A DNA stretch of 64,000 nucleotides. Origin: Nocardioides lacusdianchii (GTDB taxonomy: Bacteria; Actinomycetota; Actinomycetes; Propionibacteriales; Nocardioidaceae). The stretch spans positions 372,001 to 436,000 of the forward strand of contig NZ_JADHZD010000001.1 in assembly GCF_020102855.1 (NCBI RefSeq), given 5' to 3'. The notes under the pieces are model-generated. The model made no database searches, was not told the DNA's origin, and saw only the letters and a list, made by a program, of their open reading frames with translations. Below, one piece after another: positions 1-64,000 of this stretch (positions within the stretch are counted from its first letter, which is position 1; every line of letters begins with the position of its first letter). A program made the translations under genes and the position numbers.

Positions 1-384
1 ATGGCCGCGCAGCCCGTGCGCGCTGTGCTCGGCACGCCGGTGCGTGTCGGCGGCGTGCCGGTCGGGACGCTCGACGTCTACCGCGAGGACGCCCACGAGT
101 GGGACGGGAGCGAGGTGACCGCGCTCGCGCGCTACGCCGAGGTCATCGCCACCACGCTCATGGCCGCCGTGCAGGCCCACACCGCCGGCGAGCTCGCGCG
201 ACAGCTCCAGTACGCCCTCGACTACCGCGTCGTGATCGAGCGGGCCGTCGGCTTCCTGATGGCCAAGGAATCGACCGATCCGGTCGAGGCCTTCAACGCG
301 CTGCGCACCGCGGCCCGGACCAGCCGCACCAAGATCGGGGTCGTCGCCGAGCACGTCCTCGAGCACGGCGCCCTCCCCGCCTGA
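1..384 (+). CDS. GAF-ANTAR regulator, 5'-truncated
   Basis: This is the C-terminal part of a probable RNA-binding antiterminator. Roughly the first 55 residues read as the end of a GAF domain (GTLDVYREDAHEW followed by a helix). They are followed by an ANTAR domain (about residues 65-125) with the usual pattern ALDYRVVIERAVGFLM and a basic last helix. GAF-ANTAR proteins of this family are normally 220-250 residues, so about 110 N-terminal residues should lie before base 1. The ATG at base 1 is probably internal. ANTAR domains bind paired hexaloop hairpins in mRNA leaders and prevent termination. The gene converges with another GAF-ANTAR gene whose stop is only 9 bases away. The ligand is unknown. 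Confidence 0.85.
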   Translation: MAAQPVRAVLGTPVRVGGVPVGTLDVYREDAHEWDGSEVTALARYAEVIATTLMAAVQAHTAGELARQLQYALDYRVVIERAVGFLMAKESTDPVEAFNALRTAARTSRTKIGVVAEHVLEHGALPA

Positions 385-393
385 ACGGTCGCG

Positions 394-1128
394 TCAGTCC
401 TCGGCGTGCTCGCGGGAGCGCTCGACCGGGATGGTCCTCGTCTCGACGATCTGCGCGGCGACGTCGCGCAGCTTGACGTTGGTCGTCGAGGAGAGCCGAC
501 GCAGCAGCTCGAAGCTCTGCTGGGCGTCGATGCCGTAGCGCTCCATCGCGATGCCCTGCGCCATGCCGATCACGTGGCGTGAGCTGACCGCGGTCTCGAG
601 GGTCGCCGCACGGCGGGTGCACGCGAGCGCGGTGGCCGCGTGGGCGGCGTACGCCAGCGCGTGCTCGACAACCTCACGGTCGGAGAACCCACCCGTGTCG
701 GCGCCGTAGGCGGTGAGGGCACCCAGGGTCTCCTCCCCCTCGACGAGCGCGAGGGTGAGGAGCGAGCGCACTCCCACGGCGGACGCGCGGGGCGCCCACC
801 CCTGCCAGCGGACGTCGGACTCGACGTCGCCGACCCGCAGCCAGCCGCCCTGGTCCACGACGTCGATGGCGGGGCCCTCGCCGAGGGCGTACTGGAGGGC
901 GTCGGCCTCGTTGGCGAGGCGGTCGCTGCTGGCCGCGGTGCGCAGTCCGCGTGACTCGCGGACCGCGAGGCTCACGCGCCGAGCCTCGGGCACGACCTCA
1001 CGCAGTCGGGTGACGATGGCCTGCGAGACGGTGGCCTCGTCGGGCTCCTGGTGCAGCTCGGCGGCCAGCCGCGCGAACACGGGCAGGGAGTCGAGGGAAG
1101 ACAATGAAGATCCTCGTGTGACGTTCAT
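394..1128 (-). CDS. GAF and ANTAR domain-containing regulator
   Basis: This 244-residue protein has an N-terminal GAF sensory domain (about residues 15-165; the segment ALGEGPAIDVV...W.RVGD...W is typical) and a C-terminal ANTAR domain (about 178-236; SSRHVIGMAQGIAMERYG). Proteins of this design regulate at the RNA level by stabilising antiterminator hairpins. The ATG at 1128 follows a recognisable promoter at 1160-1187, which leaves a leader of about 25 bases with only a weak ribosome binding site. It is the second of five ANTAR-type genes in the first 16 kb. The signal sensed and the target transcripts cannot be read from the sequence. Confidence 0.9.
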   Translation of the reverse strand: MNVTRGSSLSSLDSLPVFARLAAELHQEPDEATVSQAIVTRLREVVPEARRVSLAVRESRGLRTAASSDRLANEADALQYALGEGPAIDVVDQGGWLRVGDVESDVRWQGWAPRASAVGVRSLLTLALVEGEETLGALTAYGADTGGFSDREVVEHALAYAAHAATALACTRRAATLETAVSSRHVIGMAQGIAMERYGIDAQQSFELLRRLSSTTNVKLRDVAAQIVETRTIPVERSREHAED

Positions 1129-1159
1129 CTGCGACCCGTGTTCTGGAGTCAGTCAGAAA

Positions 1160-1187
1160 GTTATCGCCTCGCCCGACCGTCGTTCAA
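1160..1187 (-). promoter_or_regulatory. Probable housekeeping promoter of the GAF-ANTAR gene
   Basis: On the minus strand a TTGAAC -35 box (1187-1182) and a GATAAC -10 box (1165-1160) are separated by 16 bases. Predicted transcription starts near 1153, about 25 bases before the ATG at 1128. The boxes resemble the actinobacterial principal sigma-factor consensus. There is no experimental support. Confidence 0.45.
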
Positions 1188-1270
1188 CGCGACACCTACC
1201 TTGGGATGGAGTTCACGCGCATGGCGCCGCGCCTGCGGGGGTACGGCCTCCGCATGCCGGAGAACCTCGC

Positions 1271-1708
1271 ATGAGCACCACGAGCCGCGCGATTTCCGCG
1301 AGCCCGCAGCAGGTCTGGTCGGTCCTCTCCGACGGGTGGCTCTACCCCCTCTTCGTGGTGGGCGCGTCCCGGATGCGCGACGTCGACGAGACGTGGCCCG
1401 CGGTGGGGTCCCGCCTGCACCACAGCGTCGGCACGTGGCCACTGCTCATCAATGACACCACCGAGGTGCTCGAGGTCGAGGAGGACCGGCGCATCGTCCT
1501 GAAGGCGCGCGGCTGGCCCGCGGGCGAGGCACGCGTCGAGATCTCGCTGCGTCCGACCGCCGACGCCACGGTCGTGACGATCGTGGAGAACGCGACCGCC
1601 GGCCCCGGCGCCCTCGTGCCCAAGCCGGTGCAGGACGTCCAGCTCCACCTGCGCAACACCGAGACCCTGCGCCGCCTCGCGTTCGTGGCGGAGGGCCGGG
1701 CCCGGTGA
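1271..1708 (+). CDS. SRPBCC (polyketide cyclase/START-like) family protein
   Basis: This 145-residue START/Bet v 1-fold protein opens with MSTTSRAISASPQQVWSVLS, the usual first strand and helix of the polyketide cyclase-dehydrase family. These proteins form a deep hydrophobic pocket that binds or cyclises lipophilic ligands. The frame stays open far upstream, but the ATG at 1271 starts exactly at the fold and the region before it lacks family similarity. Its stop overlaps the GTG of the FAD oxidoreductase (GTGA), so the two are translationally coupled. The pairing suggests it handles the substrate or product of that enzyme; this is inference. Confidence 0.85.
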   Translation: MSTTSRAISASPQQVWSVLSDGWLYPLFVVGASRMRDVDETWPAVGSRLHHSVGTWPLLINDTTEVLEVEEDRRIVLKARGWPAGEARVEISLRPTADATVVTIVENATAGPGALVPKPVQDVQLHLRNTETLRRLAFVAEGRAR

Positions 1709-3327
1709 GGGTGGCCGCGGCTGCCACGCACGACGCGATCGTCATCGGCGCCGGCCCCAACGGGCTCGTCGCCGCCAACGTGCTCGCCGACGCCGGCTGG
1801 CGCGTGCTGGTCCTCGAGGCCCAGGACACCCCGGGCGGAGCGGTCCGCAGCGACCGCGAGGTGCACCCGGACTTCGTCCACGACACCTTCAGCGCCTTCT
1901 ACCCCCTCGCGCGCGCCTCGCGCGCGATGACCTCGCTGGGTCTCGAGGAGCACGGACTGGTGTGGGACCACGCCCCGGCCGTGCTCGGCCACCCCTTCGG
2001 CGACGGGCAGTGGGCCCTGCTGCACCGCGACCGCGAGCGCACCGCCGCCGGGCTCGACGAGCTGCGTGCCGGCGACGGCGAGGCGTGGCTCGAGCTGTGC
2101 GCCACCTGGGACCGCATCGGTCCGTCCCTCGTCGACGGCCTCACCTCACCGTTCCCACCCGTCCGTGCCGGCGCGCGGCTGCTGCCCGCCCTGGCGCGGG
2201 CCGGCGGCCTCGACGTCGTACGCCGCCTGGCCACGCCGGTCGCGTCCCTGGGGCGCGAGCTCTTCTCCGGGCCGGCGGCGCCCCTGCTTCTCGCCGGCAA
2301 CGCCGGCCACGCCGACTTCCCGCTGGCCTCCCCGGGGTCCGGCGTCTTCGGGGTGCTGATGACGATGCTCGGGCAGACGGTCGGCTTCCCCGTGCCGCGT
2401 GGCGGCGCGCAGTCGCTCACCGACGCCCTCGTCGCCCGCCTGGTCAGTCGCGGCGGCACCCTGGCGACCGGCACCCCCGTCACGCGCGTCGTCGTGCGCG
2501 ACGGGCGGGTGAGCGGCGTGGTGACGGCCGATGGGGGCTGGTACGCCGCCCCCGCCGTGCTCGCCGACGTGGTGGCCCCGCGGTTGTTCGGCGGCTTGGT
2601 GCGGACAGAGGACCTGCCTGCCCGCCTGGTGCGCGGGATGCGCGACTTCGAGCTCGACCCTGGCACCGTGAAGGTGGACTGGGCGCTGACGGGGCCGGTC
2701 CCGTGGACCGGACGACCGGACGACGCGCCGGGCACCGTCCACGTGGCCGACTCCGTGGAGGAGATGACCGAGACGCTGGCGCAGGTCGGCTCCGGCGTCG
2801 TGCCGGATCGGCCGTTCCTCCTCACCGGCCAGATGACCACCAGCGACCCCAGCCGCTCGCCGGCCGGCACCGAGTCGATGTGGGCCTACACCCACGTGCC
2901 GCAACCGGGCATGACCCGCGCCGACGCGGGCGGCGAGATCAGCGGACGGTGGGACCACGACGACCTCGAGCGCTTCGCCGACCGCATGCAGGCGCGCATC
3001 GAGGAACGCGCGCCGGGCTTCGGCGACCTGGTCGCCGCACGCCGCGTGCTGGGTCCCCACGAGCTCGAGGCACGCAACGCCAACCTGATCGGTGGCGCGG
3101 TCAACGGCGGCACCTCCCAGCTGCACCAGGAGCTGGTCTTCCGGCCCGTGCCCGCCATGCGCGGTCGCGCGACGACCGGGCTGCCGGGGCTCTACCTCGC
3201 CTCGGCCTCCGCCCACCCCGGCGGCGGCGTGCATGGAGCGGCCGGGGCCAACGCGGCCCGCGCGGCGATCTGGCACCAGCGCACCCACTCACTGCCCCGA
3301 CGACGCACGAGACTGGTGGCCCCATGA
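1705..3327 (+). CDS. FAD-dependent oxidoreductase, phytoene desaturase/CrtI-like
   Basis: This 540-residue flavoprotein has a Rossmann dinucleotide motif near the N terminus (VIGAGPNGLVAANVLADAG, then EAQDTPGGAVRS). Near the C terminus is a second FAD-binding motif (HPGGGVHGAAGANAARA). Length and motifs match the NAD(P)/FAD-dependent oxidoreductase family that includes phytoene desaturases and retinol saturase-like enzymes. No phytoene synthase or other carotenoid gene is nearby, so a role in carotenoid synthesis is not supported. It is the middle gene of a coupled trio, with GTGA overlap upstream and ATGA overlap downstream. The substrate is unknown; a lipophilic compound carried by the SRPBCC partner is possible. 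Confidence 0.88.
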   Translation: MRVAAAATHDAIVIGAGPNGLVAANVLADAGWRVLVLEAQDTPGGAVRSDREVHPDFVHDTFSAFYPLARASRAMTSLGLEEHGLVWDHAPAVLGHPFGDGQWALLHRDRERTAAGLDELRAGDGEAWLELCATWDRIGPSLVDGLTSPFPPVRAGARLLPALARAGGLDVVRRLATPVASLGRELFSGPAAPLLLAGNAGHADFPLASPGSGVFGVLMTMLGQTVGFPVPRGGAQSLTDALVARLVSRGGTLATGTPVTRVVVRDGRVSGVVTADGGWYAAPAVLADVVAPRLFGGLVRTEDLPARLVRGMRDFELDPGTVKVDWALTGPVPWTGRPDDAPGTVHVADSVEEMTETLAQVGSGVVPDRPFLLTGQMTTSDPSRSPAGTESMWAYTHVPQPGMTRADAGGEISGRWDHDDLERFADRMQARIEERAPGFGDLVAARRVLGPHELEARNANLIGGAVNGGTSQLHQELVFRPVPAMRGRATTGLPGLYLASASAHPGGGVHGAAGANAARAAIWHQRTHSLPRRRTRLVAP

Positions 3328-3944
3328 CCGACACGCTGGCCTTCGGCCTGCTCACCATCGCCTTCGACGACCGCGTGCTGCGACCGCGGGAGTGGACCGC
3401 GGCGCAGTCCGAGTGGGCAGCGGAGCTGATCCGCACCGCACCTGACGGGCCGGTGCTCGAGCTGTGCGCCGGCGCCGGGCACATCGGCCTGCTCGCCGTC
3501 GCGGCGAGCGACCGACGGCTGGTGTGCGTCGACGCGAGCCCCGTCGCGTGCGACTACGCGCGGGCCAACGCGGAGAGCGCCGGCATGTCCGACCGGGTCG
3601 AGGTGCGCGAGGCGCGCCTCGAGACCGCGCTCGCCGACGACGAGGTCTTCCCCGTCGTCATCGCCGACCCGCCGTGGGTGCCTCGCTCCGAGACAGGTCA
3701 GTTCCCCGAGGACCCGCTGAGCGCCATCGACGGTGGCGACGACGGCCTCGACGTGGCACGCGCGTGCCTGCGCGTGGTCGCCGAGCACCTAGCGCCCGGC
3801 GGCTCGGCGGTCCTCCAGCTCGGCACCGTCGCCCAGGCCACCGCACTGGCACACGAGGAGTGCTTCACCGACGGCACCCTCACGATGCCCGAGCTGCGCC
3901 AGCACGATCGCGGCGTGCTCGCCCGCATCGACCGGCCCGGCTAG
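3324..3944 (+). CDS. Class I SAM-dependent methyltransferase, HemK2/MTQ2-like
   Basis: This 206-residue methyltransferase has motif I ELCAGAGHIGL at residues 46-56 and a DPPW catalytic motif at 115-118. The (D/N)PPY/W motif is typical of N-methyltransferases acting on Gln, Asn or exocyclic amines. The protein is short, with no target-recognition domain, like HemK2/MTQ2. It overlaps the FAD gene by ATGA. At its 3' end its TAG shares three bases with the stop of the opposing CDGSH gene (CTAG at 3941-3944), so the two operons converge with no spacer. The substrate may be a small molecule or a protein. Confidence 0.85.
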   Translation: MTDTLAFGLLTIAFDDRVLRPREWTAAQSEWAAELIRTAPDGPVLELCAGAGHIGLLAVAASDRRLVCVDASPVACDYARANAESAGMSDRVEVREARLETALADDEVFPVVIADPPWVPRSETGQFPEDPLSAIDGGDDGLDVARACLRVVAEHLAPGGSAVLQLGTVAQATALAHEECFTDGTLTMPELRQHDRGVLARIDRPG

Positions 3945-4150
3945 GTCCGGGGCCCTCGCGGGATGACCTTGTGCGTGCCGTCGCACCACGGCAGCCGGCT
4001 CGACTTCTCACAGCGGCACAGCGCCACGACCGGGCGCTCGACACGGTGAACAGTGCCGTCGGCGTCCTGCACCGACTCGGCGCCGCGCAGCAGCATCGGT
4101 CCGTACGGCACCAGCACGACGTCGGGATGGTCGAAGTCGCGCGCGCTCAT
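3941..4150 (-). CDS. CDGSH iron-sulfur domain protein
   Basis: This 69-residue protein carries a full CDGSH motif: Cys45-x-Cys47-x2-Ser-x3-Pro-x-Cys56-Asp-Gly-Thr-His60. That set ligates one [2Fe-2S] cluster through three Cys and one His, a redox- and pH-sensitive centre that transfers electrons or clusters. It has no membrane segment, so it should be cytosolic. The ATG overlaps the stop of the diiron protein upstream (ATGA), and the gene is last in the operon. Such a small Fe-S protein next to a haem-oxygenase-like diiron protein suggests an electron-transfer partnership; that is inference from position. Confidence 0.93.
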   Translation of the reverse strand: MSARDFDHPDVVLVPYGPMLLRGAESVQDADGTVHRVERPVVALCRCEKSSRLPWCDGTHKVIPRGPRT

Positions 4151-5103
4151 CCCGCGACCCCCCACGTGTCCAGCATGACGGTCGCGAAGCGCGCCTCGAC
4201 GTCGAGGCACGTGAAGGCGCCGAAGAGGATGTCCTCGGCCTGGTCGGGCTCGTCCTCGGCCAGGGTGCCGCAGATGTCGCGGGCCGCGAGGTGCTCGTGG
4301 ACGGCGTCGGCCTCGACGTGCTCGTCGTAGTAGTCCGCCATCGGTCCGGCGAGGCCGAGCCGGTCGAGCCCCTGCACCATCTTGCGCGACGGCAGCGAGC
4401 TGGTCATCTCGAACGCGGCCAGGTGACCCATCGCCGCACCGCGCAGGCGGCGGTGCAGGCCGAAGAGGGACCCGGCGTTGTTCATCTCGAGGTTCTCGGT
4501 GAGGGCGTCGTCGACGTAGGCGCCGTACTCGGGCCTCAGGCCGACGGCCTCGAGCCCGCGGGCGAAGAGGTGGGAGTGGAGCCGGTTGGGATCGCCGTCG
4601 CCGTACTCGTCGAACTGGAGCGCCATCAGCGCCGCCTTGGCACGCACCGGCAGCCGCGGGACGACGAAGGCCGAGGGGTCGGACTCCTTGAGGTGGTAGA
4701 CCGAGCGCTGGCGCAGCAGCTCGAGCACCTGGTCGCGGTCGGCGTGGCGGCGGACGTGGTCGGCCAGCGACGGGCCGTCGTCCTCGGCGACGAGCTCCTC
4801 GAGCGCCTCGGGTACGCCGCCCGCGCGCGGCGTCGAGTCGCGGCCGGCCTCGGACCACCGCGAGCGCAGGCGCTCCTCGAGCGCCTCCTCCAGGTCGCGG
4901 CGCACGCCGAGGAGACCGGGGTCCCACTCCGCGCGCTCGTCGGCGTCCTCGAAGCCGCGGAAGGACAGCTCGTGCAGCGTCCAGAGCGCGATGGACTCGT
5001 CGTCCCGGGAGTCCGGCGCTGGAGCCTCGCCGGTGAGGCCCGGCTCCGCGAGGCGGGCGACGAGCCACTCGCTCAGCACGCCCCGAGGCTTGGGGAGCCT
5101 CAC
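4147..5103 (-). CDS. Iron-containing redox enzyme, haem-oxygenase-like diiron superfamily
   Basis: This 318-residue protein is mostly helical and belongs to the iron-containing redox enzyme family (haem-oxygenase-like diiron oxidase/oxygenase, HDO). Candidate metal ligands are Glu166, His176 or His178, Glu232, and the His262-x3-Asp266-x2-His269 cluster that marks these proteins. Characterised HDO enzymes include fatty-acid decarboxylase UndA and N-oxygenase SznF. The GTG at 5103 overlaps the stop of the alcohol dehydrogenase; a second GTG at 5079 is an alternative start. It sits between a dehydrogenase and a CDGSH protein. The reaction is unknown. Confidence 0.82.
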   Translation of the reverse strand: MRLPKPRGVLSEWLVARLAEPGLTGEAPAPDSRDDESIALWTLHELSFRGFEDADERAEWDPGLLGVRRDLEEALEERLRSRWSEAGRDSTPRAGGVPEALEELVAEDDGPSLADHVRRHADRDQVLELLRQRSVYHLKESDPSAFVVPRLPVRAKAALMALQFDEYGDGDPNRLHSHLFARGLEAVGLRPEYGAYVDDALTENLEMNNAGSLFGLHRRLRGAAMGHLAAFEMTSSLPSRKMVQGLDRLGLAGPMADYYDEHVEADAVHEHLAARDICGTLAEDEPDQAEDILFGAFTCLDVEARFATVMLDTWGVAG

Positions 5104-6281
5104 GGGGTGAACACCACCTTGACCATGCCGTCCTCCTTGTCGCGGAACTTCCGGTAGGCCTCCGGGGCGTCCTCGAGGGGCAGGTGGTGAGTCGCGAAGG
5201 ACTCGACGCCGAGCACGTCGTCCTCCTGCTCGAGCAGGGCGAGGATGTCGTCGCTCCAGCGGCGCACGTTGGCCTGGCCCATCCGGATCTGCACCTGCTT
5301 GTCGAACAGCTGGAACATCGGCAGCGGGTCGGTCGGGGCGCCGTAGACGCCGGAGACGCTGATGGTGCCGCCGCGGCGCACGGCGTCGATGGCACTCATC
5401 AGGGCGGCGAGCCGGTCCGACCCGGCGTTGAGCATGAGCTTCTCCTGCACCTTCTTGGGCAGGAAGGCGAGCGCCTTCTGGGCGGTCTCGGCGACGGGTG
5501 ACCCGTGGGCCTCCATGCCCACCGCGTCGATGACGGCGTCGGCGCCGCGACCGTCGGTCAGCTCGCGCACCCGGTCCCCGATGCCGTCGACCTCGGTGTG
5601 GTCGATCGTCTCCGCACCGCGTCCGTGCAGGCGGGCGAGGCGCTCGCGGACCGAGTCCACGGCGATGACGCGCAGGCCGCGGTGCATCGCGATGCGTGCG
5701 GCCATGTCGCCGATCGGGCCGGCGCCGACCACCAGGAGGGTGCCGCCGTCCTCGACGTCGGCGTACTCGACCGCCTGCCATGCGGTGGGCAGGACGTCGG
5801 AGAGGAAGAGGAACCGGTCGTCGGTGGGGCCGTGCGGGACCTTGATCGGCAGCGCGTCGCCGAACGGGACGCGCAGGAGCTCGGCCTGGCCGCCGGGGAC
5901 CTGGCCGTAGAGCTTGCTGTAGCCGAAGAGGCTCGCGCCGGTGCCGGTGTCGCGGTTCTGCGTGGTCTCGCACTGGCTGAAGAGGCCGCGATCGCACATC
6001 CAGCACGAGCCGCAGCTGATGTTGAACGGCACGACTACGCGGTCGCCGGCCTGGAGCGTCTCCACCGCCGAGCCGACCTCGCGCACGATGCCCATCGGCT
6101 CGTGACCGACGACGTCGCCCTCGGTCATGAACGGGGTGAGCGGGTCGTAGAGGTGCAGGTCGGACCCGCACAACCCCGTCGAGGTGATCTCCACGACCAC
6201 GTCGGTCGGTTCCTCGACCACCGCGTCCGGGACGTCGATGACCTGCATGTCCTGCCTGCCCTGCCACGTGACTGCCTTCAT
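5100..6281 (-). CDS. Zinc-dependent alcohol dehydrogenase (MDR, formaldehyde dehydrogenase-like)
   Basis: This 393-residue medium-chain dehydrogenase has catalytic zinc ligands Cys38, His60 and Glu61. Structural zinc cysteines are at 90, 93, 96 and 104, and a GAGPIG nucleotide-binding motif lies in the middle. The long insert before the C terminus resembles the glutathione-independent formaldehyde dehydrogenase-like group. It should oxidise an alcohol or hemiacetal with NAD(P)+. It is the first gene of the minus-strand trio (ADH, diiron protein, CDGSH), coupled by a GTGA overlap. The true substrate is not evident. Confidence 0.9.
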   Translation of the reverse strand: MKAVTWQGRQDMQVIDVPDAVVEEPTDVVVEITSTGLCGSDLHLYDPLTPFMTEGDVVGHEPMGIVREVGSAVETLQAGDRVVVPFNISCGSCWMCDRGLFSQCETTQNRDTGTGASLFGYSKLYGQVPGGQAELLRVPFGDALPIKVPHGPTDDRFLFLSDVLPTAWQAVEYADVEDGGTLLVVGAGPIGDMAARIAMHRGLRVIAVDSVRERLARLHGRGAETIDHTEVDGIGDRVRELTDGRGADAVIDAVGMEAHGSPVAETAQKALAFLPKKVQEKLMLNAGSDRLAALMSAIDAVRRGGTISVSGVYGAPTDPLPMFQLFDKQVQIRMGQANVRRWSDDILALLEQEDDVLGVESFATHHLPLEDAPEAYRKFRDKEDGMVKVVFTP

Positions 6282-6352
6282 GGACCATCAGTTCCCACGC
6301 GCGCGCGGTCCATGCGTCGGACCCGCTCGGTCGGGTGAGGACGGGTGAGGCA

Positions 6353-6390
6353 CTCCGACCCCGACCCCCGAACGGGGGCCGGGGCCGGAG
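6353..6390 (-). terminator. GC-rich hairpin downstream of the CBS gene
   Basis: An inverted repeat (CTCCG, CCCCG and CCCCCG blocks pairing with CGGGGG, CGGGG and CGGAG) begins 9 bases beyond the stop of the minus-strand CBS gene. It has no U tract, as is common for actinobacterial terminators. Confidence 0.55.
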
Positions 6391-6399
6391 CCTCGCACC

Positions 6400-6828
6400 T
6401 CAGTCGGTCGAGGGGGCGGCCGAGATGGCCTCGAGGAGGCGCCCGGCCTTCTCCTCGGGGAGGTTCTTCGCGATGTCGGCCTGGCTGATCATCCCGACCA
6501 GGTCGTGGCCGTCGATGACGGGGAGCCGGCGCACGCCGGCGCGCGCCATCGTGGCGAGCGCCTCCTCGATGTCGTCGTCGGCGCCGATCGTCACGACCTC
6601 GTCGCCAGCGTAGTCCGCGACGCGCACCTGCGTGGTGTCCATCCCTTCGGCCACGCAGTTCAGCACGATGTCGCGGTCCGTGATCATGCCCTTGAGGCGG
6701 TTGTCCTCGCCGCAGATCGGCAGCGCACCGACCTCCAGGTCGCGCATCTTGCGAGCCGCCTCGGAGACGGTGTCGTCGACGGACGCGCACTCGGCGCCGC
6801 CTGTCATCACTTCGCGTGCAGTGGTCAT
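6400..6828 (-). CDS. Tandem CBS-domain protein
   Basis: This 142-residue protein consists of two CBS motifs (about residues 8-60 and 72-128) and little else. Each half ends in the usual pattern G.ITDRDI or G.ISQADI. CBS pairs bind adenosyl ligands (AMP, ATP, SAM) and act as energy sensors. Stand-alone pairs of this kind are common in actinomycetes, often in stress or hypoxia regulons. An AGGAAG sequence lies about 10 bases before the ATG. A GC-rich hairpin follows the stop. It is monocistronic and its partner protein is unknown. Confidence 0.92.
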   Translation of the reverse strand: MTTAREVMTGGAECASVDDTVSEAARKMRDLEVGALPICGEDNRLKGMITDRDIVLNCVAEGMDTTQVRVADYAGDEVVTIGADDDIEEALATMARAGVRRLPVIDGHDLVGMISQADIAKNLPEEKAGRLLEAISAAPSTD

Positions 6829-6963
6829 GACGTTCTCACTTCCTGTTGCTGTCGGCGGATGGGAGCAGATCCGGTACCCGACGATCGCCCGACGATTCCT
6901 CCGCCCGGTCCGACGGGGTGGGAGACCGGTGCCCCCAGGCGACTGCTGTGGTACGCCTGAGCG

Positions 6964-7371
6964 GTGAGTCCGCTGCGTCTCGTGATCCGTCTGACGGCCG
7001 TCGCCGCCGTCGCCGTGCTGGTCGCGGCGTGCGGCGGCGCCCAGGACCCGGACGTCGCCCGCGTCGCGACCGGCCTGCTGGACGCGGTCGACAGCGGGGA
7101 CGGCGCGGGCGCCTGCGCCCTGCTTGCCCCGCCCGTCCGCACCGAGCTGGAGGACACCTCCGGCTCCCCCTGCGCCGAGGCGGTGCTGGAGGAGGACGTC
7201 GGCGCACCTTCGGACACCACCGAGGTGGAGGTCTTCGACACGATGGCGCGGGCCGTCGTGGGCTCCGAGACCCTCTTCCTGTCGCGCTTCGACGGTCGCT
7301 GGCTGGTCGTGGCGGCGGCGTGCGACCCGGTCGCGGGCAAGCCCTACGACTGTGCGGTGGGGATGCCCTGA
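6964..7371 (+). CDS. Putative secreted lipoprotein, unknown function
   Basis: This 135-residue protein starts at GTG with a basic N terminus, a hydrophobic stretch and a lipobox (VAAC) placing the lipidated cysteine at residue 23. The mature part is acidic and has four further cysteines spread over its length, which could form disulfides outside the cell. I do not recognise the family. Its TGA overlaps the ATG of a 27-residue membrane microprotein (TGATG), which overlaps the next gene in the same way, so the three are probably co-translated. Confidence 0.75.
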   Translation: MSPLRLVIRLTAVAAVAVLVAACGGAQDPDVARVATGLLDAVDSGDGAGACALLAPPVRTELEDTSGSPCAEAVLEEDVGAPSDTTEVEVFDTMARAVVGSETLFLSRFDGRWLVVAAACDPVAGKPYDCAVGMP

Positions 7372-7454
7372 TGCGCGCCATGTTCGTCGCCTACCTCACC
7401 GTCATCGCAGTGGGTCTGCTGGTCATGCTCGTCGTCGCACTGAGGCACGTGTGA
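7371..7454 (+). CDS. 27-residue single-pass membrane microprotein
   Basis: The frame encodes 27 residues: a short N terminus, one continuous hydrophobic helix (about residues 5-24) and the end ALRHV. It is linked by TGATG overlaps to the lipoprotein gene before it and the DUF6766-like gene after it. That argues it is translated rather than a chance frame. A role as a subunit or regulator of the neighbouring membrane protein is plausible but unproven. Confidence 0.55.
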   Translation: MRAMFVAYLTVIAVGLLVMLVVALRHV

Positions 7455-8128
7455 TGCGCACGTTCCTGCGGCACAACGCCCTCAGCCTCGCCTTCGGCCT
7501 CCTCTTCCTGGTCAGCCTGGCGGGCCAGTCCGTGGCCGGGTGGCTCCAGCTCAACGACCTGCAGTCGGCCGAGCACTTCGACACGGTGTCGTGGACGGCG
7601 TACGTCGCATCGTCGGACTTCGCCGTCGACGTGGCGGAGAACTGGCAGAGCGAGTTCCTCCAGTTCTGGGTGTACCTCATGGCCACCGTCTGGCTCCTGC
7701 AGAAGGGCTCGCCGGAGTCGAAGGAGCTCGACAAGGCGGGCCGGGAGTCCGACGAGGACCAGAAGGTCGGTCCGCACGCCCTGCCGGACTCCCCCGCGTG
7801 GGCCAGGACCGGTGGCTGGCGCACACGGGTCTACTCCTCGAGCCTGGCGATCGTGATGGGGGCGATCTTCCTGGGGTCGTGGCTGGTCCAGTCGGTGGCG
7901 GGGTGGGCGGCCTTCAACGAGCAGCGCCTCCAGCAGCTCCAGGTCCCGCTCGCGTGGTCCGACTACGTCCGCAACGCGGACTTCTGGTCGCGCACGCTCC
8001 AGAACTGGCAGAGCGAGTTCCTCGCCGTGGGCACCCTGGCCGTGCTCGCCATCTACCTCCGTCAGCGCGGCTCCTCACAGAGCAAGCCGGTCGGCGAGCC
8101 CCATGGAGCGACGGGGATCGAGGGCTGA
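7454..8128 (+). CDS. DUF6766-like membrane protein with internal duplication
   Basis: This 224-residue protein is made of two related halves about 121 residues apart. QSVAGW occurs at 25-30 and 146-151, and NWQSEFL at 63-69 and 184-190. Each half has one hydrophobic segment before QSVAGW and another after NWQSEFL, giving four predicted membrane helices. A charged linker (about 86-125) joins the halves. I associate it with the DUF6766 family; no function is known. It is the last gene of a TGATG-coupled trio. A gene duplication and fusion is the simplest origin. Confidence 0.8.
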   Translation: MRTFLRHNALSLAFGLLFLVSLAGQSVAGWLQLNDLQSAEHFDTVSWTAYVASSDFAVDVAENWQSEFLQFWVYLMATVWLLQKGSPESKELDKAGRESDEDQKVGPHALPDSPAWARTGGWRTRVYSSSLAIVMGAIFLGSWLVQSVAGWAAFNEQRLQQLQVPLAWSDYVRNADFWSRTLQNWQSEFLAVGTLAVLAIYLRQRGSSQSKPVGEPHGATGIEG

Positions 8129-8198
8129 CACGGGCGTCTTGCGGACCGGTGTCGGCAGTGCCAGTCTGGCGTAGTCCGGGTGCGAGGGAGGCCGGGAA

Positions 8199-8918
8199 AT
8201 GACCGAACAGTTCCACCACGAGCTCGCCGAAGCCGTACGTCGTCTGAACGCCGCGGACGACACGCCGCACACGCTCGAGGAGCTCGTCGAGATCACCCCG
8301 GAGTTCTTCGCCGCGGCCGACTACGTCGGCGTCTCGATCATCGAGCACGGTCGGCTGCGCACGCCGGTGGCCTCGCACGAGCGGCTCCGCGAGCTCGACG
8401 AGTGGCAGTACGAGCTGGGCGAGGGACCGTGCCGCGAGGCGATCCGCCGGCACTGCACGGTCCGCGTCGACGATCTCGCCACCGACTCCCGCTGGCCGAC
8501 GTGGGGCGCCACGATGGTGGAGGAGCTGGGGATCCGCTCGAGCCTGAGCTTCCGGCTCTTCACCCGTGACGACGACTCGTGGGGCGCGCTCAACGTCTAC
8601 TCCCGGACGCCGCACGCCTTCTCCGACGACGACGTGGTCCACGGCCAGGTCGTCGCAGCCATGTCGGCGGTCGCGCTGGCGCGCTCCCTCAACGACGAGC
8701 ACCTGGCGATGGCGCTGGAGTCACGCACCGTGATCGGCCAGGCGACCGGCATCATCATGGAGCGCTACGGCCTCGACGAGAAGCGGGCCTTCGACGTCAT
8801 GCGACGCATCTCCTCGCACGAGAACGTCAAGCTGCGCGACCTCGCCGTCAGGGTGGTCGCCGAGCGGGGACTGCCCGATCATCCGTTGGAGGGTGGTGGG
8901 AGCGCGGAGCAGGTGTGA
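8199..8918 (+). CDS. GAF and ANTAR domain-containing regulator
   Basis: This 239-residue protein has a GAF domain (about residues 20-155, with YELGEGPCREAI and DSRWPTWG) followed by an ANTAR domain (about 165-228, ESRTVIGQATGIIMERYGLDE). It is a probable sensory antiterminator, the third ANTAR-type gene in the window. A purine-rich GAGGGAGG segment lies just before the ATG at 8199. The GAF domain could bind a small molecule or be cofactor-free. The next gene begins 10 bases after its stop and may be co-transcribed. Confidence 0.92.
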   Translation: MTEQFHHELAEAVRRLNAADDTPHTLEELVEITPEFFAAADYVGVSIIEHGRLRTPVASHERLRELDEWQYELGEGPCREAIRRHCTVRVDDLATDSRWPTWGATMVEELGIRSSLSFRLFTRDDDSWGALNVYSRTPHAFSDDDVVHGQVVAAMSAVALARSLNDEHLAMALESRTVIGQATGIIMERYGLDEKRAFDVMRRISSHENVKLRDLAVRVVAERGLPDHPLEGGGSAEQV

Positions 8919-8928
8919 GGGTCGGGGG

Positions 8929-9381
8929 ATGAGCGACGAGCGCGATGCCGAGCACCGACGTCCTGAGGGCGTGAGCGACGAGACCGTCGAGGCGCTGGGC
9001 AAGCTGTCCGCCGCACTCGACCACGTCGAGGACGCACGCGGCCACCTCTACGCCTTCCACCGGCTGATGGGAAGCGCCGAGACCACGCTCGAGGAGGCGA
9101 CGGAGCTGGTCCGTGCCGCGGGGCACGACGACCTCGCAGACGCCCTCGACCGCGACGCGCTCGGCGCGAACCCGTTGCCGGGGATGTGGTCGTTCCAGAT
9201 GGTCGAGGCGTTCGACGACGGCTTCTACGCGCGGGCCAAGGGCCTGCACCAGCGTGCGCTGGACGAGCTGGTCGAGGGGCGACGCCACATCTTCGAGGCG
9301 GAGATGAAGGAGCTGCGCCGCACCCACGGGCGCACGGGCCACGAAGCCACTCCCGGCGCGCCGAGCGGCCGGGAGGGCTGA
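8929..9381 (+). CDS. Conserved hypothetical helical protein
   Basis: This 150-residue soluble protein is mostly alpha-helical and charged, with no signal peptide or membrane segment. Its central part (ALDHVEDARGHLYAFHRLMG and GMWSFQMVEAFDDGFYA) looks like a helical bundle. The ATG at 8929 is preceded by a G-rich stretch that could serve as a ribosome binding site. It lies 10 bases after the GAF-ANTAR gene, suggesting an operon. I do not recognise a functional family. Confidence 0.75.
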   Translation: MSDERDAEHRRPEGVSDETVEALGKLSAALDHVEDARGHLYAFHRLMGSAETTLEEATELVRAAGHDDLADALDRDALGANPLPGMWSFQMVEAFDDGFYARAKGLHQRALDELVEGRRHIFEAEMKELRRTHGRTGHEATPGAPSGREG

Positions 9382-9388
9382 GCCGCCC

Positions 9389-10054
9389 TCAGACCCGGGC
9401 GGGGTGGGAGACGCGGAGGTTGTCCGTCGCCGACTCACCGGGGACGAGCAGGCCGTGCTGGATGGCCCAGAGGACCGCCTGCGAGCGCGACGTGACCTCG
9501 ATCTTGGAGTAGGCACCGCGGATGTAGGACTTCACCGAGTTGATGCTGAGGTTCGTCTCCTCGGCGATGTCGCGGTTGGCCTTGCCGGAGGCGATCATCG
9601 AGAGCACCTCGGTCTCGCGCTGGGTGAGCGGCCACTTCTCCGTGCCCGGACGCGTCGCCTCGGGCTGGCCCGACCAGGCATCGACGACGGTGCGTCCGTC
9701 GGCGATCTGGAGCAGGTTCCACACCAGGCGGCGGGCGGGCAGCCACTTGCTGACGAAGCCGGCGGCGCCGCGCGACATCTCGGTCGAGACGACCTCGGGG
9801 CTGCAGTCCCAGCCGTAGGCCACCATGCGGGTGGGGAAGCGCTTGGGCGCCGAGCGCGCTCCGACCGCACGGCGGGAGGGCTCGTAGAGGGTCAGGTCGC
9901 ACAGGGGTGCGGGCTCACCGGCGCGGTGGGGCACCACGGAGACGATGGCGGCGTGGGGATCGAGCATGGTGCGGAGTCCGTGGACGACGAGCTCGCTCTC
10001 GTCCAGGATCGCCACCTTGATGTGTCGGGCGGCGGGTGCAGGGTGTCGTTCCAT
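9389..10054 (-). CDS. LuxR-type regulator with degenerate receiver domain
   Basis: This 221-residue protein has a receiver-like N-terminal domain (about residues 11-120) and a LuxR/NarL helix-turn-helix (about 141-203; LTQRETEVLSMIASGKANRDIA). In a true receiver the third strand ends in a phosphorylated Asp. Here the strand reads CDLTLYEPS, with Tyr57 and Glu58 at that place. The acidic pair after strand 1 (Asp18, Glu19) and the switch Lys103 remain. It is therefore probably a phosphorylation-independent or orphan regulator. It stands alone, convergent with the preceding gene, and no histidine kinase is nearby. Confidence 0.85.
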   Translation of the reverse strand: MERHPAPAARHIKVAILDESELVVHGLRTMLDPHAAIVSVVPHRAGEPAPLCDLTLYEPSRRAVGARSAPKRFPTRMVAYGWDCSPEVVSTEMSRGAAGFVSKWLPARRLVWNLLQIADGRTVVDAWSGQPEATRPGTEKWPLTQRETEVLSMIASGKANRDIAEETNLSINSVKSYIRGAYSKIEVTSRSQAVLWAIQHGLLVPGESATDNLRVSHPARV

Positions 10055-10129
10055 GGCCCCCGGTACCCCGATGGGCGGGGCCCATGCGCCGGGTGACCTG
10101 ACTCTCAGCGACCTTTCGGTCCGACGGGG

Positions 10130-10798
10130 TCAGGACAGCAGGGTCCGCGCCACTGTCGCCGCCTGGCTCTCGGAGATGCCGGCGGCGGTCGCGCCCTGGC
10201 GCAGGAGCGCGAGCGCGTCGTCGGTGGTGACGCCCGCACGCGCGGCGACGAGGCCGACGGCGACGTCGACCAGGCGCTGCTCGCGGAGCCGCTCGGGGGC
10301 CGCCTCGGCCCGCCGCAGGGTGTCGAAGCCGAGGTCGGCGTTGGTCACCGCCCCTGCCTGCCAGGCACCGAGCGCCTCGACGAGGCCGTCGATGCGGTCG
10401 CGGAAGGCGTGGGCGGTGGAGGCGTAGAGGTCGATGTTGAGCACCGCGCGCCCGTGCTCGACCACCGGCAGGCAGACGGTGCTCTCGATGCCGCTGAAGG
10501 CGCGCTCGCGGGCCATCGCGGCCCAGCCGCGCTCGTCGAGCGCGTACGCGTCCTCCGCGGACTCCGCCGCGCCGGCCGGCGTCGCATCCTCGACGGTCCT
10601 CCGCGCGCCGCTGGCGGTCGCGTCGTCGACCAGCGTGAAGGTCAGGTCCTCGTCGAGCAGCGTGACGCTGAGCGCCACGCACTCGGGCACCGCGCGCACG
10701 GCCCAGCCCTCGATGACCCGCAGCAGCGTCTCGACGTCGTCGAGCGACGGCGTGACGTACTCGTCCAGGGCTTCGCGGCTCTCGGGCAGCAACTCCAT
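10130..10798 (-). CDS. Divergent GAF-ANTAR-like regulator
   Basis: This 222-residue protein has a GAF-like N-terminal part and a C-terminal ANTAR-like helical domain (EQRLVDVAVGLVAARAGVTTDDALALLRQGA). It is less canonical than the other four in the region. I chose the ATG at 10798 because AGGAGG lies 6 bases before it; the ATG at 10804 abuts that sequence. The family normally binds RNA hairpins, but several basic residues of the last helix are missing here. RNA binding is therefore less certain. Confidence 0.78.
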   Translation of the reverse strand: MELLPESREALDEYVTPSLDDVETLLRVIEGWAVRAVPECVALSVTLLDEDLTFTLVDDATASGARRTVEDATPAGAAESAEDAYALDERGWAAMARERAFSGIESTVCLPVVEHGRAVLNIDLYASTAHAFRDRIDGLVEALGAWQAGAVTNADLGFDTLRRAEAAPERLREQRLVDVAVGLVAARAGVTTDDALALLRQGATAAGISESQAATVARTLLS

Positions 10799-10931
10799 GG
10801 CCATCCTCCTCGCCCCCCTCGACACCGGATGATCTCCTGCCCCGATGGTCCTCCGCCGGGTGCGGGCACACCACACCCGCCCGGGCGTGCGCCCGCGTGG
10901 CGCATGAGGGTCCGCGGGGCGGGGTACTGGC

Positions 10932-11612
10932 GTGCTCGTGATCGCCCAGCAGCCGTCCCCGCCCGTCGTCGTGCTCGACCTCGACGGCACCCTCGTCGAC
11001 TCGGTCTACCAGCACGTCGTGGCCTGGCAGGCCGCCTTCCACGACGTCGGCCGGCACGTCAGCGCGATGCGGGTGCACGAGTCCATCGGCATGGGCGGCG
11101 ACCGTCTGGTCGCCCACGTGGCGGGCGACGCGGCCGAGGACGCGGTCGGCGACGACGTCCGGGCCCTGCACGACAAGCACTTCCGGTCCGTGCTGCGCTC
11201 GGTCCCGCCGCTCGACGGCGCCTCCGACCTGGTGGAGGCCCTCGTCGCGCACGGGCACCCCGTCACCGTGGCGTCCTCGTCGCCGACCGACCTCGTCGAC
11301 GACCTCCTCGACCTGCTCGACGTACGCCGTCACCTGACCGCGGTCGTGACGGCCTCCGACGGCGCCGCCAGCAAGCCGGCTCCCGACCTGGTGGAGCTGG
11401 CCGTCGCACGCGCCGGTGGCGGTCCGGCCGTCGTGGTGGGAGACGCGGTGTGGGACGCGCTGTCCGCCGAGGCTGCGGGCGCACGCTGCATCGGGCTGCG
11501 CAGCGGCGGTGTCAGCGCCGAGCGGCTGCTCTCGGCCGGGGCGTCCTGGGTCCACGACGGCCCCCGCGACCTTCTCCAGCACCTCGACGAGGGCCCGCTC
11601 CGCTCGCACTGA
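10932..11612 (+). CDS. HAD superfamily hydrolase, phosphoglycolate phosphatase/beta-phosphoglucomutase-like
   Basis: This 226-residue HAD protein has all four motifs: Asp16-x-Asp18-Gly-Thr (nucleophile and acid/base), ASSSP for motif II, the Lys of SKPAPD for motif III, and GDAVWD for motif IV. A helical cap sits between motifs I and II. It should hydrolyse, or possibly mutate, a small phosphate ester, with phosphoglycolate or a sugar phosphate the usual guesses. The start is GTG at 10932. It is transcribed away from the GAF-ANTAR-like gene. No substrate can be assigned. Confidence 0.88.
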   Translation: MLVIAQQPSPPVVVLDLDGTLVDSVYQHVVAWQAAFHDVGRHVSAMRVHESIGMGGDRLVAHVAGDAAEDAVGDDVRALHDKHFRSVLRSVPPLDGASDLVEALVAHGHPVTVASSSPTDLVDDLLDLLDVRRHLTAVVTASDGAASKPAPDLVELAVARAGGGPAVVVGDAVWDALSAEAAGARCIGLRSGGVSAERLLSAGASWVHDGPRDLLQHLDEGPLRSH

Positions 11613-11835
11613 ACGCCGCCGGGACCGACAGCACGAGACCCATCGCGGGCTCCTCGCACGGCGTACGGGAGGTGGCCCGCGACGGGCCTGGTGGGTCTGG
11701 CCGCCGGGACGCGGCGGGGCGCCCCGGCGTAGGAGTGAGGTACCCCACCGAGAGCTGTTCATGCACGCGACTCATATCCGCCTGACGGGGGTACGGGACC
11801 CGACGTCACGACCTCCACGAAAGGGGACACGAGCG

Positions 11836-11940
11836 ATGCCGTCCGACGACCCGAAACCCGACCCCATGGCCGACCCGCAGACCCATCTCGACACCGACCC
11901 GGTCAACGACCCGGACGACGAGGCCGAGGACGAGGCGTGA
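11836..11940 (+). CDS. 34-residue acidic, proline-rich microprotein
   Basis: The frame encodes 34 residues that are very rich in Asp, Glu and Pro (PSDDPKPDPMADP at the start and DDEAEDEA at the end), with no hydrophobic segment. A GAAAGGGG ribosome-binding sequence lies about 11 bases before the ATG, and its TGA overlaps the GTG of the FAD-Rieske gene (GTGA). The coupling suggests it is real and co-expressed with that enzyme, perhaps as a leader or a disordered partner. The family is unrecognised. Confidence 0.55.
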   Translation: MPSDDPKPDPMADPQTHLDTDPVNDPDDEAEDEA

Positions 11941-13370
11941 CCTCGCTCTGGCTGGACCGAGCCGCGGCGGTCGCGGACGACGCGCTGCCGGGGCCGGACG
12001 AGACGCTCCACACGGTCGTCGTCGGCGCCGGGCTGACCGGGCTGACGACCGCGCTCCTGCTCGCCCGCGCGGGCCTGCGCGTGGCGTGCGTGGAGGCTCG
12101 CGAGGTCGGCGCCGTCACCACCGGGCGCACCACGGGCAAGGTCTCGCTGCTCCAGGGCACCCACCTGTCCCGCATCCGGCGCCACCGCTCGCAGGCGGTG
12201 GCCGCGGCCTACGTCCAGGCCAACCGGGAAGGCATGGAGTGGCTGCTGCGGTTCTGCGACGACCACGGCGTCGCCGTGCAGCGCCGCACGGCGGTGACGT
12301 ACGCCGCCACGACGACCGAGCTCGACTCCGTGCGCGCCGAGCACCGGGCAGCCGCCTCCCTCGACCTGCCCGTGTCGTGGCACGACCGGCTCGACGTGCC
12401 CGTCCCGCACGTCGGGGCCACGGTGCTGCACGACCAGGCCCAGCTCGACGCCATGGAGGTGCTGCACGCCCTGGCGGTGCAGCTGCGCGAGCACGGCGGC
12501 ACCCTGCACCAGCACCAGCGCGTCACCTCGGTCTCCTTGACCGGCGAGCCCGCCGTCCACCTCGAGGGCGGTGAGGTCCTGCGTGCCGCGCAGGTCGTCC
12601 TGGCCACCGGGACGCCGGTGCTCGACCGCGGACTCCACTTCGCGCGGCTCGAGCCCCAGCGCTCCTACGCCCTCGCGCTGTCGGGCGGTGGACCTCTGGA
12701 CGGGATGTACCTGTCCGGCGGCTCGGACTCACGCTCGCTGCGGGACGCCCCCGGCGACACGCTCGTCGTCGGCGGCAGCGGCCACGTGGTGGGCCGCACT
12801 GCGTCCGAGCTCGAGCACCTCGACGCGCTGCGGACGTGGAGCGCGACGTACTTCCCGGATGCGGTCGAGACGCACCACTGGTCCGCGCAGGACTACAGCG
12901 CCCCCGACGGTGTGCCGGTCGTCGACCGGCTGCCGGGCTCGCGCGGGCGCATCCACGTCGCCACCGGCTACGAGAAGTGGGGCATGACCAACGCGGTCGC
13001 TGCCGCCCGCACGATCTCCGGCGACATTCTCGGCAGCGTGCCGCCGTGGGCCCGGACCCTCCACGGCCGTCGGCCCAGCGTGACGGGGCTCGGCGAGGTC
13101 GCGCGGATCAACCTCGGGGTCGCCGGCGCCGTCGCCGCAGGTGCGGCGCGGGTCGCCCGCGAGCGGCTGCCCGGAGCCGGTGCCGCCGCGACCGCCCGTG
13201 AGTGCGGGGTGGTCGGCGTGTGCACCCACCTCGGCGGGCTACTGCGGTGGAACGACGCGGAGGAGTCGTGGGACTGCCCGTTGCACGGCTCGCGCTTCAC
13301 GCGCGACGGTGACGTGCTGGAGGGCCCGGCGACCCAGCCGCTCAGGCGCCGCAGACCAGATCGGCCTTGA
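11937..13370 (+). CDS. FAD-dependent oxidoreductase with C-terminal Rieske domain
   Basis: This 477-residue protein joins a DAO-type flavin domain (GAGLTGLTTALLLARAG near residue 23) to a C-terminal Rieske module. The Rieske ligands are Cys429, His431, Cys447 and His450. Fusions of this design (YhfW-like) are thought to pass electrons between flavin and [2Fe-2S] cluster, but no substrate is established. The GTG start overlaps the stop of the acidic microprotein. Its 3' end overlaps the convergent lipoprotein gene by 29 bases. The enzyme has no signal peptide and should be cytosolic. Confidence 0.9.
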   Translation: MTSLWLDRAAAVADDALPGPDETLHTVVVGAGLTGLTTALLLARAGLRVACVEAREVGAVTTGRTTGKVSLLQGTHLSRIRRHRSQAVAAAYVQANREGMEWLLRFCDDHGVAVQRRTAVTYAATTTELDSVRAEHRAAASLDLPVSWHDRLDVPVPHVGATVLHDQAQLDAMEVLHALAVQLREHGGTLHQHQRVTSVSLTGEPAVHLEGGEVLRAAQVVLATGTPVLDRGLHFARLEPQRSYALALSGGGPLDGMYLSGGSDSRSLRDAPGDTLVVGGSGHVVGRTASELEHLDALRTWSATYFPDAVETHHWSAQDYSAPDGVPVVDRLPGSRGRIHVATGYEKWGMTNAVAAARTISGDILGSVPPWARTLHGRRPSVTGLGEVARINLGVAGAVAAGAARVARERLPGAGAAATARECGVVGVCTHLGGLLRWNDAEESWDCPLHGSRFTRDGDVLEGPATQPLRRRRPDRP

Positions 13371-13782
13371 GGCGGTCCTCCGACGAGAGCCGCACGTCCG
13401 GGCCGCACACCAGGTCGAGCGGGTCAGCGGCCCGCTCGACCGCGGCCAGGCCGGCGTCGAAGGCCTCGACCACGTCGGCGCACGCGTGCTCGAGGCCGAT
13501 CCGGGTGAGCGCGGAGGTCGAGACGTCGCCGCTCAGCGCGAGCTCGACCGACCACGACGAGACGTCCGTGCGCTGGCAGTCGAGCGCCGCCGCCTGCTGG
13601 AGGGCGAGGAAGTCGAACACGTCGGTGCCGAGGTGCTCCTCCACGTCGGAGCGCCACTCCGCGGTCTCCGCGGCGTCCTCCTCCACGACGTTGCCGCTGA
13701 CCGCGGGGGTCGCGGCCTCTCCTCCGGAGCAGCCGGCGAGGGCGGGGGCGAGCAGGGCCAGGGCGAGGACGAGGGCGCGCAT
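13342..13782 (-). CDS. Putative lipoprotein, unknown function
   Basis: This 146-residue protein has a signal peptide ending in a lipobox (LAGC, Cys18). The mature domain is acidic with cysteines near residues 68, 100, 125 and 144, which could form disulfides. I see no known fold. It is monocistronic and convergent with the FAD-Rieske gene, overlapping its 3' end. It resembles the lipoprotein at 6964-7371 only in general composition. Confidence 0.75.
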   Translation of the reverse strand: MRALVLALALLAPALAGCSGGEAATPAVSGNVVEEDAAETAEWRSDVEEHLGTDVFDFLALQQAAALDCQRTDVSSWSVELALSGDVSTSALTRIGLEHACADVVEAFDAGLAAVERAADPLDLVCGPDVRLSSEDRLKADLVCGA

Positions 13783-13832
13783 GGGTGGAGGCTAGGAGCC
13801 GTCGAACAGCGGTGTACGCGGTTTGTTACCGA

Positions 13833-14432
13833 TCAGTACGTGACGCTCGACTCACCGCGAGCACGAGTGGTGAGGACCCGTGCGGCAACGAAGCCGCCGA
13901 TCGCTCCGAACAGGTGCCCCTGCCACGAGACACCCGGCTGCCCGGGCAGCACGCCGAGCAGCGCGCTGCTGTAGAGCAGGAACACCGCGACGCCGATGAG
14001 GATCTCGGTGGGACGGCGGTTGAGCAGGCCGCGCACGACCAGGAAGACGATCCAGCCGAAGATGAGGATCGACGCGCCGGCGTGGATGCTGCCGGGCTGG
14101 GCGACGACCCAGACACCGAGCCCGCCGACGACCCAGATGATGGCCGTGGCGAGCAGCCCGCGGCCGATCCCGGTCGCCAGCGTCAGGAAGCCGAGGACCA
14201 GCACGGGGACGGTGTTGCTGATCAGGTGGTCGAAGCCGAAGTGCAGCATCGGCGCGACCGCGACGCCGACGAGCCCGTCCTCGTCGCGCGGACGTACGCC
14301 GTAGGAGTCGAGCGGGTTGCCCGTCACGGCGTCGAAGACCTCGAGCACCCACAGGACCACCACGAAGCCGCCGGTGAGCAGGGCGGCGGCCTTCCAGGCG
14401 GGCTCGCGAACGGTGGTCTGCATCCCCGTCAC
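13833..14432 (-). CDS. Rhomboid family intramembrane serine protease
   Basis: This 199-residue polytopic membrane protein has about six hydrophobic helices and the rhomboid catalytic dyad: Ser121 in HAGAS (the GxSx motif) and His173 in QGHLFG. Asn73, in HLISN, is the usual oxyanion residue. It should cleave membrane proteins within or near their transmembrane segment. The start overlaps the stop of the PPOX-fold gene by 4 bases, so the two form an operon; an internal ATG four codons in is an alternative. Its substrate is unknown. Confidence 0.92.
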   Translation of the reverse strand: MTGMQTTVREPAWKAAALLTGGFVVVLWVLEVFDAVTGNPLDSYGVRPRDEDGLVGVAVAPMLHFGFDHLISNTVPVLVLGFLTLATGIGRGLLATAIIWVVGGLGVWVVAQPGSIHAGASILIFGWIVFLVVRGLLNRRPTEILIGVAVFLLYSSALLGVLPGQPGVSWQGHLFGAIGGFVAARVLTTRARGESSVTY

Positions 14433-14902
14433 CCGGCGACCTCGGGCGGGAAGCCACCGGTGGACACGGTGCTCCAGCGGGTCGGGGTGATGCGCAGCAG
14501 GGACTTGCCCTGGGAGACCATCGCGGCGCGGTACTCCTCCCAGTCCGAGTGCTCGCCGGCGATGTTGCGGAAGTACTCCACGAAGCCGTCGAGCGCCTCC
14601 TCGCCGTCGACGGCGTCGAGCACCTCGCAGTCGCCGTCGACCTGCACCCAGGCGTCGTCCCAGTCGTCGGAGAGCACCAGGACCGACACCTCGGGGCGCT
14701 TGCGCGCGTTCTTCGTCTTCGCGCGCTGCGGGTAGGTGGCGATGACGATCCGGCCGCTGTCGTCGACGCCGCCGGCGACCGGCGAGGCCTGCGGGGACCC
14801 GTCAGCACGCTTGGTGACGAGCACCATGTGGTGGCGTGGCCGGACGAAGTCCAGCAGCTCCTCAAGCCCGACGTCGGTGTTGGTCGCGATGGTGGGTGCC
14901 AT
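14429..14902 (-). CDS. PPOX-class (pyridoxamine 5'-phosphate oxidase-like) flavin/F420 protein
   Basis: This 157-residue protein has the split-barrel fold of PPOX/F420-dependent enzymes: residues HHMVLVTKRADGSPQASPV near the N terminus, then a second strand set VIATYPQRAKTKNARK. Actinobacterial members reduce or oxidise substrates with F420 or FMN. I chose the ATG at 14902; the frame is open further up but lacks family similarity there. It overlaps the rhomboid gene (ATGA) and is divergent from the SRPBCC gene at 14973. The substrate is unknown. Confidence 0.85.
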   Translation of the reverse strand: MAPTIATNTDVGLEELLDFVRPRHHMVLVTKRADGSPQASPVAGGVDDSGRIVIATYPQRAKTKNARKRPEVSVLVLSDDWDDAWVQVDGDCEVLDAVDGEEALDGFVEYFRNIAGEHSDWEEYRAAMVSQGKSLLRITPTRWSTVSTGGFPPEVAG

Positions 14903-14972
14903 GTCCCCGAGGCTAGCCCGGCACCCCTTCGGGCGGTTTGTCGCGCGCGGCCGCGTGCCTACCGTCGAGGGC

Positions 14973-15413
14973 ATGACCACTGTGAGCCGTACGTTCGACG
15001 TCCGCCCCGAGCCCGCCGTGGTGGTGGCCTACCTGAAGGACTTCAGCAACGCCGAGGAGTGGGACCCCGGCACCGAGACCTGCACCCGCACCGACGCCGG
15101 CCCCGTCGCGGTCGGCTCGACGTGGCACAACACGTCGAAGATCGCCGGCGTCAGCACCGAGCTCGACTACACCCTCGAGAAGCTGACCACCGACACGATC
15201 GTGCTCGTAGGGCGCAACGACAGCGCCGTCTCCACCGACACCATCACCGTCGTGCCGAACCCCGACGGCGCGGGCAGCCGGGTGACCTACGAGGCGAACA
15301 TCGAGATGCAGGGCGCGGCCAAGCTGGCCGACCCGATCATGAAGATCGTCTTCGAGAAGATCGGCAGCGACACCGAGGACGACATGACCACGGTGCTGAA
15401 CCGCCTGGCCTGA
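14973..15413 (+). CDS. SRPBCC family protein
   Basis: This 146-residue START-like protein (MTTVSRTFDVRPEPAVVVAY, then FSNAEEWDPGT) has the helix-grip pattern of the polyketide cyclase/dehydrase-like family. It should bind a hydrophobic ligand. The ATG at 14973 has GTCGAGG just before it. It stands alone between a divergent PPOX gene and a convergent GAF-ANTAR gene. It is distinct from the SRPBCC protein at 1271-1708, and no partner enzyme is adjacent. Confidence 0.85.
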   Translation: MTTVSRTFDVRPEPAVVVAYLKDFSNAEEWDPGTETCTRTDAGPVAVGSTWHNTSKIAGVSTELDYTLEKLTTDTIVLVGRNDSAVSTDTITVVPNPDGAGSRVTYEANIEMQGAAKLADPIMKIVFEKIGSDTEDDMTTVLNRLA

Positions 15414-15431
15414 GGCCCGGAGCCCGGTCCG

Positions 15432-16199
15432 TCAGGACTGGGCGCCGGCGGCCGGCAGCTGACGGGTGCGCACCAGCGTGAGGGCGACGTCGACCAGCTT
15501 GGTGTTGGTGTGTGACGAGACCCGCTTGAGGTAGGCCAGCGCCTGGTCGGAGTCGACGCCGAGGCGTTCCATCACGATGCCCTCGGCCTGCCCGATCACG
15601 GTCCGGCTGGCCAGCGCCACTCCGAGCCCCATGATCTCGCGGCTCGCGGCCATCGACACCGCGAGGTGCCCAGCCAGTGCCTGTGCGGTCGCGAGGTCGT
15701 CGGCCGAGAACGCCCGGGGGCGCTCGGCGTAGAGGCTGAGGGTGCCGTAGGAGCCGCGCGCGGTGAAGATCAGCAGCGACATCGACGATCCGATACCGAG
15801 CTCGTCCTTGACCCGCGCGCCCCACGTGGGCCACCTCTGGTCCTGGGGCAGGTCGGTGCTGATGATCGTCTCCTCGTCCCGGTCCAGGACGTGACACGGA
15901 CCCTCAGCCGTCTCGTTCTGCAGCTTGTTGGCCATCGAGGGGACCTCGCTGGACCCGGCGAGAGTGAGGCACTCGCCCTGCCGGTTCAGCGTGACGCCGG
16001 CGTGGGCGCACACCCCGATCAGCTCCACCGCGGCATCCACCGCCAGCATCAGGCGGTCGTGATCGGCCCCGGCCGCTCCCATGGCTTGCGCCAGGTCTGC
16101 GAAATCGGTCACCTTCGTCTGCTCCCCGGACAACGCCGCTCCTCTGCTCAGCGACCGGTCGACGGTCGCGCTCCCGGAGACATTGTGACCACATGCCAC
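15432..16199 (-). CDS. GAF and ANTAR domain-containing regulator
   Basis: This 255-residue protein has a GAF domain (about residues 35-175, with ETAEGPCHVLD and DQRWPTWG) and an ANTAR domain (about 188-248; SRTVIGQAEGIVMERLG). It is the fifth ANTAR-type gene in the first 16 kb. The ATG at 16199 gives a 25-residue N-terminal tail of low complexity; later TTG or GTG codons (for example at LSGEQTKV) could be the true start. RNA targets and signals are unknown. Confidence 0.9.
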   Translation of the reverse strand: MACGHNVSGSATVDRSLSRGAALSGEQTKVTDFADLAQAMGAAGADHDRLMLAVDAAVELIGVCAHAGVTLNRQGECLTLAGSSEVPSMANKLQNETAEGPCHVLDRDEETIISTDLPQDQRWPTWGARVKDELGIGSSMSLLIFTARGSYGTLSLYAERPRAFSADDLATAQALAGHLAVSMAASREIMGLGVALASRTVIGQAEGIVMERLGVDSDQALAYLKRVSSHTNTKLVDVALTLVRTRQLPAAGAQS

Positions 16200-16244
16200 C
16201 AGTTCGTCACTCCGGAGCCAGCCCTCGGAAGCGGGTCGGTCATC

Positions 16245-17213
16245 TCACCCCTCCGGCGTCGTCAGGTTGAAGCCGGTCGACCCGCGGGTGCCGTAGGGCA
16301 GCAGCACCCGCTGGCCCCGGGTGCCCTCGACGGTCGTGCACGCGCCATCCGGCACCGTGCACGTCATCATGGCGAGCGAGTTGTCCGGACCGACCTGGCC
16401 GCCCGTGCCGGGACCGTCGATGGCGGCACCGACGACGGTGGTGTCGTCGATCCACGACGTGAGGCCCCACCGCCGTGCGCCCGCGTCGGGCACCACCTCC
16501 TCGCCGGTCTCGGACACCAGCACCTCCCGGAGGGGTGTGCTCTTGTCTATCCGCCAGGCGCCGTCGGGCGAGACCAGCGGATCGGCCGGCTCGACGTCGT
16601 CGGTCTCGGTGCCCTCCCCCGTGGCGAGGTCGTAGACGAACTCCCCCTCGATGACGCGTGCGGTGAGCTGCGCGTCGTCGATGCCGAGGAGGTCGACCTC
16701 CATCTCGAGCAGGCGGTTGACCGGGTCGTCGATGCCGGAGGTGTCCATCCCGTCCTCGGACTCGATGGCCTCCCCGGTGTCGAGGTCGAAGATGCGCATC
16801 ACGGCGCTGCCCTCGTCGGTGTCGGTGTCGAGGACCGTGAGGTAGCGACCGTCCGGGGACGTGGCGAGGTGGTCCCGGGTCACCTCGAGGCCGGTGTCCT
16901 CGGGCTCGCCGTCGGGCGCGACGAACCAGAGCGGTTCCTCGAACAACGCCTCGTCCTCGCCCTCGGGCACGAAGAAGACGCCGTCGCCGGCGACCACGAA
17001 CTCGCGGATCGGCTCACCGGCGTCGACCGTGATCCCGTCGGACAGGTGCACGGTGGCGCCGACCGCCCACGACAACCCAGCTGTCTCGACGGGCGCCGTG
17101 CTGGTGCGCCAGGCCGCGTCGTCGTCGAGGTCGACGTCACTGCCGGAGCCGCAGGAGGCCAGGGCGACCACGAGGGCGACCAGCGCCGTCGCGCGCAGAG
17201 TCGACCGCGTCAT
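16245..17213 (-). CDS. Putative lipoprotein with beta-propeller-like repeats
   Basis: This 322-residue protein starts with a signal peptide and lipobox (LASC, Cys21). The mature part has repeated segments typical of propeller blades, such as SPDGRYLTVLD, FDLDTGEA and SPDGAWRI. It is very acidic. The ATG at 17213 follows a G-rich stretch (ACGGGGG); an upstream in-frame ATG exists but would push back the signal peptide. A role in binding at the cell surface is a guess. No family is recognised. Confidence 0.75.
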   Translation of the reverse strand: MTRSTLRATALVALVVALASCGSGSDVDLDDDAAWRTSTAPVETAGLSWAVGATVHLSDGITVDAGEPIREFVVAGDGVFFVPEGEDEALFEEPLWFVAPDGEPEDTGLEVTRDHLATSPDGRYLTVLDTDTDEGSAVMRIFDLDTGEAIESEDGMDTSGIDDPVNRLLEMEVDLLGIDDAQLTARVIEGEFVYDLATGEGTETDDVEPADPLVSPDGAWRIDKSTPLREVLVSETGEEVVPDAGARRWGLTSWIDDTTVVGAAIDGPGTGGQVGPDNSLAMMTCTVPDGACTTVEGTRGQRVLLPYGTRGSTGFNLTTPEG

Positions 17214-17281
17214 CCCCCGTGAGCCCATGGAGCCATGGTCCCAGCGCGGGCTAGGTCGCAAACCTCCGCAGGCTCGCCGGC

Positions 17282-18322
17282 TCACCCCTGCGGGTCGAAG
17301 CGCCACTCGAGAACAGCGGCGTACGCCTCTCCCGGCTCGAGCGTCGCCGACGGCCACTCGGGCCGGTTCGGCGAGTCGGGGAAGAGCTGCGGCTCGAGCG
17401 CGATGCCGTCGCCCTGGCGGTAGCGACCGCCGCCGGTGCCACGGCGCCTGCCGTCGAGGAAGTTGCCGGTGTAGACCTGGAGGCCGGGCTGGTCGGTCCA
17501 CACCTCGACGGCCGTGGCGGTGCGCGGCGAGACCAGCCGGCCAGCGCGGCGCAGCCCGCTGCCGCGCACGACGTAGTTGTGGTCGATGCCCTTCGCGTCG
17601 ACGACCTGCGGGTGCTCGGCCCGGATCGCGGGACCGAGCACGCGCTGCTCGCGCAGGTCGAACGGCGTCCCGGCGACAGCCTCGTGCGCGCCCAGCGGGA
17701 TGCCGCTGGCGTCGACGGGGGTGTAGTCGTCGGCGTCGACGAGCATCTCGTGGCCGTCGATCGTCCCGGCGCCCTCGCCCTCGAGGTTGAGGTAGGCGTG
17801 GTTGGTGAGGTTGACGACCGTGGTGGCGTCGGTGGTCGCGCCCATCTCGACGCGGACGGTGTCGCCGACGACGGAGTAGCGCACCGTCACCTCCACCGTG
17901 CCGGGGAAGCCCTGGTCGCCGTCGGGGCTGGTGAGGGCCAGCGTCACGGAGTCGGCGGTGTGCTCGACGACGTCCCAGAGGCGTAGGTCGAAGCCGTCGG
18001 GTCCGCCGTGCAGGCTGTGGCCGCGGTCGTGGGTGCCGACCTCGACCTCGCGCCCGCCGAGCGGGAACCGGCCGGCGGCGATGCGGTTGGCGTAGCGCCC
18101 GATGGTGCCGCCGATGTAGTCGCCGCTCGCGAGCCGCTCCTCGAGGTCGGGGTGGCCGAGCACCACGTTGCGGCGTACACCGTCCCCGCCGGTCACGAGG
18201 AGCCGGTGGACGGTCGCCCCGAGCGCCAGCACCTCCACCTCGGTCCCCGGCGCGGAGCCGATGGTCAGCAGGCGTACGTCACGCCCGTCGGGCAGCTGGC
18301 CGAAGACAACGTCGTGGGTCAC
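17282..18322 (-). CDS. Aldose 1-epimerase (galactose mutarotase)
   Basis: This 346-residue protein matches the aldose 1-epimerase family. It has the His of RGHSLHGG, the NLTNHAYLNLEG motif with the second catalytic His, and the C-terminal GIALEPQ segment with the catalytic Glu. It interconverts alpha and beta anomers of galactose or glucose. I chose the GTG at 18322 because GAGG lies 8 bases upstream; a GTG at 18328 is also in frame. An extension to 18411 would run into the HNH promoter and is not supported. No other galactose gene is nearby. Confidence 0.9.
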   Translation of the reverse strand: MTHDVVFGQLPDGRDVRLLTIGSAPGTEVEVLALGATVHRLLVTGGDGVRRNVVLGHPDLEERLASGDYIGGTIGRYANRIAAGRFPLGGREVEVGTHDRGHSLHGGPDGFDLRLWDVVEHTADSVTLALTSPDGDQGFPGTVEVTVRYSVVGDTVRVEMGATTDATTVVNLTNHAYLNLEGEGAGTIDGHEMLVDADDYTPVDASGIPLGAHEAVAGTPFDLREQRVLGPAIRAEHPQVVDAKGIDHNYVVRGSGLRRAGRLVSPRTATAVEVWTDQPGLQVYTGNFLDGRRRGTGGGRYRQGDGIALEPQLFPDSPNRPEWPSATLEPGEAYAAVLEWRFDPQG

Positions 18323-18376
18323 GGTCACATCCTCGTCGAGTGCGCGCACGCACGTGGATCCGGCCTGCCAGAATCC

Positions 18377-18405
18377 TTGCTCTTCGAACACCTGTTCGAT
18401 AGAAT
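18377..18405 (+). promoter_or_regulatory. LexA-controlled promoter of the DUF222/HNH gene
   Basis: A TTGCTC -35 box (18377-18382) and a TAGAAT -10 box (18400-18405) are 17 bases apart. The ATG of the gene is at 18411, 6 bases past the -10 box, so the transcript is probably leaderless. The spacer is almost exactly filled by the LexA operator. Confidence 0.75.
18384..18399. promoter_or_regulatory. LexA operator (SOS box)
   Basis: TCGAACACCTGTTCGA is a perfect match to the actinobacterial SOS box TCGAAC-N4-GTTCGA. It lies between the -35 and -10 boxes of the HNH gene, so bound LexA would block RNA polymerase. Induction by DNA damage is expected. Confidence 0.9.
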
Positions 18406-18410
18406 GAGAC

Positions 18411-19832
18411 ATGTCCTTCTCCCACCCAGCTCCAGAGCCGCTCGCAGCGGCCGCTGAGGCACCTGCCACGCAGGTGCTGGTGCTGGCTGCCGACGCGCTG
18501 CGAGCGCGCCACCTGGCGGAGGTGGAGGAGCTGCGGCTCGCGATCCGGTGGGCGACGGTCCAGGGCCACCCGCGCGACGACCGCGACCCGATGGTGTCCC
18601 CCGGCGGCGACGGCACGCCGGAGGTGCGCGAGCACGCGATCCCCGAGCTGGCCATGGCCCGCGAGACCCACCCCGCCACGACGCGGGCGCTGATCGCCGA
18701 CGGCCTCGACCTCGTCCACCGCCTGCCCCGGACGTGGGCGGTGGTCGAGACGGGCGGGTGCGAGCCGTGGGTGGCGCGCAAGGTCGCGGTCCTCTCGCGC
18801 GCCCTGCTCGACGACCAGGTCCGCACCGTCGACCGCGCGGTCGCCAGGGCCATCGCCGGGCACGCGCCGTCCACCGTCCTCGAGCTCGCGCGGGCGAAGG
18901 TCATCGAGGCCGACCCCGAGACCCACCGCGCCGAGCGGGAGCGCGAGCGCCACCGCCGCTACGTCTCGCTCTCGCGCGCCGACGAGTTCGGCTACCGCCA
19001 CGTCATCGCCCGGGTCGGCGCCGGCGACGCGGCCTGGATCGACGCCATGGTGGAGCGCGTCGCCGAGATCCTCTCCGCGACGATGGGCCACGACCACAAC
19101 CACGACGAGCTCCGCTCGATCGCGATGGGCTGGCTCGCCCGCCCCCTCGACCTTCTCAAGCTGCTGCTCGAGCACACCGACACCACGACCGGGGAGGTCC
19201 CGGCCTGGGCGTCGGATCACCTCGCCGAGACCGTCGCCCGGATCACGACGATGCCGGCGCGACGCCTGGCGCAGCTGCGCGGCCGCGGCCGCCTGTTCGT
19301 GCACGTGACCGACGAGGCGCTGCGGACCGGCGTCGGCGTCGGCCGCATCGAGGGCGTCGGCCCCATCGACGTACGCCAGCTCCGCGAGGTCCTCGGCCAC
19401 GCGGACGTCACCGTGACCCCCGTCCTCGACCTCGCGCACCGCCGTCGCGTCGACGCCTACGAGCACCCCGAGACGGTCAAGGACCACGTGTGGGTGCAGA
19501 CCGGCGGCGACTGCTTCCCCTGGACCCCGCGCAGCGCCACCCGCGACGGCGTCGACTACGACCACGCCGTCCCCTACGATGACACCGGGCCACCCGGGCA
19601 GACCGGCCCCCACAACTCTGGCCCCCTGCGCCGGCGGCACCACCGCACCAAGACCCACGGTGGCCTCACCACCCGGGTCGTCGGACCGGGACGGCATCTC
19701 TGGCGCACGCCCCACCGGCAGGCGTTCCTCGTCGACCACACCGGCACCACCCGGCTGACCGACGACCAGGCCGAGTCGATGGTCCAGGCGATCGACGACG
19801 GGGTCGAGCTCTACTTCAGCTGCTTCCAGTGA
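18411..19832 (+). CDS. DUF222 / HNH endonuclease signature protein (13E12 repeat family)
   Basis: This 473-residue protein has an N-terminal DUF222 region and a C-terminal HNH nuclease motif (DYDHAVPYD, then Asn and the pair HHRTKTH). The architecture is that of the 13E12 repeat family, found in many copies in actinomycetes. HNH proteins cut or nick DNA, but the function of this family is unproven. Its promoter carries a perfect LexA box, as reported for several M. tuberculosis 13E12 genes, which suggests expression after DNA damage. Its 3' end overlaps the convergent peptidase gene by 22 bases. No flanking repeats suggest a mobile copy. Confidence 0.9.
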   Translation: MSFSHPAPEPLAAAAEAPATQVLVLAADALRARHLAEVEELRLAIRWATVQGHPRDDRDPMVSPGGDGTPEVREHAIPELAMARETHPATTRALIADGLDLVHRLPRTWAVVETGGCEPWVARKVAVLSRALLDDQVRTVDRAVARAIAGHAPSTVLELARAKVIEADPETHRAERERERHRRYVSLSRADEFGYRHVIARVGAGDAAWIDAMVERVAEILSATMGHDHNHDELRSIAMGWLARPLDLLKLLLEHTDTTTGEVPAWASDHLAETVARITTMPARRLAQLRGRGRLFVHVTDEALRTGVGVGRIEGVGPIDVRQLREVLGHADVTVTPVLDLAHRRRVDAYEHPETVKDHVWVQTGGDCFPWTPRSATRDGVDYDHAVPYDDTGPPGQTGPHNSGPLRRRHHRTKTHGGLTTRVVGPGRHLWRTPHRQAFLVDHTGTTRLTDDQAESMVQAIDDGVELYFSCFQ

Positions 19833-20479
19833 CCCTCTGACACGACCTCGACGTTGCCGTCGACCACCGTGATGGCGGTCTGGTCGTCGACGACGTACGC
19901 CGGTCCGGCGATCTTCGAGGCCCACTCCTCCGCCTCGGCCATGGTGTTGCCCGGACCCCCGTCCGGCACGAGGTGCGGACAGATGGAGAAGTCGAGGAGC
20001 CCCAGCGTGCTGTCGTCACCCGACGGCGGTCGCCACTGGATGAAGTCGTCCCCGACCTCGGGGGTCAGCACCATGCTGCCGGCGCTGAGCCCCACCCACA
20101 CCGTCTCGTCCAGCGACGAGAGCAGCTCGGTCAGGCCGGACTCCCGCATCCAGTGGCACAGGTAGAGGACGTCGCCGCCGGCCACCAGGAGGACGTCGGT
20201 CTCGCGGACCAGCGGCACCCAGCGCTCCTCGTCGAGACTGGGCAGCGCGGTGAGCTCGAGCACCCCGACTGACTTCCAGCCGAGGTCGACCATCGGGTTC
20301 TCGGCCTGTCCGCTGATGAACTGCCAGGCCCGCTCCCCCGGCCCCACCCACGGGTGGCCGTACATCGCGGTCGGGATGCACAGCGCGGTCGACTCCTCGA
20401 TCGGCTTCCCGATCATGGCGACGAGGGCCTCGCGGATGCTGGCGTTGGTCACGCCACCGGAGGTGAGCAGCAGCTTCAT
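19811..20479 (-). CDS. Peptidase S51 family protein (peptidase E-like)
   Basis: This 222-residue protein matches the peptidase S51 group, whose founder peptidase E cleaves Asp-X dipeptides. The nucleophile Ser132 lies in GLSAGS, preceded by the AGGDVLYL segment of the family. It should be cytoplasmic. The ATG at 20479 follows a GAGGACACACC leader. It is probably co-transcribed with the App1 phosphatase gene, which ends 11 bases upstream. The exact substrate is unknown; related proteins include cyanophycinase. Confidence 0.9.
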   Translation of the reverse strand: MKLLLTSGGVTNASIREALVAMIGKPIEESTALCIPTAMYGHPWVGPGERAWQFISGQAENPMVDLGWKSVGVLELTALPSLDEERWVPLVRETDVLLVAGGDVLYLCHWMRESGLTELLSSLDETVWVGLSAGSMVLTPEVGDDFIQWRPPSGDDSTLGLLDFSICPHLVPDGGPGNTMAEAEEWASKIAGPAYVVDDQTAITVVDGNVEVVSEGHWKQLK

Positions 20480-20490
20480 GGTGTGTCCTC

Positions 20491-21504
20491 TCAGATGAGT
20501 CCCAGAGTCCTTGCGTGCTGGCGTACGACGTCGGAGTCGGCGGCCAGCACGAACGGCACGTCGGACGCCCAGGCACCGGACACCTTCTCCACGCGGCCGT
20601 CGCCAGGGTCCAGCCGCACCTCGCGGATGTAGACCGCGATGATCCGGTCGGGGTACTCGCGGACGATGTCGGCGTAGATCTCCGGATCCCTCTCCCCGGA
20701 GTCGCCGAGCAGCACGAACCGCAGATCCGGGTGGAGGTCGAGGACCTCGCGGATGCGCTGGTGCTTCTGCTCGCGCCCGGCGCGGGTGCCGAGCAGGTCG
20801 CGCAGCAGCACCGGTCCGATCGGGAAGTCGCGGTGGCGCAGGAACCCGAGCAGGAACGAGTGCAGGTTCCACGGGCTCGAGGAGATGTAGAAGACCGGGT
20901 TCACGCCGACTGCGAGGTCGCGGTAGAGCTCCACCACACCGGGGAACGCCGTCCGGGTGAGCGAGGACCCGGTGAAGGTCTGGACGACCATCTGCCGCAC
21001 GCGCTGCACGCCGGTCATCAGGATCGTGTCGTCGACGTCCGAGACGATCCCGAACTGCGCGGTCGCGTCCGGGACGCGCACCTCGATCTGCGCCGTCTGC
21101 GGACGCGTCACCCCGCGGTAGTCGCCACTGAGCTCGACGAGCCCCTGGGTCCACGGGCTATCGAGCGACTCCGGCGTCGTAGGGATGCGGAGGAGGAAGT
21201 AGCCCTCGCCGTCGGTGACGGTCTCGCGGCTCGTCCCGCCCACTGTGACCCGCAGCGGCACCCCGGGTAGCTCGTTGGTGAGGAAGTTGCCGACCGTACG
21301 CCGCACTGCCGCGCCGACGTCCTCACCCTCCTCGACCTCCTTCTCCAGCGGGTTGTCGAGCACCCGTCCGCGCACGATCGTGCCGGCCGGACCGCCGTGG
21401 CCGATGTAGCACTCGATCCTGAAGTGCTCGGGGGTCTTCGGCTCCCGACCGCGCGCGCCGTCCCACGCGCGCTCGGCGGCCACGACCAAGCGGTGGAGGT
21501 TCAT
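20491..21504 (-). CDS. App1 family phosphatidate phosphatase-like protein (DUF2183)
   Basis: This 337-residue protein contains the App1/DUF2183 catalytic domain with DVDDT at residues 156-160, the nucleophile pair of the HAD-like phosphatases, and later SSSPWN and GDSGERD motifs. An N-terminal beta-rich domain (about 30-140) precedes it. Yeast App1 dephosphorylates phosphatidate; bacterial substrates are unknown. It is cytosolic by sequence. It heads a two-gene unit with the S51 peptidase. Confidence 0.9.
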   Translation of the reverse strand: MNLHRLVVAAERAWDGARGREPKTPEHFRIECYIGHGGPAGTIVRGRVLDNPLEKEVEEGEDVGAAVRRTVGNFLTNELPGVPLRVTVGGTSRETVTDGEGYFLLRIPTTPESLDSPWTQGLVELSGDYRGVTRPQTAQIEVRVPDATAQFGIVSDVDDTILMTGVQRVRQMVVQTFTGSSLTRTAFPGVVELYRDLAVGVNPVFYISSSPWNLHSFLLGFLRHRDFPIGPVLLRDLLGTRAGREQKHQRIREVLDLHPDLRFVLLGDSGERDPEIYADIVREYPDRIIAVYIREVRLDPGDGRVEKVSGAWASDVPFVLAADSDVVRQHARTLGLI

Positions 21505-21574
21505 GGGGTCACCGTATGCACTTTCGAGGAGTTCGACGTGCGCGCATCGCCCTCATTCGGGGTGAGTGCTCCTG

Positions 21575-22141
21575 CTATGGGGGTGGGACGGGGATGCCGC
21601 GGTCGGCGAGGGTCTGCTCGGCACGAACGACGAGCTCACCACGCCCGCCCGACCATTTCCGCAGGTTCCCCAACACCGTTCGTCCGAAGATGCTCACCTG
21701 CAGGAGGTCGAGGTCGGGGCGAGCAAGGAGGACGTCGTAGAACGGACCGAGCTCGACGTCGCTGAACTTGAACTTCCCCGCAAGGGTCTCCAGCGGGGTG
21801 CCGACCTTGGAGTCGACCTCGTTGACATCCGCTCCGGCGTCGAGGAGGCGCTGCAACAGCGGGGCCTCTGCGGTGAAGTCGTGCTGGTTGCGTGCGAGGA
21901 AGCGGTGCAGGGGCGTGGCTTCACGCACGTCGGCGCCGTCGTCGAGGAGGCGGTTGCAGATCGCGACCCTGGACGGAGAGTCGGCGTTGGTGAGGGCGAG
22001 CGTCAGGAGAGTGTCGTGCTCGTACCGGTAGTGAACCCACGCCGGTTCGTAGACCGTCTCGAAGTGGTCGAGGGTGCCCCGCGTCAGGGCCGCGTGCAGC
22101 GCGCTCGTGTCGCGCGGCTTCTTGCGGTTGAACAGCGCCAT
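21575..22141 (-). CDS. Ankyrin-repeat protein
   Basis: This 188-residue protein contains ankyrin-type repeats: LLDDGADVREATPLHRFL, then LLDAGADVNEVDSKVGTPLETL, with weaker repeats on either side. Such repeats bind proteins. I chose the ATG at 22141 (MALFNRKKPRD); another ATG eight codons upstream is possible. It ends close to the preceding divergent unit and starts 36 bases from the end of the aldo/keto reductase gene. The partner is unknown. Confidence 0.82.
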   Translation of the reverse strand: MALFNRKKPRDTSALHAALTRGTLDHFETVYEPAWVHYRYEHDTLLTLALTNADSPSRVAICNRLLDDGADVREATPLHRFLARNQHDFTAEAPLLQRLLDAGADVNEVDSKVGTPLETLAGKFKFSDVELGPFYDVLLARPDLDLLQVSIFGRTVLGNLRKWSGGRGELVVRAEQTLADRGIPVPPP

Positions 22142-22177
22142 GCGGTCAGTGCGTCCCGGAGTCATCCGACCTACCTC

Positions 22178-23182
22178 TCACCAGCGCCCGTGCACCTGCT
22201 CCCGGATCTTCCGGTCGTAGAGCCCGGCCACACCCTCGAGGAACGAGGCAGGCAGCGCACCCACGGACCCGGCGGCCGCGTTGGCGGAGGCCTGCGAGAC
22301 GTTGCGCGCCCCCGGGATCACCGTCGAGACACCGGGCTGCTGCCAGATCCACGCGATGGCGGCCTGCGCCGGCGTGACGTCGGAGAGGCCGGCGGACGAG
22401 ACGAGGGAGGAGAACTCCCGCGCCGCCTCGACGCCCGTGGCGTAGTCGACGCCCGAGAAGGTCTCGCCGACGTCGAAGGCGCTGCCGTCGCGGTTGTAGG
22501 TGCGGTGGTCGTCCGCAGCGAAGGTCGTGTCGAGGTCGTACTTGCCCGACAGCAGGCCCGAGGCCAGCGGCACGCGGGCGATGATGCCGACGCCGGCAGC
22601 CTCTGCGGCCGGCAGCACCTCGTCGAGCGGCTTCATCCGGAAGGCGTTGAGGATGATCTGGATGCTGGCGACGTTGGGGCGGGCGATCGCGCTGAGCGCC
22701 TGGGCGCAGGTCTCGACGCTGACGCCGTAGGACGCGATGACGCCCTCGTCGACGAGCGTGTCCAGCACGTCGTACGTCGCGTCGTCGTCGATGACCTCGC
22801 TCGGCGGGCAGTGCAGCTGCACGAGGTCGATCGTGTCGACGCCGAGGTTCTTGCGCGAGCGGTCCAGCCAGGCGCGGAAGTTGGACTCGACGTAGTTGGC
22901 CGGCACCTGGTCCATCCGCCGGCCCATCTTGGTGGCGACGGTGAAGCCGGCGTCGGGGTGGGCCGCGACGAAGCGGCCCACGAGCTGCTCGCTGCGGCCG
23001 TCGCCGTAGACGTCGGCGGTGTCGTAGAACGTCACGCCCGCCTCGGCGGACGCCTCGAGGACCGCCATCGCGTCCGCCTCGGTCACGTCGCCCCAGTCGG
23101 CGCCGAGCTGCCAGGTGCCGAGTCCGACGACCGAGACCTCGCGGCCGGTCCTTCCCAGGGTGCGGTGCTCCATCGAAGACAT
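22178..23182 (-). CDS. Aldo/keto reductase
   Basis: This 334-residue protein is a (beta/alpha)8 aldo/keto reductase with the catalytic tetrad visible: Asp and Tyr in YDTADVYG, Lys in ATKMG, and His in VQLHCPP. It should reduce aldehydes or ketones with NADPH. It lies 11 bases after eda and is probably the last gene of the Entner-Doudoroff operon. Three starts are possible: GTG at 23197 (GTGA overlap with eda), ATG at 23182, and ATG at 23173. A role in supplying or draining sugar intermediates is inference. Confidence 0.88.
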   Translation of the reverse strand: MSSMEHRTLGRTGREVSVVGLGTWQLGADWGDVTEADAMAVLEASAEAGVTFYDTADVYGDGRSEQLVGRFVAAHPDAGFTVATKMGRRMDQVPANYVESNFRAWLDRSRKNLGVDTIDLVQLHCPPSEVIDDDATYDVLDTLVDEGVIASYGVSVETCAQALSAIARPNVASIQIILNAFRMKPLDEVLPAAEAAGVGIIARVPLASGLLSGKYDLDTTFAADDHRTYNRDGSAFDVGETFSGVDYATGVEAAREFSSLVSSAGLSDVTPAQAAIAWIWQQPGVSTVIPGARNVSQASANAAAGSVGALPASFLEGVAGLYDRKIREQVHGRW

Positions 23183-23193
23183 GTCCGTCAGTG

Positions 23194-23838
23194 TCACAGA
23201 CCCCCGGGAGACCCGGTCAGCGCGGCCTCCGCCGCGAGCGCGGCCACACGGTCCCAGTCGCGGGCGGCGAGCGCGTCCGCCGGCGTCAGCCACGAGCCGC
23301 CGACGCAGCCGACGTTCGGCAGCGAGAGGTACGACGCCGCGGTGGCCGCGGTGATCCCTCCGGTCGGGCAGAAGCGGGCCGCCGGCAGTGGCGAGGCCAG
23401 GGACTTCAGGTACGCCGCTCCACCCGAGGCCTCGGCGGGGAAGAACTTCATCTCCGTGAAGCCGGCCTCGAGCACGGTCATCGCCTCGGACACGGTGGCG
23501 GTGCCGGGGAGGAACGGGACACCCGAGCCCGCCATCTCCTGCAGCAGCGACGGCGTGGTGCCGGGCGAGACGAGGAACTGCGCCCCCGCCTCGACCGCTC
23601 GACCCACGAGCTCTGGGGAGGTGATGGTGCCGGCGCCGACGAGGATCTCTGGGACCTCGGCGGCGATGGCCGCGATCGCGTCCAGCGCGACCGGGGTGCG
23701 CAGGGTGAGCTCGATGACCGGCAGGCCGCCGGCGACGAGGGCGCGCGCGACCGGCACCGCGTGGTCGAGGTGGTCGAGCACGACGACCGGCACCACGGGG
23801 ACCAACGACAGCAGCGAGGGCTCAGACGTGCTGGGCAA
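23194..23838 (-). CDS. eda: 2-dehydro-3-deoxy-phosphogluconate (KDPG) aldolase
   Basis: This 214-residue class I aldolase cleaves KDPG to pyruvate and glyceraldehyde 3-phosphate, the last Entner-Doudoroff step. The Schiff-base Lys sits in EMKFFPAE, the catalytic Glu in VIELTLRT, and the phosphate-binding loop in FCPTGGIT. Length fits the family. It overlaps the end of edd by 17 bases, so translation is coupled. Position next to edd and zwf supports the assignment strongly. Confidence 0.95.
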
Positions 23839-25705
23839 GGGCGGCCTCCTCCGAGGGGGCGGGCAGGGGTCGGATCACGCTGGCGCCGGTCTCGGCGGTG
23901 CCGACGATGGCGCGGAAGCCGGAGAACAGCTCGCGGCCCGTGCCGGCCCACTCGACGTCGTGGGGCGCGCGACCGGTGGTCTCGCGGCGGTCGAGGTCGG
24001 CGTCGGAGAGGGCGACCTCCAGCACGCCCGTCTCGGCGTCGACGGTCAGCAGGTCACCGTCGCGGACCCGGGCGATCGGGCCGCCGAGGGCGGCCTCCGG
24101 GGTGACGTGGATGGCCGCGGTGACCTTGCCGGAGGCTCCCGACATCCGGCCGTCGGTGACGATCGCGACGCGCTGGCCGCGGTCCTGGAGCACCCCGAGC
24201 GCCGGCATCAGCTTGTGCAGCTCGGGCATGCCGTTGGCGGCCGGGCCTTGGTAGCGCACGACGGCGACGAGGTCGCGCCCGTCGAGGCGGCCCTCGGCGA
24301 AGGCGGCGAGGAACTCGGCCTGGTCGTCGAAGACCATCGCCGGCGCGGTGACCACGCGGTGCTCGGGCTTGACCGCGGAGGTCTTGACCACGGCGCGACC
24401 GAGGCGACCCGAGAGCATCCGCAGCCCGCCGTCGGGGGCGAAGGAGTCCTCGGCACCGCGCAGGACGTCGGTGTCGAGCGAGCGCTTCGGGCCCTCCTCC
24501 CACGTCACGCCGGCCCCGTCGAGGCGCGCCTCGTGGGTGTGGCGCCACAGGCCGCGGCCGGACACGGTGCGTACGTCGTCGTGGAGGTAGCCGTGCTTGA
24601 GCAGCGTGTGCACGAGGAACGGCGTACCGCCGGCGGCGACGAAGTGGTTGATGTCGGCGCTGCCGTTGGGGTAGATCCGGGTCAGCAGCGGCACCGCGGC
24701 CGACAGGTCGGACAGGTCGTCCCAGGTCAGGGAGATGCCGGCCGCCGCGGCGATCGCGACGAGGTGCATCGTGTGGTTGGTCGAGCCGCCGGTGGCGAGC
24801 AGCGCCACGCACGCGTTGACGATCGCCTTCTCGTCGACCAGGTGCCCGACGGGCGTCGGCTCACCGCCGGCCGCCGTGATGGCCACCGCGCGCTCCCCCG
24901 CGGCGCGGGTCAGGGCCTCGCGCAGCGGGGTCCCGGGGTTGGCGAAGGTCGCGTCGGGCAGGTGCAGGCCCATGACCTCCATCAGCATCTGGTTGCTGTT
25001 GGCGGTGCCGTAGAAGGTGCACGTGCCGGCGGAGTGGTAGGACGCCGACTCGGCCTCGAGCAGCTCCTCGCGACCGACCTTGCCCTCGGCGTAGAGCTGG
25101 CGCACGCGCGCCTTCTCGCCGTTGGGCAGGCCCGAGGGCATCGGGCCGGCGGGTACGAACACGGTCGGCAGGTGACCGAAGGAGAGCGCCCCGATGAGCA
25201 GGCCCGGCACGATCTTGTCGCAGACGCCGAGCATCATCGCGGCGTCGAACATGTCGTGCGAGAGCGCGACCGCGGTGGACATCGCGATCAGGTCGCGGCT
25301 GAAGAGCGAGAGCTCCATGCCGGCGCGGCCCTGGGTGATGCCGTCGCACATCGCGGGCACGCCGCCCGCGAACTGCGCGAGGCCACCGGCGCGGATGATC
25401 GACTTCTTCAGCACCTCCGGCACGTCGCGGAAGGGCTGGTGCGCCGACAGCATGTCGTTGTAGGACGACACGATCGCGACGTTGGGCTTGCGCCCGGACT
25501 TCAGGCCGGACTTCACCGGCTCCTCGGCGGCGGCGAAGCCGTGGGCGAGGTTGGCGCAGGCCAGCTTGCCGCGGGCCGGGCCGGTGCCAATCGCGGCGTC
25601 GACGCGCGCGAGGTACGCCGTACGGGTGCCGGCGCTGCGGCGGACGATGCGGTCGGTGACCTCGGCCACCACGGGGTGGATGCCGGGCTTGCTGGGGGTG
25701 CTCAT
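23822..25705 (-). CDS. edd: Phosphogluconate dehydratase
   Basis: This 627-residue protein of the IlvD/Edd family dehydrates 6-phosphogluconate to KDPG, the defining Entner-Doudoroff step. The [4Fe-4S] cluster cysteines can be placed in PAMCDGI, GVCDKI and AGTCTFYG, and the block [15 protein letters not shown] is characteristic of Edd rather than IlvD. Length of about 600-630 fits Edd. The ATG overlaps the zwf stop (ATGA). It is the second gene of the zwf-edd-eda unit. Confidence 0.95.
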
Positions 25706-27180
25706 TCTGTCTCCTGCCAGGTTCGGCCGTCGCGCTCGAGGAGCGTCGTGGCGGCGACGGGGCCGTTGGTGCCCGCGGGGTAGCGCCGGGGTCGGTGGGT
25801 GGGCTGCGACCAGCGGTCGAGGATCGGGGCGACCCAGGTCCACGCCGCCTCGACCTCGTCGCGGCGCATGAAGAGGGTCGGGTTGCCGCGCACGACGTCC
25901 ATCAGCAGCCGCTCGTAGGCGTCCGGCGAGCGGGCGCCGAAGGCCGCGGCGTAGCTGAGGTCGAGCGAGACCGGCCGCAGCCGGATGCCGCCGGGACCGG
26001 GCTCCTTGGCGGTCATGTGCAGGCGCATGCCCTCGTCGGGCTGGACCCGGATGTGCAGCCGGTTGGGCTCGGTCGGGCCCTCGCTGTGCGGGAACATCGC
26101 GTGCGGCGGCTCCTTGAAGACGACCACGATCTCCGAGACCCGCTCGGGCAGCCGCTTGCCGGTGCGCAGGTAGAACGGCACCCCGGCCCAGCGCCAGTTC
26201 TGCACCTCGGTGCGCAGCGCCACGAAGGTCTCGGTGTCGGAGGCGTGCCCCACCTCGTCGACGTACGCCTTCGCGGGCGCGCCGTCGCAGAGCCCGGCGG
26301 CGTACTGCCCGGCGACGACGTCGCGGTCGACCAGCTCGGGCGTCATCGGGCGCAGCGCCTGGAGCACCTTGAGCTTCTCGTCGCGCACGGTCTCGCGGTC
26401 GACGTAGGTCGGCGGCTCCATCGCCACGAGGCAGAGCAACTGGAGGAGGTGGTTCTGCACCATGTCGCGCAGCGCGCCGGAGCGGTCGTAGTAGGAGCCG
26501 CGCTCGCCCACGCCCAGCGACTCGGCTGCCGTGATCTGCACGTGGTCGACCCAGTGGCTGTTCCACAGCGGCTCGAGGAAGGTGTTGGCGAAGCGCGTGA
26601 CGAGCAGGTTCTGCACGCTCTCCTTGCCGAGGTAGTGGTCGATGCGGAAGATGTTGGACTCGTCGAAGACCCGGCCGACGGCCTCGTTGACGCGGCGCGC
26701 GGTGGCGAGGTCGGAGCCCATCGGCTTCTCCAGCACGACGCGCGAGCGCTCGCTCGCCAGGCCCACCTCGTCGAGGTGCTCGCAGATCGTGCCGAAGAGG
26801 CCGGGCGCGACGGCGAGGTAGAAGACGCGGATCACGTCCTCGCTGGCGGCACCGTCCTTGAGCCGCGCGTGCAGCAGGTGCCACGCGCCGACGTCCTCGA
26901 TGTCGAGCTCGACGTGGTGCAGGCGGCCGAGGAGCCGGGCGACCACGTCGTCGTCGAGGTCCTCGGGGCTGACGTGCTGGGCGAGGGCGTCGCGGACCAT
27001 CGCGCGGTAGGCGTCGTCGTCGGCGGTGTGGCGCGAGACGCCGATGACGCGGAAGCCGTCGGGGAGCTGGCCGTCGCGGTCGCGGAGGTAGAGGGCGGGC
27101 AGCAGCTTGCGCAGCGCGAGGTCGCCGGTGCCACCGAAGACCGTGAAGTCACAGGGCTCGACGGGCGAGGGGAAGGCCAT
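25702..27180 (-). CDS. zwf: Glucose-6-phosphate 1-dehydrogenase
   Basis: This 492-residue enzyme oxidises glucose 6-phosphate to 6-phosphogluconolactone with NADP+. The nucleotide-binding motif [17 protein letters not shown] lies at the N terminus, and the catalytic signature RIDHYLGKE near residue 180. It is the first gene of a coupled operon with edd and eda, which commits carbon to the Entner-Doudoroff route. No 6-phosphogluconolactonase gene is adjacent, and none is seen in this window. The gene diverges from a ROK regulator across 92 bases. Confidence 0.96.
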
Positions 27181-27272
27181 GGCGAGGACGGTACGGACCG
27201 ATTAGGTCCTCGCGCAACAGAACTTCCGTGTTTTCAAGACTTATTTGACGCGGGTGCCACAATCACCGCACC
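27181..27272. promoter_or_regulatory. Divergent control region between zwf and the ROK regulator
   Basis: These 92 bases must hold promoters in both directions. They include an AT-rich stretch (about 27222-27248), unusual here, with a small imperfect inverted repeat TCAA-N7-TTGA at 27234-27248. No convincing -35/-10 pair is visible for either gene. The ROK protein is the likely binder. Confidence 0.4.
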
Positions 27273-28478
27273 ATGTCCAGCTCGTCGACCGCCCCCACCC
27301 CCTCCCCGGCGCAGTCCGTCGGCGCGGGCGACGTCCTCGCCCTCATCCGCTCCGGTCGCGCCTCGACGCGCGGGGCGCTCGGCCGGATCACCGGGCTGTC
27401 CCGTACGGCGGTGAGCGCGCGCCTGGCCTCGCTCGAGCGCGCCGGCCTCGTCATCGAGGGGGCCCAGGAGTCCGCCACGGGCGGACGGCCCGCCAGCACC
27501 CTGGTCTTCAACGCCGACGCCGGGCTCGTGCTGGCCGTCGCGCTCGGGCGCAGCCGCTCGCAGGTGGCGGTGTGCGACCTGCACGGCACCGTGCTCGCCC
27601 AGGTCAGCCACGAGCAGGAGGTGGGAGCCGGCCCCGAGACGGTGATGCCGGTGGTGGTCGACCACCTGCGCGAGATGCTCGCCGACCTCGGTCGCTCCGC
27701 CGCCGAGGTCAAGGGAGTCGGCATGTCGCTGGCCGGTGTCGTCGACCCCGCTCAAGTGATGAGCGTCGAGTCCCCCGCCCTCGTCGGCTGGGACGGCGTC
27801 GACCTCGCCCCCTGGGTCCGGCAGGTCACCTCCGCGCCGGTCGCCATCGACACCGACTGCAACGTCATGGCGCTCTCGCAGCTGCGCGTGGAGCCCACCA
27901 CCCTGCGCGAGCGCGACGACGCCCTCGTCCTCAAGGCCTCGACCGGCATCGGCGTCGGCATGGTCGCCGACGGCCGGATCTGGCGCGGCCACCGCGGCGC
28001 GGCCGGCCAGCTCGGGCACGTCAAGGTCGCGGCCGGCGCCGGGCTGCCGTGCCGCTGCGGCGACGTCGGTTGCCTGGAGACCGTCGCCGGCGGGTGGGCG
28101 CTCGTCGAGCGGCTGCGGACAGGCGGGCACGAGGTGCACCACGTGCGCGACCTCGTCGCCCAGGCGGTGCAGGGCGACAGCGGCGCCCGCTCGGTCGTGC
28201 GCGAGTCGGGCCGTCACATCGGCGAGGCCCTCGCCGCCCTCGTCATCGTCACCAACCCGCGCGTCGTCGCCGTCGGTGGGGACATGGCGGGTGCCTTCGA
28301 CATGTTCGCCGCCGGCCTGCGCGAGGGCCTCTTCGGGAGCACCACCGCCCTGGCCGGGCGCGACCTCCAGGTCGTGCCCGCCGCCCACGGCGAGGGCGCC
28401 GGGCTCGTCGGCTGTGCCCAGCTCGCTCTCGACGCTGTGCTCTCCCCCGCCGCGGTCGACGCGGCGCTCAGGGCGTGA
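27273..28478 (+). CDS. ROK family transcriptional regulator
   Basis: This 401-residue protein has an N-terminal winged helix-turn-helix (LGRITGLSRTAVSARLASLE) and a C-terminal ROK sugar-kinase-like domain. The zinc motif CRCGDVGCLE lies near residue 265. ROK regulators bind sugars or sugar phosphates and repress catabolic operons. Divergent position makes control of zwf-edd-eda likely. Its TGA abuts the stop of the convergent quinone-reductase gene, forming TGATCA. The ligand is not known. Confidence 0.9.
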   Translation: MSSSSTAPTPSPAQSVGAGDVLALIRSGRASTRGALGRITGLSRTAVSARLASLERAGLVIEGAQESATGGRPASTLVFNADAGLVLAVALGRSRSQVAVCDLHGTVLAQVSHEQEVGAGPETVMPVVVDHLREMLADLGRSAAEVKGVGMSLAGVVDPAQVMSVESPALVGWDGVDLAPWVRQVTSAPVAIDTDCNVMALSQLRVEPTTLRERDDALVLKASTGIGVGMVADGRIWRGHRGAAGQLGHVKVAAGAGLPCRCGDVGCLETVAGGWALVERLRTGGHEVHHVRDLVAQAVQGDSGARSVVRESGRHIGEALAALVIVTNPRVVAVGGDMAGAFDMFAAGLREGLFGSTTALAGRDLQVVPAAHGEGAGLVGCAQLALDAVLSPAAVDAALRA

Positions 28479-29492
28479 TCAGAGGCTGATCAGCACCTTG
28501 CCCACCGCGCCGTCCTCGACGGCCGCGTGCGCCTCGGCGGTCCGCTCGAGCGGGTAGTGGTGCAGCGGCAGGCCGTGCTCGTCGCCGACGCCGTACGCCC
28601 CGTCGGCGACCGCGGCGCTGACGTCCTCCGCCGCCGCACGCAGCGCTTCCTGGCCCACGGTGTAGAGCAGCACCCACTGGAAGCGTGCGTTGGTGGAGAA
28701 GGTCTCGCGCACGCTGAGCGTCACCTCGTCGCCGCCGTTGTTGGCGTAGATCGCGATCGTGGCGCGCGGCCTGATCACGCCGAGGTCGAGGCGGAGGTTC
28801 TGCGCCGGAGCCACCTCGACGACGAGGTCGACGCCCTCGGGCGCGAGGTCGCGGATCGCCGCGGCGGTGTCGCCGTCGCGGTAGTTCACGACGTGCTGCG
28901 CCCCCGCGGCCCGCGCGAGGGCCGCCTTCTCGTCGCTGCTCACCGTGCTGATCACGGTCGCACCGGCCCAGCGAGCGAGCTGGATCGCGGCGTTGCCGAC
29001 CGCGCCGGCGCCACCCGCGACGAGCACCGTCGTCCCGGCCAGCGCGCCGGGGGCGAGCCGGTCCGGTCCGTCCTCGGAGGTGGTGAGGGCCCGGTGCGCG
29101 GTGACCGCGGGCACGCCGAGCGAGGCGCCCAGGTCGTACGACGCCGCGTCGGGCAGCTTCTCCACGTTGGCCACCGGGAGGACCACGAGCTCCTGCGCCG
29201 TGCCGCCCGGGCGGGTGTGCTGGGCGAGCATCGTCCAGACCCGGTCGCCGACCGCGAGGTCGGTGACGCCGGGGCCGACGGCGTCGACGTCGCCGGCGCC
29301 GTCCTGGCCGGGGACGATCTCGGGGAAGGCGAGCTCGCCCATGCCCCCTGCGCGGAACTTCCAGTCGGTCGGGTTCACGCCGGCGCGGACGATCCGCACC
29401 CGCACCTCACCCGGTCCGGGCTCCGGCGCCTCGCGCTCGACCAGCTCCAGCACGGAGGAGTCGCCGCTCTCGGTGTAGACCACTGCACGCAT
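28479..29492 (-). CDS. NADPH:quinone reductase-like zinc-type dehydrogenase
   Basis: This 337-residue medium-chain dehydrogenase has the quinone reductase layout: an N-terminal GroES-like domain without the structural zinc cysteines, and a Rossmann motif in VLVAGGAGAVGNAAIQLA. It should reduce a quinone or enone with NADPH. The ATG at 29492 is preceded by GAGGAAGG. It is the last gene on the minus strand of the catabolic island, 58 bases after the thiolase gene. A role in that pathway is possible but not proven. Confidence 0.88.
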   Translation of the reverse strand: MRAVVYTESGDSSVLELVEREAPEPGPGEVRVRIVRAGVNPTDWKFRAGGMGELAFPEIVPGQDGAGDVDAVGPGVTDLAVGDRVWTMLAQHTRPGGTAQELVVLPVANVEKLPDAASYDLGASLGVPAVTAHRALTTSEDGPDRLAPGALAGTTVLVAGGAGAVGNAAIQLARWAGATVISTVSSDEKAALARAAGAQHVVNYRDGDTAAAIRDLAPEGVDLVVEVAPAQNLRLDLGVIRPRATIAIYANNGGDEVTLSVRETFSTNARFQWVLLYTVGQEALRAAAEDVSAAVADGAYGVGDEHGLPLHHYPLERTAEAHAAVEDGAVGKVLISL

Positions 29493-29550
29493 CAGGTGTC
29501 CTTCCTCGGGGGATCGTCGTTCGAGGAGCCCAACACCGGCGGGCGCCGGA

Positions 29551-30750
29551 CTATGCCGCCTCCGGGTTCTCCAGCACGACGGCGAGGCCCTGCCCGACAC
29601 CGATGCAGATGGCGGCGACGCCCCACCGCACGTTCTCCTCGCGCATCCTGGCCACCAGGGTCCCCACGACCCGGGCGCCGGAGGCGCCCAGCGGGTGGCC
29701 GATCGCGATGGCTCCACCGCGCGCGTTGACCACCTCGGGCGCAGGGAGGCCACGGGCCAGCCACGCGTCGACGCACACCAGGCTCTGCACGGCGAAGGCC
29801 TCGTTGAGCTCGACGGCCCCTACCTGCGACCACGCGACGCCGGCGTGCTCTAGCGCCATGGTGGCCGCCTCGACGGGCGCGTAGCCGAACTGCTGCGGGT
29901 CCAGGGCGTACGCCGCCCGCCCGGCGACCCGTGCCAGCGGCGCGGTCCCGATCCGGTCGGCTGCGGCCGCCGAGCCGAGCAGCACGGCCGCGGCTCCGTC
30001 GCTCAGCGGCGAGGCGTTGCCCGCGGTGATGGTGCCGTCGGGCCGGAAGGCTGGTCGGAGGCCGCCGAGGGACTCGGGGCTCGCACCGTCGCGGATGCCC
30101 TCGTCACGGGCGAGGTCGACGCCGGGGACCGGCACGACGAGCTGGTCGTAGAAGCCGGAGCCCCAGGCGGCGGTCGCCTTCGCGTGGCTCGCGGCGGCGT
30201 AGCTGTCCTGGCGCTGGCGCGACACGTCGTGCTGGTCGGCGAGCGCCTCGTTGGCCTCGCCCAGCGACACGGTCCACTCGGCCGGCATCCGCTCGTTGAC
30301 CAGTCGCCAGCCCAGCGTCGTGGACACGGCGGTGACATCACCGGCGGGGAACGCTCGGGACGGCTTGGGCAGCACCCACGGCGCGCGACTCATCGACTCC
30401 ACACCGCCCGCGACGACCACGTCGGCGTCCCCGGTCTCGACGGTCCGCGACCCGATCATCACGGCGTCGAGCGAGGACCCGCACAGCCGGTTGACCGTGG
30501 TGGCGGGCACCGAGGTGGGCAGCCCGGCCAGCAGCACGGCCATCCGGCCGACGTTGCGGTTGTCCTCGCCGGCACCGTTGGCGTTGCCCCAGACCACGTC
30601 GCCGACCTGCGACGGGTCGAGGGCCGGCGCGCGGTCCAGCACGCCGGACAGCGCGGTCGCGGCCAGGTCGTCGGGGCGCACCCCGGCGAGGGCACCGCCG
30701 AAGCGGCCGAACGGCGTACGGACCGCGGCGTAGACGTAGCAGTCGGTCAT
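29551..30750 (-). CDS. Acetyl-CoA C-acyltransferase (thiolase, 3-oxoadipyl-CoA thiolase-like)
   Basis: This 399-residue thiolase has the nucleophilic Cys in NRLCGSS (near residue 90), the catalytic His in GHPLGASG and the second Cys in ICIGVGQG. The GVGQG ending, rather than GGGQG, is common in PcaF-type 3-oxoadipyl-CoA thiolases. It cleaves a 3-oxoacyl-CoA with CoA to give acetyl-CoA. It lies 75 bases downstream of the dehydrogenase gene at 30826 and may be in the same transcript. Neither catechol ortho-cleavage genes nor other beta-ketoadipate genes are seen, so the substrate may differ from PcaF. Confidence 0.88.
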   Translation of the reverse strand: MTDCYVYAAVRTPFGRFGGALAGVRPDDLAATALSGVLDRAPALDPSQVGDVVWGNANGAGEDNRNVGRMAVLLAGLPTSVPATTVNRLCGSSLDAVMIGSRTVETGDADVVVAGGVESMSRAPWVLPKPSRAFPAGDVTAVSTTLGWRLVNERMPAEWTVSLGEANEALADQHDVSRQRQDSYAAASHAKATAAWGSGFYDQLVVPVPGVDLARDEGIRDGASPESLGGLRPAFRPDGTITAGNASPLSDGAAAVLLGSAAAADRIGTAPLARVAGRAAYALDPQQFGYAPVEAATMALEHAGVAWSQVGAVELNEAFAVQSLVCVDAWLARGLPAPEVVNARGGAIAIGHPLGASGARVVGTLVARMREENVRWGVAAICIGVGQGLAVVLENPEAA

Positions 30751-30825
30751 GGGGTCTCCCTCTCCTCGTCGTGCACACCCGAGTGTGACGCAGGTCGACA
30801 GGTTCGTCCGGGTCGGTCCGGGACG

Positions 30826-31809
30826 TCAGGGCACCAGCACCTGGCGTACGCCGGACCCGCCGGCCTGCTGCGCGCGCCAGACCTCCTCGACGTCGGCGAG
30901 CGGGCGTGCCTCGTGGGCGACCCCGACGAGCCCGTCGGCAGCGAGCCGCGCGACGGCGCCCAGCGCCTCGGCCCGCTGGTCCGCGGTGAGCGCGTTGTTG
31001 GTGTAGCCCAGGAGCGACAGCCCGCGGCCGCGCAGGCCGGCGGAGGAGAGGGTGGCGGCGTCGGAGGCAGACCCGCCCAGGTTGACGAGCCGTCCACCCG
31101 GAGCCATCGCCGGCAGCGCAGCCTCGGCCACCCAGCCGAAGACCGGGTCGATGACGACGTCCGCGCCGTCCGGGAGCGCGTCGCGGAGCGCCTCCGTGAG
31201 GCCCGCCGGGTCGGGCTCACCGATCTCGACCACTGCGTTTGGGCCCTGTGCCCGCGCCCGGCCGGCCGAGCCGCCCGACCTGCACACCGCGACGACCCGT
31301 CCCGCCCCCTGGGCCCGGGCCGCGCCGATCGCCGCCTGCCCGACGGCGCCGCCGGCACCCAGCACCACGACGGACTCGCCGGGACGCAGCCCGGCCCGCC
31401 AGGCCAGGGACTGCCACGCGGCGACACCGGAGAGCCCCAGCGCAGCGAGGGCGACGTCGTCGACGTCGGCCTCCTCCCGCGGCAGGGCCACGACGGCGGA
31501 CGCCGGCACGACGCACAGCTCGGCCAGCGCCCCGTCACCGTCGGCCATCCCGGCCGAGGTGGCGACGAAGACCCGCGTCCCGGGCGGCAGGTCCCCGCCG
31601 GACACCACCTCGCCCACGCCCTGCACGCCCGGCACGTAGGGCAGCGCCCGGGCGCCGAAGTAGGAGGTGCCGCTGGCGCACAGCAGGTCGAGCGGCACGA
31701 CCGGGGCGGCCGTCACGCGCACCAGCACCTCCCCCTCGCCCGCCACCTGGTCCGCGTGGTCGGCGTACGCCGGCGCGGATCCGTGTGCGTGCAGCACCGC
31801 GGCGCGCAT
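30826..31809 (-). CDS. Zinc-type alcohol dehydrogenase/quinone reductase-like protein
   Basis: This 327-residue medium-chain dehydrogenase has an N-terminal GroES-like domain and a Rossmann motif VVVLGAGGAVGQAAIGAARA. Zinc ligands are not clearly present. Its ATG overlaps the LigA-like gene (ATGA), placing it firmly in the CoA-transferase/lyase/dioxygenase operon. A ring-cleavage product such as a semialdehyde would be a logical substrate, but this is inference from position. Confidence 0.85.
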   Translation of the reverse strand: MRAAVLHAHGSAPAYADHADQVAGEGEVLVRVTAAPVVPLDLLCASGTSYFGARALPYVPGVQGVGEVVSGGDLPPGTRVFVATSAGMADGDGALAELCVVPASAVVALPREEADVDDVALAALGLSGVAAWQSLAWRAGLRPGESVVVLGAGGAVGQAAIGAARAQGAGRVVAVCRSGGSAGRARAQGPNAVVEIGEPDPAGLTEALRDALPDGADVVIDPVFGWVAEAALPAMAPGGRLVNLGGSASDAATLSSAGLRGRGLSLLGYTNNALTADQRAEALGAVARLAADGLVGVAHEARPLADVEEVWRAQQAGGSGVRQVLVP

Positions 31810-32168
31810 CAGGTGGAGATGTCGGGATAGGGCAGCGAGAGGTGTTGCATCGCCGCCCCGTAGGCCAGCTGGTACTCCATCGGTCCGTGGTCGCGCTCGA
31901 ACATCGCGATGAAGAGGGTGAGCGTCAGGAACGGGTGGGCGCCGAGCTCGAAGAGCCGCACGTGGTCGTGCGACGCGAGCGCCTCGCGCTCGTCGTCGTC
32001 GAAGGCCAGCCAGGTGGAGCGCTCGTCGGAGATGGCGTTGAGGAGCCGGTTGGCCTCCTCCGCCTCCCACCACGCGACCGTGCCGCGCGGGTCCTCGCGG
32101 TAGCGCTCGACCAACTCCGGGTCGCGGTCGACGGTGAACAGGAACTTGTCCAGCAGGTACTTGCTCAC
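31809..32168 (-). CDS. Extradiol dioxygenase alpha subunit, LigA-like
   Basis: This 119-residue protein resembles the small alpha subunit of protocatechuate 4,5-dioxygenase (LigA). In those enzymes LigA covers the active site of LigB and takes part in binding the aromatic ring. The GTG at 32168 overlaps the stop of the LigB-like gene (GTGA), as expected for a two-subunit enzyme made together. It has no metal-binding motif of its own. The substrate may be protocatechuate, gallate or a related catechol. Confidence 0.82.
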   Translation of the reverse strand: MSKYLLDKFLFTVDRDPELVERYREDPRGTVAWWEAEEANRLLNAISDERSTWLAFDDDEREALASHDHVRLFELGAHPFLTLTLFIAMFERDHGPMEYQLAYGAAMQHLSLPYPDIST

Positions 32169-33043
32169 GGTGTGACTCCGATCTGGGGCGCCCCGTTCGG
32201 GTACCAGGTGAAGTAGGCCTCCATCGTGTGGAAGAGGTCGAGCGAGTCGACGTGGTGCGCCTTCGCGCCCTCGCCGGCGACGCCCATCATCAGCATGAAG
32301 TCCATGAAGCCGTGGGTCGCGTTGCCCGGCAGGTGGAGGCTGTCGAGGGTGACCTCGCGGCAGCAGCCGTCGATGTCGCCGTTGGCGATCCACTCCACCG
32401 CGCGCCGGTCGAACTCCGGGTCCGGCCCGTGCTCGCCGAACTGGCGCGGGCCACCGAGCTCGAGGGAGAGGTGACCGGTGCCGATGATCGCCACGCGCTG
32501 GTCCGAGGGCCACGACTCCACCAGCTCGCGGATCGCCTTGCCCAGCGCGACGAACCGCTCGGGACGCGGCAGCGGCGGGGCGAAGATGTTGGTGTAGATC
32601 GGCACGATCGGAAGGTCGGCCTGGGGACGCAGCGTGATGATCGGGCAGGTGATGCTGTGGTCGATGCGCAGCTCGTTGCTGAAGGCGAGGTCGAAGCCCA
32701 GGTCGAGGCCGCCGCGCAGCACGTGCGCAGACAGGTCCTCCTGGCCGGCGAGCGTCATCTTCGGCAGGCCGAACTCGCGCTCCTCGTTGTACCAGTTGGC
32801 GTCGTAGAAGGGCGCCTTGCCGACGAGGAACTGGGGCATGTTGTCCAGCCACAGCTGGTGGAAGTGGTCGCTGCCCACCATCACCAGGACGTCGGGACGG
32901 GCGCGGGTCAGCGTCTCGCGGAAGGCCTCGATCTTGCGGACCCACTCGTCGGCGAAGGGCGGCCGGTCCTCGCCGACCGCCGTGCTCGCGCGGTAGTAGA
33001 AGGGGTGGTGCGTCGAGGCGATGACAGCGACGATCTCGGCCAT
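32165..33043 (-). CDS. Class III extradiol ring-cleavage dioxygenase beta subunit, LigB-like
   Basis: This 292-residue protein is the iron-bearing subunit of a LigB-type dioxygenase. His12-His13 in STHHPF and His60 in GSDHFH match the iron ligands of the class III family, and GTGHLS carries the catalytic His region. The enzyme opens a catecholic ring beside a hydroxyl group with O2. It is coupled to the alpha subunit and lies 11 bases after the citrate-synthase-like gene. The CoA-linked neighbours suggest a product that is activated with CoA; the exact catechol cannot be told. Confidence 0.88.
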   Translation of the reverse strand: MAEIVAVIASTHHPFYYRASTAVGEDRPPFADEWVRKIEAFRETLTRARPDVLVMVGSDHFHQLWLDNMPQFLVGKAPFYDANWYNEEREFGLPKMTLAGQEDLSAHVLRGGLDLGFDLAFSNELRIDHSITCPIITLRPQADLPIVPIYTNIFAPPLPRPERFVALGKAIRELVESWPSDQRVAIIGTGHLSLELGGPRQFGEHGPDPEFDRRAVEWIANGDIDGCCREVTLDSLHLPGNATHGFMDFMLMMGVAGEGAKAHHVDSLDLFHTMEAYFTWYPNGAPQIGVTP

Positions 33044-33054
33044 GGCAGCGGTCC

Positions 33055-33849
33055 TCAGCTCTTCTCGGTCGGGTCGACGTAGACCGCGTTGCGGTCGATG
33101 CTCAGGTAGGCGTCCATGCCGATCGGCCGGCGCTGCTCCTCCGCGATCTGGCCGAGCAGCCCCGCCGCACGCGCCAGCAGCGCGAAGCCGCGGAGCATCT
33201 CCACCGGCAGGCCGAGGTCGGCCAGCGCGGCGCCGCAGACGCCGGCGCCGTTGAGCGGCAGCGTGCGACCCAGCACCTCGGGGTGCGCCCGGCCGACTGC
33301 GGCGAAGAGCCGGAGGTGCGGACCGAGCAGGCCTTCCTCCTCCGCGATGCGCATCAGCACGGGCGTGCGCGGGTCCTGCTCCTTGTGGACCGGGTGGCCC
33401 AGGCCGGGGACGAAGCGCCCGGACTCCTTCGTGCGGCGTACGGCGTCGAGGGCGAGCGCGTCGTAGCCCGCGTCGTCGGTGGGCAGGTCGCCGTCCGCGG
33501 CGACGACCACGTCGTGGAGCCAGCCGCCGCAGTCCTCGGTCACGCCGAGGAAGCGTGAGCCGCCGCCAAGGAGCCCGGCGGCCAGCGCACCCTGGAGGGA
33601 GTCGGGGGCCGAGAGGTAGGTCAGCCGCGCCGCGATGGCGGTCGGGGTGAAGCCGTGGTCGGCGAGCGCGACGAGCACGGCCTCGAAGAGGCGCGTCTCC
33701 GAGGGCGTGGGCCGGCGCATCGCGACCAGCCAGAAGGCGAGCTCACCGAACCCGACCTCGCCCATGAGGTCGGCGGTGAGGTCCTGGCCGAGCAGCCGGA
33801 TCTCGTCGGCCGTGGAGGTGCCGAGGGAGGTGGGGTACTCAGGTGTCAC
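33055..33849 (-). CDS. Citryl-CoA lyase-like protein (citrate-synthase fold)
   Basis: This 264-residue protein is a short citrate-synthase-fold protein annotated in related genomes as citryl-CoA lyase. His65 in ADHGF and His152 in GLGHPVHKEQDPR match catalytic histidines of citrate synthase. Proteins of this size act on CoA esters by retro-aldol (Claisen) cleavage, for example giving acetyl-CoA and a keto acid. It overlaps the CoA-transferase (ATGA). Together they could activate and cleave an open-chain tricarboxylic ring-fission product. Function is inferred from fold and neighbours. Confidence 0.8.
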   Translation of the reverse strand: MTPEYPTSLGTSTADEIRLLGQDLTADLMGEVGFGELAFWLVAMRRPTPSETRLFEAVLVALADHGFTPTAIAARLTYLSAPDSLQGALAAGLLGGGSRFLGVTEDCGGWLHDVVVAADGDLPTDDAGYDALALDAVRRTKESGRFVPGLGHPVHKEQDPRTPVLMRIAEEEGLLGPHLRLFAAVGRAHPEVLGRTLPLNGAGVCGAALADLGLPVEMLRGFALLARAAGLLGQIAEEQRRPIGMDAYLSIDRNAVYVDPTEKS

Positions 33850-35015
33850 GGGGTCTCCTCGTTGAGCCAGGCACGGATCTCGTCACCGTGCTCGTCGAGC
33901 GCCGGCGGCGGTCGGTCGTAGCGGGCCTCGGCGTCGGAGAAGCGGATCGGGTGGCGTACGCCCGGGAGCGCGGCGTCGCCGCTGCCGACCGTCACGACCG
34001 GGTCGAGGCCGATCTTCTCGGCGAAGGCGACGCCTCCGTCGACGGTGTTGATCGGCCCGCACGGCACACCGGCGCCGATGATGTCCTCGAACCACTCCTG
34101 CGCGGTGCGGGTGGCGAGCCGCTCGACGAGCAGCGGGCGCAGCTCGTCGCGGTTGGCGGTGCGGTCCTCGTTGCGGGCGAAGCGCGGGTCGTCGGCGAGC
34201 TCGGGGACGCCGAGCACCTCGGTCAGCTTGCGGAACTGCCCGTTGTTGCCGGCAGTGACGATGAGGTCGCGGTCGGAGCAGGGCAGCGGCTCGTAGGGGA
34301 ACAGGCTGGGGTGGGAGTTGCCCATCCTGAACGGCACGGTGCCGCCGGCGACGTAGGCACTGGACTGGTTGACCAGCCCCGACAGCGCCGAGGAGAGCAG
34401 GTTGACCTCGACGTGCTGCCCGCGGCCGGTGCGGTGCCGGTCCTGCAGCGCCGAGAGCACGCCGATCGTCGCGTGGAGGCCGGCCAGGACGTCGAAGACG
34501 GAGATGCCTGCGCGGAAGGGCTGCCCGTCGGGGTCGCCGGTGAGGCTCATCAACCCACTGATGGCCTGGACGATCAGGTCGTAGCCGGGCAGCTTCGCGC
34601 CCTGCTCGCCGCTGCCGAAGCCGCTGATCGAGGCGTAGACCACGCCCGGGTTGGTCGCCGAGACGGTGGCGTAGTCGAGGCCGAACCGCTCCAGCGCACC
34701 GGGCTTGAAGTTCTCCAGCACGATGTCGGCGCGGGCGACCAGCTTGCGGGCGACCTCGAGGTCCGCAGCGTCCTTGAAGTCCAGCGCGATCGAGCGCTTG
34801 TTGCGGTTGACCCCGAGGAAGTAGGTCGACACCCCGTCACGCACGGGCGGCTGCCACGACCGGGTGTCGTCGCCCTGCGGTCCCTCGACCTTCACCACCT
34901 CCGCGCCGAGGTCGCCCATCAGCATCGTGGCGTAGGGCCCGGCCAGGATCCGGGACAGGTCCGCGACGAGCAGACCGTCGAGTGGGCCGTGCTTCGACTC
35001 TGGTGCGTCGCTCAC
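33846..35015 (-). CDS. CaiB/BaiF type III CoA-transferase
   Basis: This 389-residue protein belongs to the family III CoA-transferases. The catalytic Asp146 lies in PGYDLIVQ, the position of Asp169 of formyl-CoA transferase. It moves CoA from a donor such as succinyl-CoA or acetyl-CoA to a carboxylic acid. I chose the GTG at 35015 because GGAGG lies 5 bases before it. It is first in the minus-strand operon and read from the divergent promoter region. The acceptor is probably an acid made by the dioxygenase, by context. Confidence 0.9.
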   Translation of the reverse strand: MSDAPESKHGPLDGLLVADLSRILAGPYATMLMGDLGAEVVKVEGPQGDDTRSWQPPVRDGVSTYFLGVNRNKRSIALDFKDAADLEVARKLVARADIVLENFKPGALERFGLDYATVSATNPGVVYASISGFGSGEQGAKLPGYDLIVQAISGLMSLTGDPDGQPFRAGISVFDVLAGLHATIGVLSALQDRHRTGRGQHVEVNLLSSALSGLVNQSSAYVAGGTVPFRMGNSHPSLFPYEPLPCSDRDLIVTAGNNGQFRKLTEVLGVPELADDPRFARNEDRTANRDELRPLLVERLATRTAQEWFEDIIGAGVPCGPINTVDGGVAFAEKIGLDPVVTVGSGDAALPGVRHPIRFSDAEARYDRPPPALDEHGDEIRAWLNEETP

Positions 35016-35033
35016 GCATGCCTCCCGCAATCG

Positions 35034-35049
35034 GCGGACATGTGTCCGC
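35034..35049. promoter_or_regulatory. Palindromic operator (site 1) of the divergent region
   Basis: GCGGACA and TGTCCGC form perfect 7-base arms around a 2-base spacer. It lies between the CoA-transferase start and its predicted promoter. A related palindrome occurs at 35157-35170, and GGACA also occurs at 35059-35063. The IclR protein encoded at 36676 is the likely binder. Confidence 0.6.
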
Positions 35050-35086
35050 AAGTGGTCCGGACAGTGTTCGCACGCTCGTGTCGACT

Positions 35087-35107
35087 TGTCAAGGCTCCCC
35101 CTTGACA
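35087..35107. promoter_or_regulatory. Inverted repeat with back-to-back -35 boxes
   Basis: Arms TGTCAAGG and CCTTGACA (8 bases, perfect) flank a 5-base spacer. Each arm contains a consensus TTGACA -35 box: minus strand at 35092-35087, reading to the CoA-transferase, and plus strand at 35102-35107, reading to the amidohydrolase. The -10 boxes are weaker (near 35064-35069 and 35125-35131). Confidence 0.6.
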
Positions 35108-35156
35108 TCCGCCGGACCTCGGGATCACAGTGATGTGCACCACAACGACCGTCATA

Positions 35157-35170
35157 CGGACACACGTCCG
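35157..35170. promoter_or_regulatory. Palindromic operator (site 2) of the divergent region
   Basis: CGGACACACGTCCG matches site 1 (CGGACATGTGTCCG) except near the centre. It lies 19 bases before the amidohydrolase ATG. Two similar palindromes on either side of the divergent promoters suggest one regulator controls both directions. Confidence 0.5.
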
Positions 35171-35189
35171 AGAACAGGAGCGGGTCGAC

Positions 35190-36672
35190 ATGCCCCCCAC
35201 CCCCGACCGCCGGCCGGTGCTCTTCACCGGTGGCACCGTGCTCACCATGGACGACCAGCACACCGTGCTGTCCGACGCCGACTTGCTCGTCGTCGACGAC
35301 CGGATCGCCGAGGTGGGACGCGGCCTGTCCGCCCCCGACGGCGCGGAGGTCATCGACGCCAGCGGCGGCATCGTGATGCCGGGCATGATCGACACCCACC
35401 GCCACATGTGGCAGACCGCGATGCGGGCCTACGGCGCCGACTGGACCCTCACGCAGTACTTCGTCTGGTACTACCTCGAGCACGGCGCGAAGTTCCGCCC
35501 CGAGGACGTCCGCGCCGGCAACCTGCTCTCGGCCTGGGACGCGCTCGAGGCGGGGGTCACCACCACCGTCGACTGGTCGCACGGCCTCCAGACCGTCGAC
35601 CACGCGGAGGCGGCCGTCGACGCGCTGCGCGCGGTGCCGGGCCGCTTCGTCCTGGCCTACGGCAACATCCAGGCGGCCCCGTGGGAGTGGACGGCCGACC
35701 CCGCGGTCCGGTCCTTCTTCGACCGCAACCGCGGCTCCGACGGCGACATGCTCGGCTTCCAGCTCGCCTTCGACGTCACCGGCGACCCGGCCTTCCCCGA
35801 GAAGGCGGCCTTCGAGCTCGCCCGCGACCTCGGCCTCCCCGTCACCACCCACGCCGGGGTGTGGGGCGCGACCAACGACGACGGCATCCGGCTGATGCAC
35901 GAGCACGGCTTCATGCAGCCCGACACCGTCTACGTCCACGCCGCGACGCTGACCACCGACAGCTACCACCGCATCGCCGCCACCGGCGGGTCCATCTCGG
36001 TGTCGACGGAGTCCGAGCAGAGCGCGGGCCAGGGCTACCCCGACCTGGCAGGTGCGCCGTCACGACATCCCCGTCTCGCTGTCGATGGACACCTCGGTGT
36101 GGTGGAGCAGCGACCTGTTCAGCGCCATGCGCACCACGCTCGGCGCAGACCGCTCGCGCGAGCACCTCGAGGCGCACGCGGCGGGCGACACCGTCACCCA
36201 CTCGCACCTGCGCGCCGAGCAGGTCGTCGACTGGGCGACCCGCGGTGGTGCCCGCGCGCTGGGCCGCGACGACCTCGGCCACCTCACCGCCGGCGCGAAG
36301 GCTGACGTGGTGCTCATCAAGAACGACGACTCCCCCGTGTCCTTCCCGCTGCTGAACCCCTACGGCCACGTGGCCTTCCAGGCCCAGCGCGGGGACGTGC
36401 ACACGGTCGTCGTCGACGGTCGCGTCGTGAAGCGCGACCACCGACTGGTCGGCGCGGACCTGGCGTCCGTGCGCACCGACGTCGCGAACACCGTCGACCA
36501 CCTCCGCTCGTCGATGGGCGAGGAGGTCTGGCAGCAGGGCATGAACCCCGACCTGCCCGGCGGCGACGACGACAAGGTGCTCGACAACCCTTACCAGTAC
36601 ACCGACTACCGCTCCGACACCACGCACGGCGCACGCGGTACGGTCTTCGGCGAGCCGAACTCGGGGAGGTAG
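35190..36672 (+). pseudogene. Amidohydrolase family gene with a frameshift
   Basis: The two frames together encode about 494 residues of an amidohydrolase of the chlorohydrolase/deaminase type. The metal site begins at His70-x-His72 (DTHRHMW), with a third His in THAGVWG. Reading in the first frame is normal to about codon 285 (near 36045), then turns to non-family sequence and stops at 36305. The second frame resumes with WQVRRHDIPVSLSMDTS and runs to 36672. One extra base, or two missing bases, between 36035 and 36050 explains it. The catalytic Asp lies after the break. AGGAG is 9 bases before the ATG. It could be a pseudogene or a sequence error. Confidence 0.82.
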
Positions 36673-36675
36673 CCC

Positions 36676-37488
36676 ATGGCCGGTCGAGGCAGCGGGCCCG
36701 ACTTCGTGGAGTCGCTGGCCCGCGGGCTCGACGTGCTGGCCGGCTTCGGCCCCCAGCGGCCGTCGATGACGCTCTCGGAGGTGGCGACCGCCACCGGTCT
36801 GGCGCGTCCGACGGCGCGCCGGCTGCTGCTGACCCTCGAGGAGCTCGGCTACGTCCGCTCGCGCGACGGCGCCTTCACGCTGACGCCGCGGGTGATCGGA
36901 CTCGGGATGGCGTACGTCGGCTCGCTGGGACTCTGGGACGTCGCCCGCCCGCACATGGAGGAGCTCGTCGCGCGGATCGGGGAGTCGGTGTCGCTGGCGC
37001 AGCTCGACGGCTCCGACATCGTCTACACCGCCCGGGTGTCGGTGCCGAAGATCATCGCGTTGCGCGTGGAGATCGGCACCCTCTTCCCCGCCGCCCAGAC
37101 GTCCAAGGGCAAGGTGCTGCTCGCCGCGCTGCCGCCCCGGAAGGTCGCCGACGTGCTCGAGGTCCCGAGCCGCGCCGGCCTGGCGCCGTACGCCGGGCGC
37201 AGCGTCGAGGAGCTGATGGACGAGCTCAGCCAGGTGCGGGCCCGCGGGTGGGCACTGGCCGACGAGGAGCTGGCCCCCGGGGTCCGGTCGATCGCCGTCC
37301 CGGTGCGCGACGGTCAGGGCGAGGTGCACGCGGCCATGAGCGTCACCGTGCACGCCGCCGAGACGTCGCGCGAGACGCTGGTCGACGACCACCTCCCGCA
37401 GCTCGTCCGCGCCGCCAGCGAGGTCAGCGCCGACTGGGCGCTGTGGCAGTCACGCCCGCACACCGAGGTCGCAGCAGCGCTCAGCTGA
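36676..37488 (+). CDS. IclR family transcriptional regulator (PcaR/PobR-like)
   Basis: This 270-residue protein has an N-terminal winged helix ([23 protein letters not shown]) and a C-terminal IclR effector domain. Members such as PcaR, PcaU and PobR respond to aromatic acids and control their catabolism. It starts 3 bases after the amidohydrolase and is probably co-transcribed with it. It is the obvious candidate to bind the palindromes at 35034-35170. The effector is unknown. Confidence 0.92.
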
Positions 37489-37514
37489 CGCGCGCAAGGT
37501 GCCAGACTCGGGCC

Positions 37515-38401
<887 letters not shown>

Positions 38402-38405
<4 letters not shown>

Positions 38406-40018
38406 GCACCCAGATGTCCAGCACGTCGGTGACCGGCGTCGGACACCTCCTGCGGCTGGTCCTGCGCCGCGACCGGGTGCGGCTGCCACTGTGGGTCGTC
38501 GGCCTCGGCGGCACGATCGTCGCCAGCGCCCTGGCCGTGCCGCCGCTCTACGACACCCCGGAGAAGATCGCGGGCTACGCCCGGACCGTCGGGGCCAGCC
38601 CGGTGAGCTACCTGATGTCGGGTCGCCAGGTCGGGCTCGACACGCTCGGCGGCATCGTCGCCAACGAGATCTCCCAGGTCGCCCAGCTCGGCATCTGCCT
38701 GATGGTCGTCTTCCTCGTCGTCCGGCACACGCGCGCCGAGGAGGAGTCCGGGCGGGCCGAGCTGCTCCGCTCGACGGTCCTGGGCCGTGACGCAGCAACC
38801 CTCGCCGGTCTCGTCTACGGCGTCGCGACCGCGCTGCTCGTCGGCGCGATCACCACGACCTCGATGCTCGCCGCCGGGCTGGACGCCGGCGGAAGCCTGA
38901 CGTACGGCACCGGGCTGGCACTGCTCGGGGTGGCCTACACCGCCGTGACGCTGGTCGCCGTACAGCTGTCCACCTCGGCCCGCGGGGCGCTCGGCCTCGC
39001 TGGCGCCGCCGTCGCCGTCGGCTACCTCGTGCGCGGGCTCGGCGCGATGGAGGACAACGCGCTCGTGTGGCTCTCCCCCTTCGGCTGGGCGCAGGGCATG
39101 GACGCCTTCGGCGACGAGCGCTGGTGGCCGGCCGCGCTGCTGCTCGGGTTCACCGCGCTCCTGCTGGCGGTGGCCGCACGACTGATGGCGCACCGCGACT
39201 TCGGCGGCGGCCTGCTCGCCACCCGGCCCGGGCCGGCCCGCGCGGGCCGATTGCTCAGCACACCGTTCGGCGTCGCTGCCCGCCTCCAGCGCGGCCTGCT
39301 CCTCGGCTGGGCGGTCGGGCTGTTCCTGCTCGGGATGCTCTACGGCGCGGTGATCCCGACCGTGCCCGACCTGATCGCCTCCAACCCCGAGATGGCCGAC
39401 GTCGTCGGCGCGTCCGGGCAGGCGGCCGAGGACGCGCTGGTCGACGCCTTCCTGGGCTACATCTACCTCTTCATGGCCGTCATCGCGTGCGGCTTCGTCG
39501 TCTCCTCGGTGCTGCGCCTGCGCGCGGAGGAGGAGGCCGGCCGCACCGAGATGGTGCTGGCGACGCCGGTCAGCCGGACGAGCTGGATGGCGGCGACCAC
39601 CGCCGTGGCGCTGATCGCCGCAGCCAAGCTGACCGTCCTCATGGGGCTCGGTCTCGCTGTCGGCTACGGCGTCGGCAGCGGCGAGTGGGACCGGGTGCTC
39701 CCCCAGGTCGGCGGCCAGTTGGCCTACCTGCCGGGCACGCTCGTCGTCGGCGCGCTCGCCGTGGCGCTCCACGGCCTGCTCCCCCGCGGGACCGGGCTCG
39801 CCTGGGCCGCGGTCGCGCTCATCGCCCTCCAGGTCATCCTCGGACAGCTCCTCGGGCTCCCCGACGCCGTCCAGGCCATCTCACCGTTCTGGCACCTGGC
39901 AGCGGTGCCGGTCGACGACTTCGAGGTCGTGCCCTACACCGGCCTGCTCCTGTTGACCGCAGCGCTCGTCGCGGCCGGGCTGTGGGGCTACCGCAGGCGG
40001 GACGCCGTCACGGGCTGA
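38402..40018 (+). CDS. ABC-2 type exporter permease (polyketide antibiotic exporter-like)
   Basis: This 538-residue membrane protein has about 12 hydrophobic helices in two similar halves. [22 protein letters not shown] in the first half is echoed by [22 protein letters not shown] in the second. That repeated cytoplasmic motif marks the family named after polyketide antibiotic exporters. With the ATPase it should pump a small hydrophobic compound. GTGA overlap couples the two genes. Its 3' end overlaps the convergent flavin reductase gene by 31 bases. The substrate is unknown. Confidence 0.9.
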
Positions 40019-40512
40019 GCAAGCTCCCAGTAGTCGCGGTCGTGGTGGACCAGCGGGCGCACGTCCGGGTCCCCGACCACCACCTCGTCGACCTCCATCA
40101 GGGCCAGCACCGAGGCTCCGGCCGGCACCCGGGTCACCACCCGACCGTGCAGCTGGCTCGCCGCGCCGGTCAGCGCCAGCCGTCCGTCGGGTCCGGCGAC
40201 CCAGCCGAGGTCCGCGGCGTACGCGTCCGGCCCCGGCTTGGCCAGGGCCGTGGCCACCGGGCGCTGCGCCGCGCTGAGGACGTACACGCTCACCTCCGCA
40301 CCGTCAGCGAGCGCGAGCGCGAGCCGGCTGGAGCTCGCCGCCGAGAACGAGACAACCGCGGGATCGGCACTCACCGACGCCACGCTGGTCATCGTCGCGC
40401 CGACGGGGCCGGCGTCGTCGTGCACGACCACGACGCACACGCCAGCGGCGTGCCGACGGAAGGCGTGCTTGAAGAGCTCGACCTGTGCTGGGGCGATGGC
40501 GGGACGGTGCAT
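39988..40512 (-). CDS. Flavin reductase family protein
   Basis: This 174-residue protein has the flavin reductase-like FMN-binding split barrel (AFRRHAAGVCVVVV, then GATMTSVASVSADPAVVSF). Members reduce FMN or FAD for a partner monooxygenase or bind flavin themselves. The ATG at 40512 is selected by fold. It lies 53 bases after lutC on the same strand and may be read with the lut operon. No monooxygenase partner is adjacent. Confidence 0.87.
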   Translation of the reverse strand: MHRPAIAPAQVELFKHAFRRHAAGVCVVVVHDDAGPVGATMTSVASVSADPAVVSFSAASSSRLALALADGAEVSVYVLSAAQRPVATALAKPGPDAYAADLGWVAGPDGRLALTGAASQLHGRVVTRVPAGASVLALMEVDEVVVGDPDVRPLVHHDRDYWELAQPVTASRLR

Positions 40513-40565
40513 GACACGACCGTACGAGTTCAGGTGTACTTCAGCACCAGCGGTCGTGGCACACC

Positions 40566-41150
40566 TCACCCCACGAGGACGACGTGGAGCGTCCGCGGAC
40601 CGTGGACTCCCTCGACGCGATCGAGCTCGATGTCGCTGGTCGCCGACGGACCGCTGATCCAGGTGAGCGGTCGCGCCGGGTCGAGCAGGGCGATCGCGTC
40701 GGGCACGTCGGCGACGACCTGGCCGCCGTCGACGACGCACACGTGCAGGTCGGGCACCAGGGTGATCGCACGCCGGCCCTGGTCGGGCTGGTGGTCGAGC
40801 ACGACGGTGCCGGTCTCGGCGATCCCGACGGCCGCACGGGTCACCACGGCGTCGTACGCGTCGAGCTCGGTGGCGGTGAAGACGTCGTCGACCACGGCGC
40901 CGGGAAGGTCGAGTCCGAGGTCCGGTGGCACGACCGCGCGGGCGGACCCGAGCACGTCGCGGACCACCTGGTCGACCTCGTCCGGAGCGCAGCGGGTGAC
41001 CACGGCGCGGTAGTCCTCGACGCGCTCGACGAAGAGCGCGACCAGGTCGCCGCGGTCGGGCACTCGCGGCGCGGCCGGGACCTCGACGGCCGGGGAGACA
41101 CCGGCCAGCGCCTGGCGCACCCCTCGCAGGATGTCGTCGCGCGCGCTCAT
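40566..41150 (-). CDS. lutC: Lactate utilization protein C (LUD domain)
   Basis: This 194-residue LUD-domain protein is the LutC/YkgG member of the LutABC L-lactate oxidation complex. The region GIAETGTVVLD is characteristic. LutABC converts L-lactate to pyruvate in the cytoplasm. The ATG overlaps the end of lutB (ATGA), and the order lutA-lutB-lutC is the usual one. No lactate permease gene is seen here. Confidence 0.9.
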   Translation of the reverse strand: MSARDDILRGVRQALAGVSPAVEVPAAPRVPDRGDLVALFVERVEDYRAVVTRCAPDEVDQVVRDVLGSARAVVPPDLGLDLPGAVVDDVFTATELDAYDAVVTRAAVGIAETGTVVLDHQPDQGRRAITLVPDLHVCVVDGGQVVADVPDAIALLDPARPLTWISGPSATSDIELDRVEGVHGPRTLHVVLVG

Positions 41151-42637
41151 CGAGCTCCCCCGTCGCGTCCGCCGTCGGTGCGGTCCCACCAGTCGCGGAA
41201 CGACTCCTCCGGAGGCGCGGGCAGGTCGCGCGCACCGGTCCAGCCCGCGGCCGGACCGGGCAGTCGGCCCGCTGCGGCACGGCCGCCGGGGAGCGTCGTA
41301 CGACCGAAGCGGCGCAGGAGACGGCCGCCCAGGCCCGACGCCTTCTCGGCCCACGCCAGCCGGCGCGAGTCGGAGAACGCCCACGCAGCCGCCTTCATGG
41401 CGACGGCCTCGGCCTTGGGCACTCGGTCGCCGCGGTGCGAGTCGACGACGGCGGCGCGCTGGTCGACCAGCACGGACGGGATGTCGATGCGCACCGGGCA
41501 GACCTCGAAGCACGCCCCGCACAGCGAGGAGGCGTACGGCAGCGACGCGGTCTGCTCGTCGGAGACGCCGTGGAGCAGCGGGTTGAGGATCGCGCCGATC
41601 GGGCCGGGGTAGACCGAGCCGTAGGCGTGGCCGCCGACGCGCTCGTAGACCGGGCACACGTTGAGGCACGCCGAGCAGCGGATGCAGCGCAGCGCCTGGC
41701 GGCCGACGTCGTCGGCCAGCGCACGGGTGCGGCCGTTGTCGAGCAGCACGACGTGCACCTCCTGCGGGCCGTCCCCGGGCGTCACGCCGGACCAGGTCGA
41801 GGTGTAGGGGTTCATCCGCTCGCCCGTCGAGGACCGCGGCAGCAGCCGCAGCAGCGGGTCGAGGTCGGCCCAGGTCGCGACGACCTTCTCGATGCCGACG
41901 ACACTGATCAGCACCTCGGGCAGCGTCAGGCACATCCGCCCGTTGCCCTCGGACTCGACCACCACGAGGGTGCCGGTCTCGGCGACCGCGAAGTTGGCGC
42001 CGGACACGGCGACCTTCGCGCGCAGGAACTTCTCGCGCAGGTGCGCGCGGGCGGCGGCGGCCAGGACCGCCGGCTCGTCGGTCAGGTCCACCGGGGCGGG
42101 ACGGCCCACGTCGCCCATGCGGCGCAGGAAGATCTCACGGATCTCGGCGCGGTTGCGGTGGATCGCCGGCACCAGGATGTGCGACGGCAGGTCGTCGCCG
42201 AGCTGCACGATGAGCTCGGCCAGGTCGGTCTCCCACGCGGCGATGCCCTCGGCTTCGAGCGCCTCGTTGAGGCCGATCTCGGCGGTGGCCATCGACTTCA
42301 CCTTGACCACCTCGTCGACGCCGTGGGCCTTCGTCACCTGCGCGACGATCGCGCACGCCTCCTCGGCGTCGCGCGCCCAGTGGACGGTCGCGCCGGCGCG
42401 GACCAAGGACGCCTCGAGCGTCTCCAGGTGGGTGGCGAGGTCGCGCAGCGCGGCCTCCTTCACCCCGGCCCCAGCGAGCCGCAGCTCCTCCCAGTCCTCA
42501 ACCTCGGCCACGACCTTCGCCCGCTTGTCACGGATCACGTGGGTGGCGTGGGCCAAGTTGCGGCGCAGCTGGGTGTCGCCGAGCGCCTCGCGCGCGGCGG
42601 TGGGGAAGGCCGGCATCCCGACGAACGTCCCGCTCAT
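41147..42637 (-). CDS. lutB: Lactate utilization iron-sulfur protein B
   Basis: This 496-residue protein joins an N-terminal LUD domain to a ferredoxin-like [4Fe-4S] domain with CIRCSACLNVCP and CGACFEVCP, then a C-terminal tail. It is the LutB subunit and carries electrons away from L-lactate oxidation. Start ATG at 42637 overlaps the stop of lutA (ATGA). Length matches LutB (about 470-500). Confidence 0.93.
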   Translation of the reverse strand: MSGTFVGMPAFPTAAREALGDTQLRRNLAHATHVIRDKRAKVVAEVEDWEELRLAGAGVKEAALRDLATHLETLEASLVRAGATVHWARDAEEACAIVAQVTKAHGVDEVVKVKSMATAEIGLNEALEAEGIAAWETDLAELIVQLGDDLPSHILVPAIHRNRAEIREIFLRRMGDVGRPAPVDLTDEPAVLAAAARAHLREKFLRAKVAVSGANFAVAETGTLVVVESEGNGRMCLTLPEVLISVVGIEKVVATWADLDPLLRLLPRSSTGERMNPYTSTWSGVTPGDGPQEVHVVLLDNGRTRALADDVGRQALRCIRCSACLNVCPVYERVGGHAYGSVYPGPIGAILNPLLHGVSDEQTASLPYASSLCGACFEVCPVRIDIPSVLVDQRAAVVDSHRGDRVPKAEAVAMKAAAWAFSDSRRLAWAEKASGLGGRLLRRFGRTTLPGGRAAAGRLPGPAAGWTGARDLPAPPEESFRDWWDRTDGGRDGGAR

Positions 42638-43374
42638 CCCTCGTCCTCCTCGGTCGAGGCCAGCACCTCGGCCAGGTGCATGACCCGCACACCCGCGCGC
42701 TGGCGCGACAGCATCCCCCCGACGTGCATCAGGCACGAGTTGTCGCCCGCGACCAGCACCTCGGCGCCGGTGTCGCGCACGTGGCGCGCCTTGTCGGCGC
42801 CCATCGCGATCGAGGCGTCCGCGTTCTTCAGCGCGAAGGTGCCCCCGAAGCCGCAGCACTCCGTCGCGTGCGGCAGGTCGACCAGCTCGATCCCGCGCAC
42901 CGCCTCCAGCAACCGCGTCGGCCGGTCACCGACCCCGAGCATCCGCAAGCTGTGGCACGTCGGGTGGTAGGTCGTCCGGTGCGGGAAGTAGGCCCCCACG
43001 TCGGTCACGCCCAGCACGTCGACGAGGAACTCGGACAGCTCGTACGTCCGCGGCCCGGTCTCCGCGACCGCGGCGGCCAGCGCCGGGTCACCCGAGCGCT
43101 CGGCCACGATCGAGTGCTGGTGGCGCGCCGATCCCGCGCACGACCCCGACGGCGTCACGATGGCGTCGTAGCCGGCGAACGCGTCCACGAAGCGGCGTAC
43201 GACCGGGACGGCCTCGTCGAGGTAGCCGGTGTTCACCATCGGCTGCCCGCAGCACGTCTGCTCCCGTGGGAAGTCGACCTCGACGCCGAGACGGCGCAGC
43301 AGCCTCACGACGGCCTTCCCCGTGTCGGGGAACATGGCGTCGTTGACGCAGGTGATCTGGAGGGCGATTCTCAC
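42634..43374 (-). CDS. lutA: Lactate utilization protein A (CCG-domain Fe-S oxidoreductase)
   Basis: This 246-residue protein has the two cysteine-rich CCG motifs (TCCGQP and ECCGFGG) of the LutA/GlcF/HdrB family that bind an unusual iron-sulfur cluster. It is the first gene of lutABC. I chose the GTG at 43374, with AGGA 9 bases before it; a GTG at 43392 is another option. It is divergent from the GtrA gene across about 44 bases. Confidence 0.93.
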   Translation of the reverse strand: MRIALQITCVNDAMFPDTGKAVVRLLRRLGVEVDFPREQTCCGQPMVNTGYLDEAVPVVRRFVDAFAGYDAIVTPSGSCAGSARHQHSIVAERSGDPALAAAVAETGPRTYELSEFLVDVLGVTDVGAYFPHRTTYHPTCHSLRMLGVGDRPTRLLEAVRGIELVDLPHATECCGFGGTFALKNADASIAMGADKARHVRDTGAEVLVAGDNSCLMHVGGMLSRQRAGVRVMHLAEVLASTEEDEG

Positions 43375-43418
43375 GCCTCGGCATCCTGCCACGGACGCGT
43401 GCCGAGTAGCCTCGCGCC

Positions 43419-43907
43419 ATGGGCCGGGTCGATGTCGCGCGGTTGAAGGCGATCCTCGTCCAGCTGGTCGTCTTCGCGTGCGTGGGCGGCGCCTTCAACG
43501 TGCTCTACGGACTGCTCTACGTCCTGCTGCGCGCGGAGCTGAGCGCCCAGCCGGCGAACGCGATCGCCCTGGTGCTGTCGACCATCGCCGGCACCTTCGG
43601 GCACCGCCGGATCACCTTCGGCGTCCGGGGCACGGAGCGGACCGCGACCCACCAGGCGCTGGGCCTGGCGCTGCTGGGCTTCAGCCTCGCCGTGACGGCC
43701 GGATCGCTGTGGCTGCTGGGGGCGCTGGTGGACGCGCCATCGCGCACGCAGGAGGTGGCGGTGCTGATCGCAGCCAACCTCGGCACGGGCCTCGTACGGT
43801 TCTTCGTGTTCCGCGTGGTCATGGTGGGTCGAAATAGAAGACGCCCCCAGGGTCTCGGGTCCCCGGGGGCGTCAGAGCCGCCTGTCGGAATCGAACCGAC
43901 GACCTAG
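43419..43907 (+). CDS. GtrA family membrane protein
   Basis: This 162-residue protein has the four hydrophobic segments and the GGAFNVLYGLLY pattern of GtrA/DPMS proteins, which are thought to flip or transfer polyprenol-linked sugars for cell-wall glycans. The fold ends near residue 140 (FFVFRVVMVG). The last 20 or so residues are encoded across a terminator hairpin and antisense to tRNA-Thr, and the stop TAG lies in the tRNA. The tail is probably non-functional or the natural end was lost. Confidence 0.8.
   Translation: MGRVDVARLKAILVQLVVFACVGGAFNVLYGLLYVLLRAELSAQPANAIALVLSTIAGTFGHRRITFGVRGTERTATHQALGLALLGFSLAVTAGSLWLLGALVDAPSRTQEVAVLIAANLGTGLVRFFVFRVVMVGRNRRRPQGLGSPGASEPPVGIEPTT
43840..43873 (-). 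terminator. Intrinsic terminator of tRNA-Thr
   Basis: On the minus strand GACGCCCCC pairs with GGGGGCGTC, extended by inner GG/CC pairs, and is followed by TTCTATTTC. It begins 2 bases beyond the tRNA 3' end. The U-rich tail marks it as a classical Rho-independent terminator. Confidence 0.8.
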
Positions 43908-43948
43908 TCATTACGAGTGACTCGCTCTACCGACTGAGCTAAGGCGGC
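43876..43948 (-). tRNA. tRNA-Thr (anticodon CGT)
   Basis: The 73-base cloverleaf has acceptor arms GCCGCCT and AGGCGGC. The D-loop starts with AGCTCAGTCGGTAGAGC, the anticodon loop is CTCGTAA (anticodon CGT, codon ACG), and the T-arm contains GGTTCGATTCC. The CCA end is not encoded. The discriminator base is T. A strong -10 box lies 36-41 bases upstream of its 5' end and an intrinsic terminator follows. Confidence 0.97.
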
Positions 43949-43983
43949 GTGGTCCGCCGAGGAGTGCTCAGTGGACCGCGGGC

Positions 43984-43989
43984 GAGTAT
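43984..43989 (-). promoter_or_regulatory. -10 box of the tRNA-Thr promoter
   Basis: TATACT on the minus strand fits the -10 consensus closely. Transcription would start near 43977, leaving a leader of about 28 bases before the tRNA. The -35 box is unclear (TTTCAG or TTCAGT, 18-19 bases upstream). Confidence 0.5.
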
Positions 43990-44086
43990 ACGGAGCGCGC
44001 GCCCCGGGACTGAAATCAGCCCCGCCCCGCCGTGGACGGCCGGGCTAGGGTCGAGGCGTCCGTAGAACTTTCAACGAGGAGGATCC

Positions 44087-44530
44087 ATGCCCACTCGCTC
44101 CGCACGCACCGCCTGGAACGGCGGACTGCAGGACGGCTCCGGCCAGGTCGAGCTGACCAGCTCCGGCGTCGGGACGTACGACGTCTCGTTCCCCAAGCGC
44201 GCCGCAGAGGAGGCCGGAGGCACCACCAGCCCCGAGGAGCTCGTGGCTGCTGCGCACTCCTCGTGCTACGCCATGCAGCTCTCGGCGCTCATCGCCGAGG
44301 CCGGCGGCACCCCGCAGTCCCTCGAGGTCACCGCCGACGTCGCGCTCGGCGAGGATAAGGAGGCCGGCGGGTTCAAGCTCACCGGCATCAAGCTCACCGT
44401 GCGCGGTGAGGTCGAGGGCCTCGACGAGGCCGGCTTCAAGGACGCGGCCGAGAAGGCCAAGGCCGGCTGCCCGATCAGCAAGGCGCTCGCAGGCGTCGAC
44501 ATCACGCTCGACGCGGCGCTCGAGGGCTGA
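44087..44530 (+). CDS. OsmC family peroxiredoxin
   Basis: This 147-residue OsmC/Ohr-family protein has the redox cysteines Cys60 (HSSCYAMQ) and Cys128 (AGCPISKA). These reduce organic hydroperoxides with thiol or lipoamide donors. The size and motif order fit the OsmC branch rather than Ohr. An AGGAGGATCC ribosome binding site lies just before the ATG. A long hairpin follows the stop. It is monocistronic. Confidence 0.93.
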   Translation: MPTRSARTAWNGGLQDGSGQVELTSSGVGTYDVSFPKRAAEEAGGTTSPEELVAAAHSSCYAMQLSALIAEAGGTPQSLEVTADVALGEDKEAGGFKLTGIKLTVRGEVEGLDEAGFKDAAEKAKAGCPISKALAGVDITLDAALEG

Positions 44531-44552
44531 CCTCGCCGCCGCACCTCTCTGC

Positions 44553-44592
44553 GTCATACGGACCTGCACCCATGGGTGCGGGTCCGTATGAC
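44553..44592. terminator. Long hairpin, probable bidirectional terminator
   Basis: A 40-base inverted repeat between the convergent osmC-like and hydrolase genes: arms GTCATACGGACC and GGTCCGTATGAC, then, after one unpaired base each side, GCACCC and GGGTGC around a 2-base centre. There is no U tract. Position between convergent stops favours a terminator for both. Confidence 0.7.
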
Positions 44593-44594
44593 GT

Positions 44595-46157
44595 TCAGCA
44601 GGTCGTGCCGCCAGGCGGCACGTCGCCGGCCAGCAGGTAGTCCTCGACGAGCGTGTCGATGCACTCGTTGCCGGCGTTGTACGCGGTGTGGCCGTCGCCG
44701 TCGCGCTCGACCAGCACGCCGGAGTCGAGCTGGCCGGCGAGCGTGCGCGCCCACTTCAGCGGTGTCGCAGGGTCACGGCTGGTGCCGAGCACGACGATCG
44801 GCGCGGCGCCCTCGCCGCGGATCGTCAGCGGCTCCTCGCTCGAGGTCACCGCGATCCCGCGGCAGCTCGTCATCCCCCAGGCGAAGACGCGCCCGAACGT
44901 CGGCGACGCCTCCTCGAAGACCTCGAACAGCGACGGCACCTTGCCGAACGGCACCGACGTCGGGTCGTCGAGGCAGTTGATGGCGTAGTTGGCCTCGACC
45001 GAGTTGTCGAGGTAGGTGCCGTCGGCGTTGCGCGAGGCGTACGCGTCGGCGAGCTGCATCAGCGCCGAGCCCTTGCCCTCCAGGGCCGAGGCGAGCGCGG
45101 TGCTGAGCAGGAACCAGTAGTCGCGGTTGTAGAGAGGCGTGATGATGCCGTAGAACGCGCTGCCGACTGTGAGCTCGCGGTCGCCCGCCGGCAGCGGCTC
45201 CTCCTCCATCGTGTCGAGGAGCCCGGTGATCGTGTCGAGGCCCTCCTCGACGCTGTCGCCGAGGAAGCAGTTGTCGGTGGAGTCGACGCAGTTCTGCACG
45301 TAGGCGCGCAGCGCGGTCTCGAAGCCCTCGGCCTGGTCGAGCGACAGCGACTGCGGGTCGAGCGCGACGTCGACGGCGCCGTCGAGCACGAACCGCCCGA
45401 CCTGCTCGGGGAACAGCTCGGCGTAGGTCGCGCCGAGCTTGGTGCCGTAGGACGCGCCGAAGTAGGTCAGCGTCTCCTCCCCCAGCGCCGCGCGGAGCAC
45501 GTCCATGTCGCGGGCGGCCTCGGCGGTGGTCACGTGCCCGATGACCGGGCCGGAGTTCTCGACGCACTTGTCGCCGTAGGACAGCACACCGTCCTTGAAG
45601 GCGGCCTGCTCCTCGGGGGTGTCCGGGGTCGGGTCACCGGCCAGGGAGGCGGTGAGCTCCTCGTCGCTGAGGCAGTCGATCGGGGCGGAGCGGCCGACGC
45701 CGCGGGGGTCGAAGCCGACGACGTCGAAGCCCTGGAGCAGCGGCTCGCGGAAGACCTGCCCGGCAGCAGCGGCGTACGTCGTCCCGCGGGCGCCGGGGCC
45801 GCCGGGGTTCACCACCATCGAGCCGACGCGCTCGCCGCTGGCGGGCACGCGCAGCAGCGCGAGGTCGATGGTCTCGCCCTGCGGCTCGGCGTAGTCGACG
45901 GGAACGGTGAGGAAGCCGCAGTCGTGGTCGTCGTTGCTCTCGCACGGCTGCCAGTCGATGCGCTGGGAGTAGAGGTCGGCGAGGTCCGGCGCGGGCGCCT
46001 CGGTGACCGACGCGGGCGGCGGCGTGGTGGGCGACGGCGTCGGCTGCGCGGTGGGGCCACTGTCGTCGGGCAGCGCACCGCGGATCGCGAGCCCGACGGC
46101 GGCGAAGGTGGTGACCGCGAGGACGAGAACGGCGATCACGGCGACGACCCGCTTCAC
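44595..46157 (-). CDS. Secreted alpha/beta hydrolase, TAP-like (tripeptidyl aminopeptidase family)
   Basis: This 520-residue protein has an N-terminal hydrophobic anchor (about residues 4-27) and a Pro/Thr-rich linker, then an alpha/beta hydrolase domain. The triad can be placed at Ser in FGASYGTK, Asp in SRDPATPLK and His in GDGHTAYN, with a C-terminal TAP-like region. Homologues such as the SlpD/SlpE type are secreted peptidases. The GTG at 46157 overlaps the holB stop (GTGA). In Streptomyces a homologue follows holB in the same way. It should act outside the membrane. Confidence 0.9.
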   Translation of the reverse strand: MKRVVAVIAVLVLAVTTFAAVGLAIRGALPDDSGPTAQPTPSPTTPPPASVTEAPAPDLADLYSQRIDWQPCESNDDHDCGFLTVPVDYAEPQGETIDLALLRVPASGERVGSMVVNPGGPGARGTTYAAAAGQVFREPLLQGFDVVGFDPRGVGRSAPIDCLSDEELTASLAGDPTPDTPEEQAAFKDGVLSYGDKCVENSGPVIGHVTTAEAARDMDVLRAALGEETLTYFGASYGTKLGATYAELFPEQVGRFVLDGAVDVALDPQSLSLDQAEGFETALRAYVQNCVDSTDNCFLGDSVEEGLDTITGLLDTMEEEPLPAGDRELTVGSAFYGIITPLYNRDYWFLLSTALASALEGKGSALMQLADAYASRNADGTYLDNSVEANYAINCLDDPTSVPFGKVPSLFEVFEEASPTFGRVFAWGMTSCRGIAVTSSEEPLTIRGEGAAPIVVLGTSRDPATPLKWARTLAGQLDSGVLVERDGDGHTAYNAGNECIDTLVEDYLLAGDVPPGGTTC

Positions 46158-47311
46158 GGACGACCTGCCGGCAGTCGCAGCGCGACCATCATCGACTCCA
46201 GGGCCAGCTGTGGGGGCACGTTGAACTCCAGCATCTGCTCGCGGGCGGTGAAGATCGCGTCGATCATGCGCAGCAGCTCCTCGGACGTCGCGGCGCGCGC
46301 GATGGTCTCGACGTCGCCGCGCAGCTCCTCGTTGACGAGCATGCCCGGGGCGCCCATCGACAGCGCGATGGCGTCGCGGTAGACGGAGACGAGGTCCATC
46401 AGCGCCCGGTCGATGACGTCGAGCACGCGGCGCTTGGCCTTCTGCTTCTGCAGCTTCTCCAGCGAGGAGAGGGCAGCGCGGTAGGAGCGGCTGGCGAGGT
46501 CCTTGCGCTCGTTGCCGAAGATCGACTGGAGGTCCTTCAGCTCGCGCTGCTCGGTCTCGGCGGTGATCGCCTCGGTCTCCTCCTTGGCCAGCTCGTTGAG
46601 GTTGGTGGCCGCGGTCATGCAGCTCCCGATGCCCGTCAGCCGCGCGGGCAGCGACACGATCTCGCGGCGCCGGCTCCGGGTGCCTTCGTCGACGCAGAGG
46701 GCGCGGGCCCGGCCGATGTGGCCCTGGCTGGCGCGCGCGGCGAAGGACGCGACTGTGGCGTCGATCCCGGACCGGACGAGGAAGTCGGTGATCTGCTCGC
46801 CGGTCGGGGTGGCGAGGGTGACGTGGCGCGAGCGGGAGGCGATCGTGGGCAGCACGTCGGCACGGGTCGGCGCACAGAGCAGCCAGACCGTGCGCGGGGT
46901 GGGCTCCTCGATCGCCTTGAGCAGGGCGTTGCCGGTGCGCGGGTTCTCGGGCGTGCCGAGGCGGTCGGCGTCCTCGATGACCACGATCTGCCAGCGACCC
47001 ACCGACGGGAACTTCGCCGCCGCCTGCACGAGGTCGCGCATGTCGTCGACGTAGAGCACGGACGTCTCGGAACGCACCCACTTGATGTCGGGGTGCGAGC
47101 CCTTGATGCCGAGACGGCATGCCTCGCACTCGCCGCACCCGGTGCGCGTCTCGCACTGCAGCGCCGCGGCGAAGGCCCGCGCGACGTTGGATCGGCCCGA
47201 TCCGGGCGGTCCGGTGAAGAGCCACGCGTGGGTCATCCCCTCGCCCGCGGCCGCGTGGCGAAGCGTGTCGAGGACGGCACGCTGGCCGACCAGGTCGTCC
47301 CAGACGCTCAT
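46154..47311 (-). CDS. holB: DNA polymerase III subunit delta'
   Basis: This 385-residue clamp-loader subunit has a Walker A-like loop GPPGSGRS in which the usual Lys is Arg, as expected for a delta' that does not hydrolyse ATP. A four-cysteine zinc module (near residues 50-65; CGECEAC) follows. The ATG overlaps tmk (ATGA), a very common actinobacterial pair. The C-terminal part is helical. It loads the sliding clamp in replication. Confidence 0.93.
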   Translation of the reverse strand: MSVWDDLVGQRAVLDTLRHAAAGEGMTHAWLFTGPPGSGRSNVARAFAAALQCETRTGCGECEACRLGIKGSHPDIKWVRSETSVLYVDDMRDLVQAAAKFPSVGRWQIVVIEDADRLGTPENPRTGNALLKAIEEPTPRTVWLLCAPTRADVLPTIASRSRHVTLATPTGEQITDFLVRSGIDATVASFAARASQGHIGRARALCVDEGTRSRRREIVSLPARLTGIGSCMTAATNLNELAKEETEAITAETEQRELKDLQSIFGNERKDLASRSYRAALSSLEKLQKQKAKRRVLDVIDRALMDLVSVYRDAIALSMGAPGMLVNEELRGDVETIARAATSEELLRMIDAIFTAREQMLEFNVPPQLALESMMVALRLPAGRP

Positions 47312-47946
47312 CGCGTCCCCAGCAGGAGCGAGATGCGCTTCTGGATCGCGGCGGCGATCTCCTCGATCGGGGCGCGGGCGTCGAGGACGACGTAGTGGTC
47401 CGGGTCGGCGGCCGCGAGGTCGAGGAAGCCCTGCCGGACGCGCTCGTGGAACTCCAGCGACTGCCCCTCGATCCGGTCGCGCTCGTCGAAGCGACCCAGG
47501 CCGGCCTCCGGCGCGAGGTCGAGGACGACGGTCAGGTGGGGGCGCAGGTCGTGGGTGGCCCAGCGAGCGACCGCCTCCACCTCGGCGACGTCGAGCGTGC
47601 GGCCGGCGCCCTGGTAGGCCAGGGTCGAGTCGACGTAGCGGTCGGTGATGACCACCTCGCCACGCTCCAGCGCGGGCAGCACCACGTGGTCGACGTGCTC
47701 GGCCTTGTCGGCGGCGTAGAGCAGCGCCTCGGTGCGGTCGGACAGATCGCCGGTGGCCGGGTCGAGCACGATCCGCCGCAGCTCCTTGCCGACCGGGGTG
47801 TCGCCCGGCTCGAAGGTCAGCAGCACCGTCTCGCCGCGCGCGACCAGCCAGTCGTGCAGCAGGCGCGACTGGGTCGACTTGCCAGCTCCCTCGCCGCCCT
47901 CGAAGCAGACGAAGAGCCCGGTCTCCGACACCACTCCAGCGCTCAC
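47308..47946 (-). CDS. tmk: Thymidylate kinase
   Basis: This 212-residue enzyme phosphorylates dTMP to dTDP with ATP. It has the P-loop EGGEGAGKST, the DR(Y) motif in ITDRYVDSTLAYQGAGR, and a lid segment. The GTG at 47946 fits family length (about 210). It is coupled to holB. The combination topA, tmk, holB is conserved across actinomycetes. Confidence 0.95.
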   Translation of the reverse strand: MSAGVVSETGLFVCFEGGEGAGKSTQSRLLHDWLVARGETVLLTFEPGDTPVGKELRRIVLDPATGDLSDRTEALLYAADKAEHVDHVVLPALERGEVVITDRYVDSTLAYQGAGRTLDVAEVEAVARWATHDLRPHLTVVLDLAPEAGLGRFDERDRIEGQSLEFHERVRQGFLDLAAADPDHYVVLDARAPIEEIAAAIQKRISLLLGTR

Positions 47947-47992
47947 GTGGCACACCCTACGGGCGGGCGCCCACACCCGCCGCGGCGCCGGC

Positions 47993-48382
47993 TCAGCCGT
48001 TGCCGGTCCGGGAGCAGGCGTACGCCGGCGCGTCGGCGTACTGCTCCGGCGAGCACGCGTCCGGCGGGACCGCGAGCGCGCCCGCGACGACCAGCGGCAC
48101 CCACAGGCACGCCGTGAGGCCAACCCAGCGCCAGCGCGACCCCACCAGTCGGACGGCGAGCGCCACCGAGGCGACGACGCCGAGGGCGAGGAGGACCCAC
48201 GGTGCGAGGTTGAGCCAGTGGTCCTGCGCGTCGCACACGCGGCCCTGCGCCGACGCGGGCGCGGGAACCTCCGTCGCGGTGTCGGTGACCGCGCAGGTCT
48301 CGAGGAGGGTCCACAGGCCGACGAGGGCATGGGTCCCCACCGCCAGCAGGAGCACGGCCGCGGCCAGCCACCAGCGCTTCAC
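47993..48382 (-). CDS. Small membrane protein, unknown function
   Basis: This 129-residue protein has three predicted membrane helices (near residues 5-25, 56-75 and 80-98) and paired cysteines on the extracytoplasmic side. I chose the GTG at 48382 because GGAGG lies 8 bases upstream. It sits between a larger membrane protein gene and tmk on the same strand. No family is recognised. Confidence 0.65.
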   Translation of the reverse strand: MKRWWLAAAVLLLAVGTHALVGLWTLLETCAVTDTATEVPAPASAQGRVCDAQDHWLNLAPWVLLALGVVASVALAVRLVGSRWRWVGLTACLWVPLVVAGALAVPPDACSPEQYADAPAYACSRTGNG

Positions 48383-48453
48383 TCGCTCACCCTCCCTGCC
48401 GCCGAACGGACCGAACGGTCGGCCTCGCCGTCGCGACCTGCGTGCGCCGGCGG

Positions 48454-48478
48454 CGTACGGCGTCGTTGGGTCCGTACG
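48454..48478 (-). terminator. Weak hairpin after the 48483-49190 gene
   Basis: CGTACGG and CCGTACG form 7-base arms around an 11-base loop just past the stop of the upstream gene. The right side reads GGTCCGTACGAC, one base different from part of the hairpin at 44553-44592. Function as a terminator is uncertain. Confidence 0.35.
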
Positions 48479-48482
48479 ACGG

Positions 48483-49190
48483 TCACCACCCGTTGGCCTC
48501 GCGCCACCCGGCAAAGAGCACCCAGGCGAGCAGGAAGGCCCAGCCGCCGGTCAGCCGTCGGTGCCCGGAGTGGGGCCGTAGCACGCCCAGCGGACCGCCG
48601 ACCAAGAGGTAGGCAAGGCTTCCGAGCGGGCCGCACAGCAGGACGATCCATGCCCACGCCCACCGGGTGGCGCGCCACGGCGCGGGGCCGCCGACGAGCA
48701 GGAGGAGGACCGACAGCCAGGCGACCAGCGGGAGCAGCGCTCCAGGTCCCGCGACCCGCCAGTCCATGAAGCTCGATGACCCGCCGGCGTAGGAGGCGGA
48801 GCTAAGCTCGATGTCCGGATCGATGGCGCGCAGGACAGCTCGAGGGTCACGGTCGGTCACGACCCGCCCGGCCGACGACGGTGGCGCGTCGGCGTCGCGG
48901 ACGACCACCACCTCGGCATAGCGGTCCACCATCGCGGTCCAGCGCAGCTCCACGGTGCGTCGGCCCTGCCACTGGTCACCGTCGAGGCCGACCACGGCGA
49001 CCTCAGACACCTCGCCCCGCGCAACTGCGCCAAGGAGGTCGCCGTAGTCGCTGCGCTTCTCGCCGGACGTCACGAAGAGCACGGCGACCAGCACCGCCAG
49101 CAGGCCCAAGAACCCGCCGGTCGTCCGCCAGCGGCGCTCGCCCCACCCGTCGTACGCCGTCCGCGCCGGCTGCGCCGTCACCGTCGTCAT
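48483..49190 (-). CDS. Membrane protein of unknown function
   Basis: This 235-residue protein has one helix near the N terminus (about 25-42), an extracytoplasmic domain (about 45-140) and three helices towards the C terminus. The middle segment YGDLLGAVARGEVSEVAVVG has a beta-alpha look, similar in style to the small FtsH extracellular domain, but I would not assign a family. It is read in the same direction as topA and tmk, between them. Confidence 0.65.
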   Translation of the reverse strand: MTTVTAQPARTAYDGWGERRWRTTGGFLGLLAVLVAVLFVTSGEKRSDYGDLLGAVARGEVSEVAVVGLDGDQWQGRRTVELRWTAMVDRYAEVVVVRDADAPPSSAGRVVTDRDPRAVLRAIDPDIELSSASYAGGSSSFMDWRVAGPGALLPLVAWLSVLLLLVGGPAPWRATRWAWAWIVLLCGPLGSLAYLLVGGPLGVLRPHSGHRRLTGGWAFLLAWVLFAGWREANGW

Positions 49191-49242
49191 GCCCTACCCC
49201 CGTTGCCGTGATCGGCAGCGTAGTGGGCGACGGAGACGGGCG

Positions 49243-51957
49243 TCAGGCCTTCTTCGCCGCGGCCTTCGTCGTCTTCTTGGCGGCCGTCTTCTTCGCAGCG
49301 GTCTTCTTCGCCGGAGTCTTCTTGGCGGCGGTCTTCTTGGCCGGGGCCTTCTTCGCGCCCTTCTTGGCCGCCTTCTTCGCCGGACCGCGCTCGCGCCGCT
49401 CGGCGAGCAGCTCGGCCGCGCGCTCGAGGGTGATCGACTCGACGGTGTCGTCCTTGCGGAGCGTGGCGTTGTACTCGCCGTCGGTGACGTACTCGCCGAA
49501 GCGGCCCGCCTTCACGACCACCGGCTGCCCGGAGACGGGGTCGTTGCCGAGCTCCTTGAGCGGCGGGGTGGCCGCACCGCGACCGCGCTGCTTGGGCTGG
49601 GCGTAGATCGCCTTGGCCTGGTCGAGGGTGATGTCGAAGATCTGGTCCTCGGAGGTCAGGCTGCGGGAGTCGGTGCCCTTCTTGAGGTAGGGCCCGTAGC
49701 GACCGTTCTGCGCGGTGATCTCGGTGCCGTCCTCGTCGGTGCCGACGACGCGGGGCAGGTCGAGGAGCTTGACCGCCTCCTCGAGGGAGACCGTGTCGAG
49801 GGTCATCGACTTGAAGAGCGAGCCGGTGCGCGGCTTGGCGCTCTTCGGCGCGTCCTCGGGCAGCACCTCGGTGACGTAGGGGCCGAAGCGACCGTTCTTC
49901 GCCACGATCTGGAGGCCGGTCTCGGGGTGGTTGCCGACGACCTGCTCCTCGCCGGCCGGGTTGGCCAGCAGCTCCTTGGCCTTGGCCACGGTGAGCTCGT
50001 CGGGCGGGAGGTCGTCGGGGACGTTGGCGCGCACCGGCGCGCCGGCCTCGTCATCGCCCGGGCCCTCGACGTAGGGGCCGTAGCGACCCACGCGGAGGTC
50101 GATGCCCTCGCCGATCGGGAAGGTCGCCATCTCCTTGGCGTCGATCTCGCCGAGGTCGGTGACGAGCGTCTTGAGCCCGACCACGTCGCCGGCGCCGTAG
50201 TAGAACTCGCCGAGCTCGGTGGCGCGGTCCTTGCGACCGCCCGCGATCTCGTCGAGCACGTCCTCCATCGAGGCGGTGAACTCGTAGGACACCTGGCGCG
50301 GGAAGTGCTCCTCCAGCAGCCGGATCACCGAGAAGGCCAGCCACGCCGGCACCAGCGCGGTGCCCTTCTTGTAGACGTAGCCGCGGTTGAGGATGGTGCC
50401 GATGATCGAGGCGTACGTCGACGGGCGGCCGATCTCGCGGTCCTCGAGCTCCTTGATCAGCGTCGCCTCGGTGTAGCGCGACGGCGGCTTGGTCTCGTGG
50501 CCCTCCGGCGACAGCGTGGCGGCCGAGACCGCAGCACCCTTGGTGAGGTTGGGCAGGCGGGTCTCGGCGTCGTCCTTGCGCTTGGACGCGTCGTCGATGT
50601 CCTCGACGTAGGCCTTGAGGAACCCGTGGAAGGTGATCGTGCGACCGCTGGAGCTGAAGACGACGTCGCGCCCGTCGGCCGCGGCGCCGCCGATGCGGAT
50701 CGTGACCGAGTTGCCGACCGCGTCCTTCATCTGCGAGGCGACGGTGCGCATCCAGATCAGCTCGTAGAGGCGGAACTGCTCGCCCGACAGCCCCGTCTGG
50801 GCCGGCGTGCGGAGGGACTCGCCGGCCGGGCGGATGGCCTCGTGCGCCTCCTGGGCGTTCTTGACCTTGGAGGCGTAGGTGCGCGGCGAGTCGGGGAGGT
50901 ATTCAGCACCGTAGAGCTCGCGGACCTGGTCGCGGGCGGCGCCGACGGCCGCTCCCGACAGGGTCGTGGAGTCCGTACGCATGTAGGTGATGAAGCCGTT
51001 CTCGTAGAGCCGCTGCGCGACCGACATCGTCACGCTCGCGCTCATGCCGAGCTTGCGGCTGGCCTCCTGCTGCAGCGTGGTGGTGCGGAAGGGGGCGTAC
51101 GGCGAGCGGCGGTAGGGCTTGGACTCGACCGAGCGGACGTCGTACGCCGTGTCGGTGAGGCCGGAGGCCAGCGCCTCGGCGTCGGCGCGGCTGAGGTGGA
51201 CGCGCTCGGCCTTGCCCTTGAGCTCGCCGGTGTTGTCGAAGTCGGAGCCGCGGGCGACGCGGACGTCGTCGACGCTGTAGAGCTTGGCGGGGAACATCCG
51301 CGGGTCGTGGCCGGTGCCGGCGTCGAAGGTGGCGTCGAGGTCCCAGTAGGACGCGACGCGGAACTTCATCCGCTCGCGCTCGCGGTCGACGACCAGGCGG
51401 GTCGCCACCGACTGCACGCGGCCGGCGGAGAGGCCGGACATGACCTTCTTCCACAGCACCGGGGAGACCTCGTAGCCGTAGAGGCGGTCGAGGATGCGGC
51501 GCGCCTCCTGGGCCTCGACGAGGTCGTCATTGATCTGGCGCGGGTTGTCGACCGCGGCGAGGATCGCGGGCTTGGTGATCTCGTGGAAGACCATCCGGTG
51601 GACCGGCAGGCCCTTCGGGGGCTTGAGCTCGTCGAGGAGGTGCCAGGCGATCGCCTCGCCCTCGCGGTCCTCATCGGTGGCGAGGTAGAGGGCGTCGGCC
51701 TCCTTCACCAGCTTCTTCAGCTTGGCGATGTGGCTCTTCTTGTCGCGGGGCACGACGTAGTAGGGCTCGAACCCGTTGTCGACGTCGACCGCGAGGCGGC
51801 CCCACGGCTTGTCCTTGATCTTGGCCGGGGTGTCCGCGGCGTTGTTGGGCAGGTCGCGGATGTGACCGATCGAGGACTCGACGACGTAGTCCGAGCCCAG
51901 GTAGCCGCCGATGGTGCGGGCCTTGGCCGGGGACTCGACGATGACGAGCTTTGCCAC
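49243..51957 (-). CDS. topA: DNA topoisomerase I
   Basis: This 904-residue type IA topoisomerase relaxes negative supercoils. The TOPRIM domain begins at SPAKARTIGGYLG, the catalytic Tyr sits in ITYMRTDS, and C-terminal repeats containing (R/K)FGPY or RYGPY motifs follow. The last 50 or so residues form a Lys/Ala/Thr-rich tail (repeats of AAKKT and APAKK), as in other actinobacterial TopA, where the tail gives processivity. The gene is near tmk and holB as in Streptomyces. Only the catalytic domain is zinc-free; no Cys4 fingers are present. Confidence 0.97.
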   Translation of the reverse strand: MAKLVIVESPAKARTIGGYLGSDYVVESSIGHIRDLPNNAADTPAKIKDKPWGRLAVDVDNGFEPYYVVPRDKKSHIAKLKKLVKEADALYLATDEDREGEAIAWHLLDELKPPKGLPVHRMVFHEITKPAILAAVDNPRQINDDLVEAQEARRILDRLYGYEVSPVLWKKVMSGLSAGRVQSVATRLVVDRERERMKFRVASYWDLDATFDAGTGHDPRMFPAKLYSVDDVRVARGSDFDNTGELKGKAERVHLSRADAEALASGLTDTAYDVRSVESKPYRRSPYAPFRTTTLQQEASRKLGMSASVTMSVAQRLYENGFITYMRTDSTTLSGAAVGAARDQVRELYGAEYLPDSPRTYASKVKNAQEAHEAIRPAGESLRTPAQTGLSGEQFRLYELIWMRTVASQMKDAVGNSVTIRIGGAAADGRDVVFSSSGRTITFHGFLKAYVEDIDDASKRKDDAETRLPNLTKGAAVSAATLSPEGHETKPPSRYTEATLIKELEDREIGRPSTYASIIGTILNRGYVYKKGTALVPAWLAFSVIRLLEEHFPRQVSYEFTASMEDVLDEIAGGRKDRATELGEFYYGAGDVVGLKTLVTDLGEIDAKEMATFPIGEGIDLRVGRYGPYVEGPGDDEAGAPVRANVPDDLPPDELTVAKAKELLANPAGEEQVVGNHPETGLQIVAKNGRFGPYVTEVLPEDAPKSAKPRTGSLFKSMTLDTVSLEEAVKLLDLPRVVGTDEDGTEITAQNGRYGPYLKKGTDSRSLTSEDQIFDITLDQAKAIYAQPKQRGRGAATPPLKELGNDPVSGQPVVVKAGRFGEYVTDGEYNATLRKDDTVESITLERAAELLAERRERGPAKKAAKKGAKKAPAKKTAAKKTPAKKTAAKKTAAKKTTKAAAKKA

Positions 51958-52082
51958 TTCTGTTGCTCCCTCAGGTGTGCGCTGCGATGTTGCTCAGCGC
52001 CGCAACGGTAGCGCCACAACGTCAGTTCGCCACCCCGCGGCGTCCACAGGCCGCCGCGGGGTGGCGTCCGCGGGTGGGTCGC

Positions 52083-52427
52083 TCAGGCGCCCGACGGCCT
52101 GAGCGGGTCGTGCCCGAACGACATCAGCACGTGCCGGATCTGGTCGTCGTACGCCTCCGGCTCGGGCTCGTCCCCGCGCAGGGTGCGCACCTGCTCGACG
52201 ACGTGGCGCATCGTGTCGACGTCGTCGGGGGTGAGGTCCGTGCGGCGCTTGCCGAGGATCGCCACCACCTGCTCGCCCACCTCCAGCTCGGGCAGCGGTC
52301 CGTCGACGGCGGTCACCTCGTCGGACGCCTCGGTGCGCAGCCAGTCGGAGAGCTCGCGCGAGGTCATGTTGACCACGTCGTGGAACTCCTGCCACAGCTC
52401 GTCGTCGATCAGGGACTCGGCCATCAC
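52083..52427 (-). CDS. DUF3140 domain-containing protein
   Basis: This 114-residue protein belongs to DUF3140 (VVNMTSRELSDWLRT is typical). It is a small soluble protein with a helical N-terminal region and acidic C-terminus; in some genomes it is described as DNA-binding. The ATG overlaps the stop of the Vms1-like gene (ATGA, with a second ATG immediately after). The two form an operon. Function is unknown. Confidence 0.85.
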   Translation of the reverse strand: MMAESLIDDELWQEFHDVVNMTSRELSDWLRTEASDEVTAVDGPLPELEVGEQVVAILGKRRTDLTPDDVDTMRHVVEQVRTLRGDEPEPEAYDDQIRHVLMSFGHDPLRPSGA

Positions 52428-53572
52428 TGGTCCTCACCTTCGTTGTGGGTCGGGTCGGGTCGGGTGGAGAAGCGGAGCACCGCGCCCACGCCGTCGGGAA
52501 GCGCACCGACGGGGGCGTGCAACGGGAGCAGGTCCGCGTCCTGGCCGAGGGCGGCACGGAACATCGCCTCCTCGAGCACGACGCGTCCCGGCTCCCCGAC
52601 GCCGAGCGCCCGGAGCTCCTCGGGGTCGGTGGCGAGCAGCAGCGGCGCCGGCCCGGCGTACGCCTCGCGGCCCTCGAGCGCGCCCGCCAGCAGCACCAGC
52701 GTCTCCACCTCGCCGCGTCGCAGCGCCTCCAGCGTCTCGGCGACTCCGACGGCCTTGGGCGCGTCGGCGGGGCCGAGGCGGTCGAGCACGTCGTCGATGC
52801 GGCGGGCCCGGCACCGCCGGACGGCCGCGGCGACCTCCTCGTCGAGCCGCTCGTCGGAGGCCCCCTCGGCGCGGCTGCCGTGCTCGAGCACCTCGAGGCG
52901 CTCGGTCACGTGGCCGGCGACGGACTCGCGGACCCGAGCGACCCCGCGCAAGTCCCCGGTGAGCAGGACCAGGTCCGGGTCCACCTCGCGGACGAGGGTG
53001 TCGAGGTCGCCTGCGACCGTGTCGGCGTTGCGGTCCCACGAGTCCTCGGCGCGGGTCTGGAACCGCCGGTGCGACCATCCACCGCCCGGCACCTTGTGCA
53101 GCACGTCGTGGTCGCCCTCGCTCACCATCTCGCGCTCGTCCAGGCCCAGCGTGTCGCTCACGGCGATTTCCGCGCCCGAGTGGTCGACCCGGACCAGCAC
53201 GTAGGACACCACGTCCGCCAGCGCGCGGCCCAGCGGCAGCAGGTGGGCGATCGGGCCGACGTGGTGGTGGTCCTCGGCGCCGCCGCCCAGCACGAGGTCG
53301 GTCGCCACCGTGCCGTCCCGTGCGACCACGACCCGCGACGCCTCACCCCCGTGCCCGGTCGGGCGCGCCAGGCGTTCGGCCACCTCGCGCACGGTCGCCT
53401 CGTCGGCACCGCTCGCTCCGGCGTCACGCACCAGGTTGGCGATGCGGGTCTCCACCTCCTGCGCGCCGTTCTCCGTGGTCCGGCTGACGTCGACGTAGGC
53501 GGTCACCACGTCGCCGTGGAGCTCGGCCGCGGGACGCAGCATGGACAGGGCCTGTCCTCGTCTGTTGGTCAT
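52424..53572 (-). CDS. Rv2629-like / baeRF (Vms1-like) family protein
   Basis: This 382-residue protein resembles M. tuberculosis Rv2629 and the baeRF (bacterial eRF1-like/Vms1) families, which are related to peptide release factors and ribosome rescue. The segment GGGWSHRRFQTR...W..NA is characteristic of the family. It could act on stalled translation or in hibernation. Start is uncertain: ATG at 53572 or 53542. It is coupled to a DUF3140 gene. Confidence 0.8.
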   Translation of the reverse strand: MTNRRGQALSMLRPAAELHGDVVTAYVDVSRTTENGAQEVETRIANLVRDAGASGADEATVREVAERLARPTGHGGEASRVVVARDGTVATDLVLGGGAEDHHHVGPIAHLLPLGRALADVVSYVLVRVDHSGAEIAVSDTLGLDEREMVSEGDHDVLHKVPGGGWSHRRFQTRAEDSWDRNADTVAGDLDTLVREVDPDLVLLTGDLRGVARVRESVAGHVTERLEVLEHGSRAEGASDERLDEEVAAAVRRCRARRIDDVLDRLGPADAPKAVGVAETLEALRRGEVETLVLLAGALEGREAYAGPAPLLLATDPEELRALGVGEPGRVVLEEAMFRAALGQDADLLPLHAPVGALPDGVGAVLRFSTRPDPTHNEGEDQ

Positions 53573-53732
53573 GCGCGGCCTGTACCCACGACCCCGCGGG
53601 TCCATGACCCGGCCCACTTACGCACCGTGGGCCTGTGGACGACAGTGCTCCGGGGGCGACCTGTGGACGACCGCGCGCCGGTGTCGGAGCCGCTGCCGAC
53701 GGTGGACCCACGCCCACGACCCAGGAGGACCG

Positions 53733-54524
53733 ATGTACGACCACCACTACGACCCCTTTCTCTGGCGCGAGCCCCGCGAGCGACTGCACGAGGGCGGCCG
53801 GCTCAGCCACCTCGTCTTCGTCGACGGACGGCTCGTCGATGCCTGGAGCGAGCGCGTCGAGGACAGCACGTACGCCGACGTGGCGCGACGCCACGACGAG
53901 GACCTGCGGCCCCCGGCCGTCCAGGCCCCGCCGCCGCTCCCGCACCACCAGCAGGCGCTGCGCTGGCTGGACTGCGTGGCCGGCAGCCGCGAGGAGCTGC
54001 TGGCGATGACCGGCTCCCCCGTCGCGCTGCCGCGCCTGCGCGACCACCTCGACCCGGTCGCCGACGAGGCGTGGCTGGTCGCCGACGAGCTGCTGGGCGA
54101 CCTGCGCGAGACACTGCTGCCCGCCGACCTGGCCGCGCCACTGCGGGAGTGCCTGCTGCTCGCCCGTGACCGGCTGCCCGAGCTCGCCGAGCGGATGACG
54201 CCCGCCCGGCTCGCGGGAGGCGTCGCCTGGGTCGTCGGCAAGGCCAACGCCGCCATCGGCCCGGAGGGGCCGATCACCCAGGTCCGGGTCGCCGACCTGC
54301 TCGGCACCACCTCGCTCAACGCGTGCGGCAACCAGGTCCTCGGACACGTACGCCGCCTCGGCTGGGACAGCGCCCGGCCGTGGTCGTGCGGTGCCCCGGC
54401 GCTGCTCGCGGTCGGTCGGGTCGAGCTGCTCGCGGCGTCGGTGCGTCGCGACCTGGTCGAGCTGCGCGACACGTCGCTGGCCGAGCAGGCGCGCGCCGAC
54501 ACAGCGCTCACGCCGGTCGGATGA
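53733..54524 (+). CDS. Hypothetical protein, C-terminal DUF6398-like domain
   Basis: This 263-residue soluble protein has a strong AGGAGG ribosome binding site before its ATG. The C-terminal third (AGGVAWVVGKANAAIG, then ITQVRVADLLGTTSLNACGNQV) resembles the cyclin-like helical domain of DUF6398/TFIIB-like proteins with a helix-turn-helix appearance. The N-terminal half is acidic and unrecognised. It converges with the methyltransferase gene, overlapping by 17 bases. DNA binding is possible. Confidence 0.65.
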   Translation: MYDHHYDPFLWREPRERLHEGGRLSHLVFVDGRLVDAWSERVEDSTYADVARRHDEDLRPPAVQAPPPLPHHQQALRWLDCVAGSREELLAMTGSPVALPRLRDHLDPVADEAWLVADELLGDLRETLLPADLAAPLRECLLLARDRLPELAERMTPARLAGGVAWVVGKANAAIGPEGPITQVRVADLLGTTSLNACGNQVLGHVRRLGWDSARPWSCGAPALLAVGRVELLAASVRRDLVELRDTSLAEQARADTALTPVG

Positions 54525-55992
54525 CCTCCAGGAAGCCCTCGCCGACGAGCTCGCGCACGACGGGGAGGTAGGTGCTCCGCAGCTTGTCGGCGTCGGTGTC
54601 GGTGAGCTGGGCGAGCGCCCCGAAGAGCTGGCCGACAGCCAGGTCGCCGTCGCACGCGCCGAGGAAGGCAGCCTCGACAGTGTCGGCGGTGCGGGCACGA
54701 CGGAAGCCGCGCTGCTGGCGCAGCACGATCGCCTCGGGGTCCTCCGCGCCCGGACGGCCGACCGTCTCCTGCTGCACGTCCTCGCGAGCACGCAACGAGG
54801 TACCCATCAGCGCCTCGTCGCTGAGGTCGCGCAGGTCGTCCACGGCGGTGCCCCAGTCGTGGATCGCCGGGCCGATGGGCTGCTCGACGTCGTAGCGCCA
54901 CTCGAGGAGCTCGTGGCGGCCGCTGGCCCCGGCGCCGAGTCGCACGTTGATCCAGCCGAACCCGATGCCCTCGATGCCGGTCTCCTCCAGCCAGGACAGC
55001 CAGGTGTCGTAGCGGCGGGCGTAGTCCGGTCCTCCGTGGTGGCCGCTGTCCTTGAGCCACAGCTCGACGTAGGACGCCGGGTCGAGGGTCTCGCGCTGAA
55101 CGACGAGGGCGTCGCAGTCGGCGCGCAGCCAGGATCCGAGGCGCTCGTCCCAGGGCCGGCCGTCGACGATCGACCAGTTGGCCAGGACCTGCAGCCAGCC
55201 GCCGTCGGTGAGGTGGTCGGGGCCGGTGCGCACGATGTGCTCGACCACGCGGTCGCCGGGCAGGCCGGAGTCGCGGTAGACCAGACGCTCGCCGGTCGCC
55301 GGTGAGATGACGAAGGGCGGGTTGGTGGCGATCAGGTCGAACTGCTCGCCGGCGACGGGCTCGAAGAAGGAGCCGTCGCGCACGTCGACGGAGACGTCGT
55401 TGAGCGCGGCGTTGAGGCGGGTCATCCACAGCGCACGGGCGTTGACATCGGTGGCGACGACGTGGCCCGCGTGGGCTGCGAGGTGCAGCGCCTGGACGCC
55501 GCACCCGGTGCCGAGGTCGAGGGCGCGACCGACGGGCTCGCGCATGGTGAGCTGGGCCAGGCTGGTGGACGCGCTCGAGATGCCGAGCACGTGGTCGGGG
55601 CCGACCGCGACCGGCGCGCCGTCGAGGCCGGGCGTCAGGTCGGAGACGATCCAGAGGTCACGATCCTCGGTGGCGTAGGGCCGGCAGTCCATCCGCGCGG
55701 CGACCTCGCCGACGCTCTGCTCGAGCAGCCCGGCGTTGCAGAGCCGGTCGACCAGGCCGGGCAGCGCCCGCTCCGCCTCGTCGCGCGCCACGGGGGTCTG
55801 GAGCAGGAAGAGCCGCACCAGCGTGTCGAGCGCCGAGCCCGACGACGTACGCCGCAGCGCGGGGAGCGTCTCGTTGCGACCGAGCGCGCGGTGCGCGTCC
55901 TCGCCGATCGCCTCGGCCACGCGGTCGTAGGTGAAGTCGGCGGCGAGCAGCGCCTCACGGAGCGGGGCGGCGAGGTCGAGGTCGTGGGGCAT
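54508..55992 (-). CDS. Class I SAM-dependent methyltransferase, DUF7059-type
   Basis: This 494-residue protein has an N-terminal helical domain (about residues 1-130, DUF7059-like), a central methyltransferase with motif I LDLGTGCGVQALHLA, and NPPF catalytic motif near residue 225. A C-terminal domain of about 200 residues follows. NPPF/Y marks N-methyltransferases such as HemK and RsmC. The substrate is unclear; rRNA or a protein is likely. The long C-terminal part is specific to actinobacteria. Confidence 0.85.
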   Translation of the reverse strand: MPHDLDLAAPLREALLAADFTYDRVAEAIGEDAHRALGRNETLPALRRTSSGSALDTLVRLFLLQTPVARDEAERALPGLVDRLCNAGLLEQSVGEVAARMDCRPYATEDRDLWIVSDLTPGLDGAPVAVGPDHVLGISSASTSLAQLTMREPVGRALDLGTGCGVQALHLAAHAGHVVATDVNARALWMTRLNAALNDVSVDVRDGSFFEPVAGEQFDLIATNPPFVISPATGERLVYRDSGLPGDRVVEHIVRTGPDHLTDGGWLQVLANWSIVDGRPWDERLGSWLRADCDALVVQRETLDPASYVELWLKDSGHHGGPDYARRYDTWLSWLEETGIEGIGFGWINVRLGAGASGRHELLEWRYDVEQPIGPAIHDWGTAVDDLRDLSDEALMGTSLRAREDVQQETVGRPGAEDPEAIVLRQQRGFRRARTADTVEAAFLGACDGDLAVGQLFGALAQLTDTDADKLRSTYLPVVRELVGEGFLEVIRPA

Positions 55993-56030
55993 GGCTCCAG
56001 CCTCCCAGACTGGCGTGCCACCATCGGCGG

Positions 56031-56924
56031 GTGCACGAGCGACCGCCCGACGTGACCGACGACGAGATCCTCGACCTGGTCCGCGCGGAGTGGGACGACC
56101 GCGCCGACGCCGTCGAGCACCTTCCCGTCGGCTGGGGCGCGCACCACTGGCGCGTCGAGGTCACCGGCGAGCCGACCCTCTTCCTGACCCTCGACATCGA
56201 CCTTCCGCGCCACACGCTCGCCAGCCTCGAGGCGGCGTACTCCTCCGCGGCCGCGCTCGACCTCGACTTCGTCTGGCCGTCGCTGCCGACCCGCAGAGGG
56301 GCGTACGTCGTCCCTCTCCGCTCACGGAAGGCCAGCGTGACCGGGTGGCTCGACGGGTCGCGCCCGGCCGAGTCGGTGGCCGAGCTGCCCGACCTGCTCG
56401 CCCGCCTGCACGCGGCTCAGCCTCCGCCCGGCGCCCGCACCTGGTCGACCGAGGTCGAGCCCCTGCTGGGCGACCGGCTCCGCGACCTGCTCCAGCAGGA
56501 CTGGTCCGGACCGCTCGGTCCCGCGGCACGCGAGCTGGTCGTCGAGCACCTGTCCCAGGTCGGCGGGTGGGCACGCGAGCACGAGCGCCTGCTCGCCCTT
56601 GCCGACCCGTCGCCGTACGTCGTCACGCACGGTGAGCCGCACGTGCGCAACCAGTGGGTCGCGCGCGGTCGGACGTGGCTGATCGACTGGGAGTCGCTGG
56701 TGCTCGCGCCGCGCGAGCGGGACCTCGCGACGCTGGTGCACGAGGGCCGCGACGTCGACCACGACCCTCGGATGCTGCGGCTCTTCGACCTCGAGTGGCG
56801 CCTCGGTGAGATCTGGTCGTTCGCCCAGTGGCTGCAGGGACCGCACGTCGGGGACGACGACGACCACACCGCGCTCGGCGGGCTCACCGAGGAGCTGACC
56901 CGGCCGCACTTCGGCGAGCGCTGA
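56031..56924 (+). CDS. Phosphotransferase family protein (APH-like kinase)
   Basis: This 297-residue protein has the APH/choline kinase fold. The catalytic loop reads THGEPHVRN, with Glu where most kinases have Asp, a variant seen in some spectinomycin/streptothricin-type relatives; the metal-binding loop is LIDWES. It starts at GTG 56031, 38 bases from the divergent methyltransferase. It could phosphorylate a small molecule. Antibiotic resistance is not shown. Confidence 0.82.
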   Translation: MHERPPDVTDDEILDLVRAEWDDRADAVEHLPVGWGAHHWRVEVTGEPTLFLTLDIDLPRHTLASLEAAYSSAAALDLDFVWPSLPTRRGAYVVPLRSRKASVTGWLDGSRPAESVAELPDLLARLHAAQPPPGARTWSTEVEPLLGDRLRDLLQQDWSGPLGPAARELVVEHLSQVGGWAREHERLLALADPSPYVVTHGEPHVRNQWVARGRTWLIDWESLVLAPRERDLATLVHEGRDVDHDPRMLRLFDLEWRLGEIWSFAQWLQGPHVGDDDDHTALGGLTEELTRPHFGER

Positions 56925-56941
56925 GGCGGGCTTCCCTACCA

Positions 56942-56987
56942 AAACTGGAGCCTCACCCCCGAAGTTTCGGGGGTGAGGCTCCAGTTT
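56942..56987. terminator. Perfect 22-bp hairpin, bidirectional terminator
   Basis: A 46-base inverted repeat with 22-base perfect arms and a 2-base loop lies between the convergent kinase and hppA genes. Arms begin AAACTGGAGCC and end GGCTCCAGTTT, so each strand ends in TTT after the stem. It should terminate transcription in both directions. Confidence 0.85.
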
Positions 56988-57003
56988 CCCCGGGTACCCG
57001 GGG
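56988..57003. repeat. 16-bp perfect palindrome next to the terminator
   Basis: CCCCGGGTACCCGGGG is a perfect self-complementary sequence immediately after the hairpin and 32 bases from the hppA stop. It may form a second stem that strengthens termination, or be a binding site. Confidence 0.6.
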
Positions 57004-57034
57004 ATCGCGACCGAGGGGGGCCGACGCCGAAGCG

Positions 57035-59368
57035 TCAGGCGTGGTCCGGGTGCGGGTGCGGGGTGAACGACGACGAGCCGGTGTTGTCACCGTCGTCGGC
57101 GATCGCCACCTCGCGCCGCTTGGAGACGATCACCGCGCCCGCGATGATCGCGACCGCGACGAGCGCGATCACGATGCGGAGCACGTCGTTCTGGTCGTCA
57201 CCGACGCTCAGGGAGACGACCGCGCTCGCGATGAGCAGCGAGACGAGGTTCATCACCTTGATCAGCGGGTTGATGGCCGGGCCGGCGGTGTCCTTGAACG
57301 GGTCACCGACGGTGTCACCGATGATGGTCGCCTCGTGGGCCGACGAGCCCTTGCCACCGTGGTGGCCGTCCTCGACCAGCTTCTTGGCGTTGTCCCACGC
57401 GCCACCCGCGTTGGCCAGGAAGACGGCCATCAGGGTGCCGGTGCCGATGGCGCCGGCGAGGAAGCCGGCCAGGGCGGTCGCACCGAGGCCGAAGCCCACG
57501 GCGATCGGCGCCAGGACGGCGAGGATGCCGGGCGTCACGAGCTCGCGCAGCGAGTCCTTGGTGACGATGTCGACGACCTTGCCGTACTCCGGACGACCGG
57601 TGCCCTCCATGATCCCGGGGATCTCGCGGAACTGGCGGCGGACCTCCATCACGACCGCCCCGGCAGCGCGGGCGACCGCGTTGATGGCGAGGCCGGAGAA
57701 GAGGAACACCACGGCCGCACCGAGCAGCACGCCGACGATGACCGCCGGGTTGAAGACGCTGAAGTCCAGCAGGTAGGCCTCGTCGAGGCCGACATTGGCC
57801 TCGGCGAGCGACTCGAACACCGAGGTGGCGTAGGAGCCGAACAGCGCCGTCGCGGCAAGCACCGCCGTGGCGATCGCGATGCCCTTGGTGATGGCCTTCG
57901 TGGTGTTGCCGACCGCGTCGAGCTCGGTGAGGATCTGCGCGCCCTCGGGGCTGACGTCGCCCGACATCTCGGCGATGCCCTGCGCGTTGTCGGAGACCGG
58001 GCCGAAGGTGTCCATCGCGACGATGACGCCGACGGTGGTCAGCAGGCCGCAGCCGGCCAGGGCCACGGCGAACAGCGACACCGTGAGAGCGGCGCCACCG
58101 AGGAGGTAGGCACCAAAGACCGCGGCGCCGATGACGAGGGTCGTGTAGACCGCCGACTCGAAGCCGACCGAGAGGCCGGACAGGATGACGGTGGCCGGGC
58201 CGGTGATCGAGGTCTTGCCGACGTCCTTGACGGGGCGGTACTCGGTGCCGGTGTAGTAGCCGGTGAGGGCCAGGATGCCCGCGGACATCACGATGCCGAT
58301 GACCACTGCGGAGGCGGCGATGAACCGGGGGTCACCCTCGGCGCCGGTGAGGTCGGCGGCGATGTTGGTGAACTCGGAGAAGCTGCTCGGCAGGTAGAGG
58401 TAGGACAGCACGACGCTCGCCACGGCCGCGATGCCCGAGGAGATGTAGAACGACTTGTTGATCGTCGTCAGGCCGTTCTCGTCGGCCTTGGGCTTGGTCA
58501 GGTAGACGCCCGCGACCGCGGTGAGGGCACCGATGGCCGGGATCAGCAGCGGGAACACGAGGCCCTTGTCGCCGAAGGCCTGCGAGCCGAGGATCAGCGC
58601 GGCGACCAGCGTGACGGCGTACGACTCGAAGAGGTCGGCAGCCATGCCGGCACAGTCACCGACGTTGTCGCCCACGTTGTCGGCGATGGTCGCGGCGTTG
58701 CGCGGGTCGTCCTCGGGGATTCCCTGCTCGACCTTGCCGACCAGGTCGGCGCCGACGTCGGCGGCCTTGGTGAAGATGCCGCCGCCGACGCGCATGAACA
58801 TGGCGAGCAGCGCCGCACCGAAGCCGAAGCCCTCGAGCACCTCGGGCGCAGAGGCCTGGAAGAACAGCACGACGAGGCTGGCACCCAGCAGGCCGAGGCC
58901 AACGGTCAGCATGCCGACCATCGCGCCGGTGCGCAGGCCGATCGTCATGGCCGGCTCGCGGCCGGTGGACTCGGCAGCTGCCGCGACGCGCAGGTTGGCG
59001 CGCACGGCGAGGTTCATCCCGAGATAGCCCACGGCTGCCGAGAAGCCGGCGCCGACGATGAAGAACACCGAGCGGAAGATGCGCACGGTCATGTCGTCGG
59101 CCGGCAGCACGAGCAGCGCGAAGAACGCGATCGCCGCGAAGATGGCAAGGGTCCGGAACTGCCGGGTCAGGTAGGCGTTGGCGCCTTCCTGCACGGCCTG
59201 GGCGATGGTCTTCATGCTGTCGGTGCCTTCGCCGGCGGCCAGCACCTGGGACCTGAACATCGCGGCCATCCCGAGCGCGCCGAGCGCGATCAGGGCGACG
59301 ACGACGACCAGGACCAAGTTGCTGCCTTCGAGCTCCGGCTTCACGACCGCGGGCAGGATCCCCGTCAT
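57035..59368 (-). CDS. hppA: K+-insensitive pyrophosphate-energised proton pump
   Basis: This 777-residue membrane pyrophosphatase couples PPi hydrolysis to H+ export. It has about 16 membrane helices, the substrate-binding motif DVGADLVGKVE and the acidic block DNVGDNVGDCAGMAADLFES. The segment GNTTKAITKG carries Lys at the position that makes these pumps K+-independent (A to K). In Streptomyces hppA is also next to bldG. A perfect hairpin follows the stop. Confidence 0.95.
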   Translation of the reverse strand: MTGILPAVVKPELEGSNLVLVVVVALIALGALGMAAMFRSQVLAAGEGTDSMKTIAQAVQEGANAYLTRQFRTLAIFAAIAFFALLVLPADDMTVRIFRSVFFIVGAGFSAAVGYLGMNLAVRANLRVAAAAESTGREPAMTIGLRTGAMVGMLTVGLGLLGASLVVLFFQASAPEVLEGFGFGAALLAMFMRVGGGIFTKAADVGADLVGKVEQGIPEDDPRNAATIADNVGDNVGDCAGMAADLFESYAVTLVAALILGSQAFGDKGLVFPLLIPAIGALTAVAGVYLTKPKADENGLTTINKSFYISSGIAAVASVVLSYLYLPSSFSEFTNIAADLTGAEGDPRFIAASAVVIGIVMSAGILALTGYYTGTEYRPVKDVGKTSITGPATVILSGLSVGFESAVYTTLVIGAAVFGAYLLGGAALTVSLFAVALAGCGLLTTVGVIVAMDTFGPVSDNAQGIAEMSGDVSPEGAQILTELDAVGNTTKAITKGIAIATAVLAATALFGSYATSVFESLAEANVGLDEAYLLDFSVFNPAVIVGVLLGAAVVFLFSGLAINAVARAAGAVVMEVRRQFREIPGIMEGTGRPEYGKVVDIVTKDSLRELVTPGILAVLAPIAVGFGLGATALAGFLAGAIGTGTLMAVFLANAGGAWDNAKKLVEDGHHGGKGSSAHEATIIGDTVGDPFKDTAGPAINPLIKVMNLVSLLIASAVVSLSVGDDQNDVLRIVIALVAVAIIAGAVIVSKRREVAIADDGDNTGSSSFTPHPHPDHA

Positions 59369-59489
59369 GCGCGTCCTCCTAGGACTGTGAACGTCAACCT
59401 CGAACGCGCCGGAGTCTACGCAGACGTGACCCAGATCACGTGGCGGCGTGACCTACGCCACACCGGGCGACCAGACCGGCGCACGACAA

Positions 59490-59515
59490 ACCCCTCCGAA
59501 CCTGCTCGGAGGGGT
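59490..59515 (-). terminator. Intrinsic terminator of bldG
   Basis: Perfect 10-base arms (ACCCCTCCGA and TCGGAGGGGT) around a 6-base loop lie 23 bases beyond the bldG stop. On the minus strand they are followed by TTGTC, a short T-rich run. This suggests bldG is a single-gene transcript. Confidence 0.8.
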
Positions 59516-59538
59516 GAGGTGGAGCGGCGCAAGAAGCG

Positions 59539-59874
59539 TCAGGCGCCGGGCGCGAGGCCGACGGCGTCGTGGATGACGAAGACCTTGGCCAGGCCGGTGA
59601 TGCGGAAGATCTTGAGCAGGCGCTCCTGGGTGCAGACCAGGTCGAGCGACCCGTCGTGGGCGCGGACCTTCTTCAGCCCCCCGACCAGCACACCGAGGCC
59701 GGTGGAGTCGAGGAACTCGACGGCCTCGAGGTCGATGACGATGTCGTAGGTGCCGGCGCCGACGAGGTCGGTGATGCAGTCGCGCAGCTTGGGTGCGGTG
59801 TAGACGTCGATCTCCCCGCCGACGGCCACGACGGCGCGGCCGTCCACCTCGCGCGTAGCAAGGGTGAGATCCAC
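59539..59874 (-). CDS. bldG: STAS-domain anti-sigma factor antagonist, BldG-like
   Basis: This 111-residue STAS protein is very close to Streptomyces BldG ([13 protein letters not shown], then [12 protein letters not shown], then [12 protein letters not shown]). The phosphorylated Ser is residue 57, in FLDSTG. Unphosphorylated STAS proteins free a sigma factor from its kinase anti-sigma factor. The GTG at 59874 has GGAG 6 bases upstream. In Streptomyces an anti-sigma kinase gene (SCO3548) follows bldG; here hppA is next, with an intrinsic terminator between. Confidence 0.92.
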
Positions 59875-60051
59875 GACTGCTCCCCGGTCCCCGAACTCGT
59901 TCGGACAGTGCGTCTGCGGGCACGCGAGTGCCCCTTGTTCTTTCCGGGTGGTATCAAACCACGAGTCACAAGGGTTGCGCAGGAGTCCCCGGCACTTGGG
60001 AACGGGCCACGCGCACCGCTCACCGTCGCAGGCGTTTGCCAGACTGCGTGG

Positions 60052-62394
60052 GTGAGCCACTCCCCAGTCCGCGCGCTGCCCTCGGTCGACGCGCTGGTCC
60101 GACGGCTGACGGGGGTGCCGGGGCGTGAGGAGCGGCTGCAGCACCTCGAGGTGCTGCCGGCCCGTGAGGCGGTCCACGAGGACTGGCCGGACTGGGTGCC
60201 CGACGACGTACGCGGCGCCTTCGCCGCCCAGGGCGTGGCCCGTCCGTGGCGCCACCAGGTCGTCGCCGCCGACGCCGCGCACGCCGGCGACCACGTCATC
60301 GTCGCCACCGGGACCGCGTCCGGGAAGTCGCTGGCCTACCAGGTGCCGGGCCTGTCGGCGATCCGCGCGGCCCGCGGCCCCCGCGGCGAGCGGGGCGCCT
60401 CGGTGCTCTACCTCGCGCCGACCAAGGCGCTGGCGCACGACCAGCTCGCCGGCCTGGAGTCGCTGCGCCTCGACGTACGCCTCTCCGCGCACGACGGCGA
60501 CAGCTCGCGCGAGGAGCGGGACTGGACCCGCGACCACGCGGAGTACGTCCTGACGAACCCCGACATGCTGCACCGCTCACTGCTCCCCTCGCACCACCGC
60601 TGGGCGCGGCTGCTCGGGTCGGTGAAGTACGTCGTGGTCGACGAGTGCCACCACTACCGCGGGGTCTTCGGCGCGCACGTCTCCCACGTGCTGCGGCGCC
60701 TGCGACGCGTGTGCGCGATGTACGGCGCGCACCCGACCTTCGTGCTCGCCTCGGCCACTGTCGCGCAGCCGGAGGTGACCGCGTCGCGGTTGACCGGGCT
60801 CGACGTCGTCGCGCTGACCCGCGACGACTCGCCGCGCGGCAGGGTGTCGCTGCTCCTGTGGGAGCCGCCCTTCACCTCGCACGCCGGGGAGAACGGCGCC
60901 CCCGTGCGGCGCGCCGCGTCGTCGGAGGTCGCCGACCTGTTGGCCGACCTCGTCGCCGAGGACGTGCGCACCCTGGCCTTCATCCGCTCGCGCCGCGGCG
61001 CCGAGCAGGTGGCATCGACCGCCGCCGAGCTGCTCGCCGAGGTCGACCCGTCGCTGCCGGGACGCGTCGCGGCCTACCGCGGCGGCTACCTACCGGAGGA
61101 GCGCCGGGCACTGGAGTCGGCGCTGCGACGCGGCGACCTCGTCGGGCTCGCCGCCACCAACGCGCTCGAGCTCGGCATCGACATCAGCGGCCTCGACGCG
61201 GTCCTGATCGCCGGCTTCCCCGGCACCCGTGCGGCCTTCTGGCAACAGGTCGGGCGCGCCGGCCGCGGCGCGCAGGACGCGCTCGGCGTGCTGGTGGCCA
61301 AGGACGACCCGCTCGACACCTACCTCGTCACCCACCCCGAGATGCTCATCGGGGCGCCGGTCGAGGCGTCGGTCTTCGACCCGTCCAACCCGCACGTCAT
61401 GGGCCCGCACCTGTGCGCGGCGGCGCAGGAGGCGCCCCTCACCGAGGTGGACCTGCCGCTCTTCGGGACGACGGCACGCGAGGTCCTGGACCGGCTCGTC
61501 GAGCTCGGACTCCTGCGGCGGCGCCCGCGCGGCTGGTTCTGGACCGACTCCGGACGCGCGGCCGACCTCGCCGACATCCGCTCGGCGGGCGGGTCGCCGG
61601 TGCAGCTGGTCGAGGCCGACACGGGCCGTGTGGTCGGCACGGTCGACGCCGGTGGCGCGCACAACCAGGCGCACCCGGGCGCGGTCTACGTCCACCAGGG
61701 CGAGACCTGGCTGGTCGAGGAGCTCGACCTCGAGCACCACGTTGCGACGATGCGGCGCGACGAGCCGGCGTACAGCACCACGGCGCGCGAGACCACCGAC
61801 ATCAGCATCGTCGCCACCCACGAGCGCCGGTCGTGGGGCGGCTGCGAGCTCGCGCTCGGCGAGGTCGACGTGTCTCACCAGGTCGTGTCCTTCCTCAAGC
61901 GTCGCCAGCCCGGCGGGGAGGTGCTCGCCGAGGAGCCGCTCGACCTGCCCGAGCGGACCTTGCGCACGAGCGCCGTCTGGTGGACGGTCCCCGACGACGT
62001 GGTCACCGAGTCGGGCGTCCCGATGCTCGACGTGCCGGGCGCGGCGCACGCCGCCGAGCACTGCTCGATCGGCCTCCTCCCCCTCTTCGCCACGTGCGAC
62101 CGGTGGGACATCGGCGGGGTCTCGACCGCCCGCCACGCCGACACGGGCCTGCTCACCGTCTTCGTGTACGACGGCCACCCGGGCGGCGCGGGTTTCGCCG
62201 AGCGGGGCTTCCGCACCGCGGTGGCGTGGTTGTCGGCCACCCGCGAGGCGATCGCGAGCTGCGAGTGCGCGAGCGGGTGCCCGTCGTGCATCCAGTCACC
62301 GAAGTGCGGCAACCAGAACAACCCCCTCGACAAGCCCGGCGCCATCGCCCTGCTGGACGCCCTCCTCGCGGGTGCACCCCGCGAGGGGGAATGA
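60052..62394 (+). CDS. DEAD/DEAH-box helicase with DUF1998 zinc region (Hrq1-like)
   Basis: This 780-residue superfamily 2 helicase has Walker A in GTASGKS (GKS at 91-93), a DECH box in [10 protein letters not shown], a SAT motif in [10 protein letters not shown] and the C-terminal helicase domain (QVGRAGRG). The last part has a four-cysteine zinc cluster [10 protein letters not shown]...KC (DUF1998). Hrq1-like proteins are 3'-5' helicases linked to DNA repair; the M. tuberculosis homologue near the Tad genes is Rv3649. Start GTG at 60052 fits the family. It is divergent from bldG, across 177 bases. Confidence 0.92.
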
Positions 62395-62409
62395 CGCTAG
62401 ATTCGGCAC

Positions 62410-62715
62410 ATGGTGATCCTCGGTCTTGGCCTGCTGATCCTCGGCGGCATCGCGATCCTCTCCGCCGTCTTCGTCAGCGAGCCCGGGTCGGGTGGTGAGC
62501 TGCTCGGTTTCGACGTGACCACGCTCGAGTCCTTCTTCGTCGGCGTCGCCGCGGGCGCGGCCATCCTGTGGGGCTTCTCGATCCTCAAGTGGGGCACCCG
62601 TCGCAGCCTCGCGCACCGCAAGGAACGCAAGGAGCTGACCGAGCTCAACGCGAAGCTCGAGCGGGTCGAGGCCGAGCGCCGGTCGGACGACCCCGAGCGC
62701 CGCGACGCCGTCTGA
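62410..62715 (+). CDS. Small membrane protein with charged helix
   Basis: This 101-residue protein has two hydrophobic helices (about residues 2-22 and 40-60) and a C-terminal charged coiled-coil-like helix (about 65-92, HRKERKELTELNAKLERVEAE). The layout resembles small actinobacterial proteins of unknown role. It starts 16 bases after the helicase stop and may be in its transcript. It converges with the pilin cluster after 4 bases. Confidence 0.7.
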   Translation: MVILGLGLLILGGIAILSAVFVSEPGSGGELLGFDVTTLESFFVGVAAGAAILWGFSILKWGTRRSLAHRKERKELTELNAKLERVEAERRSDDPERRDAV

Positions 62716-62719
62716 GGGC

Positions 62720-63067
62720 CTAGCCAGGACCGGCCCTCGCCTCCGCGCTCACCCGCACGTCACGCCACGGGACCCGCGGTCCGGGCACCGAGACGGTGAC
62801 CGTGACCTCGCGCCCGACCACCTGGCACCGGTCGAGGGAGGCCGCGTTGGCCGCCGCGACCCGGGCGGCCGCGTCGCACCCCGTCGCCGGGTCGTCGGCC
62901 CCTCCGAGGGCGGCCAGGTCGGCAGCCGCCTGCGCCTGACGCTGCGCGGTCACCAGGCCTCCGACGGCGGCGAGCCCCGCTGCGACGAACATCAGCACCC
63001 CCGCCATCGCCACCACCAGGACCGTCGCGGCACCGTCGTCGCGGCGCGACCGACCCGCCGCGCTCAC
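62720..63067 (-). CDS. TadE-like minor pilin/secreted protein (Rv3654c family)
   Basis: This 115-residue protein has a single N-terminal membrane helix (AATVLVVAMAGVLMFVAAGLAAVGG) after a short basic leader, and a cysteine-containing mature part. It matches the Rv3654c family of pseudopilin-like proteins found in actinobacterial Tad clusters. The start overlaps the TadE gene (ATGA). The product should sit in the membrane or be exported through the Tad machine. Confidence 0.82.
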   Translation of the reverse strand: MSAAGRSRRDDGAATVLVVAMAGVLMFVAAGLAAVGGLVTAQRQAQAAADLAALGGADDPATGCDAAARVAAANAASLDRCQVVGREVTVTVSVPGPRVPWRDVRVSAEARAGPG

Positions 63068-63426
63068 GACGCCTCGGCCAGCGCGACCGCGTGGGCCGAC
63101 ACCGTGACACCCGGCAGCGCGCCGAGCAGCCCTCCCGGGCCGGCCACCCGGACGCTCGTGGTGACCTCGACCTGACCGGCCCCTTCGTCCACGCTCACCC
63201 GGGCCCCGTCGGGGGCGATGCGGAGCGCCACCGCGCGAGCCGAGGAGACGTCGTCACCCCGCGCCACCGCGCGCGCCGCCTCCCGCGAGGCGTCGATGAC
63301 CCGCACCTGGGCCGCGCCGAGCGCCAGCATCCACACCAGCCCGGCGGTCAGCGCGACGAGCAGCGGGATGCCGAGGGCGAGCTCGGCGGTGGCCGCTCCC
63401 CGCTCGCGCCGAGCCCGCCTGCCCAT
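63064..63426 (-). CDS. TadE family minor pilin
   Basis: This 120-residue protein has the TadE-type leader ERGAATAELALGIPLL with a prepilin-like hydrophobic helix (about residues 15-40). It is the Rv3655c position in the M. tuberculosis Tad locus. The adjacent DUF4244 gene ends by overlapping its start by one base. It should be processed and form part of the pilus or its tip. Confidence 0.88.
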   Translation of the reverse strand: MGRRARRERGAATAELALGIPLLVALTAGLVWMLALGAAQVRVIDASREAARAVARGDDVSSARAVALRIAPDGARVSVDEGAGQVEVTTSVRVAGPGGLLGALPGVTVSAHAVALAEAS

Positions 63427-63599
63427 CAGCCGATGCCCAGCAGGCCCATGACGTGGTCGAAGAGCCGCTCGAGCAGCTGGTCACCGAACTTGCCGGTGAG
63501 CAGCGTGTAGAGCAGTCCCGCGAAGCCGGCCCCGGCAGCTGTCCCGACGGCGTACTCCGCCGTGGTGATGCCGGACTCGTCGTGGCGTCGGATCTTCAT
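63426..63599 (-). CDS. DUF4244 protein, Flp-pilin-like
   Basis: This 57-residue protein has a short basic leader, then GITTAEYAVGTAAGAGFAGLL, a class-4 prepilin-like segment with the Glu at +5 (TAEYA) typical of Flp pilins. It occupies the position of Rv3656c. It is probably the major pilin subunit. ATG at 63599 is chosen by the leader length. Confidence 0.88.
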   Translation of the reverse strand: MKIRRHDESGITTAEYAVGTAAGAGFAGLLYTLLTGKFGDQLLERLFDHVMGLLGIG

Positions 63600-63739
63600 C
63601 GCTTCCCCTGTCGTCCCGGGGCTCCCGATGAGCCCCGCTGGCTCCACCCTCGGCCGCCCGACCGACGCCGCGCACCCGCCCGTTCCCGGGCCTGTGGATC
63701 GCGTCCTCCGCGGGCGACCTGTGGACGGTTGGTGGCCCG

Positions 63740-64000
63740 TCACGGGGCCACCGACCCGAAGAGGGAGGCGACGGTCGGCACCACCCCGAGCAGCAGGAAG
63801 GCCGGCAGCAGGCACACCCCGAGCGGGACCGCGGCCGACACCCCGACCTTGCGGGCGGCGTCCTCGGCGCGGCCCAGCGACTCGCGCTCGAGCTCGTCGG
63901 CGAGCCGCTCGACGGCTTGCACGACCGAGGCGCCGGAGGCCTGGGAACGCACCATCGCGCGGGCCAGCGGAGCGAGCGCGGGGTCGCGGGCGAGGGTGTC
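63740..64000 (-). CDS. tadC: Type II secretion F-domain protein (TadC-like), 5'-truncated
   Basis: The 87 C-terminal residues of a TadB/TadC-type protein: the GSF helix region (MVRSQASGASVVQAVERLADELERE, with typical small-residue spacing) and a C-terminal membrane helix. The frame runs off the window at 64000, so the N-terminal part is missing. Rv3657c holds this position. TadC forms the inner-membrane platform of the Tad pilus machine. Confidence 0.85.
   Translation of the reverse strand, partial: DTLARDPALAPLARAMVRSQASGASVVQAVERLADELERESLGRAEDAARKVGVSAAVPLGVCLLPAFLLLGVVPTVASLFGSVAP

Follow-up and report, generated by a model that had tools for sequence, protein, structure and literature searches.

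A conserved operon linking LigBA ring-opening genes to a CaiB-type CoA-transferase and a citrate-synthase-fold protein, with a candidate CoA-dependent ending of aromatic ring cleavage

What becomes of a ring-opened acid in an operon that joins LigB- and LigA-type genes to a CoA-transferase and a citrate-synthase-fold protein? The question is raised by a locus within the window (the 64,000-nucleotide stretch of Nocardioides lacusdianchii DNA analysed here), for which the initial annotation proposed a CoA-dependent lower pathway. All five genes that it named are real, correctly placed on the minus strand and members of a set conserved among soil bacteria. Their order is a GTG-started gene for a CaiB-type (family III) CoA-transferase (389 aa; 33846..35015), a citrate-synthase-fold protein annotated as citryl-CoA lyase (CCL, 264 aa; 33055..33849), a LigB-type class III dioxygenase subunit with a rebuilt active site (292 aa; 32165..33043), a LigA-type small subunit (P0004, 119 aa; 31809..32168) and an MDR/QOR-type, presumably accessory dehydrogenase (MDR, 327 aa, PF00107 and PF08240; 30826..31809). 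The 4-base overlaps claimed for CaiB/CCL and LigB/LigA are present, as is the 11-base spacing between CCL and LigB, but LigA and MDR share one base rather than four. The unit is also larger than first described, since it includes two divergent plus-strand genes encoding an ATZ/TRZ-type amidohydrolase (PRK08204-like, NF006056; 35130..36672) and an IclR-family regulator of the PcaR/PcaU/PobR type (36676..37488).

Co-occurrence of the five genes was checked at the loci of the best 80 of 518 confirmed LigB relatives, a set that leans towards close relatives because only the best were taken. CaiB and CCL were each found in 79 of these 80 loci, LigA in 80 and MDR in 66, an association that is not due to chance. 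The one locus lacking CaiB and CCL lies on a contig that starts at LigB; in 78 of the 79 loci (from the best 80 of 518) CaiB, CCL and LigB follow one another without interruption on the same strand, the exception (L062) having a split CCL match. The amidohydrolase recurs in 76 and the IclR gene in 75 of the best 80 of 518 loci, MDR being less constant than either. In the window the amidohydrolase gene is broken over two frames, with a C run two bases shorter than in three sister genomes, and an intact full-length relative (L050; 393.7 bits, cut-off 391) falls within the ATZ/TRZ amidohydrolase (PRK08204) family. The regulator scores 265.2 bits with TIGR02431, slightly under the cut-off of 284.75.

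The set was also followed in 394 genomes sampled around the window's own class (cut-offs E 1e-60 for CCL, 1e-75 for intradiol enzymes, at least 65% identity for LigB). This LigB occurs in 25 of them, a count from which 10 of 35 genomes are excluded because their matches reach just 33-40%; 23 of the 25 have CCL within 5 kb of LigB, and one genome (G465) has LigB without CCL. In Proteobacteria, where regions were taken for nine of 11 plasmid records with LigB over 60% (without H5 and H9) and the unannotated H1 was left out of the scan, CaiB and CCL accompany LigB in six of the eight regions read; in two rhizobial regions LigBA is present but CaiB-CCL is not. No paper on this gene set was found in the open-access PMC literature.

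The CaiB protein has the features of a family III CoA-transferase, namely a PF02515 match of 393.1 bits and an aspartate, D175, conserved in 103 of 103 relatives, which by its motif we take to be the counterpart of the catalytic Asp169 of formyl-CoA transferase. Its best NCBIfam model, succinate-glutarate CoA-transferase, gives 362 bits, under the cut-off of 750, and the named families nearest to it act on dicarboxylates. The CCL protein matches PF00285 (69.8 bits) and, well within family scores, the citryl-CoA lyase subfamily NF004868 (277.8 bits, cut-off 193); it shares the fold family and the G-x-G-H and D-P-R motifs with citryl-CoA lyase and the ACLY C-terminal domain, and aligns with the 6hxp citryl-CoA lyase at E 1.7e-23, where N-V-D-G faces N-G-A-G of CCL. 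We take the catalytic Asp of the citrate-synthase fold to be Asp375 of citrate synthase. The 6hxp and ACLY chains carry Asp in the corresponding column, whereas none of 12 aligned CCL relatives does, the residue being Ala, Ser or Thr; it is Ala202 in 104 of 104 close relatives, and other relatives have N-[VIA]-[ST]-[GSA] in place of N-V-D-G. Fold and family score thus agree with the citryl-CoA-lyase likeness first proposed, while the corresponding chemistry is weakened because of this substitution, and the label is shaky.

The LigB protein matches PF02900 (94.8 bits in a Pfam profile search), and its predicted fold compares with gallate dioxygenase DesB at Z 23.8 and with protocatechuate 4,5-dioxygenase LigAB at 22.6; the fit to MEMO1, at Z about 13, is far below these. 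Together with a LigA-type subunit, this is the composition of a class III extradiol enzyme. No Pfam or NCBIfam model matched the putative LigA at E 0.001, and its identity rests on its position, on an hhalign match to two canonical LigA sequences (probability 39%, E 3e-4, 42 columns) and on a predicted fold (pLDDT 75) resembling residues 316-408, the C-terminal part of DesB (Z 8.8, 89 aligned, rmsd 4.5; best unrelated row 2.8).

The active site departs from this picture. We take the iron ligands of canonical LigB to be the 2-His-1-Glu set His12, His61 and Glu242, and the catalytic residue to be His195 of an L-S-H motif. Across 109 relatives above 60% identity, His12 and His60 are kept in all, and His129, the DH histidine, is retained; both subunit folds and these three histidines are common to LigAB and DesB, in which the gene order is A-B (L139, L140) rather than B-A. 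The ligand Glu, on the other hand, is missing: its column in canonical LigB is here Gly245, with His244 alongside in 108 of 108 readable relatives, and because alignment with a DODA sequence places the ligand Glu on column 244, its replacement is either His or Gly. The catalytic His is likewise absent, being Leu194 in 109 of 109, with an invariant His191 three residues ahead. Since both residues are lost, LigB may not be an ordinary dioxygenase; the ordinary LigAB chemistry assumed at the outset is weakened, and with invariant histidines at shifted positions the LigB label is itself shaky.

Most telling are clusters of several lineages in which LigBA is replaced by a hydroxyquinol-1,2-dioxygenase-like intradiol enzyme, which scores over the cut-offs of PF00775 and PF04444 and whose closest PDB relatives are hydroxyquinol dioxygenases. 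CCL occurs in 44 of the 394 genomes. LigB lies no more than 5 kb from it in 23 of these and the intradiol enzyme in seven, no genome has both at that distance, and none of the seven has the LigB ortholog. Rhodococcus NBC_00297 and R. opacus G13 differ in ring opening, by LigB-LigA in one and the intradiol enzyme in the other, while sharing IclR (79% identity), FAD monooxygenase (85%), hydrolase (81%), amidohydrolase (89%), CaiB (88%) and CCL (82%). In a CaiB tree built with FastTree from 35 chosen loci and rooted at the midpoint, several nodes of which are weak, these two are sisters (0.998), and the intradiol loci L050 and L054 group with a LigBA locus, L052 (0.992). The two enzymes need not be strict alternatives, because two loci (L100, L101) have both in one operon; in another genome (G412) LigBA lies at CCL and an intradiol enzyme is encoded at a different place, and in G466 the intradiol enzyme occurs but CCL does not. 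Because the intradiol enzyme exchanges with LigBA, there is good support for a model in which a ring-opened diacid would enter a lower pathway that depends on CoA.

From the genes, their families and conservation, the enzyme exchange and the altered residues, we infer the reactions and substrates, leaning somewhat towards a dedicated route. LigB-LigA would open a hydroxylated aromatic ring to a dicarboxylic acid, the CaiB-type transferase would put CoA on it, and CCL would cut a C-C bond of the CoA ester, releasing acetyl-CoA together with a smaller acid that could be fed into the TCA cycle, CaiB and CCL standing in for a free-acid aldolase of the LigK type or for a reductase plus thiolase. 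The amidohydrolase may ready the ring upstream, e.g. by hydrolytic loss of an amino or alkoxy group, with the PcaR-type IclR protein as putative regulator and MDR as a possible accessory reductase. Since LigBA can be replaced by an intradiol enzyme resembling hydroxyquinol 1,2-dioxygenase, ring opening probably creates two new carboxylates in the product. Candidate substrates are hydroxyquinol, which would give maleylacetate, and vicinal triols such as gallate, pyrogallol or 1,2,3,5-tetrahydroxybenzene; with the last of these the CoA ester would be expected to split into acetyl-CoA and oxaloacetate. Cleavage might proceed by hydration, as LeuCD genes at four loci (L145, L150, L174, L149) suggest, and retro-aldol splitting of a citramalyl- or citryl-like CoA ester, or else by direct retro-Claisen cleavage of a 3-oxo acyl-CoA. 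We regard as tentative, and rather doubtful in full, a version in which LigBA, as a remodelled class III enzyme with an all-His metal site (His12, His60, His244), takes over the role of an Fe(III) intradiol enzyme and opens a ring of the hydroxyquinol or tetrahydroxybenzene type to give a diacid, followed by CaiB and the Asp-less CCL; were the latter a 3-oxoacyl-CoA (retro-Claisen) cleaver, maleylacetate reductase and thiolase would therefore not be needed. Since CaiB and CCL keep company with the ring-opening genes (at 79 of the best 80 of 518 loci and in 23 of 25 genomes) and no LigK was found in the genome, a CoA-dependent lower pathway replacing LigK, as initially proposed, is the best model, albeit without the thiolase. 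It also fits this model that CCL stands next to a CoA-forming enzyme in other settings. Fourteen CCL genomes of the 394 have neither LigB nor an intradiol enzyme within 5 kb, including one (G288) with LigB on another contig, and in six of the remaining 13 (L178-L183) an AMP-binding ligase lies directly upstream of CCL in four, with none seen in L181 and L183 being too short to tell.

Alternatively, LigBA could be a true extradiol enzyme yielding a semialdehyde, which MDR or another dehydrogenase would oxidise to an intradiol-type diacid for CaiB and CCL. That MDR neighbours LigBA at 66 of the best 80 of 518 loci and that five intradiol clusters (L050, L054, L156, L184, L185) gave no MDR match are consistent with this idea, which nevertheless appears improbable. 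Some LigBA clusters do without MDR: of the 14 such loci among the best 80 of 518, 12 span 9.8 to 20.9 kb, and L034 and the rhizobial clusters are further cases. Moreover, MDR/QOR enzymes are not known to act as aldehyde dehydrogenases, and the skeletons left by extradiol and by intradiol cleavage of one ring normally differ.

No more probable is a reading in which CaiB-CCL serves to process small diacids of the citramalate/mesaconate type, unsaturated or hydroxylated, and LigBA is a fold-sharing metalloenzyme other than a dioxygenase. The loss of the ligand Glu and catalytic His fits this reading, as do two loci (L149, L174) with CaiB-CCL, LeuCD and transporters and without any ring-opening gene. 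LeuCD also occurs in L145 and L150; LeuD stands alone in L034 and L156, with no LeuC found in either. These loci without a ring-opening gene count against the favoured route, as does L176, where CaiB-CCL is found beside a complete LigABJK/GalD-like set. Against the small-diacid reading stand the far better fit of the LigB model to DesB than to MEMO1 and the fact that in seven of 394 genomes the same place is taken by a genuine member of the intradiol dioxygenase family.

A beta-ketoadipate-like ending, in which MDR would reduce the acid, CaiB form 3-oxoadipyl-CoA, a PcaF-like thiolase finish and CCL do something else, seems quite unlikely. The regulator is PcaR-like and the thiolase P0006 (30750-29551) is similar to 3-oxoadipyl-CoA thiolase, at 423.8 bits against a cut-off of 605, yet it adjoins the operon in the window only. 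A thiolase-like match occurs in just two of the best 80 of 518 loci, both times at the far end of the stretch, so that no thiolase is typically encoded with the CoA-transferase and its later role in the initial annotation falls away; it is absent from close relatives (L059-L061), whereas CCL is kept wherever the operon occurs. Both this thiolase and the second QOR (QOR2; 28479-29513) were rejected as pathway members, not being conserved: QOR2 matches (35-39%) in most of 12 loci overlap MDR itself, a true copy (86%) being found in L061 only. Fe-ADH proteins (maleylacetate reductase family, PF00465) are present in all three genomes G000, G035 and G064, and a search with one Fe-ADH probe found none next to LigB at the best 80 of 518 loci. 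Among other neighbours, LutABC (40541-43392) was set aside as linked, LutB and LutA matching at only two of the best 80 of 518 loci (L100, L101), and a naringenin/isoflavone-type upstream route was likewise dropped, the available portions of PMC11069340 and PMC8552027 offering only an FAD monooxygenase plus VOC cluster resemblance (L152, L155); the available portion of PMC8879955 holds nothing on these genes.

The genome was also searched for a LigK/LigJ/LigI set. No TIGR02798 (LigK) match was found at E 0.001, a search that is not a strong positive control because control genomes matched only below the cut-off; PF00775 (intradiol dioxygenase) gave no match, and for PF04909 (LigJ/LigI) one protein matched (C5:33892, 105.8 bits). 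Ordinary protocatechuate or gallate 4,5-cleavage with LigJ/LigK elsewhere, for which the DesB and LigAB fold match and this PF04909 protein might speak, is very hard to reconcile with the missing LigK match, the lost LigB/DesB catalytic residues and a conserved operon devoid of lig genes for these steps.

The favoured CoA-dependent route would share LigAB-type ring opening with the LigK-ended protocatechuate/gallate pathway (LigC-I-J-K, GalD), its acid presumably being handled as a CoA ester instead. With the hydroxyquinol pathway it shares the hydroxyquinol-dioxygenase-like enzyme that replaces LigBA in some clusters, but CaiB and CCL would take the place of maleylacetate reductase and the subsequent beta-ketoadipate steps. 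Transfer of CoA onto a ring-derived diacid and release of acetyl-CoA would be common to the beta-ketoadipate pathway, which uses PcaIJ and the thiolase PcaF rather than a family III transferase and a citrate-synthase fold. Otherwise matching clusters with exchanged dioxygenases offer a direct route to the substrate, and the natural exchange between extradiol and intradiol folds makes it possible to study how a class III active site can function once its Glu ligand is gone. If the model is true, this set, which is widespread (LigB in 25 of the 394 genomes) although its genes have been annotated one at a time, would be a third way to end aerobic ring cleavage, in which CoA activation after opening and C-C cleavage by a citrate-synthase fold replace the aldolase or the reductase-thiolase pair.

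The five genes described in the initial annotation are present on the minus strand of the window, encoding a family III CoA-transferase (CaiB, 35015-33846), a citrate-synthase-fold protein annotated as citryl-CoA lyase (CCL, 33849-33055), LigB (33043-32165), LigA (32168-31809) and a QOR-type dehydrogenase (MDR, 31809-30826). The junctions, in this order, are -4, +11, -4 and -1 bases; thus, the reported 4-base overlaps and 11-base spacing hold for the first three but not for LigA/MDR. The family scans agreed with the names of all products except LigA, which matched no family model and was recognized by its predicted fold, closest to the segment of DesB, a gallate dioxygenase, that resembles LigA (Z 8.8; next unrelated entry 2.8). 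The predicted LigB model (pLDDT 68; low near residues 59-97, 123-132 and 194-205) best fits DesB (Z 23.8) and LigAB (Z 22.6).

A LigB profile scan of named genomes yielded 518 relatives. Among the best 80 of these loci (L-numbers denote loci in other genomes), LigA occurs in 80, CaiB and CCL in 79 each and MDR in 66, bearing out the co-occurrence that the initial annotation had proposed to check; a divergent ATZ/TRZ-type amidohydrolase and an IclR regulator accompany them in 76 and 75 loci. Where CaiB, CCL, amidohydrolase or IclR is absent, the contig is short or truncated (L069, L079, L101, L130, L137). CaiB, CCL and LigB directly follow one another on the same strand in 78 of 79 loci, the exception (L062) having its CCL match in two pieces. 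These counts argue that IclR and amidohydrolase, divergent from CaiB-CCL-LigB-LigA(-MDR), form a real unit with it. The neighbouring thiolase, previously suggested to act later in the pathway, appears to be a chance neighbour, with a match in only two of these 80 loci, distant in both. LutABC-like lactate-utilisation genes lie at 40541-43392; among the same 80 loci, LutB and LutA accompany the operon in just two, L100 and L101.

Related gene sets occur in Alphaproteobacteria (LigB identity about 65%). Six of the eight plasmid regions read carry CaiB and CCL (L033, L034 from Rhodococcus, L035, L036, L143 and L144, where CaiB is broken in L144); both are absent from L037 and L142 (Rhizobium), where LigB-LigA lie close to P450, peroxidase and sensor-kinase genes. 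The window amidohydrolase (35130-36672) has a broken frame, its C run being two bases shorter than in sister genomes (L059, L060, L061), where the frame is open; it may be a pseudogene or reflect a sequencing error. Related amidohydrolases of L152 and L155 are accompanied by an FAD monooxygenase, an alpha/beta hydrolase and proteins of the VOC and FAA-hydrolase families, apparently another aromatic pathway. A MetE-type methyltransferase relative (60-72%) in or near the cluster at five of 80 loci (L072, L089, L100, L130, L133), and also in Aminobacter (L033; annotated as uroporphyrinogen decarboxylase family; PF01717, 115 bits), may point to a methylated substrate.

In L050, L054 and L156 an intradiol dioxygenase occupies the LigBA position; those of L050 and L156 exceed the cut-off for both PF00775 and PF04444, and the nearest solved structures are hydroxyquinol dioxygenases (8r2x, 3n9t, 1tmx). 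Betaproteobacteria L145 and L175 also have intradiol enzymes. Across a 394-genome sample, orthologs of LigB, CCL and the intradiol enzyme were found in 25, 44 and 9 genomes, respectively, CCL lying within 5 kb of LigB in 23/25 and of the intradiol gene in 7/9. No genome of this sample has both genes within 5 kb of CCL, and all seven with a nearby intradiol gene are missing the LigB ortholog. The exchange shows most clearly between Rhodococcus sp. NBC_00297 (L034) and R. opacus G13 (L156): identities are 79-89% for IclR, the FAD monooxygenase, the alpha/beta hydrolase, the amidohydrolase, CaiB and CCL (LeuD, 61%), and the sole differing enzyme is the ring-opening one. These two are sisters in the CaiB tree (0.998), in which intradiol loci L050 and L054 cluster with LigBA locus L052 (0.992); by parsimony, we infer at least three switches. 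A strict exchange is counted against by L100 and L101, which hold both enzymes, the intradiol gene being immediately downstream of MDR.

His12, His60 and His129 are retained in 109/109 LigB relatives. In contrast to canonical LigB (L139, L140), the window protein has Gly245 in the Glu ligand column, adjacent to invariant His244, and Leu194 in the catalytic His column, with invariant His191 three residues earlier. The only additional LigB-family protein of this genome, of DODA type, aligns its Glu to column 244. A 36% LigB relative in Rhizobium rhizogenes K84 (L038), with neither Glu nor His at the ligand position, is a second odd subfamily in a different gene setting. Likewise, none of the 12 aligned CCL relatives, in any genomic setting, has the Asp present in citrate synthase and ACLY. 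Given these altered residues, "LigAB-like dioxygenase" and "citryl-CoA lyase" stand as statements of fold but not of mechanism; judging from sequence, the chemistry may be new or served by other residues.

CCL relatives adjoin CoA-forming enzymes outside this operon as well, supporting a CoA ester as the CCL substrate. An AMP-binding ligase adjoins them in L150 and in four of six other contexts read, namely L178, L179, L180 and L182, where close relatives lie immediately 3' of the ligase and neither CaiB nor ring-opening genes are present; L149 and L174 combine a relative with LeuCD and CaiB. In Niveispirillum cyanobacteriorum (L176), CaiB, CCL and IclR genes adjoin an apparently full protocatechuate 4,5-cleavage set (LigB, LigJ-like, LigK-like, GalD-like).

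Since two unrelated enzymes serve otherwise matching clusters, both would open the same ring; intradiol cleavage generates two carboxylates, and a diacid product is therefore expected. This would suit CaiB, whose closest named relatives in the family scan act on dicarboxylates. To our knowledge, LigAB-type enzymes give diacids only with vicinal triols, e.g. gallate. Candidate rings are hydroxyquinol, which would give maleylacetate, and 1,2,3,5-tetrahydroxybenzene, from which 2,4-dioxoadipate would arise; cleavage of the CoA ester of 2,4-dioxoadipate could then yield acetyl-CoA and oxaloacetate. The initial annotation had held that a co-regulated LigK/LigJ/LigI set elsewhere in the genome would refute its proposal; profile searches of the genome found no match to LigK (TIGR02798) or to intradiol dioxygenase (PF00775), and, at family level only, one PF04909 protein and two Fe-ADH above cut-off. 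The conserved operon and the enzyme exchange make the proposed CoA-dependent lower pathway the best model, by a modest preference on genomic grounds, its substrate, regiochemistry, CoA donor and cleavage step being those we infer. Our searches of open-access literature in PMC found no paper describing this gene set, and we regard it as a novel variation on known ring-cleavage catabolism.
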